A DNA stretch of 64,000 nt from Chromatiales bacterium. Its GTDB lineage: Bacteria; Pseudomonadota; Gammaproteobacteria; Steroidobacterales; Woeseiaceae. The notes beneath the pieces were generated by a model. The model searched no databases, had not been told where the DNA came from, and worked only from the letters and a program-made list of their open reading frames with translations. The stretch covers positions 1 to 64,000 of the forward strand of contig JAIBDF010000003.1 of the NCBI GenBank assembly GCA_024679535.1, read 5' to 3'. Of this stretch, positions 1-64,000 are shown in pieces. The stretch's first letter is position 1. Each line of letters begins with the position of its first letter. A program made the position numbers and the translations under genes.

Positions 1-165
1 GCGATGAAAGACATGCTGCGTAAGCACCTCGAGTTATTTCTCGCCGACAACTGCCAGGCGTGGGTGCTCGATGGCGATGGCAAATACGAACGACTGACAC
101 CAGGGAAGAACAAACGCATCTCAGCACAGGATATTTTCCTGGAACACCTGACTGCCCAGACCTGA
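1..165 (+). CDS. ppk1: Polyphosphate kinase, C-terminal fragment (gene starts before window)
   Basis: Frame 1 reads ...AMKDMLRKHLELFLADNCQAWVLDGDGKYERLTPGKNKRISAQDIFLEHLTAQT*, resembling the Ppk1 C-terminus; ppx lies convergently downstream. Confidence 0.75.
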   Translation, partial: AMKDMLRKHLELFLADNCQAWVLDGDGKYERLTPGKNKRISAQDIFLEHLTAQT

Positions 166-241
166 GAAAGAGGTTAGGGGCGTAGAACGGGGGCACCGCA
201 AGGGGCGCTCTACCGCAGTGTACGTGAAACCAATATGCCGA

Positions 242-907
242 CTAGTCGCTTTTGAAGCCCACTTGTTTGTGTGCGCCGTCGCAGAATGGTTTGTTCGCGG
301 ATGCCCCGCAGCGACAAAGCGCAACACGGTTACCGTGCCAGGCATCGCGACCGCCGCCATTCCTTATTGTCAGGTTGCCATTAAACATCAGCGGACCATT
401 TTCAATTGGCTTGATAGTGAGTTCGCCGCCATCGTTGTGTTTGCGCGTACCTGTCTCACCGACGGCGCCGTAATCGGAAAATCCTTCCTTCTCATGTGAA
501 TTGTCGCAGAATGGCTTTTTCCGCGATTTTCCACAGCGACATAGTGCAGCGCGAAAAGCGAGCCCCGGAGCATCAGCGGGCGCATCCTGGATTGCCAAGC
601 GGCCACGAACGAAGAGCGGCCCGTTATAGGCGACGTTGACCGTATTGACGGGCTCGGGCTGCTCTTTGCCCGAACCATCCAAGAAGTCGGCAGTCAGCGC
701 GCCGGTCGGGCATCGCTTTACCACATCGGCAACGTCTTCATCGGTAGTGAGATCGGGCTGGCACCAGGGATCACGACCGCCTACAAAAAGGTCACCTGTG
801 GCTCGACCGCACTCCGCGACATGAATGCAGAGGCGGCCATTCCAGGAAACGGTCGCCTTTGTTCCTGCGTACTGGAACACTGTTTTCTTCGCCATTTTAA
901 TCTCCAA
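242..907 (-). CDS. CDGSH iron-sulfur domain protein with N-terminal ferredoxin-like (Fer4_19-type) region
   Basis: Two CDGSH-type motifs (CRCGKSRKKPFCDNSH and CRCGASANKPFCDGAH) plus N-terminal C-x5-C...C...CPTGAL. Confidence 0.9.
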   Translation of the reverse strand: MEIKMAKKTVFQYAGTKATVSWNGRLCIHVAECGRATGDLFVGGRDPWCQPDLTTDEDVADVVKRCPTGALTADFLDGSGKEQPEPVNTVNVAYNGPLFVRGRLAIQDAPADAPGLAFRAALCRCGKSRKKPFCDNSHEKEGFSDYGAVGETGTRKHNDGGELTIKPIENGPLMFNGNLTIRNGGGRDAWHGNRVALCRCGASANKPFCDGAHKQVGFKSD

Positions 908-1155
908 TCACGCGGCTTGATCGCCGAAATTACTGGGTCATTATTGCCCGTCCCCAGAATTAGTAGAAACTAGCTAAGCTGTCTTCATACATGTCGACCT
1001 CAAAAACGCTTGTAGCATCCCTGAAAGAAGGTTGGCTAAACCAAGACCAAAGATGATGGATCACAGAACTACTATATATTCGAACTTCGACATCGCGGCA
1101 CTATATCAATGAAATCATTACTGATTAAATAGATTATGTTGGATACCCGCTTGGG

Positions 1156-1440
1156 TCAGTAGCGGCCGTTCAATGTCCAGGTAACAGCAGAACCGCATTT
1201 CTCGCAGAACTCGGTGTCGATCCATCGACCGCTTTGATCTGAAATATGACGAAATTTCTTGAGTGGACCTGCGAACTTCTTGGCCGCGTCTCTGCGAAAA
1301 TAAACGAGCAGCTTTTCAGTACTACCGGTTCGTTTTTGACAGTACTCACAATGACAAAATACGGTCGATTTCCGAGGCACCCGCCAGAGTGTGTTTCTGT
1401 CGTCAACAATTCCTTTTGTGACGATATTTTGGCCAGCCAT
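1156..1440 (-). pseudogene. GFA / CENP-V-like family remnant (truncated, probably frameshifted)
   Basis: CHCEYCQKRTGS and FCEKCGSAVTWTL motifs are typical of GFA proteins, but the N-terminal GGCxCG part is only visible in another frame (HSGGCLG) and the C-terminus stops right after the WTL motif. Confidence 0.5.
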
Positions 1441-1546
1441 TCACCAAGAGCCGTCGTTCAATCACCTGGTAATTGGATCATCTAGCCGTCCGCTTTCGGC
1501 CAGAGCCGGATGTTGACCTCTAAGAAGTTTCGTGTTTACCGGGAAC

Positions 1547-2053
1547 TCAATTTTTCCCGGAGCCGTTGTACTGGCAGGCCACGCCGAAATAGTCCCCGTC
1601 ATTGGCCATCACGATGTCGTCTTTGCCCCCGGTCGAAGTGAACGGCGACGCAGTAACGCCATCGGGGCCCATACTATAGATATCATATCCGCTGTTGACC
1701 GGCTTCAAATTATGGTCCTTCCGCACCGGACCAACGTCTTTGCGGCCGAAAACAACAAGGTACCGATAGGGGTTGCCCCACGGGTCTAGCATGTCGCCGA
1801 CCCCAGCCTCTGCCAAGCTGTCCGGATAGCGGCGGTTGTTTAGCTCGAAACTACTGACAGCCATATGGATTTTGCCAATATCGCCGGTTACTTGCCCAAT
1901 CTTGGCGCGCATCAGCGGTCCTTGCCTCGCGTCCGGGCTGTCGCAATTGGGTGTGGAAACACCGTACTTGGCTACCGCCATTGTCGAGAGAATCGACAAA
2001 ATAACAATAGCGATTAGGAGTTCGAGAAAGGTGAGTCCTTTTTGAGAAAACAT
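1547..2053 (-). CDS. GspG-like major pseudopilin (orphan)
   Basis: Type IV prepilin-like N-terminus MFSQKG|LTFLELLIAIVILSILS; GspG-like LDPWGNPYRY and GYDIYSMGPDGV signatures. Confidence 0.85.
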   Translation of the reverse strand: MFSQKGLTFLELLIAIVILSILSTMAVAKYGVSTPNCDSPDARQGPLMRAKIGQVTGDIGKIHMAVSSFELNNRRYPDSLAEAGVGDMLDPWGNPYRYLVVFGRKDVGPVRKDHNLKPVNSGYDIYSMGPDGVTASPFTSTGGKDDIVMANDGDYFGVACQYNGSGKN

Positions 2054-2412
2054 AATTCTGCTTCCTTTGATCTACTGAGTCCGTTCAGTCACCCAACAGG
2101 TGAGATATCTCTGGAACATAGGGTAGGAAATTCCGCGCTGAAACGCTGCGATCACCGTCACAGAAGTTCGTGTGACGCGCGCACTGGTCTGTTTGAGCAT
2201 GCGGGAAAAGCTTGAATTGACACTGCGTGCCAATGACCGCTTGGCGTCAGCAGCGGCCACGAGTGGACATGGCTGATAGGTATTTGTTTGGCCGCAGGCT
2301 AGCTTACAAAAGTCTGACTATAGAAGGATTACATAACTCAGAAGCTGTGGAGTTTGTGACTTATTTCTCGGCAAATTTCCGAATGAAGAGTCACCCTTGG
2401 TGTCAATGGCTC

Positions 2413-2646
2413 ATGAGGCGCACTGCGATGAAAAACCTACCCCACCGGACTGACCGATTTGGCCCGCCCTTAGAACAGTTAGTCACTGATTCCATGATTC
2501 TTACGGAAACGTATGTTGACTCAGCTATCCGAGGGCATCGAGTAAGTTTTGGCGATTCACTGGAGCCAGCTCGCGGAATTGTCAACGGCATGTTTATTGG
2601 GCTTATATTTTGGGTTCTGATGTTGCTGCTATTTATCGCCTTTTAA
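2413..2646 (+). CDS. Hypothetical small membrane protein with C-terminal TM helix
   Basis: ORF ending GIVNGMFIGLIFWVLMLLLFIAF*; longer ORF starts at 2227, start uncertain. Confidence 0.4.
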   Translation: MRRTAMKNLPHRTDRFGPPLEQLVTDSMILTETYVDSAIRGHRVSFGDSLEPARGIVNGMFIGLIFWVLMLLLFIAF

Positions 2647-2809
2647 TTTCTCTTCTAACGACGCGTCTGGGTCAATAGTCGACATTTTAGCTCAAATATA
2701 GCGAACGACAGATTTGGGCCAGGAAGAGCCGTTCGCGAGCGGCAAATTCGGGTCAGGACTTGCTGCACACTGCAGCTGATGTTGGCCGATCACTTCTGTC
2801 TAAAGCAGC

Positions 2810-3028
2810 TTACCTGCCAGCAGTGTCCATGAGCTTCTTATTTCGCTCAATCATGAAGTCAATGATCTTCTTTGTCTCCTCCGGCCCGATGCGATCGACG
2901 GCTTTGCCGACGGAGTTGTAGTACGCCACCAGCAGGTTTCGCATATTGTGGAAACTACGCTCATTCTTTCTTCCGCATACCGACGCATCATTCCTCAGAA
3001 TCCGTTCAATGACACCGGGGTCGCGCAA
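2810..3028 (-). CDS. Hypothetical small protein
   Basis: 72-aa ORF of plausible composition, immediately downstream of ppx on the same strand. Confidence 0.4.
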   Translation of the reverse strand: MRDPGVIERILRNDASVCGRKNERSFHNMRNLLVAYYNSVGKAVDRIGPEETKKIIDFMIERNKKLMDTAGR

Positions 3029-3065
3029 TCGTAAATCGCACGCAATAGCCAGATGCAGCAGTTCA

Positions 3066-4610
3066 TCAGCGATGCCCTGATACTCGCAAGTCGTAACCCA
3101 CCTGCCGCAGAAGCCCCTGTTCGCGCTCCAGATCGGCGATAGTCAAGGGATTCTCAGGTAGCCAGTCCCCATCAAAACCGATGCTAATTATCTTGCCCGA
3201 CACCTGCATCCTAACCGGTGGGTGCTCGGATTCCTTGCGACTACGATTCAATAGCACGGCAAGTCGCAGCAGTAGCAGCAAGCGGAGGCCAGCTTCCTGC
3301 CATGACTCAGGCAGAACTTCGAAACTCAACTCGTTGATGCGAAGACGCTGTCCTCCGATTAACAACGCAAGGAAGCGCTGCTCGGCCCTCGGGAATCCTG
3401 GCATATCGGCATGCTCGGCAATGTACGCACCGTGTCGCTGGTAGCCGTCGTGGGAAATATCCAGGCCGATCTCATGCAGCCGGGCCGCCCAGTCAAGGAC
3501 CTTGCCAGCGATCTGACTGCGGAAACCCCATTCGTTCCTGCACTGCGCGTATAACTCTGCCGCGGTTCGCGCAACGCGCTCGGCCTGCGGTGCGTCGACC
3601 TGGTAGCGAGCTTCCATCGCCCGCACCGTGCGTTCGCGTGCATCCTCATGCTGCAAGCGGCCCAGCAGGTCATACAACAGACCTTCGCGCAACGCCCCAT
3701 CCGACACTTGCAGGTCGCCGATATTCAGGACACGAAGCAGTTCAGCGAGAATCGAGAGTCCACCGGGCCAAACCTGTGCGCGACGGTCCGACAGTCCCTC
3801 CAGCGAGATGTCCGATACAGAGTCAAACTCGAGCACCTTGTCGATGAGTTTTTCCACAGCGTCGAGGGTCAGTCCGGATTCAGATATCCCAAGTGCCTGT
3901 GCGACCGCTTCGGTCGAGCGAATCGTTCCCGATGTGCCAATCGCCTCGACTTCGCTGGCATTGCGGAAGAACGCCTTCACTGGTCGCAACTCGAGTTGCG
4001 CGACCAGCCGTGCCTTGTTGAATCCCGCCCGACTGATCGTGCCGTCGGGAAAGAACTGCTCGGTCATCGACACGCAACCCATGTGCGTGCTTTCCAGCGC
4101 ACTCGGGTGTTCGCCCTGCCCCAGGATCAACTCGGTGCTGCCACCGCCAATATCCATGACCAGCCGCAAGCCATCGGTCGGGGGAAGGCTGTGCGTAACG
4201 CCCTTGTAGATCAGGCGCGCTTCCTCGATGCCGGAAATGATTTCGATCGGGTGGCCGAGTGCCGCCTCGGCTTCGGCCATAAAGGTCGTATCTTCATGGG
4301 CGCGGCGAATGGTGCTCGTGCCGGCCGCGCGGACCCTGTCCGCTTCTATTTCCCGCAGGCGTTCGCCGAATCGGGACAGGCAATCGAGCGCGCGAACGCG
4401 GGCATCCGGTGAGATATCGCCTTTTTCCGAGAGCCCCTCCGCCAGGCGCACGGTTTCACGAATGCGATCAAGAACAGCAAGCTGGCCATGGCGCAGCTCG
4501 CCGACGATCATATGAAAACTGTTCGAGCCGAGATCTACGGCCGCGATGATTTCCGGCTGGACGGTCTCAGACGGTAAAGGACGATCCGCAGCCACACGTG
4601 GTTTCTGCAT
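3066..4610 (-). CDS. ppx: Exopolyphosphatase / Ppx-GppA phosphatase
   Basis: [42 protein letters not shown] motifs; C-terminal HD-like region. Start chosen at internal Met because the longer ORF runs into erpA. Confidence 0.93.
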
Positions 4611-4929
4611 TCGGATTCCGGATGATGAACTGCGCTCCCTGCAGATCTTCCTTGTAATCGATCTCGGCACCCATCAGGTACTGGATGCTCATCGGGTCGA
4701 CCAACAGCGTGACACCGCCATTCTCGACCTGACTGTCGCCGTCCTCGATATCCTCATCGAACGTGAACCCGTACTGGAAGCCCGAGCAACCGCCACCTGA
4801 GATAAACACGCGGAGCTTGAGGTTCGGATTGGACTCTTCTGCGATCAGTTCACCGACCTTGCTCGCTGCTGCATTGGTGAACACGATGCCGTTCGGAATC
4901 TGCGGTGCAATTTCTGTTGATGTTGCCAT
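4567..4929 (-). CDS. erpA: Iron-sulfur cluster insertion protein ErpA (HesB/IscA family)
   Basis: [12 protein letters not shown] and [11 protein letters not shown] cysteine motifs. Confidence 0.93.
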
Positions 4930-4961
4930 TTGTCTCTAATATCCGGTTTGGGGGCAGCCCG

Positions 4962-5396
4962 CTATTCGCTGACAGCAGCCGCGGCTTCGTCGATGCGATT
5001 AGTCTGTTCCAGCAAAGGTACCTGCCCTTCGGGCTGATGTACAAGCTTCCCGTTAATTTCGGCGCCAATCGCCATTTCGATCAGATTGTAATACACATTA
5101 CCAATAACACGCGCGGTCGGCCCCAGTTCCACACGTTTGCTGGCGAACACATCGCCCTTGACGATGCCGTTCAACACGACATAAGGCACCGTAACACCGC
5201 CGTCGACCGTACCAATATCGCTGATGCTCAGCGCCGACTCGGTATCGGGGTCCGCGGAAATATTGCCATTGACGACGCCATCGACGTGGCAGCCGCCCTG
5301 AAATTGCAGGTCGCCATTGACCTTGCTATTGGGGCCAATGAGCGTCTCAACGACCGTGTGTCTGCGCTGTTTCTTGCCGAACATCTGGTTCTCCAA
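4962..5396 (-). CDS. Bactofilin (polymer-forming cytoskeletal protein)
   Basis: ETLIGPNSKVNGDLQFQGGCHVDGVVNGNI... beta-helical bactofilin pattern. Confidence 0.92.
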   Translation of the reverse strand: MENQMFGKKQRRHTVVETLIGPNSKVNGDLQFQGGCHVDGVVNGNISADPDTESALSISDIGTVDGGVTVPYVVLNGIVKGDVFASKRVELGPTARVIGNVYYNLIEMAIGAEINGKLVHQPEGQVPLLEQTNRIDEAAAAVSE

Positions 5397-6116
5397 TCAA
5401 CCCTGGCTCATGGCCCAGGCATAATTTTCTTCTATGCTCGAGATCGAGCGGGTCCTGGAACGCACTTGAACTCGAATGCGCTCCGGTGTAAATCCGTCCG
5501 GCAAGACAAGCTGCCGGTCAAAATCCTGAAAATAACGGAACGAGAACGGCCAGCCGGATTCCGCATCGGCCGGCAATAACTCCGCCAGAGAGTAGGTCCT
5601 GGCCTCGCCGCCCTCACTTCCCTCGACAGTAACAGCGACGTCACCCGACACCTTGCGATCGTGTTTCATCGCCTGCACCAGCACCAGGCGAAGGTTGAAT
5701 TCTCGTTCTTCGCCACCGCGGGTCAGCCTGAGGTCCTGAACGCGCAGGCCCGGCTTGCCGTCGGCCGGCGACACGATACCGCGGTAAAACGCGATCGCAT
5801 CCCGCTGCTCCTGAATCTTCGCCTGCAATGAAATCAGGCTGCCCTCGACTTCCTTGTACGCCTCGTGATCGATCTCCCGATGCGTCTCCAAAACAGCAAC
5901 TTCCTGCTTCAGGCCGGCAATCTCGTCGTCAAGGGCGTGGATATGCTCCTCGAAAGCGGCGCGTTCGTTGCGCGCATCGACCATGTCGTAGCCTGCGCTG
6001 ATGCGGCCAAACTCAAATACGAGGTAGGTAGCGAGCAGCGCTAGCGCCACTGTGCCGAGCCTCAATAACCAGGTTCGGCCTGCGCCATGCCTTTGCAGGT
6101 GGTAACTAGCGGCCAC
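5397..6116 (-). CDS. DUF6776-type membrane/coiled-coil protein
   Basis: N-terminal TM, coiled coil, C-terminal GLRVQDLRLTRG...FRYFQDFDRQLVLPDGFTPERIRV; adjacent to bactofilin. Confidence 0.75.
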   Translation of the reverse strand: MAASYHLQRHGAGRTWLLRLGTVALALLATYLVFEFGRISAGYDMVDARNERAAFEEHIHALDDEIAGLKQEVAVLETHREIDHEAYKEVEGSLISLQAKIQEQRDAIAFYRGIVSPADGKPGLRVQDLRLTRGGEEREFNLRLVLVQAMKHDRKVSGDVAVTVEGSEGGEARTYSLAELLPADAESGWPFSFRYFQDFDRQLVLPDGFTPERIRVQVRSRTRSISSIEENYAWAMSQG

Positions 6117-6186
6117 TCGAATCGCACTCTATTAAGTCAAAGACGTTATGTTACGCGGAGCGCGGGCACAGCAGAAGTGCCCCATG

Positions 6187-6777
6187 TCACGATTTTGGCC
6201 CTTCATCGGCCTCTTTTCTGGCCCTGGCCATGTCTTTTTCGAAAACTGCGCGCCAGCGCCTCGGCCACCAGCGCGGCTGCGCCGGCAGGCCATCCGGATG
6301 AACGCAATGTCCCAACTCATGCAGGGCAAGTGCATAGACGCGGCGTTTGAAGTAGATCACCTCGTTTACAGGACGCCAGAAAGGCACCCAGCGGATGCGG
6401 TCAAATTCAGGTGTGTCGCCGCAATCGAAGCGCACGCACTTGGCTTCGGAAACGAGGCGCAGTATGAACCAGCGTTGTTTCTGGCCGACACACAGCGGCT
6501 TGCTATTCCGGCGAATAAACTTGTCCGGCAGTCGGTATCGTAACCAATCGCTGGTTACCCCAAGCACCTCGACGTCTTCAGGCCGCAGCCCGACTTCCTC
6601 GTGCAGTTCACGAAACATGGCTTGTTCAGGCTCTTCGTCTCGCAACATTCCGCCCTGCGGAAATTGCCAGCCTCTGGCACCCACGCGGCCGCCCAGCATC
6701 AGCTTGTTCTCGGCGTTCACGAGAATGATGCCGACGTTTGCCCTAAAGCCCTCGGCGTCAATCCAATCGTTGCTCAT
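6187..6777 (-). CDS. rppH: RNA pyrophosphohydrolase (Nudix)
   Basis: GWQFPQGGMLRDEEPEQAMFRELHEEVGL Nudix box; RppH-like N-terminus. Confidence 0.95.
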   Translation of the reverse strand: MSNDWIDAEGFRANVGIILVNAENKLMLGGRVGARGWQFPQGGMLRDEEPEQAMFRELHEEVGLRPEDVEVLGVTSDWLRYRLPDKFIRRNSKPLCVGQKQRWFILRLVSEAKCVRFDCGDTPEFDRIRWVPFWRPVNEVIYFKRRVYALALHELGHCVHPDGLPAQPRWWPRRWRAVFEKDMARARKEADEGPKS

Positions 6778-6843
6778 AGCAACCGTACTAAAACTCTAAC
6801 TGCCGTTTACTTTACACTATCCGTCGCCGCTCGCCCCAGGAGA

Positions 6844-7839
6844 TTGTCCTTGCTCGCAGGTCGCACCGGAGCCCTGTTTGTCGTAATGCTGATTATCGTT
6901 GCCGCCTCATTCACGCTGGCGCTCGCGCTCGGCAGTGCGGATATCAGCTTTATTGAAGCGCTGCAGGCACTGCGCGGCGAGGGACCGGAGAAAGTCCAGT
7001 CCCTGGTCACGGATCTGCGGCTGCCACGAGCACTGACGGCGTTCGCCGTTGGCGGTCTGCTCGCGGTCGCCGGTGTCCTGATGCAGGTGCTGCTGCGCAA
7101 TCCGCTGGCCGAGCCCTATATCCTTGGCAGTTCGGGTGGCGCCGCCGTTGCAGCCCTGCTCGCCATGAGCCTTGGAATGGGCAGTCTGATCGTTGATTTC
7201 TCCGCGTTCGGCGGTGCCATGGCGGCAACCCTGCTGGTGTTCGCCATCGCCCAGGGCACTGGCAGCTGGACACCGACCCGACTCCTACTAACGGGTGTCG
7301 TACTCGCAGCAGGATTCAGCGCTGCGACGACGCTGCTACTGGCGCTCAGCCCGGACCAGAATCTCCGCGGCATGCTGTTCTGGCTCATGGGCGACCTGAG
7401 TTTTGCGTTTGATCCTGCGCGCTGCCTCGTTCTGCTTGCCGTTTTGGTTGTCGCCGGCACGCTCAGTGCGAGGCACCTCAATGTTCTCTCACGTGGTGAA
7501 TTGCAGGCGGCAATCGTCGGCCTGCCGGTGCGCACGTTCCGCTACCTGATTTTTGCCGCAGCGGCCCTTGCGACCGCCTTTTCAGTAACGACCGTCGGCG
7601 TCATCGGCTTTATCGGTCTCGTCGTGCCGCACCTGGTACGGCTGGTTGCGGGAAGCGACCACCGCGTGGTCCTGCCGGCGTCGGCCCTCGCTGGCGGCGC
7701 GCTGCTCGTCATCGCTGACACGCTGGCGCGCACCATCATGGCGCCGCGTCAGCTGCCCGTCGGCGCGCTGACCGCCGCCATCGGCGTACCGCTGTTTCTC
7801 ATTCTCATGAACAGGATTCGGGCTGAGCGCTACCAGTAG
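6844..7839 (+). CDS. btuC: BtuC/FecCD-family ABC transporter permease
   Basis: RLPRALTAFAVGGLLAVAGVLMQVLLRNPLAEPYILGSSGGA and GFIGLVVPHLVRLVAGSDHR family motifs. TTG start inferred; B12 specificity inferred from btuD/btuF/cobO in the window. Confidence 0.85.
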   Translation: MSLLAGRTGALFVVMLIIVAASFTLALALGSADISFIEALQALRGEGPEKVQSLVTDLRLPRALTAFAVGGLLAVAGVLMQVLLRNPLAEPYILGSSGGAAVAALLAMSLGMGSLIVDFSAFGGAMAATLLVFAIAQGTGSWTPTRLLLTGVVLAAGFSAATTLLLALSPDQNLRGMLFWLMGDLSFAFDPARCLVLLAVLVVAGTLSARHLNVLSRGELQAAIVGLPVRTFRYLIFAAAALATAFSVTTVGVIGFIGLVVPHLVRLVAGSDHRVVLPASALAGGALLVIADTLARTIMAPRQLPVGALTAAIGVPLFLILMNRIRAERYQ

Positions 7840-8708
7840 CCAGCGCGTTCGGCGAGCAGGCGCGCCTCGTCATCACGAAATCCCGCGATTGCCGCAGAGT
7901 AAGACGCCGGCCCGGGCTCGAGGTCGATCGAGCTGCTTTCCAGAAACCAGTCGAGCAGTCGCTGCGCTGCCGCCGGCTGCCCGGCATGGCGACCGATTCC
8001 CGCAGCGGTCAGGTCGAAATACCACGGTGACGGTGTAAACGGCGCAAGCCCTTCGAGGTCACTGCTCGAAACGCCGATCCCGTAGTCACACTTCCCCGCC
8101 CTGATCGCATCCAGCAATTCGTCCTCGCGCGCGAACGGCGGAAGCGCAAGGTTCTTGATCCAGCGGCGCACCAGGCGCTCGGCCTCACGGACCCCCCGCC
8201 TTTCAATAAGGTAGGCAAGCAGGGATCGATTAGTCGGCAGACCAGATGATGAGAGGCAGACCCGTCCCGCGAATTCCGGAGTTCCAAGGTCATCGAAACT
8301 GGCCGTAATGGGCCGTGCACCGTTACCGTGCGCTATCAGGTGAAGGTGAATACGGATTCCGATCCACAGTGCGTCCGGATCTCTGACCGTTGCGGGCAAA
8401 TCAGCCAGCAAATCGGACTGAATCGGTCGCAGCGCGCCTCGATCTGCGGCGCGCCAGATACTGCCTACGCCGTCGGTGATCAATACATCAACCGGCTTCC
8501 CCGTGTTTTCGATCAGCCTTATGACATGATCGGTTGACCTGCCCCACTCGACCTCTACGGGTATGCCCGTGTCGTCGGTGAATTTCGTCAGCATTCCCGC
8601 CAGCGCATTTTCCTGCTCGCCAGGCGCAAGAACGACGACCGGCGGCGGTGGCGGTCCCACGTCACAAGCGCTCAGAAAAATGACGAACAGCCACAACGCG
8701 CGTTTCAC
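7830..8708 (-). CDS. Extracellular solute-binding lipoprotein (FbpA-like)
   Basis: Lipobox-like FVIFLSACD; periplasmic binding protein-like sequence VEWGRSTDHVIRLIENTGKPVDVLITDGVGSIW. Confidence 0.8.
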   Translation of the reverse strand: MKRALWLFVIFLSACDVGPPPPPVVVLAPGEQENALAGMLTKFTDDTGIPVEVEWGRSTDHVIRLIENTGKPVDVLITDGVGSIWRAADRGALRPIQSDLLADLPATVRDPDALWIGIRIHLHLIAHGNGARPITASFDDLGTPEFAGRVCLSSSGLPTNRSLLAYLIERRGVREAERLVRRWIKNLALPPFAREDELLDAIRAGKCDYGIGVSSSDLEGLAPFTPSPWYFDLTAAGIGRHAGQPAAAQRLLDWFLESSSIDLEPGPASYSAAIAGFRDDEARLLAERAGYW

Positions 8709-9805
8709 GCCGCCTCCACCACCACCTGGTCACGACCGGCCGACTTGGCGGCATACAAAGCGACGTCCGCGCGGGCAATAAGCGAATCGCCAAGCGTCTT
8801 CAGGTCCTTGTCGTTCGGACCCGGGCTGACTTCGGCGATGCCGATCGACGCGGTGATAATTACCTCCTCACCGCATGGCAAGCCAATGGGAGACGAGGCG
8901 ATGGCCATACGAATGCGCTCGGCCAGCTTCAACGCCGACGCAACGTCCGTTCCCGGCAACAGCACGACGAATTCTTCACCGCCGTAGCGTGCCGCGACGT
9001 CACTTGCCCTGACTTGCGACTCGATGCGTTGCGCAAGTTCCTGCAACACAACGTCGCCAGCCGCGTGGCCCCAGGTATCGTTAACCTGCTTGAAGTGATC
9101 GACGTCGAGCATCAGGCACACCAGACGAGTCCTGTCGCGACGGGCACGCGCCAACTCTTCCCCGATTCTCACTGTCAGGTAGCGACGATTGTGCCAACCT
9201 GTGAGAACGTCCGTAAAACCACTGCGCAAGAGACGCGCGCGGTTAATCACATTCTCAATACAGAACGACGCAATAACGCCCATATGCGCGAGAAAGTCGC
9301 TGGCGTGAACGCGCGTAAAACGCATCGGGTCACAACTGCAAAGATTGATGCTGCCGAGCAACTTGCCACGGTGTGACAGAGGGATCATCGCAATGCTTTT
9401 GGCATGCTCAGCGCCCGGGCAAATGAGCTGGTGGTCGCAGGCGGCGAAGCTGCCAAGCCAGGGTTGCTGCAGCGCGATGTACTGTGGCGCAAGACCCGCG
9501 ATGGATTCGACGACCTGCAGGTCCCTGAACTCTTCGGCCGGCGTGCCGTTGGCGAGCAGCAGGTGACGAATATCGTGGTCCGGGTCGCACACGACCAGGC
9601 TCACATAATCGACGCCATAGCTGACGCGCAGGCCATCAATCAGGGCGCGTATCAACCCATCCAGGTTTTCAGCCTGCAGCAGTCGTAGCTCGCGCATCTG
9701 CGCGCGCCGCATTATTTCATCGTTCCGTGCGACTTCGGCAGTCAGCGCTTCCAGCTGGCGTCGGGTCGCTTCAAGCTGCGCCTCGAATTCTTCCGTGGAC
9801 GTCAT
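8705..9805 (-). CDS. DUF484/GAF-like sensor diguanylate cyclase
   Basis: RYGGEEFVVLLPGT active site with upstream RASD (RxxD I-site at 5-residue spacing); N-terminal GAF/DUF484-like region. Confidence 0.92.
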   Translation of the reverse strand: MTSTEEFEAQLEATRRQLEALTAEVARNDEIMRRAQMRELRLLQAENLDGLIRALIDGLRVSYGVDYVSLVVCDPDHDIRHLLLANGTPAEEFRDLQVVESIAGLAPQYIALQQPWLGSFAACDHQLICPGAEHAKSIAMIPLSHRGKLLGSINLCSCDPMRFTRVHASDFLAHMGVIASFCIENVINRARLLRSGFTDVLTGWHNRRYLTVRIGEELARARRDRTRLVCLMLDVDHFKQVNDTWGHAAGDVVLQELAQRIESQVRASDVAARYGGEEFVVLLPGTDVASALKLAERIRMAIASSPIGLPCGEEVIITASIGIAEVSPGPNDKDLKTLGDSLIARADVALYAAKSAGRDQVVVEAA

Positions 9806-9809
9806 GTCG

Positions 9810-10895
9810 TCAGCCCCTTAGTGCGAGATAGTCACGTCCTTTTTCCATTAGTTCGACGAATGCACCTTCGTCGCCGTCCGCGACCGTTTCCCGGATTCGC
9901 CGGGCCGCGCCGCAAAGCGCATCAAGCGGGCCCAGCCCAAACTTATTGAGGTTCTGAATTTCAAAATACAGGCGTGGATTATCCTGCGCCACCGCCTCGG
10001 ATACGAGCAGCTGCGAATCAAATGTCGTCGATGACATCTTCGCCAGTTTCGGCGCCGCTTCCCCGCTCTCAGCTAAGGCCGTGAAGAAGGCAATGTTCAG
10101 CGCATGCGACAACCCGAGAACGTAAGCGATAAGGCGATCGTGATCGTCGAGCCCCATGTCAAGCTGCTCCACCATTGTCGCAGCGAATAACTCCTTCGCA
10201 TCCGCCGTTGCCTGAGAATCCCCTGCGTCGCAGAAAATAAGGTGCCGACCGGATAGCAGGCGCGTGTCCGGGCCATACATCGGGTGCAGCGATGTCACGC
10301 GGCAACCGGCAGCACGCAGTTCCCCGATGCCGTCGATGAGAGGCGATTTCAGCGAGCCAATATCGAAAATCAGACCCTTGGGTTTCAGCACGGCAAGTTG
10401 CGCAAGAATACGGCCCGATACCGCCAGCGGCGCAGCAACGACAATGACATCGAAGTCGACGCCGGCATCGGTCCAGTTGCTGAACTGGTTGGGCCCGTCG
10501 TCGATATTGACGTCGGCGATGGTAGTGGCGAATCCCTGCGATGCAAAGAAGTCCGCGAACCAGCGGCCCATTTTGCCCGCACCACCAATCACAAGCGCCC
10601 GGCGACCGTCGCCCTTACCTTCGGCTATCACTCGATCGCGCTCCTGGCTCTCGAGTGAGGCACGAATCAGCATTTGCAGCAGGTTTTCAACAAGGTCCGG
10701 ATCCACACCTGCATCGAGCGCCTGCGCGCGCCCCATGTCGAGCACGTCCTTCTCGCGCGCATAATCACGAGTGCCGGTGCCCGCCACAAGCTTACTCTTG
10801 CCTATCTCGCCGACGATCTGTTGTCGCTCGGCAATCAGGTCCACCAGCTTTTTATCGACAGTCGACAGTCGGGTTCTTAGTTCATCGAGGTTCAT
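9810..10895 (-). CDS. tyrA: Bifunctional chorismate mutase / prephenate dehydrogenase
   Basis: MNLDELRTRLSTVDKKLVDLIAERQQIVGEIGKSK (AroQ) followed by NAD-binding VIGGAGKMGRWFADFFASQGF. Confidence 0.95.
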   Translation of the reverse strand: MNLDELRTRLSTVDKKLVDLIAERQQIVGEIGKSKLVAGTGTRDYAREKDVLDMGRAQALDAGVDPDLVENLLQMLIRASLESQERDRVIAEGKGDGRRALVIGGAGKMGRWFADFFASQGFATTIADVNIDDGPNQFSNWTDAGVDFDVIVVAAPLAVSGRILAQLAVLKPKGLIFDIGSLKSPLIDGIGELRAAGCRVTSLHPMYGPDTRLLSGRHLIFCDAGDSQATADAKELFAATMVEQLDMGLDDHDRLIAYVLGLSHALNIAFFTALAESGEAAPKLAKMSSTTFDSQLLVSEAVAQDNPRLYFEIQNLNKFGLGPLDALCGAARRIRETVADGDEGAFVELMEKGRDYLALRG

Positions 10896-10985
10896 GCATA
10901 CGTCTTTTACAGCAGACGCGATCACAACGGAAGCCGACCCGAAAAATTCGGGCCGGCCTGCGCTTTGCACCGTTGGATGGCGCTG

Positions 10986-11381
10986 TCAGTGCCGTTTACG
11001 ACGCCCGTCATGACCACCATCGCGGTGCTTATTTTTACGATGATGTTTACGGTAGTGGTTGTCGTGGTCATACCGCCTGTCGTAACGATGGCCATAACGG
11101 CGTTCCCAGCGATAGATATCGAAGAGGTCGCCCCAGGCAAGTCGCCAATTTCGTCGCAGCGAAGAATGCCTGTACCACCTGCGAAACGAGTCATTATGTT
11201 TCAGCCAGCGCGGCATGCGCTCTGAGCGGCGCATGTCGCCACCGCGGTAGTAACCACGATGGTTGTCATAGTATGGCGTCGGCGTGTGCGAGTACCGTAC
11301 CTCCGTGTGCGCCTCGGCCTCGGGCACATGCATGAGCATGAGGCCACCGGCTACTAGCGTTGCTGTCATTAGTTTGTTCAT
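10986..11381 (-). CDS. Secreted His/Arg/Tyr-rich hypothetical protein
   Basis: Signal peptide MNKLMTATLVAGGLMLMHVPEAEA|H followed by a highly basic His/Arg/Tyr-rich tail. Confidence 0.65.
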   Translation of the reverse strand: MNKLMTATLVAGGLMLMHVPEAEAHTEVRYSHTPTPYYDNHRGYYRGGDMRRSERMPRWLKHNDSFRRWYRHSSLRRNWRLAWGDLFDIYRWERRYGHRYDRRYDHDNHYRKHHRKNKHRDGGHDGRRKRH

Positions 11382-11476
11382 AACGTCCTCCGGTTTGTCC
11401 CAGTGCAGCTCCACAGTACGTCCGGGCACATGAACCCGGAGTGAATTCGTGAGACCATGCGGCAGCAGAAAAATGA

Positions 11477-12604
<1,128 letters not shown>

Positions 12605-12607
12605 ACT

Positions 12608-14134
12608 GTGTCAAATGTCGCTGTCGCAACTACGTCGCAGCTTGCGGCCGATGCGGCCCGTGAAGTTGCAGACGTCGGGGGAAACGCCGTTGACTGCGCA
12701 CTGGCCGCGGCCCTCCTGACGATCAATACGGAACCCGGCGTTTGTGCGTTGGGCGGCAGTGCATTTATCACTATCTGGAGCGACGGCGCGGATCCCGTCA
12801 CTGTCGACGGTAACGTTGCGGTGCCCGGCAAAGGTCTCTCCGACAACGAGCGCAAACACGGCGCGGTCGAAATCTCGCTGGCCTATGGCGGCGGCATAAC
12901 GACGCTTGTCGGACCGGGATCAGTATCGGTCCCTGGCACGCTCGCCGCGATGGAAGATGCTTGGCAGAACTACGGCAGTGCGCCTTGGCGCGCTATCTTC
13001 GAGCCAACCATTCGAGCCTGCCACGAGGGCTTCGCGCTGTCCCGGGCCTGCAGGTACTACCTGGGCTACTCAGGCGACATTATTTTTGGCCGCAGTACAG
13101 ATGGCCACAAAGCCCTGCACCGCGATGACGGCTCACTTCTGGATGCCGGAGACACGGTTCACGTGCCGCACCTCGCCGATACGCTCGACGCCATTGCGCG
13201 TGAGGGCGCGCGACTTTTCTATGAGGGCGAGGTTGCACAGGCTCTGGCCGGTCATTGCCGCGATGGCGGCGGCATGCTGACACTTGAGGACCTGAGCACC
13301 TACCGCGCGGTCGAGCGCAAGCCGCTGATGACGAACATCGGCGACTGGCAGCTTGCCAGCAATCCGCCACCGGCTGTCGGCGGATCGGTGCTGGCTGCCC
13401 TGTTGCTGGCCTGTGCCGACCTGCGCACCGACCGCTGGGACTCGCGGTCGTTGTCGCGCCTCATTGATTCGCAGCGCGCCTGCCTCGATTTCCGGCAACG
13501 AAACCTCGATCTGGCGGAGGACGTCGGCGCGGAGGCGGCGCGCCTGGTCGAAGCCGCACGCACCGGACGACTCTTGTCACGCTGGACATCTGCTTCCACA
13601 GTGCACACCTCCGTTGTAGACGACAGCGGCAATGGCTGCGCAATAACAGCATCCTCGGGCTATGGCTCCGGCGAGATGCCGGATGGTACAGGTCTGTGGC
13701 TCAACAACTGCCTGGGTGAAATCGAACTCAACAGGCGCGGTCTCGACGCCGGACCGCCGGGTGCACGCCTGCCCTCCAATATGACGCCTGCGGTGGCACG
13801 CCGGGATGGCGCAGTAATGGCGGTCGGTTCACCGGGCGCTGACCGCATTACTACCGCCATGCAGCAGTTCCTGATTAACTACATGCAGCTCGGTATGCCC
13901 CTCGCCGATGCCATCGCGCACCCACGCGTGCACGTCGACACCAGTGGCGATGAAGTGCAGCTCAAGGCGGAACCCGGTCTTGACCTGCCCGAGGTAGACC
14001 TCCCCGTCACCGTGTTCCCGGAACTGGTCATGTACTTCGGCGGTGTTGGCGCTGCGCAATTCGATGACGATGACGGCTTCGCCGTCGCAGCGGATCCACG
14101 TCGCGAAGGTGGCGTCTTTAACCCGGACGCATGA
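12608..14134 (+). CDS. Gamma-glutamyltransferase-like Ntn-hydrolase without evident signal peptide
   Basis: GGNAVDCALAAALLTINTEPGVCALGG, putative nucleophile region STVHTSVVDDSGNGCAIT, NNCLGEIELN. GTG start 3 nt after the frmA stop. Confidence 0.88.
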   Translation: MSNVAVATTSQLAADAAREVADVGGNAVDCALAAALLTINTEPGVCALGGSAFITIWSDGADPVTVDGNVAVPGKGLSDNERKHGAVEISLAYGGGITTLVGPGSVSVPGTLAAMEDAWQNYGSAPWRAIFEPTIRACHEGFALSRACRYYLGYSGDIIFGRSTDGHKALHRDDGSLLDAGDTVHVPHLADTLDAIAREGARLFYEGEVAQALAGHCRDGGGMLTLEDLSTYRAVERKPLMTNIGDWQLASNPPPAVGGSVLAALLLACADLRTDRWDSRSLSRLIDSQRACLDFRQRNLDLAEDVGAEAARLVEAARTGRLLSRWTSASTVHTSVVDDSGNGCAITASSGYGSGEMPDGTGLWLNNCLGEIELNRRGLDAGPPGARLPSNMTPAVARRDGAVMAVGSPGADRITTAMQQFLINYMQLGMPLADAIAHPRVHVDTSGDEVQLKAEPGLDLPEVDLPVTVFPELVMYFGGVGAAQFDDDDGFAVAADPRREGGVFNPDA

Positions 14135-15867
14135 TGATCCAGCGACTTGCCAGTCTCTCAATTCTGTCGCTGTGCCTGCTATGCGTCACGAGCCAGGGCG
14201 ACGAGACTATTACACGCGGCAACAACCTGTCCGTGGATGTTGCCGCGGACGGCCGGCTCATCATCGATCTTGCAGGCGACATTTGGGCGATTCCCGCGGC
14301 CGGCGGTGATGCCACCAGAATAACCGACGGTCTCGGTTCGGCACGGCGGCCCCGCTGGTCCCCTGATGGCTTGCGGGTTGTATACACGGTGAATGCCATG
14401 CAAGAACAGGGTCTATGGGTGCATGACACATCTAACCAGGAAACCCTGTCCATCAGTGAAAATTCTCACTTCGATCTGGATCCGACCTGGCATCCCGACG
14501 GTCAGCGCGTGACCTATGCATCCGATCGCACCGGCAAGGGATTCGACCTGTGGGAGGTTGATCTGCCGACCGGACTCCACTGGCGTCTGAGCAGCCGACC
14601 CGGCGACGAGATGGAGCCCGCCTGGTCTGCCGACGGCAAGCACCTTGTCTACATTCACAAAACCCAGGATCAATGGTCTCTGGTGCTGCGACGCCTTGGC
14701 AAACGCGAGGACGTTCTTGTCTCCGGGACAGACCGACTTGCCGCGCCAACCTGGCGACCGGACGGAAGCCTGATCACTTTCTGGCGGGACGGCGATGACG
14801 GAACGACCCTCGATATGGTGATCCTGTCGCAACCCAGGCTGGTGCGACGCTACATGGACGGCGAAGACTACGTAACGAGTCCGGTGAGTTGGCTCGACAA
14901 ACACCGCATGTTCTATTCCGCGGGCGGCGTTATTCGCCAGCGGCTGTTTAACGCATGGTCGTCGCGCACCGTGCCGTTCCGGGCGACGATTGACGCCGCA
15001 CCGGCAGCGGTTGCTAAAAGGCAGCGGCGCACGCTGCCACGTGGCGGTGAACCGCAGGGCATCCTCGTCATACATGCCGCGAAGCTGTTCGACGGGATTG
15101 GCGGCGGCTATCAGCAAGACCGGGACATTGTCATCGAGGGCGGGCGTATAAAGTCGGTTGAAGCCCATGCGGACCGCCCGGGCCTGATCGTTATCGACAT
15201 GGGTGACCTGACCGTGCTGCCAGGGTATGTCGACGCGCAGGCACTACTGCCGCTTACAGCAGACGAAACCACCGGCCCGCTCCTCCTGGCCGCCGGCGTC
15301 ACTACGATTGTCGCGGACCATCCGGAAGCCGAGCATCTGAATACCGTCTGGTCCGGAAAGGAATTCCCCGGCCCGCGTATCCTGCCCGCCGCCGACTGGT
15401 CAGTCAGCGGCTACTCGGGTCTGGCTGACAGTATGACGCCCGGACTCGAGTCGCTGCTGCAGTCCCGACCTGCTCGACTCATCGGCTTCAGCGACATGAT
15501 CGCGCGGCGATTTAGCGAACCACCGTCGTTCGACGCAGGAAAGACCACGGTCGTACTCGGAAGCCGCCCAAATGGCATGCCGGCGGGAATCGCGCTTCAT
15601 GCCGAGTTACGCGCGCTGGTCGCGGCGCAACTCAAACCCGAACAGGCTCTGCGTGCAGCGGGCGTCAATGCCGCGGCGGAACTGGGTGTGGATCCGACGC
15701 TGGGCCGCCTCGCAACAGGAGCCGTCGCCGACCTGGTCTTTGTGGATGGTGATCCACTAACCGACATCAATGCGGCGCTGAATGTTGTGGCCGTCGTGCG
15801 CAATGGACGGTTTTTTAGCGTCGCTGGCCTGATCGACCGCGCGGCAGCCCGTGAAACCGTCGAATAA
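14131..15867 (+). CDS. TolB-like beta-propeller / amidohydrolase-like protein with degenerate metal site
   Basis: Signal peptide; WSPDG/WHPDG/WSADG/WRPDG propeller repeats; C-terminal VLPGYVDAQALLP and GIALHAELRALVAAQLKPEQALRAA...LGRLATGAVADLVFVDGDPL. Confidence 0.85.
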   Translation: MMIQRLASLSILSLCLLCVTSQGDETITRGNNLSVDVAADGRLIIDLAGDIWAIPAAGGDATRITDGLGSARRPRWSPDGLRVVYTVNAMQEQGLWVHDTSNQETLSISENSHFDLDPTWHPDGQRVTYASDRTGKGFDLWEVDLPTGLHWRLSSRPGDEMEPAWSADGKHLVYIHKTQDQWSLVLRRLGKREDVLVSGTDRLAAPTWRPDGSLITFWRDGDDGTTLDMVILSQPRLVRRYMDGEDYVTSPVSWLDKHRMFYSAGGVIRQRLFNAWSSRTVPFRATIDAAPAAVAKRQRRTLPRGGEPQGILVIHAAKLFDGIGGGYQQDRDIVIEGGRIKSVEAHADRPGLIVIDMGDLTVLPGYVDAQALLPLTADETTGPLLLAAGVTTIVADHPEAEHLNTVWSGKEFPGPRILPAADWSVSGYSGLADSMTPGLESLLQSRPARLIGFSDMIARRFSEPPSFDAGKTTVVLGSRPNGMPAGIALHAELRALVAAQLKPEQALRAAGVNAAAELGVDPTLGRLATGAVADLVFVDGDPLTDINAALNVVAVVRNGRFFSVAGLIDRAAARETVE

Positions 15868-16066
15868 TTTGACACAACACGCGTTGGCTGGCGATTCAAA
15901 CGGGGTAATTTCAAAATTATCAGCGATTTAAATGGTGTACTTGTTGGAATGACAAATGCCAGACGGTCCGAAACTGACGGATTAATTTACAAGAATGATT
16001 ACTGACGGCCGACCCGTAACGTTGAGCGGTCGCTAATTCATTGAAATTCTGACGTGCTGACACGGG

Positions 16067-16083
16067 TTGGCACAGGTCTTGCT
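16067..16083 (+). promoter_or_regulatory. Predicted sigma54 (-24/-12) promoter
   Basis: TTGGCACaggtcTTGCT; GG and GC spacing matches TGGCAC-N5-TTGC exactly. Confidence 0.6.
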
Positions 16084-16093
16084 TTTATAACTC

Positions 16094-16300
16094 TGCCCAA
16101 GCGAAGTGTAGCTGCGCGCGGGGACATATATCGGTCAGAAACAGGATTTAGACGCCAGAAGAATAACAAAAACAAAAAAAAGAAGGTCAAGATCCAATAA
16201 TAATTAGAAAGCATCTGTCTCCGATTACCTGATTCGCAGTTACCTCTTTTGAAAAAAAGAGAATCCAGCCCCGCCGCTAACGCCGCGGGGCTTTTTCTTT
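16094..16300 (+). ncRNA. Candidate sigma54-dependent Hfq-binding small RNA
   Basis: Predicted start ~12 nt after the -12 element; (AAN)9 at 16159-16185, (AAT)3 at 16196-16204, hairpin 16244-16261, intrinsic terminator 16267-16300; no plausible + strand ORF. Confidence 0.5.
16267..16300 (+). terminator. Rho-independent terminator
   Basis: AGCCCCGC-cgctaacgcc-GCGGGGCT followed by TTTTCTTT; perfect 8-bp stem. Confidence 0.8.
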
Positions 16301-16348
16301 GTGACACCACAAGGTCAGTTACAATGTTTCTTTGATGTGGGGCTCACA

Positions 16349-17887
16349 ATGAATAAGGCGACAGTTGTTTTACTCGCGATCGTCCTGTTCCTGCTTGCAG
16401 CCTGCGGCGTGGAGCAGCAGGATTTTTCGGAGGCGAGTATTGCCGACCTGCATGACCAGCTACAGCGCGGTGATATTACGTCAGAAGAACTGCTTGGATG
16501 GCACATCGAGCGCATCGCTGCGATCGACCGGTCGGGACCCGCGCTGCGGGCTATTATCGAGATCAATCCTGATGCACGCGACATTGCCGCAGCACTGGAC
16601 CGGGAGTGGCAATCGTCGGGGCCGCGCGGTCCGTTGCATGGCATCCCGGTCGTGCTCAAGGCGAACATCGATACAGCTGACCAGATGTACACGAGTGCGG
16701 GGTCGCTGGCCCTCGTGGACCACGTGCCACCGGAGGACGCATTCATCGTGAAGCGCCTGCGTAACGCAGGTGCGGTGATCCTTGGTAAGGCCAATCTTAG
16801 CGAGTGGGCGAACTATCGCTCTTCGCGGTCTTCGAGCGGCTGGAGCAGCGTCGGCGGGCAAACCCGCAATCCTTATGATACGGCGCGTTCGCCCTGTGGC
16901 TCGTCGAGCGGTTCAGGTGTAGCCGTGGCAGCGAATCTCACCGTTGTCGCTGTTGGCACCGAGACAGACGGTTCCGTTGTGTGTCCGTCCGGTATCAATG
17001 GCATCGTGGGCATCAAGCCGACCTTGGGACTCGTGAGCCGCAGCGGCATTATCCCGATCGCGCATAGCCAGGATACGGCGGGTCCTATGGCTCGTTCGGT
17101 GCGCGATGCGGCCATCCTGCTGACCGTGATGACCGGGGTGGATGCAGACGACCCGGCGACCAGCGACGCCGAGATACATCACGACTACTCGGCCAACCTT
17201 ACTGACGACGGCCTGCGCGGCAAGCGCATTGGGGTGCTCCGCTCGTTCTACGGTGCCGGCTCAAACCCAAATGTCGACGCGATCTACGAGGCGAGTATCG
17301 CTGCCCTCAAGGAACAGGGTGCCGAAATTGTGGATGGCATCGAGATTGATACGCACGGCATGTCGGAGGCCGAGAGTGAGGTTCTGCGTTATGAGTTCAA
17401 GGCGGACCTGAAGCGATATTTTGTCGGTTCGTCTGCGCCAATGGAATCGCTTGCCGACGTCATCGCGTTTAATGCAGCCAATGCCGACACCGTGATGCCT
17501 GTATTCGGCCAGGAGCGATTTCTCGCCGCCGAAGAGAAAGGTCCGTTGACCGAACAGGCCTATCTCGACGCCCTGGCAGACAGCAAGCGCATTGCGCGCG
17601 ATGGAATTGACGGGGCATTTGATGAGCATGGACTCGACGCGATTATTGCCATTACCAACGGCCCGGCCTGGATGATCGATCATGCCAATGGAGACGCGTT
17701 TCACATCGGCAGTTCCTCGCTGGCGGCCGTCTCAGGATATCCGAACATCACCGTGCCCGCAGGCTTTGCCTCGGATCTGCCAATCGGCCTGTCATTCATG
17801 GGAAAACCGTGGACTGAGAAACAGCTCATAGAGATCGCCTACGCATTTGAGCAAGCTACGGGAGCAAGACGTCCCCCGGCTCTATAG
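16349..17887 (+). CDS. Amidase signature-family lipoprotein
   Basis: Lipobox LLAACG; PLHGIPVVLKANIDT; GGQTRNPYDTARSPCGSSSGSGVAVAANL; GTETDGSVVCPSGINGIVGIKPT. Confidence 0.93.
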   Translation: MNKATVVLLAIVLFLLAACGVEQQDFSEASIADLHDQLQRGDITSEELLGWHIERIAAIDRSGPALRAIIEINPDARDIAAALDREWQSSGPRGPLHGIPVVLKANIDTADQMYTSAGSLALVDHVPPEDAFIVKRLRNAGAVILGKANLSEWANYRSSRSSSGWSSVGGQTRNPYDTARSPCGSSSGSGVAVAANLTVVAVGTETDGSVVCPSGINGIVGIKPTLGLVSRSGIIPIAHSQDTAGPMARSVRDAAILLTVMTGVDADDPATSDAEIHHDYSANLTDDGLRGKRIGVLRSFYGAGSNPNVDAIYEASIAALKEQGAEIVDGIEIDTHGMSEAESEVLRYEFKADLKRYFVGSSAPMESLADVIAFNAANADTVMPVFGQERFLAAEEKGPLTEQAYLDALADSKRIARDGIDGAFDEHGLDAIIAITNGPAWMIDHANGDAFHIGSSSLAAVSGYPNITVPAGFASDLPIGLSFMGKPWTEKQLIEIAYAFEQATGARRPPAL

Positions 17888-17917
17888 GCCGGGAACCACT
17901 AACCCGCAGGCCGTTCG

Positions 17918-18688
17918 ATGATCAAAGCCGTTCGCATATCGGTATTGCTGTTGACGCTGTTCTTTGTTGCCGTCAGCACATGGCTGACCCAGGCGCGCAG
18001 CACGGACTGGAATAACAGTCTGTGGGTCAAGATCTACCCCATCAACGCTGACGGCAGCGCCGCATCGACCCAGCACATCGAGGACCTCGAACTGCATCAC
18101 TTCGAGGGCATCGAGAACTTCCTCGCGCGTGAAGCGGAACGTTACGGGAGTCGCTTGCAGCAGCCGGTTCGCATCGAACTCGGATTGCAGGTTAATGAGC
18201 AACCACCCGAGCTGCCCACCGAGCCGAAGCTGCTGTCGATCATGGCATGGTCGCTAAAAATGCGCTGGTGGGCCGCCACAGTAACCGACGGCCAGGACGA
18301 CATCGAACCGGACGTACGCATATTCGTGCGTTATCACCGGCCTGATTTCGGCGTCACGCTGGAGAACTCGGTCGGCCTGCAGAAAGGCATGGTCGGCATC
18401 GTCAACGGCTATGCAAGCAGAGGGCATCGCGGTACGAATAACGTCATCATTGCGCATGAATTTCTCCACACGCTGGGAGCCACGGACAAATACAGTCCGC
18501 TGAATGGCCACCCCGTGGGCCCTGACGGCATTGCCGAACCGGACCGACAGCCGCTTTATCCGCAGCGCTTTGCCGAGATCATGGGGGGCCGTATCGCACT
18601 TTCTGAGAATGATTCGGAGATTCCTTCGAGCCTCCGGTACGCAATGATTGGCGCGCTGACGGCCAGTGAAATCAACCTGATCAACTGA
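17918..18688 (+). CDS. Putative zinc metalloprotease-like exported protein
   Basis: N-terminal TM/signal; HEFLHTLGATDKY (HExxHxxGxxD) motif. Confidence 0.65.
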   Translation: MIKAVRISVLLLTLFFVAVSTWLTQARSTDWNNSLWVKIYPINADGSAASTQHIEDLELHHFEGIENFLAREAERYGSRLQQPVRIELGLQVNEQPPELPTEPKLLSIMAWSLKMRWWAATVTDGQDDIEPDVRIFVRYHRPDFGVTLENSVGLQKGMVGIVNGYASRGHRGTNNVIIAHEFLHTLGATDKYSPLNGHPVGPDGIAEPDRQPLYPQRFAEIMGGRIALSENDSEIPSSLRYAMIGALTASEINLIN

Positions 18689-18729
18689 CGCCGCTGTTTC
18701 TGCACGTCGTGCTGAGCTACGCTCTTCCC

Positions 18730-19527
18730 ATGAGCGCCATTGCACCTACTCTTTTCGCCTGCCGGGATATCCGTGTCGATGTATCCGGGCGTACGCTCGT
18801 CGAAGCGCTCGAGTTCGAAGTTGGCCGGGGCGAACTGCTGGCCGTACTGGGTCAGAACGGGTCAGGCAAATCACTGACACTGCACACGCTGGCCGGCTTG
18901 CGCCCTGCCGCCAACGGCCAGGTGCTCCTGAGCGGCGCAGACATGTCGACCACCGGGCGCCAGGATATTGCGCGCCAGCTTGCGCTGTTACCACAGCACG
19001 TCGATGACATCTTTCCGGCCACCGTTCTTGATACCGCAATGATCGGTCGCCATCCGCATATAGGGCGCTTTCAATGGGAGTCCAGCGAAGATGTCGACAT
19101 CGGGCACGCCGCACTGACAGCGGTCGACCTCGGCGAGTTGGCGCGTCGCGATGTGCTGACACTCTCGGGAGGCGAACGACGCAGGCTCGCGATTGCACAG
19201 GTCCTCACCCAGCAACCCGATATTTACCTGCTTGACGAACCCACCAACCATCTGGATCCGCAACACCAGCTCGATGCTCTGCGCCTGTTTCGCGAGCGAG
19301 CCAATGACGGAGCTGCCGTCATTGCCAGTCTGCACGATGTCAATCTCGCCGTTCGCTATGCGGACCGCTGCCTGCTGCTGTACGGGGACGGACGGTGGGA
19401 CATTGGCGCGACCGACGACGTGCTCGACGAGCAACGGCTCACCGAACTCTACGCAACACCGATGGAATCCATAGCCTGGCGCTCCACGCGCCTCTTCGTT
19501 GCAACCGGGTCGGCTCAGGCAACGTAA
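18730..19527 (+). CDS. btuD: ABC transporter ATP-binding protein (BtuD/HmuV-like)
   Basis: GQNGSGKSLTLHTLAGL, LSGGERRRLAIAQVL, YLLDEPTNHLDPQHQ. Confidence 0.88.
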   Translation: MSAIAPTLFACRDIRVDVSGRTLVEALEFEVGRGELLAVLGQNGSGKSLTLHTLAGLRPAANGQVLLSGADMSTTGRQDIARQLALLPQHVDDIFPATVLDTAMIGRHPHIGRFQWESSEDVDIGHAALTAVDLGELARRDVLTLSGGERRRLAIAQVLTQQPDIYLLDEPTNHLDPQHQLDALRLFRERANDGAAVIASLHDVNLAVRYADRCLLLYGDGRWDIGATDDVLDEQRLTELYATPMESIAWRSTRLFVATGSAQAT

Positions 19528-20309
19528 CCGCGCAGCAGTTCAAGATACTTTGCGTGCAGCGAAGGATTGGCCGCCAATACGGAACGTATTTCGAGGTTCG
19601 GTTTCTCACCATTCAGGTTCGTAAACACGCCACCAGCCTCGGTCACAATGATCGACAGCGCTGCAATATCGAGAATATTCACATCCGACTCGATGACGGC
19701 TTCGATCTTGCCCGACGCCAGCAGATGATAATGATAGAAATCGCCATAGCCGCGAATGCGATCGGCGCGCTCAACGACGTTGCCCAGCGATGCCCAGCCT
19801 TCGCTGCCAGCCAGCGACTTCAGATTGCCAACCGACACCGCTGCCCGGTCCGGGTTATCGATCCTGCTCACCTTAAGCAGTGAACCATTAAGCCAGGCGC
19901 CCTGGCCTTTTTCAGCCCACGCTAGCTCGTTCATCATCGTGCCACTGGACACGCCAAGGATTATCTCCCCGTGGTGCATAAGCGCAATCTGGGTGGAAAA
20001 GAACGGGTACTGCCGAACAAATCCCTTGGTGCCATCGATCGGATCAACGAGCCACAGGTACTCGGCGTCTTCCTGCGTTCGGCCCGTTTCTTCACCGTAG
20101 AACCCGTGGTCCGGAAAAGCGTCGAGAATATGCTCACGAATAGCCTGCTCACACTCCACATCGGCCTGCGTTACCGGCGTCCTGTCTGCCTTGGTCGTGA
20201 CTATGAAGTTACCGGCATAGTAAGAACGGCTGATATCCGCCGCCTTCGATGCCGCTGCGAGGGCGACCCTGAGATAGGCTGACGCCGAATTTTCATCGAA
20301 AGTTGTCAC
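19515..20309 (-). CDS. Inositol monophosphatase-family phosphatase (HisN-like)
   Basis: GEETG, WLVDPIDGTKGFVRQYPFFSTQIAL, DVNILDIAALSIIVTEAGG motifs; GTG start inferred. Confidence 0.88.
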   Translation of the reverse strand: MTTFDENSASAYLRVALAAASKAADISRSYYAGNFIVTTKADRTPVTQADVECEQAIREHILDAFPDHGFYGEETGRTQEDAEYLWLVDPIDGTKGFVRQYPFFSTQIALMHHGEIILGVSSGTMMNELAWAEKGQGAWLNGSLLKVSRIDNPDRAAVSVGNLKSLAGSEGWASLGNVVERADRIRGYGDFYHYHLLASGKIEAVIESDVNILDIAALSIIVTEAGGVFTNLNGEKPNLEIRSVLAANPSLHAKYLELLRGYVA

Positions 20310-20389
20310 GGGCGAAACTATGGCGGCTACTGCGCACGGACACAAGCACCAATCTTGACAGTGTTGCTGCTGCTACCTATGGTCGCGCC

Positions 20390-20938
20390 ATGGGAAATCG
20401 ACTCAGCAAGATCTACACACGCACCGGTGACGATGGTACGACCGGCCTCGGCGACGGCAGCCGTACTCCGAAGGACAGCGCGCGGGTGGAAGCCTATGGC
20501 ACGGTCGACGAAGCCAACAGCGCCATTGGCATGGTACTGGTCCACGACGCGGTGCCGGACAACGTGCGCAGCTGCCTGACAGATGCGCAGCACGATTTGT
20601 TCGAACTTGGGGGCGAGCTCTGCATACCTGGCCATAGCGCCGTAACCCAGGCGTTTATCGATCGCCTGGAAGGCGACCTCGACAAGCTCAACGAAGACCT
20701 GCCACGACTCCAGGAGTTTATCCTGCCAGGCGGGGGACCGGCCGCCGCTGCGTGCCATCTTGCGCGCACCATCACGCGCCGAGCGGAACGCCGCGTTTTT
20801 ACGCTGTCCCGGACCGAGGATGTTCGAGCGGAAGCCATCAAGTACCTTAACCGCCTTTCCGACCTGCTGTTCGTTATCGCTCGCGTCCTGGCGCGCGCCG
20901 AGAATGGACAGGAAGTCCTCTGGAATCGCGACCGGTAG
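20390..20938 (+). CDS. Cob(I)alamin adenosyltransferase, PduO type
   Basis: MGNRLSKIYTRTGDDGTTGLGDGSRTPKDSARVEAYGTVDEANS; RRAERRVFTL. Confidence 0.95.
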   Translation: MGNRLSKIYTRTGDDGTTGLGDGSRTPKDSARVEAYGTVDEANSAIGMVLVHDAVPDNVRSCLTDAQHDLFELGGELCIPGHSAVTQAFIDRLEGDLDKLNEDLPRLQEFILPGGGPAAAACHLARTITRRAERRVFTLSRTEDVRAEAIKYLNRLSDLLFVIARVLARAENGQEVLWNRDR

Positions 20939-20952
20939 AGCCTGTCGCGCGG

Positions 20953-21810
20953 TCATTGATGCGACGCGCGATTCGCCCGCGACTGGTCGAGCGCAATACA
21001 GGTCGAACGCGCGGCCATCGCCAGACGCGGCGTACCACGACCGATTGTCTCTGGCAGCAGGTAGTAATTACTGTAGCGCTCCGCTGCAAGATCCGGCCAC
21101 CGCGCCCATTCAGCGAAGGCCTCGTCACCGGCATTGGCAGCGGCCAGCATCACCTCCGGAGCACGATCCAGGACCGCCTCGACCGACACCGAGGGCGCGA
21201 ACTCCTCGAGATCATCAAAGATATTCCGCCCGCCGCACAACGTAATGATTTCGCTGATGAAATGTTCATGGTTGACCGTATACAACGGCCGCGCGGAAAT
21301 CTGGAAGAAAACGTCAATGGGGTCAGCGTCGGCGTAACTGGCCTGCAGGGCCTCCAGCTCACCTGTGAACTGGCTCGCAACGGCATCCGCGGACTCCGGC
21401 CGACCGGTCAACTCACCGACGCGGATCACGGCTTTCGCGACGTCATCGAGATTGCGCGAGCGAATCGCAGCAACCCTGTAACCACGCTGTCGCAGATCGT
21501 CAACCGTATGCGCCGGCATGCCGCTCTCCCAGACGAGCAGCAGGTCAGGCTGCAGCAGTGACAGCTGTTCCTGGTCGATCGAGAATGCGTCGCCAATTTC
21601 AGGAAGCTCGAGAACCGCGCGTGGATAATCCGACCACGCGCTGACGCCGACAAGCTGTTCGCCTGCGCCAACCGCAAACATGATTTCTGCGAGATGCGGG
21701 GAGAATGTGACGACGCGCAGCGCCGCGCCAGTGTCAGTCGAGTCCGGTGCGGGTTTGGAGCAGGCACACAACGCGGCGCAAAGGCACGCGAGTGTGAACG
21801 TACGAATCAC
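20953..21810 (-). CDS. btuF: Cobalamin-binding periplasmic protein (BtuF-like)
   Basis: Lipobox ALCACS; RVVTFSPHLAEIMFAVGAGEQLVGVSAWSDYP; LLQPDLLLVWESG. Confidence 0.85.
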   Translation of the reverse strand: MIRTFTLACLCAALCACSKPAPDSTDTGAALRVVTFSPHLAEIMFAVGAGEQLVGVSAWSDYPRAVLELPEIGDAFSIDQEQLSLLQPDLLLVWESGMPAHTVDDLRQRGYRVAAIRSRNLDDVAKAVIRVGELTGRPESADAVASQFTGELEALQASYADADPIDVFFQISARPLYTVNHEHFISEIITLCGGRNIFDDLEEFAPSVSVEAVLDRAPEVMLAAANAGDEAFAEWARWPDLAAERYSNYYLLPETIGRGTPRLAMAARSTCIALDQSRANRASHQ

Positions 21811-22718
21811 TGCGTGAAGCCGTACAACGTCATCGCAGCGATAATCACAGCCCAGATCAGGAGCAGCTTGAACACCAGGTGATTGGCGGCTTGCGCGCCA
21901 CGAATTGCGCGCTCCGCAGGGGTCTCATCAGGCCGGCTCTGCAACGCCAACGCCGCAATCCCGACCCGTGCCAGCAGGTTTTCACTGCGCTCCGATGTGG
22001 TCGTGTCCTTTTCTTCAGTTGGCGCACGCAGTGCAGCCAGCGCGTCATCCATATGTCCTGCTGCGGCATAGCCGACCGCGGTCAAGCGCGCAGGAATCCA
22101 GGCCAGCCAGCCATGCAGCATCTCTGCCGCATCAAGAACACGAGCAGAATTACCGTCAGTCTGTTCGTCCCGCGCGGCACTAAATACGGCCCGGCGGCGG
22201 ATCAGGTCGGTAACGCGATAGGCCCACGCGGCCAGTGGACCAAGGATGACGAACCAGAAAACGACGGCAAACAGACGATTGTTTGCCTGCACGCATACGG
22301 CCGCCTCGACACAGCTCGTGCGCTCGTCCTCTTCGACGGGCACAGCGCCTTCTACGATAGCCTTCGCGGCGTTATTAACCTGCTCTTCTTCTCCCAACTC
22401 AAGCGCCCGGCAATACTCACCAACCTCCTCACCAATATCCTGCGGGCCCAGCGAGAAAAACAGAACGACGATCGCGAGAAACAGGTAGGTGAAGCCGGCC
22501 AGTGTGCTGCCGAGGAACCAGATCACGCCGAACACGGGCAGCACGAGAATAACCGCCAGCAGGACGACGGGAATAATAGCGGGCCAGGTAGGAAGTCGAT
22601 TTGCCTGGTTGAAGCCGTAATCGATCAGCCGATCCATCCAGCGCATGCGGCGCCAGTGGAAGAGTTGCGTTGCAAGCCGCTCGATTACGAGTCCAATGAG
22701 AAGTGCGATCAGGTTCAT
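21807..22718 (-). CDS. ampE: AmpE-like regulatory membrane protein
   Basis: MNLIALLIGLVIERLATQLFHWRRMRWMDR; AmpE-like topology and adjacency to ampD. Confidence 0.8.
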   Translation of the reverse strand: MNLIALLIGLVIERLATQLFHWRRMRWMDRLIDYGFNQANRLPTWPAIIPVVLLAVILVLPVFGVIWFLGSTLAGFTYLFLAIVVLFFSLGPQDIGEEVGEYCRALELGEEEQVNNAAKAIVEGAVPVEEDERTSCVEAAVCVQANNRLFAVVFWFVILGPLAAWAYRVTDLIRRRAVFSAARDEQTDGNSARVLDAAEMLHGWLAWIPARLTAVGYAAAGHMDDALAALRAPTEEKDTTTSERSENLLARVGIAALALQSRPDETPAERAIRGAQAANHLVFKLLLIWAVIIAAMTLYGFTQ

Positions 22719-22724
22719 AGTGCG

Positions 22725-23303
22725 TCAGTCCGTCGGGTTGAAGCCATCATACAATCTGAACCAATCGAAAGCAGGGCCGGGATCACTTTTTCGACCTGGA
22801 GCGACATCGCAATGCCCCGCGACTTCGCGTGGCGAAATGTCCGGATAGGCCACACACAAGGCTGTTATTACGCCCTGTAGAACCGGGTACTGGCGATCGT
22901 CGTACGGGGTCTCGTCTTCACCTTCGAGTTCGATGCCGATCGAAAAATCATTACAACGGTGTTGTCCGCGAAAACAGGACTCACCCGCATGCCATGCGCG
23001 CTGCGTAAACGGCACGAACTGCAGCACACTCCCGTCACGGCGGATCAGCAGGTGTGCCGACACCTCGAGGCCCCGGATTTCGTCGTAGTAAGGATGCGCA
23101 TCCCAATCGAGCTGGTTCGTAAACAACGCCTCGATCTCGGGTCCGCCGAATTCCCCTGGCGGCAGGCTGATGCCGTGAACGACGATCATTGACGGCCTGG
23201 CTCCATCAGGTCGCGCATCGAAGTTGGGGCTGTCGCAGCGTACCGCCTGCTCCAGCAGGCCGGTGGCTTTGTCTACAGTGAAAAGGCATGATTTCGAAAC
23301 CAT
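22725..23303 (-). CDS. ampD: 1,6-anhydro-N-acetylmuramyl-L-alanine amidase
   Basis: SPNFDARPDGARPSMIVVHGISLPPGEFGG; REVAGHCDVAPGRKSDPGPAFDW. Confidence 0.95.
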   Translation of the reverse strand: MVSKSCLFTVDKATGLLEQAVRCDSPNFDARPDGARPSMIVVHGISLPPGEFGGPEIEALFTNQLDWDAHPYYDEIRGLEVSAHLLIRRDGSVLQFVPFTQRAWHAGESCFRGQHRCNDFSIGIELEGEDETPYDDRQYPVLQGVITALCVAYPDISPREVAGHCDVAPGRKSDPGPAFDWFRLYDGFNPTD

Positions 23304-24036
23304 GAAGACGAGGCTATTTGTTTCCGGGCAATTGATCAACGGCGCCGAACTGCTGATCGAGGGCGATCGAGCACGCTACCTGGGTCGCGTGCTGCGGCTG
23401 CGCGTCGGGGAAGAGATCACGGTGTTCAATGGCGAGGGCCCGGAATGGGTCGCAACGATAGGCGCTTTGACCAAGAGTACGGCTGCGCTGCGCATTGGTG
23501 AGAGTCACGAAGCGGGTACGGAATCACCGCTAAAGATACACCTGGTACAGGGCATCTCGCGCGGCGAACGCATGGACTTCGTTGTACAAAAGGCGACCGA
23601 ACTCGGGGTAAAACGCATCACACCCGTACTGACCGAGTACGGCGTCGTGAAACTCGACCAGGCGCGCGGCGAAAAACGACGCGAGCACTGGGCAAGTGTT
23701 GCGACCAGCGCTTGCGAACAATCCGGGCGCACGCGCCCGCCGCTCATCGATGCGCCCATAAGGCTTAAGGACTGGTTTGGCAGCAAGCCTGACAAGGTTG
23801 ACGCTGAACTGGTTCTCACGCCGGGAGCGGCCTCCTCCTTGACAGCGATCGACACCCCCACCACCGAGGTCTGCCTGCTAATCGGACCAGAGGGGGGGTT
23901 TAGCATTACGGAACACGAGGACGCGGCCATCGCCGGGTTCGACGCTGTGTCACTGGGCCCGAGAGTTTTGCGCACGGAGACCGCCGCGGTCGCGGCGCTG
24001 TCCGTTCTGCAATCGCGCTGGGGTGATTTGAGCTGA
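23302..24036 (+). CDS. rsmE: 16S rRNA m3U1498 methyltransferase
   Basis: MKTRLFVSGQ...YLGRVLRLRVGEEI; VQKATELGVKRITPVLTEYGVV; LLIGPEGGFSITEHE; SLGPRVLRTETAAVAAL. Confidence 0.96.
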   Translation: MKTRLFVSGQLINGAELLIEGDRARYLGRVLRLRVGEEITVFNGEGPEWVATIGALTKSTAALRIGESHEAGTESPLKIHLVQGISRGERMDFVVQKATELGVKRITPVLTEYGVVKLDQARGEKRREHWASVATSACEQSGRTRPPLIDAPIRLKDWFGSKPDKVDAELVLTPGAASSLTAIDTPTTEVCLLIGPEGGFSITEHEDAAIAGFDAVSLGPRVLRTETAAVAALSVLQSRWGDLS

Positions 24037-24507
24037 TCAGGCTTGCTGGGATTCTCTCGCCAGCATGGCTTCGAGCTTCTCGAGATTGGGAATCAGCGGA
24101 AACTCGTTGATCATCTTCACACGACACAGTACCGGTGCGTCCTGCGGCCAGCCTTCTGTCGTGTGCAGCTGCAAAACGTCCTTATTCACACGCACCAACT
24201 GCGGGAAGCCCTGCGTCAGTACGCCGAAATGGCCTGTCTTGAGTTGCCCCGTACTCGCGTAGAACACGACGATTCGCGTTCGGCCGGTAATGGCCGGTAC
24301 ATCCCTGCCCAAGGCGCCTTCAAACGAGATGACCGGGAGCGGCCGGCCATTCCAGGTAACGCTGCCCAGCATCCAGTCGTGTGCTCCTGCTTCCTTCTCG
24401 GGCGACGAGAAGCGTACCACTTCGGCTACGCAGGCGCGGGGCACGATCAGGCGATCCTCGGTCAGCGGGATCAGCAGGCTATAGAGTTCTTCGGCTTCGC
24501 TGCTCAC
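24037..24507 (-). CDS. chpC: CheW-like protein of the Chp system
   Basis: CheW-like fold segments; overlaps the chpA 3' end by 4 nt, matching the ChpC position. Confidence 0.75.
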   Translation of the reverse strand: MSSEAEELYSLLIPLTEDRLIVPRACVAEVVRFSSPEKEAGAHDWMLGSVTWNGRPLPVISFEGALGRDVPAITGRTRIVVFYASTGQLKTGHFGVLTQGFPQLVRVNKDVLQLHTTEGWPQDAPVLCRVKMINEFPLIPNLEKLEAMLARESQQA

Positions 24508-27500
24508 GGCAGTTCAATCCCTCTTTCTTCCAGTTGCCGGCGTATGGCCTCGAGCAGCTGCGCATCCTGATACGGCTTACCGAGGTAGTCGTTGACGCCC
24601 AACTCGATGGCACGCGCACGGTGTTTGTCACCAACACGCGACGTAATCATGATGATCGGCACATCCGCGACGCGCGGATCGTTGCGTACGTGCGAAGCAA
24701 ATTCATAACCGTCCATGCGCGGCATCTCAATATCGAGGAGGATGACGTCCGGCTTGTGATCCTGCATTACCCTAATTGCATCGAGTCCGTCTTTCGCGGT
24801 TTCCACGCGCAGACCGCTGCGATGCAGGAAACGCTCGGTAACACGGCGTACGGTAATCGAATCATCGACAACCAGGGCGAGCGGGCGTTCATCACTTGGT
24901 GTCGGCGCCGCTTTCTTTAGCTCGACCACAGGCGCGCCGGTCCGCACCAGCGCGTGAATATCCAGAATCAGAATGATGCGGCCGTCACCGAGAATGGTGG
25001 CGCCCGAGACACCACGAATACTCGCCAGCTGCGGACCGACCGCCTTCACGACGACCTCCCGGCTTGCCAGCATCTCGTCGACAAGTAATGCAGCAGAGTA
25101 TTCGCCAGCGTGCACGAGGATAACGGGCACAGACGCCTCCTCCTCCGGCAGTTTCGCTGCCTGTCCACCAAGGTACATACCCAGATGGCGGAATTTATAG
25201 CTCTGCTCACCGTATTGGTAACTGGGTTCGCTATGGCTCAACAGGCTCTCGAGCTCAGCACGCGGAATTCGAGCGACGCCTTCTACGGTCGGCAATGGCA
25301 GCGCATAAACCTCTTCACCGGTGCGCACAATGAGCGCCTGGGTGATTGCGAGAGTAAACGGCAGCCGCACAGTAAAATTGGTGCCCTGACCGGTCACCGA
25401 AGAAATTCGCAACGAGCCACCGAGTTTCTTTACCTCATTGGCGACAACGTCCATGCCCACACCACGACCCGCCGACTGTGTCACGGAAGTCGCCGTTGAA
25501 AATCCCGGTGTCAAAACGAGGTCCATGATCTCTTCGTCGGTGACCTTGCTTTCCGGACTCAGCAAGTCCAGCTCGTAGGCCTTGCGCCGAATCGACTCAA
25601 CATCGAGACCCGCGCCATCGTCGGACACATCGATGACCATCTCGGCGCCCTCGCGATGCAAGCGGATGGTGATGCGCCCGACAGCGGGCTTGCCCGCTTT
25701 CTGGCGTGCGCTCGCATCTTCAACGCCATGCACGACGGCATTACGCAACATGTGCTCAAACGGTGGCAACATCTTGTCGAGCACCTGGCGATCGAGCTCA
25801 CCCGAGGCGCCTTCCACGGCCAGTTCAGCGCGTTTCCCAGCCTCCTGCGCGATTTGCCGCACGAGTCGGGTGAAGCGCGGGACATGCCGATCGAACGGCA
25901 CCATGCGCGTGCGCATCAAGCCATCCTGTAGTTCTGCGGTAACGCGGGACTGCTGTACGAGCAAACCCTCGGCCTCCGTAGTGACCGACTTCAACAGGTC
26001 CTTGAGACTACCGAGGTCATTGGCCGACTCCGCGAGCGCGCGTGACAACTGCTGTATATTCGAATATCGATCGAGTTCGAGCGGATCAAAGTCGCGTGCC
26101 ACCAACGTGTCCTGATGGCCATGCATGATCTGCGCTTCCGTTTCGATCTCGAGCTTGCGCAATTGTTCACGTAACCGCGCGACCGTCTGTTCGAGTTCAT
26201 CAACATGGAATTCGAACGAGCTCACCTGCTGATTCAGACGTGAGTGATAGATACTGATCTCACCCGCTGCATTGAGCAGATCTTCGAGCAGGTCCGCATC
26301 AACACGCGCGTACTCCTGGCGCTGGTCGGCGGTTCGCAGCGAACGGGCGTCGGCCGGCGCTTCCTTCTCCGCCGCAGGTTTCGCGACCGGCGGCAACGAG
26401 GCCTCGTGAATCGGCTCAGACTCAGGTTCGGGCTCGGGCTCCGGCTCCGGCTCGGGCTCGACCGGAATCGGGGCTTCTTCGGCTGGCGCCATTTTCTCGA
26501 CACTGAGCTTCGCAAGCTCATCGGCCAGCGGCGAATCGACGATCACCATGCTGACCGAATCATCCGGTTCGATTGTGAATTCTACCGGTGGCGTCTCCTC
26601 GACGCTCTTATCGTCGGGCGCCGCTTCCACATCCGCGTCGTCGGCAACCTCGAATCCGGCGTTGGCCTGCTGGATGCGCTGTACCAATTCTGCAGCGGCG
26701 CGCACCGGTTTACCCGCGATCACGAGATCTCGCATGCGGTGCAGCTCATCGACCGCCCGCTGCAACAGGTCTTCCACTGCGGGGGTGGCTTTGATACGAC
26801 CGTCATCTACCGAAATCAGAAGCGTCTCGATTTCGTGGCTCAGGTTACCCATCGAGGCGATGCCGGCCATGCGTGCGCCACCCTTCAACGTATGCAGATG
26901 GCGCTTCAGTTCGTCCATCGGCTGCGCCGATCGTTCCTTGATCCACTCCACAAGCGCCTTGTCCGCGGACTCAAGCAGCTCCGCCGATTCCTCCGTGAAG
27001 ATCGCCGCTATCTCGGCATCGTACTCGGCGTCCTCGGCGGCCTCTTCAACCAGGGGTTCCGGCGCAGGTGCCGCCGCAGCCGGCACCGATTTCTGCACGG
27101 GCGGCGCGGGTGTCGATGGAGCCTGTGCGGCAGCTGTCAGCCGCGTAATGTGCTCGATAAGCCCCGTGTAATCTGCCCGGTCACGATCGGGATTATTGAT
27201 ATCGCCAACGATGGTGTTGATCGCACGCGAAGCGGCGCGCAAAGCATCAAGCCCGGAGTTCTGGAACCCGATCTTGTGATCGTAGATGTGCCTGACGAAT
27301 CGATTCAGCGCGGCCGCCACCGCAACGCCGCGATCTACGTTCGCCATGTTCGCGCTGCCATGCAGCGTATGGCAGGCGCGATGCAATTTGTCGGTGACAT
27401 CGAAAGGCGGCTCGTGGCCCTCGCAAGCCTCAAGATAATCCGTAATGACTTTGAGGTGCCCGGCCGTCTCCTTGGAGAAGATGTCATGCAGAACCGGATC

Positions 27501-29861
27501 CATCTCGAACGCACGCTCGTCGACGGCTGGCGCATCGCTTAGCGGGCGGCTAACCGTCAGCATCGCCGCATTGGGGTCGCCCAATGCAAAGGCATTAGCT
27601 TTCGCAATCAGGAGACCGATATCCGCTTGTGGATCGGTTCCAACCTCGAGCTGCTCAACGAGCTCCGGAACTGCTGCGGCTGCCTCCAGTACGAAATCGA
27701 CCATCGGCGGTATACGTTTGAGCGTGCGATTAATCAGGCGATTCAAAAGATCTTCGATCGCCCAGGCATACTCGCCAATGCGCTCGGCGCCAACCATGCG
27801 GCCGCTGCCCTTGAGCGTGTGGAACGAGCGCCGCACCGTGATAAGCATCTCCATGCTGTCAGGCGAGGCGGCCCAAAGCGGAAGATGCCGTTTGATCGAG
27901 GCGATTTCCTGCTTTGCCTCCTCGATGAATATCTCGAGGAGCTCAGGGTCCAGATGCTCGGCATCCGAGGCCACGACCGGCAACGGCATGACCTCCGTTG
28001 CCTGCATCTGCGATTCGCGAGTCGAAGCTTCCGCCAGAGCGCGTTGTCCGGCAGCCTCGACATCCAGTGCCTCCAATTTTTGCGTCGGCGCCGGATCCGG
28101 CGTCGTAAACGCCGTTTTCCGCAACCGCTCTTCGACGTCTTGCAGCACAGCAAGGCACGCTTCGGCATTATCGAGCATGTACCAGGGCTCACTGCGCCCG
28201 GCCTTGACCGTTTCCATGTAGTACTCAATGGAAACAATGGCATCGGCCAGCCGGTCGGTTTCCTTTTGCGTCAGCCCGAGAGGCCCGCCGGCTTTTAGCA
28301 TTGCTGTAACCAGGTTGCCGACCCGGTCCACCACTTCCATGGCCCGCGTCTTTTCGAGCATGAGCAGACCGGCCTTGATGCCGTTGATCAGTATTGGAAC
28401 ATTGTCGAGTCCGGCAGACGGCGCCTGCTCCGCAATGCTCTGGCTGATCGTCTCCTTGATCCGCGCGAGGTTGATGATGCACTCGCGCATGACCGACTCC
28501 GCCACCTTGCGGAATTCTTTATCGTCTTCCGGCGCTTCCTCAGCATCCTCCGGAGCCGGCATCGTAAGACGAATGAGCTGCTGCTCGAGTCGATCCTCTA
28601 CGCGCAGCAGAGTCGAGGCAATATCGAGAATAATGCGATCATTGGCAACGCCGCCCAATTCGACAACAGATTTGAGGCGATCGATCTCGCCGTCAATATC
28701 ACCGCGCAGTTCGCCGAGTCCCAGCACACCGAGCGTGTCGCTGATCTTTTTCAACAATTCGAGCTGCGACACAAGTTCCGAGGGCTTGTTCATCCCCGTG
28801 CGCACGAAGATATCGAGAACGTCCTTGACCTTTCCGAGGTCCTCGCGAATCGCGGAACCGACCGTCTCCATGAGCCTGGCACTCGGCGCCGACAGTGCCT
28901 CTCGCGCGCTCTCAACCTGTTCGTCGCCCGGCAGCAGTTCCGCCAGGTTGAATGCCGCTCGAATGTCACCAATGCGCTCACCCGCGTTGGAAGAACGGGC
29001 AACGTAGTAAAGAAGGTTGTTCAGCAAGTCATCAATCGGATGCTTCTCGTACGCGAGCAGGCCTTCGTCGATGACATACTTGAGTTGCCGGTCGGCCTGG
29101 CCGAGCAAGCGCTTCAACGCGACGGATGTTTCAAGCCCGCCATTCTGCAGGGACTCGAGCACACCACCGATCACCCACCACAACTGGTACATGTCGTCGC
29201 GCGTTGACGAATTCTCCAGGGCCGCCGCAACCTTGCCCAGGGTATCGAGATGCCGTTTGCTGTCACCACCCTTGATCCAGCCGAGCAACGCCAGCTGGAA
29301 CTTCGGCCGCAGCCGTTTGGCCACGACCAGAGGATCTTCGCCGGTACCATTGCGCGCACTCGCCCCGTGCTCGGAACGCTGTGGCGACAGGTTGAGCAGC
29401 AGCAGCGTGCCTTCGGAAAGTAACGGCTCACCACGCGCAGCGCGCAGGTCATTGAGCATCGGCAGCAATACAAGCGCAATATCACGGCCACCGCCAAGCA
29501 GTCGTTCGATATAGATTGGCAGCTGGACCATCGAACGCGTCAGCGCGTCCAGTCCATCCTCCCGTCCCTTGCTGGAACGCAGCGCCGAAAGGTATCTGCA
29601 GGTCAGATCCATTTCCTCGACGAGTAGCGCTGCACCGTAGGTCTCGGTCATGCGCAGGGCCCCGGCAGCCTGGTGCAGCAACTCGCCCGCACGTGTTAAC
29701 GCGGTTGTGCCACCGCGACCATCCACGCAGTCTTCCAGCGCGAGGTGCGCGTTGCGAATCGTCTCCATGAGCTCGGCACTGACGATCGCCAGCGCACTAA
29801 CGGCGCCCTGGCCGCTAGCGTCGCCGATCATGTGTTCATGAATACCCGTGTCGCCCGTCAT
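24504..29861 (-). CDS. chpA: ChpA/PilL-type hybrid chemotaxis histidine kinase
   Basis: Three Hpt motifs (SFHTLKGSGRM, ACHTLHGSANM, HLHTLKGGARM), HATPase (HMLRNAVVHGVEDA, SAGRGVGMDVV), CheW domain, C-terminal receiver (LALVVDDSITVRRVTERFL). Confidence 0.95.
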   Translation of the reverse strand: MTGDTGIHEHMIGDASGQGAVSALAIVSAELMETIRNAHLALEDCVDGRGGTTALTRAGELLHQAAGALRMTETYGAALLVEEMDLTCRYLSALRSSKGREDGLDALTRSMVQLPIYIERLLGGGRDIALVLLPMLNDLRAARGEPLLSEGTLLLLNLSPQRSEHGASARNGTGEDPLVVAKRLRPKFQLALLGWIKGGDSKRHLDTLGKVAAALENSSTRDDMYQLWWVIGGVLESLQNGGLETSVALKRLLGQADRQLKYVIDEGLLAYEKHPIDDLLNNLLYYVARSSNAGERIGDIRAAFNLAELLPGDEQVESAREALSAPSARLMETVGSAIREDLGKVKDVLDIFVRTGMNKPSELVSQLELLKKISDTLGVLGLGELRGDIDGEIDRLKSVVELGGVANDRIILDIASTLLRVEDRLEQQLIRLTMPAPEDAEEAPEDDKEFRKVAESVMRECIINLARIKETISQSIAEQAPSAGLDNVPILINGIKAGLLMLEKTRAMEVVDRVGNLVTAMLKAGGPLGLTQKETDRLADAIVSIEYYMETVKAGRSEPWYMLDNAEACLAVLQDVEERLRKTAFTTPDPAPTQKLEALDVEAAGQRALAEASTRESQMQATEVMPLPVVASDAEHLDPELLEIFIEEAKQEIASIKRHLPLWAASPDSMEMLITVRRSFHTLKGSGRMVGAERIGEYAWAIEDLLNRLINRTLKRIPPMVDFVLEAAAAVPELVEQLEVGTDPQADIGLLIAKANAFALGDPNAAMLTVSRPLSDAPAVDERAFEMDPVLHDIFSKETAGHLKVITDYLEACEGHEPPFDVTDKLHRACHTLHGSANMANVDRGVAVAAALNRFVRHIYDHKIGFQNSGLDALRAASRAINTIVGDINNPDRDRADYTGLIEHITRLTAAAQAPSTPAPPVQKSVPAAAAPAPEPLVEEAAEDAEYDAEIAAIFTEESAELLESADKALVEWIKERSAQPMDELKRHLHTLKGGARMAGIASMGNLSHEIETLLISVDDGRIKATPAVEDLLQRAVDELHRMRDLVIAGKPVRAAAELVQRIQQANAGFEVADDADVEAAPDDKSVEETPPVEFTIEPDDSVSMVIVDSPLADELAKLSVEKMAPAEEAPIPVEPEPEPEPEPEPESEPIHEASLPPVAKPAAEKEAPADARSLRTADQRQEYARVDADLLEDLLNAAGEISIYHSRLNQQVSSFEFHVDELEQTVARLREQLRKLEIETEAQIMHGHQDTLVARDFDPLELDRYSNIQQLSRALAESANDLGSLKDLLKSVTTEAEGLLVQQSRVTAELQDGLMRTRMVPFDRHVPRFTRLVRQIAQEAGKRAELAVEGASGELDRQVLDKMLPPFEHMLRNAVVHGVEDASARQKAGKPAVGRITIRLHREGAEMVIDVSDDGAGLDVESIRRKAYELDLLSPESKVTDEEIMDLVLTPGFSTATSVTQSAGRGVGMDVVANEVKKLGGSLRISSVTGQGTNFTVRLPFTLAITQALIVRTGEEVYALPLPTVEGVARIPRAELESLLSHSEPSYQYGEQSYKFRHLGMYLGGQAAKLPEEEASVPVILVHAGEYSAALLVDEMLASREVVVKAVGPQLASIRGVSGATILGDGRIILILDIHALVRTGAPVVELKKAAPTPSDERPLALVVDDSITVRRVTERFLHRSGLRVETAKDGLDAIRVMQDHKPDVILLDIEMPRMDGYEFASHVRNDPRVADVPIIMITSRVGDKHRARAIELGVNDYLGKPYQDAQLLEAIRRQLEERGIELP
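26414..26461 (-). repeat. Low-complexity Glu-Pro repeat inside chpA
   Basis: Encodes EPEPEPEPEPEPESEP; gctcgggctccggctcc... on the + strand. Confidence 0.8.
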
Positions 29862-29901
29862 GTGGTCATCCGTGTCGCTCGCGAATCCAGCTCCAAAAGC
29901 C

Positions 29902-31887
29902 TTATCCCGCCTTCACCTGCGGTGCTTGGGGCGGCACCGCATTGGATGTTGTGCGCGTCAACGCACCCGCCTGCATCATGTCCGCCGGTAGCGCAAAGCC
30001 CTCGACCGTCTTCCTGAGCTGCGTCGCAAGCTCCGACAGTTTCGAAATCGACGCGGCTGTTGCGCTCGTTGCCCTGCCGGTCTGGTCACCAATTTCCCGC
30101 AAGCGTGTCGTACGCCGCGTGACGTCGGCAGCCGATCCCGCCTGCTGGCGGGCCGAGCTCGAGATGTTCTGTACGAGGCTTGCGATCTGGTTCGACACCT
30201 GCTCGATTTCGTCAAGAGCCGCGCCGGCATTTTCCGCAAGCAATGCACCACCGACAACGTCGGTCGTACTGCGCTCCATCGAGACGACCGCTTCATTAGT
30301 ATCGGTCTGAATCGTGCGCACCAGCACCTCAATCTGCTTGGTCGCATTGGTTGAGCGCTCGGCGAGTCGTTGAACCTCGTCGGCAACCACCGCGAATCCG
30401 CGTCCCGCCTCGCCTGCCATTGATGCCTGGATCGACGCGTTGAGCGCGAGAATGTTGGTTTGCTCGGCGATATCGTTAATCAACTCAACGATGTTGCCAA
30501 TCTCCTGCGAACTCTCACCGAGGCGCTTGATGCGCTTCGATGTCTCCTGAATGGTCTCCCGAATCGCATTCATACCATCGATCGTACGCCGCACAGCTTC
30601 GCCGCCTTTATGCGCCACTTCAACCGAATGGCGAGCAACATCGGACGAACGCTCGGCATTGCCGGACACTTCTTCGATCGACGCGGCCATCGATACGATC
30701 GACTCCGTTGCTGCGTTGATTTCTCTTGCCTGGTTATCGGCCGCTTTCGCCAGATGCGCGGCGGTGTGTTCCGTTTGCTTGGTTGCCGTATCGACCATGA
30801 GGGCCGTCTCGTTGACCGTCGCGACCAGCTTACGCAATTCCTCAATAGCAAAGTTAAAGGAGTCTGCAATCGTGCCGGTAATATCCTCGGTCACTGTCGC
30901 CTCGACAGTCAGGTCACCGTCAGCGAGACTGCCCATCTCGTCGAGCAGCCGCAGAATGGCCTGCTGATTGCGTTCGTTCTGCTCAGCTTGTTCGCGTGCC
31001 TTACGTTCGAAGATTGCGCTTTTGCTGTGCAGCACCTGCAAACCGATAATCAGCAGCAGAGCCAGTCCGACGAGGCCGATCGGGAGCCATGGGATATTGA
31101 GCACGCCCGGCAGCATGCCGCCACGCGAAGAATCGAAAGCGGTTTCAAGCAGCTGGTTCGCGCTCGCCACGAGCTGTGACTGGGTAGCAACCAGTTCGTT
31201 GACCTGACTCAGGTTGGCGCTAATCGTAGCGGACTGATCCTCAAGACTCTCAATACTGCCCAACAGGGGCTCGAGCAGGCTTTCTTGGCCCGCGGCGTTC
31301 AGCGGCCTGAGGTCAAGATTACTGGCACCACCCGCCAGACCGTTCGCAACGTTACGCAGGAAAGCCACGTCCTCGGAAATTGCGGACGCCGCCGTCTCGC
31401 CGCCGGCGGGCAAGGCGGTCGTTGTCTGGCGAATGCGGTCGGCGCGCTGCTGGAACTCCTGCATGATGGCCGTCGCACCGGAGCGGTCCAACAGTCCATT
31501 GGACCCTTCGAGGATCGCCGTCGCGTCCGTCACCGCCTGTCCGGCTGCCGTGCTCACGGCTTCGACTTCTTGCCGTTTCGCCAGCATGGCTGACGCCTGT
31601 GATTCGAGCTGCTGCCAGTCGGCCGAGCGCCCCAACGATACGCCCCTTCTCAGCGAGGCAACTTTCCTGATGCTTGCATCGAGCTGATCGAATGCACCGG
31701 CCTCGCCGTCTAAAGCACGTGCTGCCTGCGATGGAATCGCCTGTGAAAGTGCCGCGAGTTCGGACGCGGACGCGTCGCCGCCATCGAGTGCCTGCAGGTA
31801 GACCAGCGCGCCTGCGACGAGCAGCATGAGCGCGGCCAGTCCGGCAACCAGTTTGAATGTAGACGCATTGTCAGTTTTATTGGCCAT
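29902..31887 (-). CDS. pilJ: Type IV pilus methyl-accepting chemotaxis protein PilJ
   Basis: N-terminal TM helices, HAMP-like region, signalling tip [35 protein letters not shown]. Confidence 0.93.
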
Positions 31888-31902
31888 AATTCCTCAGACC
31901 TT

Positions 31903-32466
31903 CTATTCCGCAGCTGCCTGCAGAAACATATTGCTTTCGACCATGTCGAATAAATTGAAAACGGGCCAGGACTCATCGCCCCGCTGGTAAGTCCCGCCAA
32001 GGAAACGATCACAGCGAACAATGGTTTCCGCAGCCTCGTTTGTGAGCTCATGATCCATGAAGCGACGAAACCCGAGTACTTCATCAACAACGAGGCCGGC
32101 CGGCACTTCACGATGGTTAACCGAAATAACGCGCGTTGTGCGGCGCAACGTCGTTCTGCCGCTGCCCAACAGCAGCTTGACGTCGATCAGCGGTAACAGC
32201 TGACCGCGCAGGTTGGCAATGCCCAGCAACCAGCGGCTTGCACCAGGCACACGTGTCATGGCATCGGGCAGCATCAGAACTTCGCGAACCTGCTCACGAC
32301 TCGCAACAAACCTTTCTTCACCAATACGGAAGCCGACGCCAACCCACTCATCGACCGAGGCGCCCACCCCCTGTCCAGCGTGCACGGCACGACTGCGCCG
32401 CTCGATTTCCTGGAGCAATTCAAACGGTTGCTCGACGAGCGCTGCAAGAGCCCCGGATCCGCTCAT
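31903..32466 (-). CDS. pilI: CheW-like protein PilI
   Basis: GFRIGEERFVASREQVREVLMLPDAMTRVPGASRWLLGIANLRGQLLPLIDV. Confidence 0.9.
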   Translation of the reverse strand: MSGSGALAALVEQPFELLQEIERRSRAVHAGQGVGASVDEWVGVGFRIGEERFVASREQVREVLMLPDAMTRVPGASRWLLGIANLRGQLLPLIDVKLLLGSGRTTLRRTTRVISVNHREVPAGLVVDEVLGFRRFMDHELTNEAAETIVRCDRFLGGTYQRGDESWPVFNLFDMVESNMFLQAAAE

Positions 32467-32832
32467 CTACGCCGCCATCACCGAGTTGATCTTGGCCACC
32501 AGTTCCTTGTCGGCCACCGGTTTGACAAGGTATTCGACCGCGCCCTGCCGCATGCCCCAGATCTTGTCGGTCTCCTGATCCTTGGTGGTGATCATGATGA
32601 CCGGTATGGACTCCGTAGCCGGGTCCTTGGTCAGCTTGCGCGTTGCCTGAAAGCCGTTCATGCCGGGCATGACGACATCCATGAGTATGCAATCCGGGCG
32701 CGCTGTGATGGCTTGCCGAATTCCTTCCTCTCCGCTATCAGCAACCAGCGTGTCGAAACCGGCTCGCTCAAGCATGCTCTGGAACAAGTGAAGTTCCGTT
32801 GGTGAATCGTCAATAATGAGAACGACTGACAT
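32467..32832 (-). CDS. pilH: Response regulator PilH
   Basis: MSVVLIIDDSPTELHLFQSML...CILMDVVMPGMNGFQATRKL receiver domain; synteny. Confidence 0.9.
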   Translation of the reverse strand: MSVVLIIDDSPTELHLFQSMLERAGFDTLVADSGEEGIRQAITARPDCILMDVVMPGMNGFQATRKLTKDPATESIPVIMITTKDQETDKIWGMRQGAVEYLVKPVADKELVAKINSVMAA

Positions 32833-32842
32833 GCTGTAGTCC

Positions 32843-33235
32843 TTAGTTAATCTGGTTGGATATTGCACCAAGCAGTTCATCTTTCGTGAACGGCTTGGTG
32901 AGATACTGTTCGGAGCCCACAATGCGGCCGCGTGCTCGGTCAAACAGACCGTCTTTGGAGGACAGCATGATAACCGGCGTCTCGCGAAAAGTTTTGTTGT
33001 GTTTGATCAGCGAGCACGTTTCGTAGCCGTCGAGCCGCGGCATCATGATGTCCACGAAGATCAGGTCAGGCTGATGATCTGCAATCTTCGAAAGCGCATC
33101 GAATCCGTCAATGGCCGTGAATACCTGGCAACCCTCCTTGGATAGCAAGGTTTCGGCGGTTCGGCGAATGGTTTTACTGTCGTCTATTACAAGAATCTTG
33201 AGCCCATTTAAGGACCTTGACGCGTTACTGGACAC
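32843..33235 (-). CDS. pilG: Response regulator PilG
   Basis: LKILVIDDSKTIRRTAETLLSKEGCQV...LIFVDIMMPRLDGYE receiver domain; synteny with gshB. Confidence 0.92.
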   Translation of the reverse strand: MSSNASRSLNGLKILVIDDSKTIRRTAETLLSKEGCQVFTAIDGFDALSKIADHQPDLIFVDIMMPRLDGYETCSLIKHNKTFRETPVIMLSSKDGLFDRARGRIVGSEQYLTKPFTKDELLGAISNQIN

Positions 33236-33394
33236 CGAATTTCCCCACGTTGAAAACCGACTTTTACCATATTGACATAACTCCCGCTACGACGCCCGCC
33301 GCGTTGCGCAAAATCTCGTGAATTCGGGCGCTTACGCGCGATTTCGCTGTATAGTGGTTCGCCCCGAAGCAGAACCGCGGAATATCGGCGAAAG

Positions 33395-34351
33395 ATGGCA
33401 GAAAAACCCCTGAAAATCGGTATCGTAATGGACCCGATTGGTTCGATAACCCCTTACAAAGACTCGTCGCTTGCCATGCTGCTGGAAGCTGAGCGCCGCA
33501 ACGCCGAAATTCATTATTTCGAACAAAAGGATGTCAGGTTACTGTCGGGCAAGGCGCTGGGGCGGTCCACACTTCTGCATGTTCGCGACAATCACGACGA
33601 CTGGTATGAGTTTGGCGACCGTCAGGAAATCGAACTGGGCGAACTCGACGCGATTTTGATGCGCAAGGATCCGCCGTTTGACATGGAGTATGTCTACACG
33701 ACCTACATTCTCGATCGTGCCCAGCGAGATGACACACTGATCGTCAACGCGCCCCAGGCGCTCCGCGACATGAATGAGAAGGCCTATACGGCCTGGTTTC
33801 CGCAATGCACGCCAACGACATTGATCACGCGCTCGATGGACGACATGAAAGCGTTTCTCGCCGAGCATGGCCGCGTAGTGGCAAAACCACTCGACGGCAT
33901 GGGTGGCCGCTCAATCTTTGTCGTCAAGAAGGGTGACAAGAACGCCAATGTCATTTTCGAGACGCTCACTGACTACGGCAGGAATTTCGCCATGGCGCAG
34001 GTGTATATCCCGGAAATTACCGCGGGAGACAAACGCATCCTGCTCATCGAAGGCAAGCCCGTCCCCTACGCGCTGGCCCGCATTCCGACTGGCGACGACA
34101 ATCGCGGCAATATGGTCGCCGGGGCGGTCGCGAAAGGGCAGGAAATGTCGAAACGCGACTTCGAAATCTGCGAGCAGGTCGGCCCTGCTCTGCGTGACGC
34201 GGGCGTCCTGTTCGCCGGTATCGACGTCATCGGCGACTACCTGACCGAGGTCAACGTCACCAGCCCCACGGGCATCAGGGAACTCGACCAGCAGTTCGAC
34301 CTGAATATTGCAGGCCTGATGTTCGACGCGATCCAGGCCAGACTTCCGTAA
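33395..34351 (+). CDS. gshB: Glutathione synthetase
   Basis: MDPIGSITPYKDSSLAMLLEA; VVAKPLDGMGGRSIF; DYLTEVNVTSPTGIRELD. Confidence 0.97.
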   Translation: MAEKPLKIGIVMDPIGSITPYKDSSLAMLLEAERRNAEIHYFEQKDVRLLSGKALGRSTLLHVRDNHDDWYEFGDRQEIELGELDAILMRKDPPFDMEYVYTTYILDRAQRDDTLIVNAPQALRDMNEKAYTAWFPQCTPTTLITRSMDDMKAFLAEHGRVVAKPLDGMGGRSIFVVKKGDKNANVIFETLTDYGRNFAMAQVYIPEITAGDKRILLIEGKPVPYALARIPTGDDNRGNMVAGAVAKGQEMSKRDFEICEQVGPALRDAGVLFAGIDVIGDYLTEVNVTSPTGIRELDQQFDLNIAGLMFDAIQARLP

Positions 34352-34426
34352 CAACCAAAAGGGGACAGTCACCTTTTCCAAAAGGGGACAGTCACCTTTG
34401 CTCAAAGGTGACTGTCCCCTGGTTGG
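34352..34426. repeat. GGGGACAGTCACC repeat cluster (two direct copies plus one inverted copy; BIME-like)
   Basis: AAAAGGGGACAGTCACCTTTT (34357-34377), AAAAGGGGACAGTCACCTTT (34380-34399), inverted AAAGGTGACTGTCCCCT (34404-34420), flanked by CAACC...GGTTG. Confidence 0.9.
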
Positions 34427-34480
34427 ATGTGATCCAATCCCTTGTTTATGTAAGAGAAATGGCGGAATATTCGCGCGAAT

Positions 34481-35386
34481 ATGGCGAATCCAGCAGTTAT
34501 TGTAGACCCTCTCGATGAACTACGGCTTGTGGCCCCGGTTATTCCGGACCGACTGCCCGCCATGCTGTTCCTGGCTGCGCTCGTCCACGGCATCCTGATC
34601 ATCGGCGTGACGTTTAATGCGGCATTAACGGATCAGTTTGCCGATGCGATCTCGCTTGAGGTCACGATCGTCGCGGCACCGGATCAGCAAATCGATCGGC
34701 CCGATGAGGCAGCCTACCTCGCGCAGTCCAGTCAGAAGGGCGGCGGCAATATCACCGACCAGATCCGGCCGTCCGCACCCCTGGAAAGCGCTTTACCAGC
34801 CGACAACGAGGGCATCGAGGACGGCACCGCGCTGAGCGACGCCAAAGTTCACGAGCGGTCTGCCGACGATGTACTGGCATCCAAGAACGCGAGTGACCGG
34901 CAGGTACCCATCGACCCACGAACGGATCCACAGGCACAGGACAGCGTCGCCATAGCGATGGAAGCCGGAAGCGAAATCACGCTGCCCTTGCCGCAGGAAG
35001 ACAAAGCGAGCTTTCTCCTGACCGACGACGACCCGCAGCAACTCATCATCTCCGCCGACACACGCGAATCCGTCGCGGCGGCCTATCTCGATTCCTGGAA
35101 GCGCCGCATCGAGGCAGTTGGCGCCGCGTACCTGCCTGAACTGGGCCTGCTGGAAAACCTGACCGGCAGCCCAACCCTGCTGGTACGTATCAACGAAAGC
35201 GGCGACCTGATTGAGGCCACGGTCAGCAAATCCAGCGGCTCCGCGATTCTGGACCTCGCCTCGGTCGACATCATCCAGCGTGCATCGCCATTCGATGAAT
35301 TCCCGGCACCAATGGCGAGCGAATACGAGACGGTCGCGTTCGAATACAAGTTCCTGTTCACCGAGCAACTTGTGCAGGGCGACTGA
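34481..35386 (+). CDS. Energy transducer TonB-family protein (TonB3-like by synteny)
   Basis: N-terminal TM; C-terminal YLDSWKRRIEAVGAAYLPE...LLVRINESGDLIEATVSKSSGSAILDLASVDIIQRASPF. Confidence 0.85.
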   Translation: MANPAVIVDPLDELRLVAPVIPDRLPAMLFLAALVHGILIIGVTFNAALTDQFADAISLEVTIVAAPDQQIDRPDEAAYLAQSSQKGGGNITDQIRPSAPLESALPADNEGIEDGTALSDAKVHERSADDVLASKNASDRQVPIDPRTDPQAQDSVAIAMEAGSEITLPLPQEDKASFLLTDDDPQQLIISADTRESVAAAYLDSWKRRIEAVGAAYLPELGLLENLTGSPTLLVRINESGDLIEATVSKSSGSAILDLASVDIIQRASPFDEFPAPMASEYETVAFEYKFLFTEQLVQGD

Positions 35387-35404
35387 TCAGCAGATACTGT
35401 CTCT

Positions 35405-35968
35405 ATGCAAACGGACGGTTCTCTTACAAATCAGCTACTTATCGCCATGCCGGGCATGCTGGACCCCAATTTCAGCACCACGGTCACTCTTATTTGTGAA
35501 CATAATGATGATGGTGCGCTTGGCATCGTCATTAATCGTCCTACGACCCTGAAGCTCGGCGGCCTGTTCGAGCAGCTCGCAGTCGATGACCCCGATACCG
35601 GAGCAGCCGGCAGCCCGGTGCTGTCAGGTGGTCCTATCGGCATAGAGCGCGGTTTTGTGCTGCACGGCCCTGAGCGAAGCTACGAAAATACGCTCGCCGT
35701 ATCGGAGAGTATCTGCCTGACGCTGTCACGCGACATTATCGATGCGATGGCCACTGGCGAAGGCCCGAAACAATCGCTGGTGGCGCTCGGCTACGCGGGC
35801 TGGCAGGCCGGGCAACTTGAAGACGAATTGCTCGCGAATTCCTGGCTGAATGTCCCGGCGACGGCCGAAATCGTCTTCGACACCCCGTTTCAGGACCGCT
35901 GGAACTCAGCAGCTCGCACCCTGGGCATCGACATCGCCCGCATGTCACCGGACGTCGGACACGCCTGA
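35405..35968 (+). CDS. yqgE: YqgE/AlgH family protein
   Basis: LLIAMPGMLDPNFSTTVTLICEHNDDGALGIVINRPT; SGGPIGIERGFVLH. Confidence 0.96.
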   Translation: MQTDGSLTNQLLIAMPGMLDPNFSTTVTLICEHNDDGALGIVINRPTTLKLGGLFEQLAVDDPDTGAAGSPVLSGGPIGIERGFVLHGPERSYENTLAVSESICLTLSRDIIDAMATGEGPKQSLVALGYAGWQAGQLEDELLANSWLNVPATAEIVFDTPFQDRWNSAARTLGIDIARMSPDVGHA

Positions 35969-35969
35969 G

Positions 35970-36395
35970 TTGTCCCAAGCTCGCACGATTCTCGCGTTTG
36001 ATTTCGGATTGCGACGCATTGGCGTCGCGGTCGGACAGGACGTTACGGGCTCGGCCAGCCCTCTGGGTGTTGTCGACAATCGGGAAACCGGTGTCGATTT
36101 CGATGGCGTCGCGGCACTCATCGATGAGTGGCGTCCGACGTTGCTGGTGGTGGGCATGCCGGCACATGCCGACGGTTCGCCGAGCGATATTCAGGAGTAC
36201 GTCGATGCCTTCATCAGCGATCTCGAGCACTTTGGCGTGCCGATCGATACCGTTGACGAACGGCATACATCGGTGGAGGCAGAGCGGGTACTCAAGAACG
36301 CCCGCTCGGCTGGAACACGAGGCCGCATCTCGAAGGAGATGATTGATAGCGCCGCAGCCGTATTTATCGCTGAAAGATATCTGGCAAGCGAGTAA
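35970..36395 (+). CDS. yqgF: Holliday junction resolvase-like YqgF/RuvX
   Basis: ILAFDFGLRRIGVAVGQDVTGSASPL; VGMPAHADGSPS; DERHTSVEAE. TTG start inferred. Confidence 0.95.
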   Translation: MSQARTILAFDFGLRRIGVAVGQDVTGSASPLGVVDNRETGVDFDGVAALIDEWRPTLLVVGMPAHADGSPSDIQEYVDAFISDLEHFGVPIDTVDERHTSVEAERVLKNARSAGTRGRISKEMIDSAAAVFIAERYLASE

Positions 36396-36407
36396 AATGC
36401 CGCCGCG

Positions 36408-37406
36408 ATGAACGCGGATCCTACAGAATCACTCGAAAACGAGGCGTCACTGCAGCTCGACGCAAACGGTCGCCTGCGGCACTTGCTGACCCTCGACGGT
36501 CTGGACAAGACCCTGTTGACTGACATACTCGACGATGCCCAAGGCTACCTGACCGAGCCCGGCGTGCTGCCCGCAAGCAGCCAGTCACTCGCAGGACGCT
36601 CGGTCGCAAACCTGTTCTTTGAGGCCAGCACCCGCACACGGGCATCGTTTGATCTTGCTGGCAAGCGCCTCGGCGCTGACGTGCTCAATCTCGACGTCAA
36701 CACCTCATCGCGCAAGAAAGGCGAGAGCATTCTCGACACGATCTACACGCTCGAAGCCATGCATGTCGACATCATGGTTGTGCGCGATGCCAGCGCAGGC
36801 GTGCCCGCCTACATCGCACGGCACGTGTTACCGCACGTCAGCATTCTAAATGCCGGCGAATCGGACGTATCACACCCGACGCAGGGTCTGCTCGACGTAT
36901 TGACAATGCGCCAGCACAAAGGAGCGTTTGAGAACCTGGTCGTCGCGATCGTGGGAGACATCAGCCACTCGCGCGTCGCGATGTCAGCGGCACATGCGCT
37001 TACAACACTCGGGATTGGCGAGCTGCGCCTGATCTCACCGCCCGTGCTCGCCCCGGATCAGAGCAGGGTTCCCGGCGCTCGTCTTCTTCACGACCTCGCC
37101 GAAGGGCTTGCTGATGCGGACGTTGTTATGGCACTGCGCATCCAGCGCGAGCGCATCGGCAATCTCGACGGCATCCCGGGCATCGACGAATATTTTGCGA
37201 ACTTTGGCATTAGTCGCGAAAGCATGAAACTGGCAAAGCCGGATGCCATCGTGATGCACCCGGGCCCAATGAACCGCGGTATTGAAATTGAAAGTGCGCT
37301 CGCCGATGGGCCGCAGTCAGTTATCACCCAACAGGTTACCAACGGCGTCGCCGTGCGCATGGCCGTACTCGACCGCGTTGGCAAGACCATGGCAGCGCGT
37401 TTGTGA
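36408..37406 (+). CDS. pyrB: Aspartate carbamoyltransferase catalytic subunit
   Basis: NLFFEASTRTRASFDLAGKRLGADVLN; HPTQGLLDVLTM; HPGPMNRGIEIE. Confidence 0.97.
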   Translation: MNADPTESLENEASLQLDANGRLRHLLTLDGLDKTLLTDILDDAQGYLTEPGVLPASSQSLAGRSVANLFFEASTRTRASFDLAGKRLGADVLNLDVNTSSRKKGESILDTIYTLEAMHVDIMVVRDASAGVPAYIARHVLPHVSILNAGESDVSHPTQGLLDVLTMRQHKGAFENLVVAIVGDISHSRVAMSAAHALTTLGIGELRLISPPVLAPDQSRVPGARLLHDLAEGLADADVVMALRIQRERIGNLDGIPGIDEYFANFGISRESMKLAKPDAIVMHPGPMNRGIEIESALADGPQSVITQQVTNGVAVRMAVLDRVGKTMAARL

Positions 37407-37407
37407 C

Positions 37408-38301
37408 ATGGCACTAAACGCCGTTCAGAAGAAAGCGCAGCAAAACCGGAATACGATCTTCGTCGAAGATGGAGAAATCCTCTCGGTCAGCGAATTTGCG
37501 GGCGACCAGTTCATCATGCGAATTCGCGCGCCAAAGTGCGCCGCTGCTGCGGAACCGGGCAGTTTCGTGCACATCACCTGCGACACATCGCTGCCGATGC
37601 GCAGGCCGCTGTCGATTATGCGCGTTGGTGACGACTGGATAGAAATTCTCTACAAGATTGTCGGCCAGGGACTGCGCCTCCTATCGCAAAAAACAGTGGG
37701 CACTGCAGTCAGTGTGCTTGGCCCCATCGGCCAGCCGTTTCGCATATCGCAGGAACGTCCCAACACGCTGTTGATCGGCGGCGGCGTCGGTATCCCACCC
37801 ATGATTTTCATTGCAGACTGGCTGCGCCGGGACGCTCGCAAGTGGCAACCGTTCGCCATTCTGGGTTCTGAAATTCCCTTCCCCTTCGACCTGCAACAGT
37901 CGTCTATCGCTATCAACGGCATTGATGATGATGTATCAAGCACGATGCCATTGCTCGAGAGCTGGGGTACGCCCACGCGACTGACCAGTTTGCAGGGTTA
38001 CGAAGGGTGCCATAAAGGCTACGTAACCGATCTCGCCGACCGCTGGCTATCGACACTCGGCGCCGATGAACTCGCGAAAGTCGAAGTGTTCGCCTGCGGC
38101 CCGACGCCCATGCTCAAGGCGGTTGCCGAGCTCGCGACGCGCTACGGTCTTCCCTGCCAGGTTTCCCTTGAGGAGTTCATGGCCTGCGCCGTCGGCGGCT
38201 GCGCCGGGTGTGCGGTTGAAATCAACACGCCCGAGGGCGCCGCGATGAAGCGCGTTTGTGTGGACGGACCCGTATTTGATGCGGCGACTGTCGCCTGGTA
38301 G
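37408..38301 (+). CDS. Dihydroorotate dehydrogenase electron-transfer subunit-like flavoprotein (PyrK-like)
   Basis: FAD/NAD-binding region (RRPLSIMRV, LLIGGGVGIPPM) and C-terminal [2Fe-2S] motif CAVGGCAGC...C. Confidence 0.88.
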   Translation: MALNAVQKKAQQNRNTIFVEDGEILSVSEFAGDQFIMRIRAPKCAAAAEPGSFVHITCDTSLPMRRPLSIMRVGDDWIEILYKIVGQGLRLLSQKTVGTAVSVLGPIGQPFRISQERPNTLLIGGGVGIPPMIFIADWLRRDARKWQPFAILGSEIPFPFDLQQSSIAINGIDDDVSSTMPLLESWGTPTRLTSLQGYEGCHKGYVTDLADRWLSTLGADELAKVEVFACGPTPMLKAVAELATRYGLPCQVSLEEFMACAVGGCAGCAVEINTPEGAAMKRVCVDGPVFDAATVAW

Positions 38302-38318
38302 TCGCGCTGCGGTCAGCG

Positions 38319-39377
38319 CTATCCGCCGAAGTTGATCTTCGCTTCGAGGTTCGAACGCGAGTCGGCGTGTGACATGGCCTCTTCCAGCGTGATCGTGCCG
38401 TCTTTGTAAAGCTGCAGCAACGCGTCATCGAAATTCTGCATACCCGCCTCGCCCGATTCCTTATGGGCTTCCTTCACGGCCGAAATATCGCCCTTCAGAA
38501 TAAGGTCCTTGATGTGTGGCGTATTGAGCATGAGCTCCACGGCCGCGACGCGCTTGCCGTTGCGGGCCCGCACGAGGCGTTGCGAGAGAATGGCTCGCAG
38601 GTAATGCGCCATATCCATGAAGACCTGGGAATGCTGTTCCTGCGGAAACAGGTTGATGATCCGATCAAGCGTTTCCGCTGAATTATTCGAGTGAACGGTG
38701 GCGAGCACAAGGTGACCTGTACCGGCCATATCAAGTGCGGCCCGCATTGATTCGGTGTCACGAATCTCGCCGATCTGTACAACATCAGGCGCCGCACGCA
38801 CGGCACTCTTTAGCGCCCTTGCATACGACATGGTGTCCAGTCCGACTTCGCGCTGATTGATGATGGACTGCTTATTTGGGTGCAGAAATTCAATCGGATC
38901 CTCGATCGTGAGGATGTGCGACGAGGTCTTCTCATTGCGATGGTTGATCATCGCCGCCAACGTCGTTGACTTTCCGGCGCCGGTGGCGCCCACCATGAGA
39001 ATCAGGCCACGACGCAGCATGACCAGTTCCTTCAGCTGCTGCGGCATGCCAAGCTCATCGAGACTCGGCAATTCGTTGGTGATGTATCGCAATACCATCG
39101 CGACATTGCCGCGCTGGTGGAAAACGTTGACACGAAACCGGCCAAGGCCTTCTTCCGACAGGGCGAAATCAATTTCCAGCTCGCGCGTGAAGTACTCCAT
39201 CTGCTCCGCGTCCATAAGCTCCAGCGCCGCCTGTTTGACCATCTTCGGCGTCATTTCGAGCTTGTTAACTGGCATGATCTTGCCTTCGATCTTGATCTTG
39301 GCAGGCGCAAACGGCGTAAAGAAAAGGTCCGAGGCCTTCTTCTCTACCATCAACTTGAACAGCGGTTTTACATTCAT
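38319..39377 (-). CDS. PilT/PilU-family ATPase (third paralogue)
   Basis: Walker A GATGAGKSTT, LTIEDPIEFLH, GEIRDTESM, HLVLATVHSNNSAETLDR. Confidence 0.93.
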   Translation of the reverse strand: MNVKPLFKLMVEKKASDLFFTPFAPAKIKIEGKIMPVNKLEMTPKMVKQAALELMDAEQMEYFTRELEIDFALSEEGLGRFRVNVFHQRGNVAMVLRYITNELPSLDELGMPQQLKELVMLRRGLILMVGATGAGKSTTLAAMINHRNEKTSSHILTIEDPIEFLHPNKQSIINQREVGLDTMSYARALKSAVRAAPDVVQIGEIRDTESMRAALDMAGTGHLVLATVHSNNSAETLDRIINLFPQEQHSQVFMDMAHYLRAILSQRLVRARNGKRVAAVELMLNTPHIKDLILKGDISAVKEAHKESGEAGMQNFDDALLQLYKDGTITLEEAMSHADSRSNLEAKINFGG

Positions 39378-39397
39378 TAGCGAGTGCTTCCTTGCGC

Positions 39398-40543
39398 TCA
39401 GAAAGTCTGAGCAGTGTCCTCTTCCATGATGCGCAGGCTCTCGGACTGCTGATCGGCAATCGATGAGTCACGCTTACTCTCAAGCTTGATGCGCAAACGA
39501 AGCTCGTTTTTCGAATCCGCATTGCGCATTGCTTCCTCGTAAGAGATGGCAGCGGACTCATACAGTGCGAATAAGGCCTGATCGAAGGTCTGCATGCCAA
39601 GGCGGGTCGACTTGGCCATGATCTCTTTGATCTGTCCAACTTCGCCTTTAAATATCAGGTCTGCAATCAACGGCGTGTTGAGCAGGATCTCCATTGCGGC
39701 GATACGGCCGATGCCGCCCTCGCGTGGAATAAGGCGCTGCGAGACGAACGCTTTGGTATTCAAGGACAGATCCATCAGCAGTTGCTGGCGGCGTTCCTCA
39801 GGGAAAAAGTTGACGATTCGATCCAGAGCCTGGTTCGCACTGTTAGCGTGCAGCGTGGCAAGACAAAGGTGGCCTGTCTCGGCAAACTGGATACCGTACT
39901 CCATGGTCTCCTTGTCACGAATCTCACCGATCAGGATGACGTCCGGCGCCTGTCGCAAGGTGTTCCGGAGTGCTGCATGCCACGAGTCGGTATCGACGCC
40001 AACCTCGCGTTGCGTAATCACGCAGCCCTTATGCGGGTGCACGTACTCGACCGGATCCTCGATCGATACGATGTGACCGCGCGAGTTCTCGTTGCGGTGC
40101 CCGATCATGGCGGCCAGTGTCGTTGACTTACCGGAACCTGTACCGCCAACAATGATGCAAAGGCCACGCTTGTTCATGACCACATCTTTGAGGATCGGTG
40201 GCAGGTCGAGCTCTTCGAGCGTTGGGATTTCGGTAGTAATCGTACGCAGTACGGCGCCGACCATACCCTGCTGAATGAACGCGCTTACCCGAAAACGGCC
40301 GATGCCCTGTGGGGCGATAGCGAAATTACATTCCTTGGTCGCATCGAATTCCTTGATTTGCTTGTCGTTCATGATCGAACGCACCATCATCGCGGCCTGG
40401 TCAGATGAGAGCGGCGTATCGGTTGCTTTGTGAATAGTGCCATCGACCTTGATGGCCGGCGGAAAACCACAGGTCAGGAAAAGGTCCGAGCCTTCGCGTT
40501 CGACCATCTTGCGCAACAGATTCTGTGTCAGTCGTACCGCTTG
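39398..40543 (-). CDS. pilU: Twitching motility ATPase PilU
   Basis: Walker A GGTGSGKSTT; ECNFAIAPQGIGRFRVSAFIQQG and VDTDSWHAALRNTLRQAPDVILIGEIRDKETM resemble PilU. Start chosen near MEREQAVRL within the longer ORF to 40588. Confidence 0.9.
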   Translation of the reverse strand, partial: QAVRLTQNLLRKMVEREGSDLFLTCGFPPAIKVDGTIHKATDTPLSSDQAAMMVRSIMNDKQIKEFDATKECNFAIAPQGIGRFRVSAFIQQGMVGAVLRTITTEIPTLEELDLPPILKDVVMNKRGLCIIVGGTGSGKSTTLAAMIGHRNENSRGHIVSIEDPVEYVHPHKGCVITQREVGVDTDSWHAALRNTLRQAPDVILIGEIRDKETMEYGIQFAETGHLCLATLHANSANQALDRIVNFFPEERRQQLLMDLSLNTKAFVSQRLIPREGGIGRIAAMEILLNTPLIADLIFKGEVGQIKEIMAKSTRLGMQTFDQALFALYESAAISYEEAMRNADSKNELRLRIKLESKRDSSIADQQSESLRIMEEDTAQTF

Positions 40544-40591
40544 TTCGCGTTCCATATTTTCAGTCTCCCGTCGGGCCGCTAACGCCACCCG

Positions 40592-41632
40592 TTAGAAATT
40601 ATCCTTGTTGGCGGCCTTGAAGCGCGCCTCTTCTTTGTTGATCAGCCCCTTGCTCATAAGCTCAGCAAGGTTCTGGTCGAGAGTCTGCATGCCCGAGCCC
40701 TGACCGGTCTGAATCGCCGAGTACATCTGGGCGATCTTGCCTTCACGAATCAGGTTTCGAATAGCAGGAGTGCCGACCATAATCTCGTGCGCCGCAACAC
40801 GTCCACCACCGATCTTCTTGAGCAGAGTTTGCGAAATTACGGCGCGCAGGGACTCTGACAACATCGCACGGACCATTTCCTTCTCGGCGGCCGGGAAGAC
40901 GTCAACAATACGGTCAATCGTCTTGGAAGCGGAACTCGTGTGCAGTGTGCCGAACACAAGATGACCGGTTTCAGCGGCTGTCAGCGCCAGCCGAATCGTC
41001 TCGAGATCGCGCAACTCACCCACGAGGACGATATCGGGATCCTCACGCAGCGCCGAACGTAACGCCTCGTTGAAGCCAAGCGTGTCACGGTGAACTTCGC
41101 GCTGGTTAATCAGCGACTTCTTCGACTCGTGCACGAATTCAATAGGATCTTCAATCGTCAGGATATGATCCGGTTTATTCTCGTTGATGTAGTCGACCAT
41201 CGCGGCGAGCGTTGTTGACTTACCCGAGCCAGTCGGTCCGGTGACGAGCACGATACCCCTGGGGTGCATCGCCAGGTCCTTGAAAATAGCCGGGGCGCCC
41301 AGATCATCAAGCGTCAGGATTTCGGAAGGAATGGTACGAAAGACCGCTGCAGACCCGCGATTCTGGTTGAACGCGTTAACACGAAAACGCGCCAGCTTCG
41401 GGATCTCGAACGAGAAATCCGTCTCGAGGAACTCTTCGTAGTCCTTGCGCTGCTTGTCATTCATGATGTCGTACACCATGCTATTGACGTCCTTATGGGT
41501 CAGCGCCGGCATATTGATACGCTTGATGTCACCATCGACGCGAATCATTGGCGGCACCCCACCGGACAGGTGCAGGTCAGAAGCGTTGTTCTTCACCGCG
41601 AACGACAATAGCTGGGCAACGTCGACGGCCAT
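40592..41632 (-). CDS. pilT: Twitching motility retraction ATPase PilT
   Basis: MAVDVAQLLSFAVKNNASDLHLSGGVPPMIRVDGD; GPTGSGKSTTLAAMVDYIN; AIRNLIREGKIAQMYSAIQTGQ. Confidence 0.97.
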   Translation of the reverse strand: MAVDVAQLLSFAVKNNASDLHLSGGVPPMIRVDGDIKRINMPALTHKDVNSMVYDIMNDKQRKDYEEFLETDFSFEIPKLARFRVNAFNQNRGSAAVFRTIPSEILTLDDLGAPAIFKDLAMHPRGIVLVTGPTGSGKSTTLAAMVDYINENKPDHILTIEDPIEFVHESKKSLINQREVHRDTLGFNEALRSALREDPDIVLVGELRDLETIRLALTAAETGHLVFGTLHTSSASKTIDRIVDVFPAAEKEMVRAMLSESLRAVISQTLLKKIGGGRVAAHEIMVGTPAIRNLIREGKIAQMYSAIQTGQGSGMQTLDQNLAELMSKGLINKEEARFKAANKDNF

Positions 41633-41715
41633 ATTTCTCCCTCATCTTGAACGCCCGGACTTACCATAACCCGGGCCGAATTGAGCCTAGTATAGCGAAG
41701 CAACCGGACTAAAAC

Positions 41716-42399
41716 GTGATTAGAGTCACGGAAAACTTAAAGCTGATCAGCGATTTGCTGCACTCTGCTGCGATTGAGGCCGGCCGCGACCCGGCTGGCG
41801 TCCAATTGCTCGCAGTGAGCAAAAAACAGCCCTTGGAAAAGATCCGCGAAGCACACGCCTGCGGGCAGCGTGATTTTGGCGAGAACTTCGTCCAGGAAGG
41901 GGTCGACAAGATTGAATCCCTGGCCGACCTGGACTTGACCTGGCATTTCATCGGGCACTTGCAGAGCAATAAAACACGCGTGGTTGCCGAATACTTTGAC
42001 TGGGTCCACACAATCGACAAACTCAAGACGGCACGACGCCTCTCCGAGCAGCGACCCGAGGGCCTGAAGCCCCTGAATGTCTGCCTGCAGGTGAATGTCG
42101 ACGACGAAGACTCCAAGTCGGGTGTCTTGCCGGACGCGGTTCCGGACCTGGCCGCAGCCTGCGCCGAACTGCCCAACCTGAGTTTCCGTGGTCTGATGTG
42201 CCTGCCCGCCATCCGTGACACGTTCGAGGATCAGCGCAAACCCTTCGCGACCCTGCGACACCTTGCGCAACAAATCAGGGATGCGGGCACAGATACAGAT
42301 ACACTGTCGATGGGCATGACGGCAGACTATCGGGCGGCCGTTTTTGAAGGCGCGACCATTGTGCGCATTGGCACCGCATTGTTCGGCGCGCGAGACTAG
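41716..42399 (+). CDS. yggS: PLP homeostasis protein YggS
   Basis: LLAVSKKQPLEKIREAHACGQRDFGENFVQEG; WHFIGHLQSNKTR; SMGMTADYRAAV. Confidence 0.96.
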   Translation: MIRVTENLKLISDLLHSAAIEAGRDPAGVQLLAVSKKQPLEKIREAHACGQRDFGENFVQEGVDKIESLADLDLTWHFIGHLQSNKTRVVAEYFDWVHTIDKLKTARRLSEQRPEGLKPLNVCLQVNVDDEDSKSGVLPDAVPDLAAACAELPNLSFRGLMCLPAIRDTFEDQRKPFATLRHLAQQIRDAGTDTDTLSMGMTADYRAAVFEGATIVRIGTALFGARD

Positions 42400-42415
42400 G
42401 CAAGGCCAGGAACAG

Positions 42416-43258
42416 ATGGACTACGGAAAAGTGGCATACGTGGGTGGCGGCAACATGACGCGGGCGCTTGCGGGCGGAATGCTCGCGGCGGGCTACGAGC
42501 CAAGCCACATTTTCATATCGGAGCCGCTGGCCGAACATCGCGCCAGGCTGACAGAGGATCTGCCTGGTGCCGTGATCTGCGAGGCCAACGACGATGTGGT
42601 GCGTGATGCAGAATGCATTGTCCTGGCGGTCAAACCACAGATTCTTTGCGATGTCTGCAAGCCGCTGGCGCCAGTCGTGCAGAAGACCCGGCCGCTGATC
42701 ATTTCGATCGCGGCAGGCGTGCGCGGTGCGGACATTGAATCCTGGCTCGGCGGTGATCTTCCGGTTGTCCGGGTAATGCCTAATCAGCCCGCGCTGCTAC
42801 GACTCGGCATATCCGGGTTATGTGCCAACGAGCACACCAGCGAACACCAGCTGCGAGCGGCGACGAACATTATCTCGACGACGGGGCCTGTCATCAAAGT
42901 CGCCAGCGAGGAGGACATCGACACGGTGACGGCTGTTTCGGGGACGGGCCCCGCTTACTTCTACCTGCTGGTCGATATGCTGGTAAAAGCTGCGGTTGAT
43001 CTAGGCCTTGACTACGACGACGCCCTTGCGCTGGTGCTGGAGACAGCGCGCGGCGCCGGCGAAATGGCGGAGCAATCCGGTGAATCCATGGATGCGCTGA
43101 TCGCGCGCGTTCGTTCACCCGGAGGAACCACAGCGGCGGCATTCGACCACCTCGACAACACCGACTTCCGTGATATCTTCAGTGCCGCCGTCGGCGCCGC
43201 GCGCGATCGTGCGGTAAATCTTGCCAACCAGGCACACGAAGCAGGAAAGGACGACTAG
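42416..43258 (+). CDS. proC: Pyrroline-5-carboxylate reductase
   Basis: VAYVGGGNMTRALAGGML; VRVMPNQPALLRLGISGL; AVSGTGPAYFYLLVD; RSPGGTTAAA. Confidence 0.97.
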   Translation: MDYGKVAYVGGGNMTRALAGGMLAAGYEPSHIFISEPLAEHRARLTEDLPGAVICEANDDVVRDAECIVLAVKPQILCDVCKPLAPVVQKTRPLIISIAAGVRGADIESWLGGDLPVVRVMPNQPALLRLGISGLCANEHTSEHQLRAATNIISTTGPVIKVASEEDIDTVTAVSGTGPAYFYLLVDMLVKAAVDLGLDYDDALALVLETARGAGEMAEQSGESMDALIARVRSPGGTTAAAFDHLDNTDFRDIFSAAVGAARDRAVNLANQAHEAGKDD

Positions 43259-43262
43259 ATCC

Positions 43263-43814
43263 GTGAGAGCACTTCATTACATCATCGACGCACTGACCAG
43301 CATGTACTTGCTACTATTGCTGCTGCGGCTCGTTTTTCCGTTTATCCGGGTGAATTTTCGCAACATGCTCGCCCAGGGAATCATGCGCCTGACATCACCA
43401 CCCGTGGTTCCATTGAGGCGCGTTCTTCCGCCCATTGGCCGGGTCGACACGGCAACGTTGCTGGTCGCGCTGCTCATTCAGTGCATCGCTGTGGTATTCA
43501 TTTTGTTCATTTACGATGTCGAGCTTATTCCACTGGCAGTTGTGGTGACGACGCTGGTCAAACTTGTCGTACTGTTCATCCACTTGTTTGCGTTCGCGAT
43601 CATTATTCGTGTCGTTCTCAGCTGGGTAGCGCCTCACCAGTACAATCCTGCTACCGAAGTCGTCGAGTCGCTGTCCAACCCCGTGCTCAGACCCTTCCGC
43701 CGCCTGATTCCAACGATTGGCGGGCTGGATATTTCTCCCGTTTTTGCGATCGTGGGATTGATGGCGCTGGGAATCCTCATCGGCGACCTGAGCCCTTACA
43801 GTCCTCTGATTTGA
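43263..43814 (+). CDS. yggT: YggT family membrane protein
   Basis: Two YggT-like repeats, e.g. RVVLSWVAPHQYNPATEVVESLSNPVLRPFRRLIPTIGGLDISP; GTG start 43263. Confidence 0.93.
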   Translation: MRALHYIIDALTSMYLLLLLLRLVFPFIRVNFRNMLAQGIMRLTSPPVVPLRRVLPPIGRVDTATLLVALLIQCIAVVFILFIYDVELIPLAVVVTTLVKLVVLFIHLFAFAIIIRVVLSWVAPHQYNPATEVVESLSNPVLRPFRRLIPTIGGLDISPVFAIVGLMALGILIGDLSPYSPLI

Positions 43815-44068
43815 CGGCGATTCGTTACCCATACCGAATTGCCGTTCGCGTGCACCCGCGCGCGAAACACAGCGAAGTTTACGAAGACGAGTCCGGACTG
43901 GTGCACGTCCGCACAACCGCCCCGCCCGCTGACGGCAAGGCCAACAAGGCCGTCGTGAAACTGCTCGCCAACTATCTGCAAGTCGCCCCCTCCAGAATCA
44001 GCCTGTTACGCGGCCAGACGCACCGTGACAAGCAGTTCCTCGTCAAAGATGCCGGGAATGGTTTATAG
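43811..44068 (+). CDS. yggU: DUF167 family protein (YggU-like)
   Basis: RIAVRVHPRAKHSEV...VHVRTTAPPADGKANKAVVKLLANYLQVAPSRISLLRGQTHRDK; TTG start overlaps the yggT stop. Confidence 0.88.
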   Translation: MTAIRYPYRIAVRVHPRAKHSEVYEDESGLVHVRTTAPPADGKANKAVVKLLANYLQVAPSRISLLRGQTHRDKQFLVKDAGNGL

Positions 44069-44092
44069 TGAAAAAAAAGAGGGGGTGGTTTG

Positions 44093-44578
44093 ATGACATT
44101 GGCAAGAACTCTGATCTCTTTTTCGTTGCTGGCGCTTCTGGGCGCATGCGGCGGACCTGACGACTCTGCAGCTGTTCCTGAGGCCCAGCCAGCCGGTGCA
44201 TCATCTGCTGATATTGGCGATTTTATTGTGCATTTCAGTGCGCAGTCGACAGATCAGTTACCGCCTGAAGTTGCGCGCGCATACAACATTGTGCGCAGCA
44301 AGAACCGTGCAATGCTCAATGTATCGATCATCCGCAAATCTGATAACGCCCCGGTTGCCGGCGAGGTCTCTGTCAAGACGGTCAACCTGACAGGACAACT
44401 CAAGAGCATCACGATGCGCAAGATTGAAGAGCCGGGTGATGTCGTTGCGATCTATTACATTGGCGAGACGCCGGTCGCCAATCGAGAGACGCTGGTCTTT
44501 GATATCACGGTGACTCCCGATGGAGCAGGCAGTCCGTCCGACGTCAGGTTCAAGCGTCAGTTCTATACCGATTCTTAA
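44093..44578 (+). CDS. DUF4426-like lipoprotein
   Basis: Lipobox ALLGACG; IGDFIVHFSAQSTDQLPPEVARAYNIVRSKNRAMLNVSI. Confidence 0.85.
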   Translation: MTLARTLISFSLLALLGACGGPDDSAAVPEAQPAGASSADIGDFIVHFSAQSTDQLPPEVARAYNIVRSKNRAMLNVSIIRKSDNAPVAGEVSVKTVNLTGQLKSITMRKIEEPGDVVAIYYIGETPVANRETLVFDITVTPDGAGSPSDVRFKRQFYTDS

Positions 44579-44605
44579 CGACAGTATTAATTCCAGATTA
44601 TATTC

Positions 44606-44634
44606 AAACGGGCCTTTAAGGCCCGTTTTCTTTT
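44606..44634 (+). terminator. Rho-independent terminator after DUF4426 gene
   Basis: AAACGGGCCTT-T-AAGGCCCGTTTTCTTTT. Confidence 0.85.
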
Positions 44635-44663
44635 ACTGACCGGTACAGCAAAAATAGCTTAAA

Positions 44664-44740
44664 AAAAAGGCCTTTTTGTGCTTACGCAGCACTTGAAAAA
44701 GTGTTATCGTCGCTCCGCTTTCATAGCGGGCATGTGCCCG
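44664..44740 (+). promoter_or_regulatory. Upstream region/leader of HU-like gene containing five small inverted repeats
   Basis: AAAAAGGCCTTTTT; GTGCT-tacgc-AGCAC; CACTT-gaaa-AAGTG; CCGCT-ttcat-AGCGG; CGGGCA-tg-TGCCCG. Confidence 0.5.
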
Positions 44741-44769
44741 TTTCGTCTTTTCTTAGGAGTTAGTTTTTC

Positions 44770-45090
44770 ATGGCAGCGAACACCAAAAAGCCACCTACCA
44801 AGTCTGAAATTTACGCAAAGATTGTTGACGACACCGGTCTGACGCGCAAAGATATTGCAGCCGTTTTCGAATCGCTTAACGGTCAGATCAAGAAAAACCT
44901 TGGCGGTCGTGGCGCGCCGGGTATGTTTTCCATTCCTGGTCTTCTGAAAATGCGTGTCGTGAAGAAGCCGGCACGTAAAGCTCGCAAGGGTGTTAACCCG
45001 TTTACGGGCGAAGAGATGATGTTCAAGGCAAAACCTGCAACTAAAGTTGTCAAGGTTTCGGCCCTTAAAGGTCTCAAAGACATGGTTTAA
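44770..45090 (+). CDS. HU-family DNA-binding protein
   Basis: KSEIYAKIVDDTGLTRKDIAAVFESLNGQIKKNLGGRG...GMFSIPGLLKMRVVKKPARKARKGVNPFTGEEMMFKAKPATKVVKVSALKGLK. Confidence 0.88.
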   Translation: MAANTKKPPTKSEIYAKIVDDTGLTRKDIAAVFESLNGQIKKNLGGRGAPGMFSIPGLLKMRVVKKPARKARKGVNPFTGEEMMFKAKPATKVVKVSALKGLKDMV

Positions 45091-45111
45091 TCGGGACAAC
45101 CGATGAACAAT

Positions 45112-45141
45112 GAAAGGCCGGGCATTGTCCGGCCTTTTTTA
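45112..45141 (+). terminator. Rho-independent terminator after HU-like gene
   Basis: AAGGCCGG-gcattgt-CCGGCCTTTTTT. Confidence 0.85.
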
Positions 45142-45771
45142 TGGTGCGATGAACCCCATCGCTGCGTCTCTAAGTTCGGTCAGACGCCCGTGAAAAAAGT
45201 GTTCGCCCTGTGGCACGATAAGAAGCTCAGGCCCGGGCTCCAGACCATCGAACCACTCCACAGTTTCGTCGACATCGACGAGTTCATCCTCATCGCCCTG
45301 CACAATGAGCCACGGACAGTCAGGCTGTGATTCCATTCCAGTCGCAAAACGACTGATGGCAGGTGCCACGCTTATGAGTCCGTCCACATGAGTCGCAGCT
45401 GCCGCTCTAACGGCTATTGCTGCACCGAACGAGAAGCCAGCCAGCCATAGTGGGTAGGACGCATGCCGCGCACGCATCCATTCGATCGTCGCGAGCGCAT
45501 CATCAAGCTCGCCATTCCCTGCATCATATTCACCGTCACTTTGTTCCGTGCCGCGAAAATTGAACCGTAGCGCTTCGTAACCTGAGCGCACAAATGCTCT
45601 CACCAGCGTATGTACGACCTTGTTGTGCATGGTGCCGCCGTGTTGCGGATGCGGGTGGCAGACGACCGCGCATCCTTCCAGCGCACCCTCGCCCGGACGC
45701 TCGATAACGGCCTCAAGACGACCGGCCGGGCCGTCGATAAACAGTCTCTCGATCACAGGGTGTTGATTCAT
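45139..45771 (-). CDS. Alpha/beta hydrolase
   Basis: CHPHPQHGGTMHNKVVHTLVRAF; LRFNFRGTEQSDGEYD; WLAGFSFGAAIA. Confidence 0.93.
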   Translation of the reverse strand: MNQHPVIERLFIDGPAGRLEAVIERPGEGALEGCAVVCHPHPQHGGTMHNKVVHTLVRAFVRSGYEALRFNFRGTEQSDGEYDAGNGELDDALATIEWMRARHASYPLWLAGFSFGAAIAVRAAAATHVDGLISVAPAISRFATGMESQPDCPWLIVQGDEDELVDVDETVEWFDGLEPGPELLIVPQGEHFFHGRLTELRDAAMGFIAP

Positions 45772-45938
45772 TACTAATTCCGGGGTGGATAGATTCGTGA
45801 ATTGTGCTGTAAAATTATGATCTTATGTAATGTAGGGTGGTCTGCTGCGCGACATCAGGCTGCTTGAAGCACCGTATTGTGCACACAATTACCCCCCGTT
45901 GCCTGTCGTTATGAGGGTGCCGGCACAGGAACCAGCCA

Positions 45939-46958
45939 ATGCCTGAACTAACCGTCATTCTCGTCGCCATCATGGCCATTGCGACAGTCATTGGTACGAT
46001 TATCGGCTGGGTGTTTCGCGGGAAACGGGCGGAACAGGAAAAAGCAGCCGTCACTGCAGAGTGGCAGGACCAGATCGATGCACAACGCCGCGAGAGCGAC
46101 CGGCTTCTCGAACAGAACAAAGGACTGATGGAACAGGTCAGTCAGTTCCAGGCATCGCACACAGACGCCAAGAATCGCGCAAAGGAACTCTCCAGAGCGG
46201 TGCAGGAGGCTTTCGCACGCCGTGACGAACTGCAGCGCGAGATCAAGGATATTCGCAGCAATCTCGAGGTGGTCGTTAGCGAGCGAGACCAACTGCAGTC
46301 GGATATGGCGGCGCGCGATTCGGAGGACGATATCGTCCAGCAGAGGGACGCACGCATCGAGAAGTTGACGCAGGAACTCGATAACTGGCAAGACCGCCTG
46401 CCACCGCTCATCGAGCGGTTTCGCACGCGTAATGCACAAGCCGAGCAGCTCGAGTCGGAGCTCACTCTGGCCCGCGAGCGTATCCATGAGCTGGAAAGCG
46501 CACGGACAGACTCCGTCGAAGGCCAGACACGCATAGAACCGGTAACGCATCCTGAAGAACTGACGGATGGCCTCGATGCATCAAATGATCCGGTGGACGG
46601 CTACGCAGGCGCACCGGCTGCGGACAACGTTGATCTCGAACCGGAGACCGCGACCGCATCGGAGGACGATGCAGAGCACGAAGCACAACCCGAAAGCGAT
46701 TTCGATTTCGACGACAATAAGCCGGTGATCGGAACGCACGACCTTCGTGACGACCTTCAACAGATCAAGGGCGTCGGTCCGGCGATCGAGAAGACACTTA
46801 ACGAGTTGGGCATCTTCAGCTTTCAGCAGATTGCCGAGATGAGCGAATACGATATCGATCGCGTCGCCAGGCGGCTAAAAGGATTCAGCTCGCGCATTTA
46901 TCGCGAAGACTGGATCGGGCAAGCCAGGGATTTGCGCGACCAGGCGATACGCGCCTGA
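45939..46958 (+). CDS. Membrane-anchored coiled-coil protein with C-terminal helix-hairpin-helix domain
   Basis: N-terminal TM, long coiled coil, C-terminal LQQIKGVGPAIEKTLNELGIFSFQQIAEM. Confidence 0.85.
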   Translation: MPELTVILVAIMAIATVIGTIIGWVFRGKRAEQEKAAVTAEWQDQIDAQRRESDRLLEQNKGLMEQVSQFQASHTDAKNRAKELSRAVQEAFARRDELQREIKDIRSNLEVVVSERDQLQSDMAARDSEDDIVQQRDARIEKLTQELDNWQDRLPPLIERFRTRNAQAEQLESELTLARERIHELESARTDSVEGQTRIEPVTHPEELTDGLDASNDPVDGYAGAPAADNVDLEPETATASEDDAEHEAQPESDFDFDDNKPVIGTHDLRDDLQQIKGVGPAIEKTLNELGIFSFQQIAEMSEYDIDRVARRLKGFSSRIYREDWIGQARDLRDQAIRA

Positions 46959-46961
46959 CTC

Positions 46962-47828
46962 TTGACGCAACGCCGACGCAACATCGCCGCGGTCCTGGTC
47001 CTGCTCGCCGGGATTGCATGGACATTGCCCACCGGGCCTGGCCGGACGGATACCGACCCTCAACTGGCAACCTACTCCGCAGCTGACCCCGCCGAGTTTC
47101 AGGTCACGGTATATCGAGGCTCGCTGGTCATTACCGGGAACACCCGATCGAAACAGCATGAACAGCGCATCGTCAACGCAGTGTCTGAACACTTTCCGGC
47201 ACATTCGACAGAACTCGGGTTTCGTCCGCTGGGCGTGGCTCCGGCATGGTGGGAGGACGCCACGGTTGAGCTCATCGCAACGCTTGCAGGCATGGAATCA
47301 CCGCGTGCCGACCTGACTGAAAACAGGCTGCGTATCAGGGCCCTGGTACCCGACGAGTCCCGTGCAAAGCAGCGACTGCAGGCGTTGCGTCAAGCGATGC
47401 CGTTGGCAACGGATGTCGAGGTCCAACTTGCGGCCATCGACATGAGCGCAGCAGCAGCAAGCTTCTGCGAGCGGCAATTCGCTACTTTCAGGGCCGGACA
47501 GGTTGCTTTCGAAGAATCAGGCACTGATATGCGTACGTCCGCTTATCCTGTTCTTGACAGCGTGGTGGTGCTGGCGGACGCCTGCCGTGAAGCGACCGTT
47601 ACCATTACCGGGCACACCGACTCAAGCGGCAGCGAAAACTGGAACCGACAGCTGAGCCTGGCACGCGCCGAGGCCGTCGCCGCCTATCTGGACGCACGGG
47701 GAATCGCGAAAGAACGGCTGGTCATCACTGGCGCCGGTTCGTCACTGCCGGTCGCAGACAACGCAACACGGTATGGCCGCAGTATCAACCGCCGCATTGA
47801 GATTCAGTTTACGGGGGCGTCAGATTGA
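46962..47828 (+). CDS. OmpA-family protein
   Basis: Signal-like N-terminus; [34 protein letters not shown]...[14 protein letters not shown] start. Confidence 0.88.
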
Positions 47829-48324
47829 CGAGTTCGATCTCGAACAACAGTGTGGCATTCGGCGGTACCGGCGGTTTGCCTTGTGTTCCATAACCGAGCT
47901 CCGGAGCAATCTTCAGCTCACGCTTTTCACCGAGCAGCATGCAGTTCACGCCAAGGTCCCAGCCTTTGATCACCTGGCCCGCGTCCAGTTGGAACTGGAA
48001 CGGCCGCACCCCACCGGATGCCCAGATCTCCTGACCACGACCACCTTCGGCCGCCTCGTCATACAGCCACAGCGTGGTGTGCACATCCGCATAGTCCTGA
48101 CTCTGCGCGGCACGGCCGTGTCCCTTTTTGGTGATCGTCGCCGTCAGCCCGTCCTGGACCTCGATAATGCCGCGGTCATCGGCCTTGGGGCAGTTGGTGG
48201 CGACCACGGCGGAGGCTTCTTCCTGCGCGGCAGGACCCTCATTAACTTCGCCCTGCTCAGTCCGGCTGCAAGCGGCGAGCAGGATTACCACTGGCAAACC
48301 CAGCAGCAATTTGAATTTATTCAT
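47809..48324 (-). CDS. FKBP-type peptidyl-prolyl cis-trans isomerase lipoprotein
   Basis: Lipobox [55 protein letters not shown]. Confidence 0.92.
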
Positions 48325-48713
48325 TCAGGTTGGTCCTCAAAATCCAGGGAAGCAGAATTGATGCAGTATCGCAAACCGCTGGGCTGGGGGCCATCCTCAA
48401 ACACGTGCCCGAGGTGTGCGTCACAGGCAGCACAGACAACCTCCACACGCACCATGCCCAGGGTCTCATCCGTGCGCGTCCGCACGGCATCGCCCGCCTG
48501 GGGCAGCCAAAAACTCGGCCATCCGGAGCCGGAGTCGTACTTGTGGTCGGAGCTGAACAGCGGCGCGTCGCAGCAAACGCAGTGATACGTGCCATCGTCC
48601 TTGTGATTGACGTACTTGCCCGTAAACGGCCTCTCAGTCGCCGAGCACTGCGTAACCCTGTACTGCTCCTCGCTGAGTTTGTCCCGCAGGTCTTTGTCAT
48701 CCTGTTCAGTCAT
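48321..48713 (-). CDS. msrB: Peptide-methionine (R)-S-oxide reductase
   Basis: [54 protein letters not shown]. Confidence 0.97.
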
Positions 48714-50583
48714 TTTTTGTTCCTGACTCGATATCGAGCAGCAGTTTGTTCATTCGGTGCACATACGCAGCCGGGTTGTCGAGCTGCGATCCCTCGGCCA
48801 GTAAGGCGTGGTCGAGCACAATATTCGACAGCCCCTCAAAGCGCTGCTCGTCCGCCTCGGCCGCAAGGCGGCTGACGAGCGGATGCTCAACATTGATCTC
48901 GAGAATTGGCTTCGTTTCCGGAATCTCCTGACCACTGGCTTCGAGCATTCGCCGCAGCTGTGGGTTCAGATCGTCATCGGCAGCCACCACACAGGCAGGC
49001 GAATCAACGAGGCGCCGGCTGACGTGGACAGTCTCCACGCGGTCGCTTAGTACACCCTTGATTCGCTCCAGCAGAGGCTGGTGCTCTTCGTTCATCGACT
49101 CCAGCGAGGTCTTCTCTTCGTCGTCGGGCAGGTCCAGCGCGGCACGACTGACGTCAACAAGCGCTTTACCCTCGTACTCTGCAATACCGTCGACGAGCCA
49201 AGGATCGATACGGTCCGTCAGCAACAGGACTTCCAGCCCTCGCTTCAGCAGTTGCTCCAGATGCGGGCTGGCAACAGCCGTCGCATGGTTATCGGCAAGG
49301 ATGTAGTAGATCTTGTCCTGATCCTCCTGCGCACGAGCCACGTAATCATCAAGCGACTGATCCTGCGCATCTGTGCCCGACTGGGTCGTCGCAAAACGCA
49401 GCAGTTTGGCCAACTTGTCCTTATTCGCAAGGTCCTCGACCAAACCCTCTTTCAGCACCTGGCCGAATTCTAGCCAGAACTTCGCATAGTCGTCACCCTT
49501 GGTCAGTTTGCCCAGCATGTCGAGGACACGTTTGGTCAGCGCGCTACGCATGGCGGCAAGGTCCGGATTCTGCTGCAGCAGTTCCCGAGAGACATTTAGT
49601 GGCAGGTCAGCCGAATCGACCACACCTTTGACGAACCGCAGGTAAAGTGGCAGAAATTGCTCCGCGTCATCCATGATGAAGACACGCTGCACATAGAGCT
49701 TCAATCCGCGCGGCGCTTCACGATTCCACATGTCGAACGGTGCTGCAGCGGGTATGTAAAGCAGGCTCGTGTATTCGCGCTTGCCCTCGACGCGGTTGTG
49801 GCTCCATGCCAGCGGATCCGCGAAGTCGTGCGACAGATATTTGTAAAACTCCTTGTACTCCTCGTCCTCGACGTCAGTTCGCGAGCGCGTCCAGAGTGCG
49901 GTCGCCGAATTGACAACCTTGGTCTCGTCCTCACCTTCCGTGTGCAGAGACACGGGGAAGCCAATGTGGTCGGAATACTTGCGAATCAGTGACTCGATGC
50001 GAAATGGCTCCACGAATTCGGCACCGTCGTCTTTCAGATGCAGGGTTACCCGTGTGCCGCGCTCCTCACGATCGATCTCTTCAATCGTGAACTCGCCCTC
50101 ACCATTCGACTCCCAGCGCACGGCCTTATCATCGCCGGCGCGGCGAGTATCGACCGTCACTTTGTCGGCCACAATGAACGCCGAGTAGAAACCCACGCCG
50201 AACTGGCCGATAAGCGTTGCATCGTGCTGCTGGTCGCCCGTCATCTGCTCGAGGAACTCGGCCGTGCCGGAGCGTGCGATGGTACCGAGATTGTCGACCA
50301 ACTCGTCGCGCGACATACCAATACCGTTGTCGACAACCGACAGCTGGCGCTTTTCCTTGTCGATCTCGATCTGAATTGTGAGTTCGTCTTCGCCCAGAAG
50401 ATCAGGCTGAGCAAGCGCCTCAAAACGCAGTTTGTCAGCCGCGTCCGAAGCGTTGGAGATTAGCTCACGAAGGAAGATCTCTTTGTTGCTGTAGAGGGAG
50501 TGAATCATCAGCTTCAGCAGCTGACGCACCTCGGTTTGGAAACCGAGAGTCTCTTTCCGGGTACTGTCTTGCTTGTCGGCCAC
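48706..50583 (-). CDS. htpG: Molecular chaperone HtpG (Hsp90)
   Basis: [59 protein letters not shown]. Confidence 0.98.
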
Positions 50584-50665
50584 GCCGCTTATCTCCTAAC
50601 CAAAGGCAGACACGATAGGGGCTTGGCTGTCGATTTCAAGTCCGGAGCCCGGACCAGGGGGACAT

Positions 50666-50920
50666 TTACTGGCGACTGGTAACCCATCTGGGCGACGGAA
50701 CGGTCACCGAGCGGTACAGCAAGATCACAAACAGCATGGTTGATGTAGCAAGGGCAATGGGCGGATGTGCGAGCGCAAGTGAGATGCCAGCGACCGCCAC
50801 AGCGACGACCATAACACTTGAAATCAGCTTGAGCAGCGCCCGACGGAACTTCTCCCAGACCAGTCCGACGACACTGTAGAGATCGTCCAGGTCATCAAGG
50901 TATTGCAGAAAATATTCCAT
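50666..50920 (-). CDS. Hypothetical membrane protein
   Basis: Compact ORF MEYFLQYLDDLDDLYSVVGLVWEKFRRALLKLISSVMVVAVAVAGISLAL... with TM segments. Confidence 0.6.
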   Translation of the reverse strand: MEYFLQYLDDLDDLYSVVGLVWEKFRRALLKLISSVMVVAVAVAGISLALAHPPIALATSTMLFVILLYRSVTVPSPRWVTSRQ

Positions 50921-50928
50921 GTCACTGC

Positions 50929-51126
50929 CTAGCGGACAATCGTCAGGAGCGGACCGGCACATTCAGCATCGCCTGTCTCGATATCTGCTTCACTAAGGGC
51001 GGCATTATTCGATTCTTTGGCGTGCGCGATCGCTCGATGGAACAACTCCCAACGCTGGCGCGACGCTTCATTCTTCAATGAGTCAACAGGAGATTCGGAA
51101 TTCTGGTGCTTGTTAGCCATACTCAT
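50929..51126 (-). CDS. Hypothetical small protein
   Basis: 65-aa hydrophilic ORF directly upstream of the membrane ORF, same strand. Confidence 0.4.
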   Translation of the reverse strand: MSMANKHQNSESPVDSLKNEASRQRWELFHRAIAHAKESNNAALSEADIETGDAECAGPLLTIVR

Positions 51127-51279
51127 ATCGTGTTGTTTGCCGTTCAGTAAGTGCGACTATAGGACCGCTGTTTGCGCCGGGCTGTGAGGCCGGTCACAGC
51201 TTACTCTACAGGGTCTGAAAAAGCTCAGAAACCAGACGCAGTTCCGGCATTTATGTGGACTCGGTTCACATTCATCTGC

Positions 51280-51316
51280 ATACGAAAACGCCGGCATGAA
51301 GCCGGCGTTTTCGTAT
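51280..51316. terminator. Perfect inverted repeat / bidirectional terminator
   Basis: ATACGAAAACGCCGGC-atgaa-GCCGGCGTTTTCGTAT, 16-bp perfect stem with A/T tracts. Confidence 0.85.
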
Positions 51317-51332
51317 CCATAAAGTCTCGGTG

Positions 51333-51608
51333 TCAGTCCTTATCATTCATGGACTCTTTCGCCCAATTACGCCGCACCTGGTCGCTCCAGTCGCGGTAAC
51401 CTTTCCACGAATACAGAGCAGGGTCTATGCTGGAGCGTCGCCCCTTCGGGGCCGGCGCTTTCGAAATCCAGCGACGGTATTGCTGCCAACCGTCGGCGTC
51501 ATTCGCCGCAGGCTCGTTCGCATCGAGCGTCGCATCTTTTGCTTTGGACTCCGCATCGGCATCCGTACCGAAACGATCGTCCCACTTCATGTATTTGCTA
51601 TCTGGCAT
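51333..51608 (-). CDS. Hypothetical protein
   Basis: MPDSKYMKWDDRFGTDADAESKAKDATLD...; followed by the terminator at 51280-51316. Confidence 0.55.
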   Translation of the reverse strand: MPDSKYMKWDDRFGTDADAESKAKDATLDANEPAANDADGWQQYRRWISKAPAPKGRRSSIDPALYSWKGYRDWSDQVRRNWAKESMNDKD

Positions 51609-51729
51609 CGTCTTGCTCAAGTAAATCCTTTGAACAAATATTAAGTGCCAGCAAGCCAGAATCACAGGAACTGCATCACAGTGCTGCGTCCCTATTTTTT
51701 CTTATAAAACAGACAGTTAACCGTTGGTT

Positions 51730-53097
51730 TTACTTAATCACATAGCAAGGATCGTAGTCGCCGCTCGATATCTTCATACGATGCTGGGCCACGAAACTGG
51801 CCAGCAGGTCGTCCAGCAGATTCATGATCTGACGTGATCCGTCGATTTCAAAGGGCCCTTCTGACTCAATCCTTGCCGCTGTATCTTCCCGAACATTGCC
51901 GGAAACAATACCCGAGAAGACGCGTCGCAAATTTGCCGCGAGCACATGTAATGGAAGCCCTTCGTCAATCTGCAATTCGCTCATGGTCGCGTGTGTAGCG
52001 ACGAACGGGCGCTGAAAGTCCGCGTCGATCTTCAGACGCCAGTTGAAATAGTAGGCATCGCCGTGCTCCTTACGAAAACTCAGCACATCTTCGAGGCCTG
52101 CTGCTGTTTGCCTGGCAACCTCCTGTGGATCATCAATAATGATCTTGTAGCGATTCTGCGCTGCCGCGCCGAGCGTGGCCCCCACGAAGTCATCGATCTT
52201 GCGAAAATACGGCTCCGCTGACGCGGGGCCTGTCATGATCATGGGCAGCGGCTGTCCGGCATTTTCGGGGTGCATGAGCACGCCCAACAGGTACAGGATC
52301 TCCTCGGCGGTGCCGACGCCGCCCGGAAACACGATGATGCCGTGCCCAAGCCGCACGAACGCCTCAAGGCGTTTTTCCATATCCGGCATGATGACAAGCG
52401 AATTCACGATGGGGTTTGGCGACTCGGACGCGATGATACCCGGCTCGGTGATACCCACGTATCGGCCGCCACGAATTCGCTGTTTTGCGTGCCCTATCGT
52501 TGCGCCCTTCATGGGCCCCTTCATGGCACCCGAGCCACAGCCCGTGCAGACATTCAATCCGCGCAGGCCGAGCTCATATCCAAGCCGCTTCGAGTAGTCG
52601 TATTCCTCGCGGCTGATGGCATGACCGCCCCAGCAAACGACCAGATTCACATGTGCCGGCAAGGTCAGTAATTGCGCATTGCGAATAATGTGAAAAACGG
52701 CGTTCGTGATGCCAGCGGATGTCGAAAGATCGAAACGACCGCTATCGATAATCTCGTTGCGCGTGAAGACGATGTCGCGCAGAACCGCCGACAGCAGCTC
52801 ACGTGTACCACGAATCATCTTGCCGTCGACAAAGGCTTTTGCCGGCGCGTTCTTTAAACTTACCTTGAGTCCGCGATCCTGACGGATAAAGCCCACTTCA
52901 AAATCACGATACGTTTCGAGCAGGACGCGCGCATCATCCATGTGACTATCCGCGTTCAGCACGGCCAGCATGCAGCGCCGCAGCAACGGATAGAGGCCAC
53001 CTGAGCCACTGCTCTGCAGCTGGTCTACTTCGAACCGGGAAAGCACCTCGAGGCTGCCTTCCGGCCACACCTCGGCGTCAATGAACTGTCCGGACAT
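51730..53097 (-). CDS. ppnN: Nucleotide 5'-monophosphate nucleosidase (LOG family, PpnN/YgdH)
   Basis: LVVCWGGHAISREEYDYSKRLGYELGLRGLNVCTGCGSGAMKGPMKGA; IIVFPGGVGTAEEILYLLG. Confidence 0.95.
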   Translation of the reverse strand: MSGQFIDAEVWPEGSLEVLSRFEVDQLQSSGSGGLYPLLRRCMLAVLNADSHMDDARVLLETYRDFEVGFIRQDRGLKVSLKNAPAKAFVDGKMIRGTRELLSAVLRDIVFTRNEIIDSGRFDLSTSAGITNAVFHIIRNAQLLTLPAHVNLVVCWGGHAISREEYDYSKRLGYELGLRGLNVCTGCGSGAMKGPMKGATIGHAKQRIRGGRYVGITEPGIIASESPNPIVNSLVIMPDMEKRLEAFVRLGHGIIVFPGGVGTAEEILYLLGVLMHPENAGQPLPMIMTGPASAEPYFRKIDDFVGATLGAAAQNRYKIIIDDPQEVARQTAAGLEDVLSFRKEHGDAYYFNWRLKIDADFQRPFVATHATMSELQIDEGLPLHVLAANLRRVFSGIVSGNVREDTAARIESEGPFEIDGSRQIMNLLDDLLASFVAQHRMKISSGDYDPCYVIK

Positions 53098-53589
53098 TCA
53101 GGGTCGGATTTCGATGGGCGTATTCTCGCTGGTCATGAGCCAGATATCGATCATGTCGGAGTTGGACACGGCGATGCAGCCGTTGGTCCAGTCCTGGGTC
53201 CGATAGTAGGCCTCGGATCGCGACGGCGCATTCGGCTGGCCGTGGATCATGATCGCCCCGCCCGGACTGACGCCCAGCTCGGCGGCCTCGCGGCGATCAG
53301 CAGAATTCGGGTAGGACACATGAATTGACAGGAAGAAATCACTATTAGGGTTACGGCGATCCAGCGTGTACTTACCCTCAGGGGTCTTGAAGTCACCTTC
53401 CGACTTCTTGTCACCGACAGGTCGAATACCGAGCGCAATCTTGAACGTGCGGAAGGCCTGGCCATCGCTCACCAGGTGCAGCAGGCGTGCGCCCTTTTCT
53501 ATCACGACACGATCGGCCACGGGAAACTCGCTGGCCGGTGTGAGACCGGGTGCAAGCAGGACAATCAGGGCCAGTACAAAGATTCTCAT
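53098..53589 (-). CDS. L,D-transpeptidase (YkuD domain)
   Basis: FKTPEGKYTLDRRNPNSDFFLSIHVSYPN; MIHGQPN; WTNGCIAVSNSDM. Confidence 0.93.
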   Translation of the reverse strand: MRIFVLALIVLLAPGLTPASEFPVADRVVIEKGARLLHLVSDGQAFRTFKIALGIRPVGDKKSEGDFKTPEGKYTLDRRNPNSDFFLSIHVSYPNSADRREAAELGVSPGGAIMIHGQPNAPSRSEAYYRTQDWTNGCIAVSNSDMIDIWLMTSENTPIEIRP

Positions 53590-53654
53590 GTTGGCAAGAC
53601 TAACAAATCTGGAGTTCGCAAAAAAAGAGCCGCATCACAGACTTAAGAATATCG

Positions 53655-54056
53655 TCATACGTTGCGACCCACGATCCAGCCGATCGCAAAGCCGATGCCG
53701 CCGGCAACAAGCGTGTAAGCGGGAAGAAAGCGAAACACACGATCCGGAAATGCTGCATCACTGAACATGCCATTCAGGTTGATTGCATAGGCATAGTGGA
53801 GATAGGCGGCTAATCCGAGCGCGGGAATTGCGAAGCCGAGTGTTCCCAGCGGCATACGCATGCCGGCACCCGTCCAGTGACCCGCACCTTTGTGCAGTGT
53901 CAGGAGTGACAAGCCAACAAGTACGCCCAGCGGCACGAGGTTACGCGCAGCCCATGGTCCTCCCTGCTGCACCTCGACGAACCAGAATCCTGCCGCAAGG
54001 CAGAGCAGCAGGACGGGCAACAGGCGCAGAACAATAAATTTGTGCCGCGCACTCAC
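53655..54056 (-). CDS. Hypothetical membrane protein
   Basis: VSARHKFIVLRLLPVLLLCLAAGFW... several TM segments; GTG overlaps the mltD stop. Confidence 0.6.
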   Translation of the reverse strand: MSARHKFIVLRLLPVLLLCLAAGFWFVEVQQGGPWAARNLVPLGVLVGLSLLTLHKGAGHWTGAGMRMPLGTLGFAIPALGLAAYLHYAYAINLNGMFSDAAFPDRVFRFLPAYTLVAGGIGFAIGWIVGRNV

Positions 54057-55966
54057 TAGTCGCTGTCCACGTCCCTGAGCACAGGGATCTGTACGGTAGT
54101 GCCGGGCTGCACCTTGTGCATGTCGATCGTTGGATTGTATTGACGGAACAACCACACCGGCACCTTGTATTGCCGCAGGGCGATAACCCATATCGACTCA
54201 CCGCGCTTGATGGTGTGCTCGGCAACATCACTGATAACGTGCTGCCTGAAAAAACTGTCCTGCTGTGACCGGTGATACGCAATACGCTTTTCTTCAAAGA
54301 CCCTGGCGTCGACGGTACCAAGATCGAGGCGAATGCGTTGCCCTACACTTACCGGCGTGCGGAATGCAAATCCGTTCAGATCGCGCAGCCGCTGCGTCTT
54401 GATCTCAAGCCAGTCGCCGAAATGCCCGAGGGTCTCCAGCGGCTGCACCTCGATGGTGTTGTCATCGGCGACGCTGTAATCGCTCGGGTCTGACAGTAGT
54501 GCGGTCTCGATAGTACCCAACGTCGATGAAGCTACGTCACCGGCGAGGGCAACGGGCGCCATTTCAACTACCACTGGCTGAGGTTCCGGCGTCGCGATGC
54601 TGGCAACGACCTCAGGTTCCGGAGTAGGAGGCGTCGCAGCCGTAGCTCGTGGCGCGGGACCAGCAGCCGGCAGGCGCAGGCGTTGTCCGGCACGGATACG
54701 ATGACTGCTGCCAAGCTGGTTCAACGCAACCAGCGTCGACACGCGCGTATCGTAGGTTTCGGCGATCTGCGACAAGGTGTCGCCGCGCGCAACATTATGG
54801 AACATGTCGGGTAACTGTTTCTGAAATACCGCGGTATCAGGCAGACCGTTGATGAGTTGCGCAAGCGGCGTACTCGTCGTTGAGCGCGGTAGCCTCAGTT
54901 CATACCCTATGGGCAGGTACTTGCTGCCCTGCCAGACCGTCGCCTGCAGTCCCAGGTTATGTTTGGCAATCTCCGCCGGGCTGACATTGATGACCTCGCT
55001 AAGACCAGACGCTGATACATAGGTCGACAAACTAACCGTCGCGTAGTCCGTTGGTAATTCCGGGACTACGCCGGAAAAATAGGTCTCGACATTCTGGTCG
55101 ACTTCCCGCGCCGCAAGAAAGGCGACATAGAAATTCCGCGACGCGAAACCAAATGTCCTGCCGTTGTAGTTGCGCAAGATATCGACATAGGCCGTATCCC
55201 CGTGTCTGCTCTGGGCACGACGCACACCGGACAGTCCATGGTTGTAAGCGGTGATCGCCATGGGCCAGTTGCCCGTTAGCGAATAGTTATAGGCGAGTAA
55301 TCGACCCGCTGCCTGCGTTGCAACAAAAGGATCGTTGCGCTCATCGACAACATGGTCGACACGCATGAAGCGACGCCCCGTGCTGCGTGTAAATTGCCAG
55401 ATTCCCGACGCGCCAACATGCGATCGGGCTGCCGGGTTATACGATGACTCCACATGCGGAAGCGCCGCGATGTCGAGCGGGATTCCCAGCGCCGTGAATT
55501 CCTCGTTGACGTAGTCACGCCAGCGCCCGGAACGTTCGAGCCCACTCCTGAATCGATCGCGCAGCCCCTGCTGGAACCGAATACGGCCGACAGCAGCGCT
55601 TAAAGTGTCGTTTGACACGTCGTCTGGCCATAGCGCCAGTACTCGTGCCTCCTCGGTGCTCAGGTTGTCACGCTTGCCAGCAGCCAGTGACCGCAATACC
55701 ACCTGCAGCTCCTTGCGACGCTTTTCCACGCGTCGATTGCGTTCTCGGCGTGACAGATGGGCTGGCATGTCAAGACGCTCATACACGACAGCGAGATTGC
55801 GATTGTCATGCAGCACGCCTTCGTCACTGGTGTAGGTAGCAAATATGGACACCCAGAAATCCACGTCCGGCTGCAATTCCGGAGGCTGCGGGAAGATTTC
55901 GTCGGACAGCGCTGCGCCCGATACGAGGAACCAGGAAAGTATTAGAAGGCGGCAGGAACTTTTCAT
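54056..55966 (-). CDS. mltD: LysM-containing membrane-bound lytic murein transglycosylase MltD
   Basis: LPHVESSYNPAARSHVGASGIWQFTRSTGR SLT motif; LysM-like repeats (VARGDTLSQIAETYDTRVSTLVALN; IKRGESIWVIALRQYKVPVWLFRQYN). Confidence 0.95.
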   Translation of the reverse strand: MKSSCRLLILSWFLVSGAALSDEIFPQPPELQPDVDFWVSIFATYTSDEGVLHDNRNLAVVYERLDMPAHLSRRERNRRVEKRRKELQVVLRSLAAGKRDNLSTEEARVLALWPDDVSNDTLSAAVGRIRFQQGLRDRFRSGLERSGRWRDYVNEEFTALGIPLDIAALPHVESSYNPAARSHVGASGIWQFTRSTGRRFMRVDHVVDERNDPFVATQAAGRLLAYNYSLTGNWPMAITAYNHGLSGVRRAQSRHGDTAYVDILRNYNGRTFGFASRNFYVAFLAAREVDQNVETYFSGVVPELPTDYATVSLSTYVSASGLSEVINVSPAEIAKHNLGLQATVWQGSKYLPIGYELRLPRSTTSTPLAQLINGLPDTAVFQKQLPDMFHNVARGDTLSQIAETYDTRVSTLVALNQLGSSHRIRAGQRLRLPAAGPAPRATAATPPTPEPEVVASIATPEPQPVVVEMAPVALAGDVASSTLGTIETALLSDPSDYSVADDNTIEVQPLETLGHFGDWLEIKTQRLRDLNGFAFRTPVSVGQRIRLDLGTVDARVFEEKRIAYHRSQQDSFFRQHVISDVAEHTIKRGESIWVIALRQYKVPVWLFRQYNPTIDMHKVQPGTTVQIPVLRDVDSD

Positions 55967-56010
55967 TTGTTGTCTTTTTCAGGTTTCAATCGCAAATTGT
56001 TGATTAGTGC

Positions 56011-57351
56011 ATGGAATTTTCCGGCATTCTGCCGTATTTTAAGCTTCATATGAGCGTTAATTGCCGCCAAGCTGTATCTCTTCATGGTTTTCGGACTTTG
56101 CCGGCGGCCCTGTGCCTGCTTTTCGCTGGCAGTTTCGCCCTCGCGGGTGAGACGGCAGTTGAGCCATCCGGCAATGGTGTCGACCTGCTCCAGGATTCGA
56201 CCTTCGATGCAGATTCGCGTTCCAGCGAAACGTCCGCCGCCGCCGAGGATCTCGTTGAGGCCATTCCCGCGCACCCACATGATGTGCCGCTAGCCGATGC
56301 CGTAACTACAGCGGAAGGGATTGCCGAATCACTTAGCCTGCTGGGACAGGATATCGCTCCCGGCACGGCCCAGCGACTGGCCTGGTCGGCTACGGAGCTG
56401 TTTGAGGGCGTGCCGGTATCGACGCCCGTGCTGGTCGTCAATGGCGAACTGCCCGGGCCCACGCTTTGCCTAACGGCGGCAGTACACGGGGACGAACTCA
56501 ATGGCATCGAGATGGTACGACGCGTACTCCACGACATTGACCCGCGGAAGCTCTCAGGCGCCGTGATCGGTGTGCCGATCGTTAACGTGCAGGGGTTTCG
56601 ACGTGGCTCACGTTACCTTCCCGATCGTCGCGATCTGAATCGCTACTTCCCTGGTAATCCCAATGGCAGCGCTGCGGCACGAATCGCACACGCACTATTC
56701 AAGGACGTCGTCGCGCATTGTGATGCGCTTATTGATCTCCACACCGGCTCGTTCGAACGCGCAAATTTGCCGCAGATTCGTGCCGACTTGCGCAATCCTG
56801 ATGTTGTGACCCTCACCCTGGGCTTCGGCTCAATGGTCGTGCTGCACAGCCAACCGACGGTGGGCACGCTACGCCACGCCGCAACGATGGCCGGCATTCC
56901 CGCGGTCACGGTCGAGGCAGGCGGACCCGCGCAGCTGGAACTGGCCGAGGTGAAACACGGCGTCAAGGGAATCCAAACGTTGCTGTCAACGCTGGGCATG
57001 GTGAAGAAGAGACGACTCTGGGGTGACCCGGAGCCCGTGTACTACCGGTCATCATGGGTGCGCGCCGACAATGGCGGTATCCTGCTTGCTGACGTCAGCC
57101 TTGGGAGCTCGGTACGCAAAGGCGATTTACTCGGTACGATTACTGACCCGATGAGCAATGCAAGCACCGAACTGCGCTCACCGTACGCTGGCCGTATTAT
57201 CGGCATGGCGCGCAACCAGGTCGTTATGCCGGGCTTCGCAGCCTTTCACGTCGGCATCCAGGCCGAAGACGTGATACCGGAGGAAGAAGCGGTTTCGGAA
57301 GCTGATCGAAATAGCGAGACGGGTGGTTACGTGGACGGCATGTCTGAGTAA
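56011..57351 (+). CDS. Succinylglutamate desuccinylase/aspartoacylase-family exported protein
   Basis: CLTAAVHGDELNGIEMVRRVL; ALIDLHTGS; C-terminal carrier-like SPYAGRIIGMARNQVVMPGF. Confidence 0.88.
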   Translation: MEFSGILPYFKLHMSVNCRQAVSLHGFRTLPAALCLLFAGSFALAGETAVEPSGNGVDLLQDSTFDADSRSSETSAAAEDLVEAIPAHPHDVPLADAVTTAEGIAESLSLLGQDIAPGTAQRLAWSATELFEGVPVSTPVLVVNGELPGPTLCLTAAVHGDELNGIEMVRRVLHDIDPRKLSGAVIGVPIVNVQGFRRGSRYLPDRRDLNRYFPGNPNGSAAARIAHALFKDVVAHCDALIDLHTGSFERANLPQIRADLRNPDVVTLTLGFGSMVVLHSQPTVGTLRHAATMAGIPAVTVEAGGPAQLELAEVKHGVKGIQTLLSTLGMVKKRRLWGDPEPVYYRSSWVRADNGGILLADVSLGSSVRKGDLLGTITDPMSNASTELRSPYAGRIIGMARNQVVMPGFAAFHVGIQAEDVIPEEEAVSEADRNSETGGYVDGMSE

Positions 57352-57382
57352 AATCCGGTTTCGACTCCCAAAGCAGCAGCAC

Positions 57383-58318
57383 ATGAGCGGCGAACGTAAA
57401 CCCCTGACCAGTTACCGGGCTCCCCGCTACTGGCCCGTGTGGGCCGGTATGGGTCTCTTGCGCCTTATCTGCCTGCTGCCACATCGCGTAGCGCTCGCCA
57501 TCGGTCGTTCGATCGGTCGTCTCGCGCATGCCACCGGTGGATCGCGGCGCGCTGTCGTACGGCGCAATATAGAACTCTGTTTTCCTGAACTGACACCCGG
57601 CGAACGGGATGCCCTCGCGCTAAAACACTTTACGGCACTCGGGATGATGCTGGTGGAAATGGGCCTCGGGCGCTGGGCACGTACGCAGCACCTGCATTCC
57701 ATTTCGCGGCTTATCGGAGCCGAACATGCTCTGGATGCGCTGGCATCGGGCAAAGGCGTTATTCTCCTTAGCGCCCACTTCACGACGCTGGAGATTTCCG
57801 GCCGAGTAATGGCCGAGGCATTTCCTTTCGACGCAGTGTTTCGGAAGAATCGCAGCGAATTCATGACCGAGCTGCAGCGCAGTGGCCGCGAGGTGTCAGC
57901 CGACACAACCATCGAGAAGCGCGATATCAAGAAGATGGTGCGCAGCCTCCGTAAGAATCGCGCCGTCTGGTATGCCCCCGACCAGAGCTACAACCGCAAG
58001 GGCTCGGAGATCATCGATTTCTTTGGTGTGCCGTCCATGCACACGACAGCAACATCGACACTCGCCAGACTGGGTAACGCCAGCGTTGTGCCCTTTTTCC
58101 CACGGCGCCTCGAGAACTCGACGTACGAACTAGTCCTGCTGCCCGCGCTTGATAATTTTCCGAGCGAAGATCCGATCGCCGATACGAAACGCTACGTTAA
58201 GCTCGTCGAAGAACATGTGCGCACTTGCCCGGAGCAGTATTTCTGGATTCATCGCAAGTTCAAGGATCTGCCTGACACGTACCCGGACTATTATTCTGAC
58301 CTCGATGCGTTGAAATAG
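57383..58318 (+). CDS. lpxL: Lipid A biosynthesis lauroyl/myristoyl acyltransferase
   Basis: GVILLSAHFTTLEISGRVM; VWYAPDQSYNRKGSEIIDFFGVPSMHTTATSTLARL; YFWIHRKFK. Confidence 0.94.
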   Translation: MSGERKPLTSYRAPRYWPVWAGMGLLRLICLLPHRVALAIGRSIGRLAHATGGSRRAVVRRNIELCFPELTPGERDALALKHFTALGMMLVEMGLGRWARTQHLHSISRLIGAEHALDALASGKGVILLSAHFTTLEISGRVMAEAFPFDAVFRKNRSEFMTELQRSGREVSADTTIEKRDIKKMVRSLRKNRAVWYAPDQSYNRKGSEIIDFFGVPSMHTTATSTLARLGNASVVPFFPRRLENSTYELVLLPALDNFPSEDPIADTKRYVKLVEEHVRTCPEQYFWIHRKFKDLPDTYPDYYSDLDALK

Positions 58319-59022
58319 CCTTCGAGCAATTGCTCCCAGTTGGCGGCGCGAAAGTGCAGCCTGGGGTCCAGCCCAATTATTTTGTATAAGGAGCGATGCA
58401 GGCGACTCAGCGTCTTCTGCTGCCAAGGGCCCGGGGGTCTCAGCTCACCCTTGTCAAAGTCGAGCATCCAGACCAGGCCGTCCGTATCGATCTGCACGTT
58501 ATAGGCATTCATGTCCGCGTGGTAGACACCCTTCACATGGAACGCATGGATCGCCGCACCAACAGACTGCCAGAAGGCTTCATCCGGATCGTTCTGCGCA
58601 ATGTACTGCGACAAGGGCACAATGCCCGGCACCCGCACAGTCATGATGTCAGCCGTGTAAAACGTGCCACGCTGCACGTAGCGAGCAGCCACAGGTCGCG
58701 GGACGCGCATGTTATTGGACGCGAGTTTGTCCAACAGGCGCCACTCGAGAAAGGGCCGCGTCTTATCTTCGCCCGAAAAAATGTACGTGTCCCTGACAAG
58801 CTTTCCGAGCAGGCCGCCGCGCATGTAATGGCGCAGCACGAACTGTCTCGGGACATTGCCCACAAACATCGTACTGCCACGCCCGCCCGATCCCAGCGAA
58901 CCAGCCAGCGCCTCGGCGTGCAACCAGCCCTTCGGGGTGAACCGCTCGTCCGAAATCTGGTTGATAATGGCCTTATCGTATAGGATGGCGCCGTTTCTGG
59001 TCTTCTCGACGGTTTCGGTCAA
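58291..59022 (-). CDS. kdkA: 3-deoxy-D-manno-octulosonic acid kinase
   Basis: FVLRHYMRGGLLGKLVRDTYIFSGEDKTRPFLEWRLL; HADMNAYNVQID; WMLDFDKGELR. Confidence 0.92.
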   Translation of the reverse strand: MTETVEKTRNGAILYDKAIINQISDERFTPKGWLHAEALAGSLGSGGRGSTMFVGNVPRQFVLRHYMRGGLLGKLVRDTYIFSGEDKTRPFLEWRLLDKLASNNMRVPRPVAARYVQRGTFYTADIMTVRVPGIVPLSQYIAQNDPDEAFWQSVGAAIHAFHVKGVYHADMNAYNVQIDTDGLVWMLDFDKGELRPPGPWQQKTLSRLHRSLYKIIGLDPRLHFRAANWEQLLEGYFNASRSE

Positions 59023-59051
59023 CGGACCTTTTCCCCAATGCTCATGGTGAC

Positions 59052-60122
59052 GTGATATTGCCTGATTTACTCCTGCAATCGAAGCCTCAACACATTTGCG
59101 TCATGCGGCTTTCCGCCATCGGTGATACCTGTCATGCGCTCGCCGTTATCCGGCGCCTGCAGGATAACTGGCCAGAAGTGGGCATTACCTGGATTATCGG
59201 GAAGACCGAATCCGCCCTGATGTCAGGCATTCCGGACATCGATTTTGTTGTCTTCGACAAGGCACGCGGCAGAACTGCATACCGGGACGTGCACACAGCG
59301 CTCGCCGGCAAGCACTTCGATATTGCACTTTGCATGCACGCCTCATTACGCGCCAATCTTCTGATCCGTTCGTTGCCCGCGCGCCTGCGACTGGGTTTCG
59401 ACAAGGCGCGCGCAAAGGACTTTCAGTGGCTGTTCACAAATCGACGCATCGATGCGGCTTCGGGAGTACATGCCCTGGAAGCCATGATGGCGTTCGCTAC
59501 AGCGATCGGTGCCGCGCCACGTGACCTGCGTTGGGATATTCCGCTGGCGCAGGCCGATCGGGACTTTGCCGCGGGCATCGCGGCGCACGACAAGCCGCTG
59601 GTCGTAATCAGTCCATGCAGCAGCCAGCGGGCACGGAATTTTCGCAACTGGAGTGTCGACAACTACGCCGCAGTGATCAGGCATCTCGAAGCACAACAGG
59701 GTGCCCGGGTCGTTCTGACGGGCGGCCCGTCGCCTCTGGAAAAGGAATATGGGGCCGAACTCGCGGCAAGAAGTAAGGCACTGGACCTAGTCGGACAATC
59801 GACGCTTAAGCAGCTCGCCGCCCTGATCGCCCGCGCCGACCTCGTTATTTGCCCCGACTCGGGGCCCGCTCACATGGCGACAGCGTTCGGAACCGCGGTC
59901 GTTGGGCTCTATGCAACCTCAAATCCCGCACGTACCGGGCCGTATATGTCGCAAAAGTTCACGATAAACCGCTATCCTGACGCGATTCGTCGTTATCTAG
60001 GTAAAAATGAAGCAGAAGTTCGCTGGGGTCAGCGGGTGCGCAGCCCCGATGCAATGAGCCTGATTGAGGTCGCCGATGTCGTGGAAAAAATTGACCTTTT
60101 CTTCGATGATCGAGACTTTTAG
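59052..60122 (+). CDS. Glycosyltransferase family 9 (heptosyltransferase I-like)
   Basis: VMRLSAIGDTCHALAVIRRLQDNWPEVGITWIIGK; LVICPDSGPAHMATAFGTAVVGLYATSNPARTGPY. Confidence 0.88.
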   Translation: MILPDLLLQSKPQHICVMRLSAIGDTCHALAVIRRLQDNWPEVGITWIIGKTESALMSGIPDIDFVVFDKARGRTAYRDVHTALAGKHFDIALCMHASLRANLLIRSLPARLRLGFDKARAKDFQWLFTNRRIDAASGVHALEAMMAFATAIGAAPRDLRWDIPLAQADRDFAAGIAAHDKPLVVISPCSSQRARNFRNWSVDNYAAVIRHLEAQQGARVVLTGGPSPLEKEYGAELAARSKALDLVGQSTLKQLAALIARADLVICPDSGPAHMATAFGTAVVGLYATSNPARTGPYMSQKFTINRYPDAIRRYLGKNEAEVRWGQRVRSPDAMSLIEVADVVEKIDLFFDDRDF

Positions 60123-61129
60123 CCGCTTGCAGTCAGTATTTTATCGAAAATATGGTCGGGCAACAGGTCCCTGAGACATTTCAGATGACCCAGCGGACAC
60201 TCCCGCTCGAAGCACGGGCTGCACTCCAGACCTTTTGCGTGAATATCGCGGCTTTTTGTAAGTGGTGGCGTAAATTTCGGCGAAGATGATCCATATATGC
60301 CGTGTACGTGGATACCAACCGCGGCGGCAATGTGCATGAGCCCGGAGTCGTTTGATACCGCCTGCTCGCAGACCGCCAGCAAATCAATGACGTCTGCCAG
60401 CGAGGTTTTGCCGCAGAGATTCAGGGCGCGGCTTGCAGCTGCGATTGCCTCGCCGGCTGCCGCGTCTTTTGCCGAACCCAGGACCCAGACCGCGTAGCCC
60501 GAGTCGTCAAGCATCTTTGCCAGTTCCGCAAAATACGCATGCGGCCAACATTTCGCGGGCCCGTACTCGGCACCCGGCATCATGGCCACGATCGGCCGCT
60601 CGGCGGTTATGCCGAGTGCCTGCATAACTCGAACCTGGTTATCCGACGACACGCGTAACGAAGGATTGGGCAACTCGTCCGGGAGCGACTCGCCAATGTC
60701 CAGCCCCAGCGCGACAAAGCGCTTCACGGTCTGGTCGAGTACCTTGCGATCGAACCGCCGTACGTCATTGACCAGCAGGTAGCGCGACTCGCCGCGATAG
60801 CCGGTGCGCTCGGGAATTCGGGCAAACCATGGGATCAAGGCTGACTTGAATGAGCGAGGCAGGACAATGGCACGTTCGTAGCCTGTGTCGCGCAAGGTCG
60901 ATGCGATGCGCCGTCGCTTGCGCAGCCCGATCTCGCCGTGTGCGGTTTCCGCGGCAATTCCGTTTCGAATCTCGGGCATACGCGCGACGATCGGCAACGA
61001 CCAGCCGGGCGCGAGCACGTCGAACGCGCGTTCCGGTTCACGTTGAGTAAGGACCCTGAACAGCGACTGGGCCATGACCATGTCGCCAACCCAGGACGGT
61101 CCGACGATCAGTGTTGCTGCGGTCCGCAA
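60119..61129 (-). CDS. waaF: Lipopolysaccharide heptosyltransferase II
   Basis: [74 protein letters not shown] start inferred. Confidence 0.94.
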
Positions 61130-62064
61130 AGCTGGTCCAGGTAGTTCTTCACACCCTCTTCCACGGGCCTGAATGCAACATCGCAACCTGCCTTACGCAG
61201 CACTGACAGGTCAGCCTGCGTAAAACTCTGGTAAGCGCCCTTGAGGTGATCGGGGAACGGGATATAGCGAATTTTGCCCTTGCCGTGCCACTTGATCACG
61301 GCATTGGCTACATCGTTGAAACTCTGCGCGGCGCCGGACCCGGTGTTGTAGACACCGGAGACGCCCGGATTGTCGAGGAACCACAGGTTGACGTTGCATA
61401 CGTCGTCTACAAAGACGAAATCGCGCAACTGTTCGCCGTTACCGTAGCCTTCCGTGCCTTCGAAAAGGCGCGCTTCGCCATCGGTGAGAACCTGATTATT
61501 GAAGTGAAAAGCAACGCTTGCCATCGAGCCCTTGTGCTGCTCACGCGGCCCGTAGACATTGAAATAGCGCAGACCCACAACCTGGCTCTCGGGGTTCGCA
61601 GCCATGCGTCGCACATAACGATCGAACTGCAGTTTCGAGTATCCGTAGACATTCAGCGGATTTTCAAACAGAGGGTCTTCAACAAACTCCTTCGAGCCGC
61701 CATAGACAGCTGCCGATGATGCATAAATGTACGGCGTCTTGTGTTCCAGGCAATGATGCAAGAGGGTCTGCGAGTACCCGTAATTATTCTTCATCATGTA
61801 ACGGCCATCCCATTCGGTCGTCGCAGAGCAGGCACCCTGATGAAAGATCACCTTGATGTTGCTCGCAAACGCCGTATCGGCCGCCAGTCGCTCGATGAAG
61901 TCATCCTTATCGAGATAGTCGGCAATTCCCAGGTTGGCGATGTTGACGACCTTGTGACCATCTTCCAGATCATCGACCACGACGACATCATCGTGCCCGC
62001 GATCGATCAGCGCACGTACAAGGTTACTCCCAATAAACCCGGCGCCACCGGTAACGATCATCAT
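61108..62064 (-). CDS. hldD: ADP-L-glycero-D-manno-heptose-6-epimerase
   Basis: [88 protein letters not shown]. Confidence 0.97.
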
Positions 62065-62068
62065 GACA

Positions 62069-62287
62069 TTAGTCTGTGACTTCCAGCATGTAGTATTGCG
62101 CGCCGCAGTAAGGGCACTTCGCCTCGCCCGTTTCCTCGACCGGGATATAGACCTTGGGGTGCGAATTCCAAAGGTACATGCCGGGCATGGGACAGCTCAG
62201 CGGCAGATCCCGGGGGCGGACGCCGTACTTGTTTTGGGCGTTAGCTGGTACTAGGTTCTGGTCAACGGTTCCTGCTCTGGGTGCCAC
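62069..62287 (-). CDS. Small zinc-finger domain protein (CHCC type)
   Basis: [44 protein letters not shown] ligand pattern. Confidence 0.85.
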
Positions 62288-62331
62288 GCGCTTCCTCGTC
62301 CGGTACGGATTGCTGGCCTCGAATTATAAGC

Positions 62332-64000
62332 TCAACCCAGCCAGTCGTCCCATGTTTTGGCGACAAACGTCCGCATTTCGCGGAACTCGGCGGCCGGAAC
62401 CAGCGGTGCTTGATCGTCCAGAGCAAGGTGATGCTGGCGCAAACGATAGGCCCGATAGGCATCCTGCAACGCATCGCCGATAGCCTGGTCGAGGCAACCT
62501 TCGGCCGTCAGGGCGTCAAGTTGACGAATGTTATCCGAGTAGAAAATCACGTCAGGCTTCTTTTGCGCCTGATCGAGCACAAGATACTGCACCAGGAACT
62601 CAATATCCCCGATGCCGCCGCGACCCTGTTTTAGATCGAACAGCTCACCGTTGCTACGATCGAGCTCCTTGCGCATGCGCTGCCGCATCGAGATCACATC
62701 AGCTGCGAGGGTATCGCGGCGTACACGCCCGATCAGCGTTTCGCGACGAATGCGTTCGAACTCATCGGCCACTGCCGCGCTGCCGGCGACGGCGCGCGCC
62801 CGCAGCAGCGCCTGGTGTTCCCAGGTCCATGCGTTGTCCTCCTGGTAGCGCTCGAAGGCATCGGTGCTGGTGACGAGCAAGCCCCGGCGCCCGTCCGGTC
62901 GCAGACGCGTATCAACCTCATAAAGCTGACCCGAACCGGTTTGCGTGGTCAGGAAATGTACCAGTCGGCGTACCAGGCGACTGAAGAAGAGGCCATTGTC
63001 GAGTGGCTTGTCACCATCGGTCGTCTGTTTCGCGCCGCAGGAATTGTGCAGGAACACAATATCGAGATCGGAGCCATAGGAGAGCTCGAGTCCGCCCAGT
63101 TTGCCGTACGCGATGATGCCAAAGCCGGCCTCCTGGTCTACGTCGTTAATGCGGTACTTCGGTGCGCCATGTCGATCTACCAGATCGCGCCACGCAACCC
63201 GCAGCGCCTCCTCCAGTACAGCCTCGGCCAGCCAGGTCAAGCCGTCGCTGACCTTCATGATCGGCAGCTGCCCGTTGAAATCGGCAACGGCGATGCGGAA
63301 CATCGTCGCCCGCTGGAACTGGCCAATTACCTGCATACAGGCTTCGCTGTCATTCTCTACCGCAAGCCGCTTGCCTAGCTCTGCGGAAAAATCCGCGCGC
63401 GTCACGGCACCGGTGTACAGGCGTGGATCGAGGAGTTCGTCCAACAGCGCCGGGAAGCGCGCAATCTGGTCTGCAATATAATGACTGCGCGCGCACAGGT
63501 CGACGAGACGCGCCAGCGCGCCGTGATTTTCATTCAGTAGCGCCAGGTAAGCACTGCGCCGCAGGATCTTCTCGACCACTGACAGGCTGCGACGCACCGC
63601 CCGCAGCGGCCACTCGCTTTTAGCTACCTCGGCCACAAGCAGTGGAATGAATCGTTGCAGGCGCTCCCGTGACGTGGCGTCGATCTGGCGCGTAGTGGTG
63701 TCGTTCGCAAAACCGACCAGAGCGTCTGCGACCCGGGCGGCGTTACTCACACCACTTTGCTCAAGGAGTGTGATCCAGGTGGCCTCGTCGGCTGCTGATT
63801 CCCAGGCCCGTGCCACATGTTCCCGCAGCGGCGTAGCAACCGCTTTTTCACGAAACGCCACCTGTTCGAATTGCGACGAGATATGGCTGCGATGCATCTC
63901 GATCGCTGCGGTCAGTGCGGCCCAGTCCGGATAGCCCATCGCCAGGCACAAACGTGCGCGATCAACATCGTCTGCAGGCAGCTCATGCGTCTGTCGATCG
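62332..64000 (-). CDS. glnE: Glutamine synthetase adenylyltransferase/adenylyl-removing enzyme, C-terminal part (continues off window)
   Basis: FGIIAYGKLGGLELSYGSDLDIVFLH; LYEVDTRLRPDGRRGLLV; LKQGRGGIGDIEFLVQYLVLD; frame stays open to base 64000. Confidence 0.96.
   Translation of the reverse strand, partial: DRQTHELPADDVDRARLCLAMGYPDWAALTAAIEMHRSHISSQFEQVAFREKAVATPLREHVARAWESAADEATWITLLEQSGVSNAARVADALVGFANDTTTRQIDATSRERLQRFIPLLVAEVAKSEWPLRAVRRSLSVVEKILRRSAYLALLNENHGALARLVDLCARSHYIADQIARFPALLDELLDPRLYTGAVTRADFSAELGKRLAVENDSEACMQVIGQFQRATMFRIAVADFNGQLPIMKVSDGLTWLAEAVLEEALRVAWRDLVDRHGAPKYRINDVDQEAGFGIIAYGKLGGLELSYGSDLDIVFLHNSCGAKQTTDGDKPLDNGLFFSRLVRRLVHFLTTQTGSGQLYEVDTRLRPDGRRGLLVTSTDAFERYQEDNAWTWEHQALLRARAVAGSAAVADEFERIRRETLIGRVRRDTLAADVISMRQRMRKELDRSNGELFDLKQGRGGIGDIEFLVQYLVLDQAQKKPDVIFYSDNIRQLDALTAEGCLDQAIGDALQDAYRAYRLRQHHLALDDQAPLVPAAEFREMRTFVAKTWDDWLG

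Follow-up and report, generated by a model that had tools for sequence, protein, structure and literature searches.

A conserved structured RNA gene behind a PrsR-type sigma54 promoter in Woeseiaceae, a candidate Hfq-bound small RNA of the PEP-CTERM regulon

The stretch of DNA analysed here (the window, 64,000 nt of a Woeseiaceae draft genome, contig JAIBDF010000003.1) was confirmed to encode a structured RNA at positions 16094-16300. The gene, its conservation, its structure, its PrsR-type promoter and its co-occurrence with PrsR were established by computation. From these we infer that the RNA is transcribed, bound by Hfq and able to base-pair with targets, and it is probably a trans-acting, Hfq-bound, base-pairing small RNA (sRNA) of the PEP-CTERM (PrsK/PrsR) regulon. 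Woeseiaceae form one of the major bacterial groups in marine sediments. PEP-CTERM/exosortase systems are widespread in environmental bacteria and are needed for floc formation in some of them; to our knowledge, the signal to which these systems respond and their regulatory wiring are largely unknown. A preliminary description of the window had proposed a sigma54-dependent sRNA with an Hfq-type tract at this place, and that proposal is strongly supported by the conserved promoter, tract, stems and terminator. The genome also encodes both rpoN and hfq (G000:C69), either of which, if missing, would have spoken against it.

The predicted sRNA gene lies on the + strand, as do all parts given below, and its product is ~206 nt long; covariance model R1 matched it at 16094-16299. 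All of the elements listed earlier (promoter, tract, hairpin and terminator) are real and correctly placed in the window sequence, but the regulatory region begins further upstream, at 15975. Stem P1 is formed by a 5' arm at 16108-16115 and a 3' arm (GCAGTTAC) at 16236-16243. The near-invariant core GGATTTAGACGCCAGAAG (16144-16161), whose columns are invariant in 47 sequences, falls mostly in an apical loop and may be the region that pairs with targets. The (AAN)9 tract, a candidate site for the Hfq distal face, occupies 16159-16185 and is the sole AAN run of six or more triplets on either strand of the window. The second short A-rich element AATAATAAT is present at 16196-16204, as had been reported, and is AATAAYAAT-like in most orthologs. 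The hairpin CTCTTTT-GAAA-AAAAGAG is at 16244-16261, and the intrinsic terminator with its U tail is at 16267-16300, the arms (AGCCCCGC/GCGGGGCT) occupying 16267-16292 and being followed by T's. Both had been recognized previously, and both are conserved in orthologs, the hairpin with conserved arms and a loop of variable length, and the terminator with 98.9% of cells paired and compensatory changes. A simple terminator scan, which allows loops of up to 8 nt, missed the terminator, whose loop has 10 nt.

A blastn search with a 331-bp query recovered the element in 52 of 61 genomes of the genus, the window's own counted. The 38 genomes searched from other families of the order gave no match. The covariance model matched 85 genomes of the Woeseiaceae family set (n = 107) at E values of 1e-46 to 1e-17, and a pattern scan of named genomes returned 78 loci, in genomes titled as Woeseiaceae, Woeseia, or unplaced Gammaproteobacteria/Proteobacteria (one Chromatiales) MAGs. 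Alignment across relatives, which had been suggested as a check, showed the -24/-12 promoter, AAN tract, stems and terminator all to be conserved. In an alignment of 50 orthologs the -24/-12 elements, the 5' end TGCCCAAGCGAAGTGTAACTGC and the core CAGGATTTAGACGCCAGAAGAA are near-invariant; 3' of the core lie the A-rich tract, a GATCCAGATCC segment, GCAGTTACCTCT and the terminator, and the flanks are variable except for one conserved upstream block, the PrsR box. The window RNA folded at -58.4 kcal/mol (z = -3.39), with none of 200 shuffles as stable, and the AAN tract lay in the unpaired apical loop of this fold. Retention in 52/61 genus genomes, together with a fold that beats all shuffles, indicates that the element is more than a chance arrangement. 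Among the 47 sequences, P1 (GUAACUGC/GCAGUUAC) had 99.7% of cells paired with compensatory changes, P2 had both-sided changes at six of seven pairs, and the terminator covaried. The overall covariation score was 0.191; shuffles gave 0.133, with 0/500 reaching the observed value, and slid controls did not exceed 0.119.

The -24/-12 promoter TTGGCACAGGTCTTGCT (16067-16083, predicted start ~16094) is near-invariant in the 50 orthologs. The site originally read as TTGGCACaggtcTTGCT was found exactly there, with GG at 16069-70, GC at 16081-82 and a spacing of 10. The 64-kb window has no other + strand match to the pattern TGGCA[CT]-N5-TTGC, and a single match on the - strand. The conserved upstream block has the form GTCGg-N5-TTTACA; TTTACA is invariant over the 50 orthologs, and GTCG is present in nearly all of them, with GACG in the window and two close relatives. 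Proteobacterial PEP-CTERM genes are preceded by a 17-nt motif 1 ending in TTTACA and then by a sigma54 motif 2, with a mean spacer of 62.8 nt (SD 10.6, range 32-92) (Haft 2006, PMC1569441). In the same work motif 1 was predicted to be the PrsR site because the phylogenetic profiles match (PMC1569441), and a PEP-CTERM gene of Aquincola (pepA) was subsequently shown to depend on RpoN (PMC9850573). A 17-nt block ending in TTTACA lies at 15975-15991 (TGACGGATTAATTTACA), 75 nt from the promoter (to TTGGCAC) and so inside the published range, and is the predicted PrsR enhancer site, which the preliminary description had not included; the window's own copy was missed by the strict box pattern because it has GACG for GTCG. 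In relatives the box and sigma54 pattern precedes ORFs with VPEPGTLAMFAAGLLGFGFVARRRR-type C-terminal tails. In a class-wide sample the pattern was present in 48/370 genomes, and PEP-CTERM-like ORFs followed 38 of 62 pattern sites, the C-termini being judged by eye. In each of six genomes (G040, G121, G222, G118, G191 and G137) the strict PrsR-type pattern matches nowhere but at the sRNA promoter. A spaced TTAC...GTAA pair just 3' of the box was considered as a CbrB-type site and rejected, as it is not conserved among orthologs.

PrsR (TIGR02915 over cut-off) was detected in 73 of the 107 family genomes. Both sRNA and PrsR were found in 70, the sRNA only in 15, PrsR only in three and neither in 19, two of the last having been taken as sRNA-negative on the grounds that they are unnamed in the covariance-model match list. 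Fisher's test on this table gave p ~3e-9 (with kinship ignored and most genomes being incomplete MAGs). The association is not absolute, given the 15 genomes with the sRNA only and the three with PrsR only, most of them incomplete MAGs. Neither PrsR nor PrsK was found over cut-off in the window's own draft genome, which, like the GACG of its box, counts against the regulon reading. The match of its contig C128 to the relative locus L122 ends at L122 position 4550, and PrsR begins there at 5013; most likely PrsR goes unseen because C128 ends inside the syntenic block, and the gene probably falls in the missing sequence beyond that contig end. A group of small family genomes (1.1-2.5 Mb) has no sRNA and none is PrsR-listed, comprising a set from the family's genus g27 (G150, G219, G223, G249, G295, G297, G302 and G314) and G001, G004, G011 and G050, which suggests joint loss of sRNA and PrsR with genome reduction. 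In one relative (G030, L124:7759-11019) prsR adjoins a gene for a GlrR-like sigma54 response regulator, and this pair of matches recurs in many Woeseiaceae genomes.

Homologs were recognized in two further families of the order, f15 and f6. The three f15 loci (L112, L116 and L275), which are weak model matches, carry the box, the sigma54 site, a TGCGCA start, a GCCAGAAG core, an ARN tract and a terminator, and their P1 is GTTTCTG/CAGAAAC, a compensatory change. Two f6 loci (L205 and L207) have the box, the sigma54 site and an RNA containing ARN repeats, which read AAGAAGAAGAAACAGAATAAGAAGAAGAAG in L205; two more (L206 in G143 and L208 in G127) have the same RNA body and no recognizable box or sigma54 site. 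PrsR was over cut-off in all four promoter-bearing distant genomes (G222, G118, G191 and G137) and not in G143 or G127, which bear the RNA without the promoter. This comparison covers six genomes only, and its outcome was not foreknown; across them the presence of PrsR tracks that of the promoter, which ties the box to PrsR. The cases of G143 and G127 suggest that the RNA body can persist after its tie to PrsR is lost. Seven other weak model matches (L113-L115 and L209-L212) were rejected as homologs, having proved on inspection to be coding sequence or bare terminators. At four further loci, L237 and L238 (f88), L285 (G704) and L248 (G470), short stretches that look non-coding and contain AAT/ARN repeats and a terminator lie downstream of a PrsR box and sigma54 promoter; their sequence kinship to the window RNA is not evident, and they are possibly additional PrsR-driven sRNAs. 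At L240 and L241 (f149) a PrsR-type promoter precedes a conserved ORF of ~60 aa (MTDNNDEYGMVDQVPQDFV.../MIDNNKDEHSLVDQVPQDFV...) that has no PEP-CTERM tail and is possibly a small protein of the PrsR regulon.

The nine AAN triplets are present as first described (16159-16185), but an uninterrupted run is not universal, the fifth triplet being TAY in about half of the distinct tracts from relatives. Over 43 distinct 27-nt tracts the mean entropy was 0.24, 0.18 and 1.11 bits at triplet positions 1, 2 and 3, so that the first two positions are nearly fixed and the third is free. Hfq reads A-R-N repeats through an A site, an R site and a non-discriminating site (PMC4063720), and the tract, judged on its sequence, fits that register as a true triplet array. 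In 96% of 52 RNAs, distant ones among them, ARN runs covered more of the sequence than in shuffles of matched composition. The Hfq of the window genome retains the segments VSIYLVNGIKLQGQ and YKHAIS, which we take to carry the distal and proximal residues (roles assigned in part from PMC4063720).

These features would also suit an RNA that, once induced by PrsR, mainly titrates Hfq, alone or jointly with a Crc-like partner, away from mRNA leaders rich in A, in the manner of CrcZ. The nine triplets with a free third position, the extra AATAAYAAT element, the presence of Hfq in the genome and the persistence of the ARN-run excess in distant homologs whose remaining sequence has diverged all agree with such a sponge, which we nevertheless regard as unlikely. 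CrcZ is 407 nt long and has six A-rich stretches (PMC4063720), whereas the ~206 nt here contain a single tract of nine triplets plus a short element, and the contiguous triplets suffice for about one Hfq hexamer. A base-pairing sRNA of the class II type is accordingly the better model. The strongest conservation, moreover, is in the non-A-rich core GACGCCAGAAG, for which a pure sponge would have no need.

The adjoining GlrR-like gene counts against the PrsR reading and raises the alternative that another sigma54 activator, such as this regulator, drives the RNA, which would then act like GlmY/GlmZ in controlling envelope precursors. The GlrR site is TGTC-N10-GACA, to which the PrsR box may be loosely related. 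This alternative appears improbable: the box is the PEP-CTERM motif of the literature and precedes PEP-CTERM genes, two genomes (G031 and G026) have a match of GlrR-like size and score yet no PrsR over cut-off and no sRNA, and the RNA has no Rfam match to GlmY or GlmZ.

The order amidohydrolase, sRNA, amidase (window 14131-17887) is syntenic in Woeseiaceae, and a functional link between the three is not evident. The amidohydrolase is upstream in 65/65 and the amidase downstream in 48/65 Woeseiaceae loci. The amidase ORF begins ~50 bp past the terminator, an arrangement that, with the frequency of an amidase near the element, could point to a leader or attenuator of that gene in place of an independent sRNA. 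Such a leader is very improbable, as the terminator is intact in orthologs, the sequence beyond it is unconserved, and the RNA is retained at the two f15 loci tested, where there is neither amidase nor amidohydrolase. A small protein gene, with the tract as a Lys/Asn-rich coding segment, would account for variation concentrated at each third base and for a tract length that is usually a multiple of three, but is scarcely credible because 51 of 66 sequences have no in-frame ATG, GTG or TTG inside the transcript, the window itself has its GTG in that frame (16054) 5' of the promoter, and length and frame change in distant homologs. A minus-strand ORF (16038-16310) was rejected, being interrupted in 58/66 sequences.

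For the favored base-pairing sRNA of the PEP-CTERM regulon, the following course of events is proposed. PrsK would activate PrsR, which would bind the box at 15975-15991 and drive transcription by sigma54 RNA polymerase from the -24/-12 site (16067), yielding a transcript of ~206 nt that ends at the terminator (16267-16300). A long closed stem (P1 and P2) would display a loop with the invariant core GGATTTAGACGCCAGAAG and the nine AAN triplets; Hfq could then hold the triplets on its distal face and the terminal U's on its proximal face, as in the class II sRNAs ChiX and MgrR. The RNA would pair with mRNAs via the exposed conserved core, adjusting translation during the production of PEP-CTERM surface proteins and exopolysaccharide. 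A wider and more tentative reading is that PrsK/PrsR has a standing RNA output, PrsR and sigma54 perhaps driving ARN-repeat, Hfq-type sRNAs across PEP-CTERM-bearing Gammaproteobacteria. If so, exopolysaccharide and surface-protein sorting would be tied to post-transcriptional control. If it belongs to the PrsR regulon, this RNA, conserved as it is in Woeseiaceae, would offer a compact way to read PrsK/PrsR activity and to approach the control of surface polysaccharide by Hfq, and would add to the cases in which a sigma54 two-component system works by way of a small RNA.

Among known RNAs, CrcZ and CrcY had been offered as the analogy, and the likeness holds for the general layout: sigma54 dependence, A-rich triplets for the Hfq distal face and an intrinsic terminator. 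The placement outside Pseudomonas was correct. The closer analogy does not hold, as the present RNA is about half as long, has one main tract against six, has a PrsR-type box as its conserved enhancer where CrcZ depends on CbrB, and occurs in another bacterial order; CbrAB has been described as exclusive to pseudomonads (PMC6296734). An Infernal search of Rfam, put forward at the outset as a check, gave no match at gathering thresholds, and membership in the CrcZ family was rejected on a score of 8.6 bits for RF01675 (gathering score 95) together with the different activator box. Sub-threshold matches to anti-hemB, a Betaproteobacteria toxic sRNA, PrrF and a microRNA family appear to be based on terminators or composition. 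A CsrA/RsmA sponge was dropped on inspection, the sole well conserved GGA lying within stem P4. GlmY/GlmZ and Qrr are sRNAs that depend on sigma54 together with an activator of the NtrC family and are tied to envelope or collective behaviour (for a Qrr, PMC10162802). The window RNA, whose promoter is predicted to be of this kind, differs from them in its activator box and structure and has no Rfam match to either, GlmY/GlmZ not being listed even at E values up to 5. The class II Hfq sRNAs (ChiX, MgrR, CyaR and McaS) share with it an A-rich/ARN element and terminal U's, a layout that allows use of both Hfq faces (PMC6239178), here as nine AAN triplets with a free third base and a terminator with a U tail; the window RNA is longer, is predicted to be sigma54-dependent, has a closed long-range stem and showed no sequence relation to them in Rfam. 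With regard to the PEP-CTERM/exosortase regulon, no RNA member was found in the literature, which is weak evidence of novelty as subscription papers were thinly covered. The gene shares with that regulon (PMC1569441, PMC9850573) the 17-bp TTTACA box, the spacer range, the -24/-12 promoter and co-occurrence with PrsR, and differs in that the known members are protein genes, whereas the gene described here is for a non-coding RNA with a terminator of its own.
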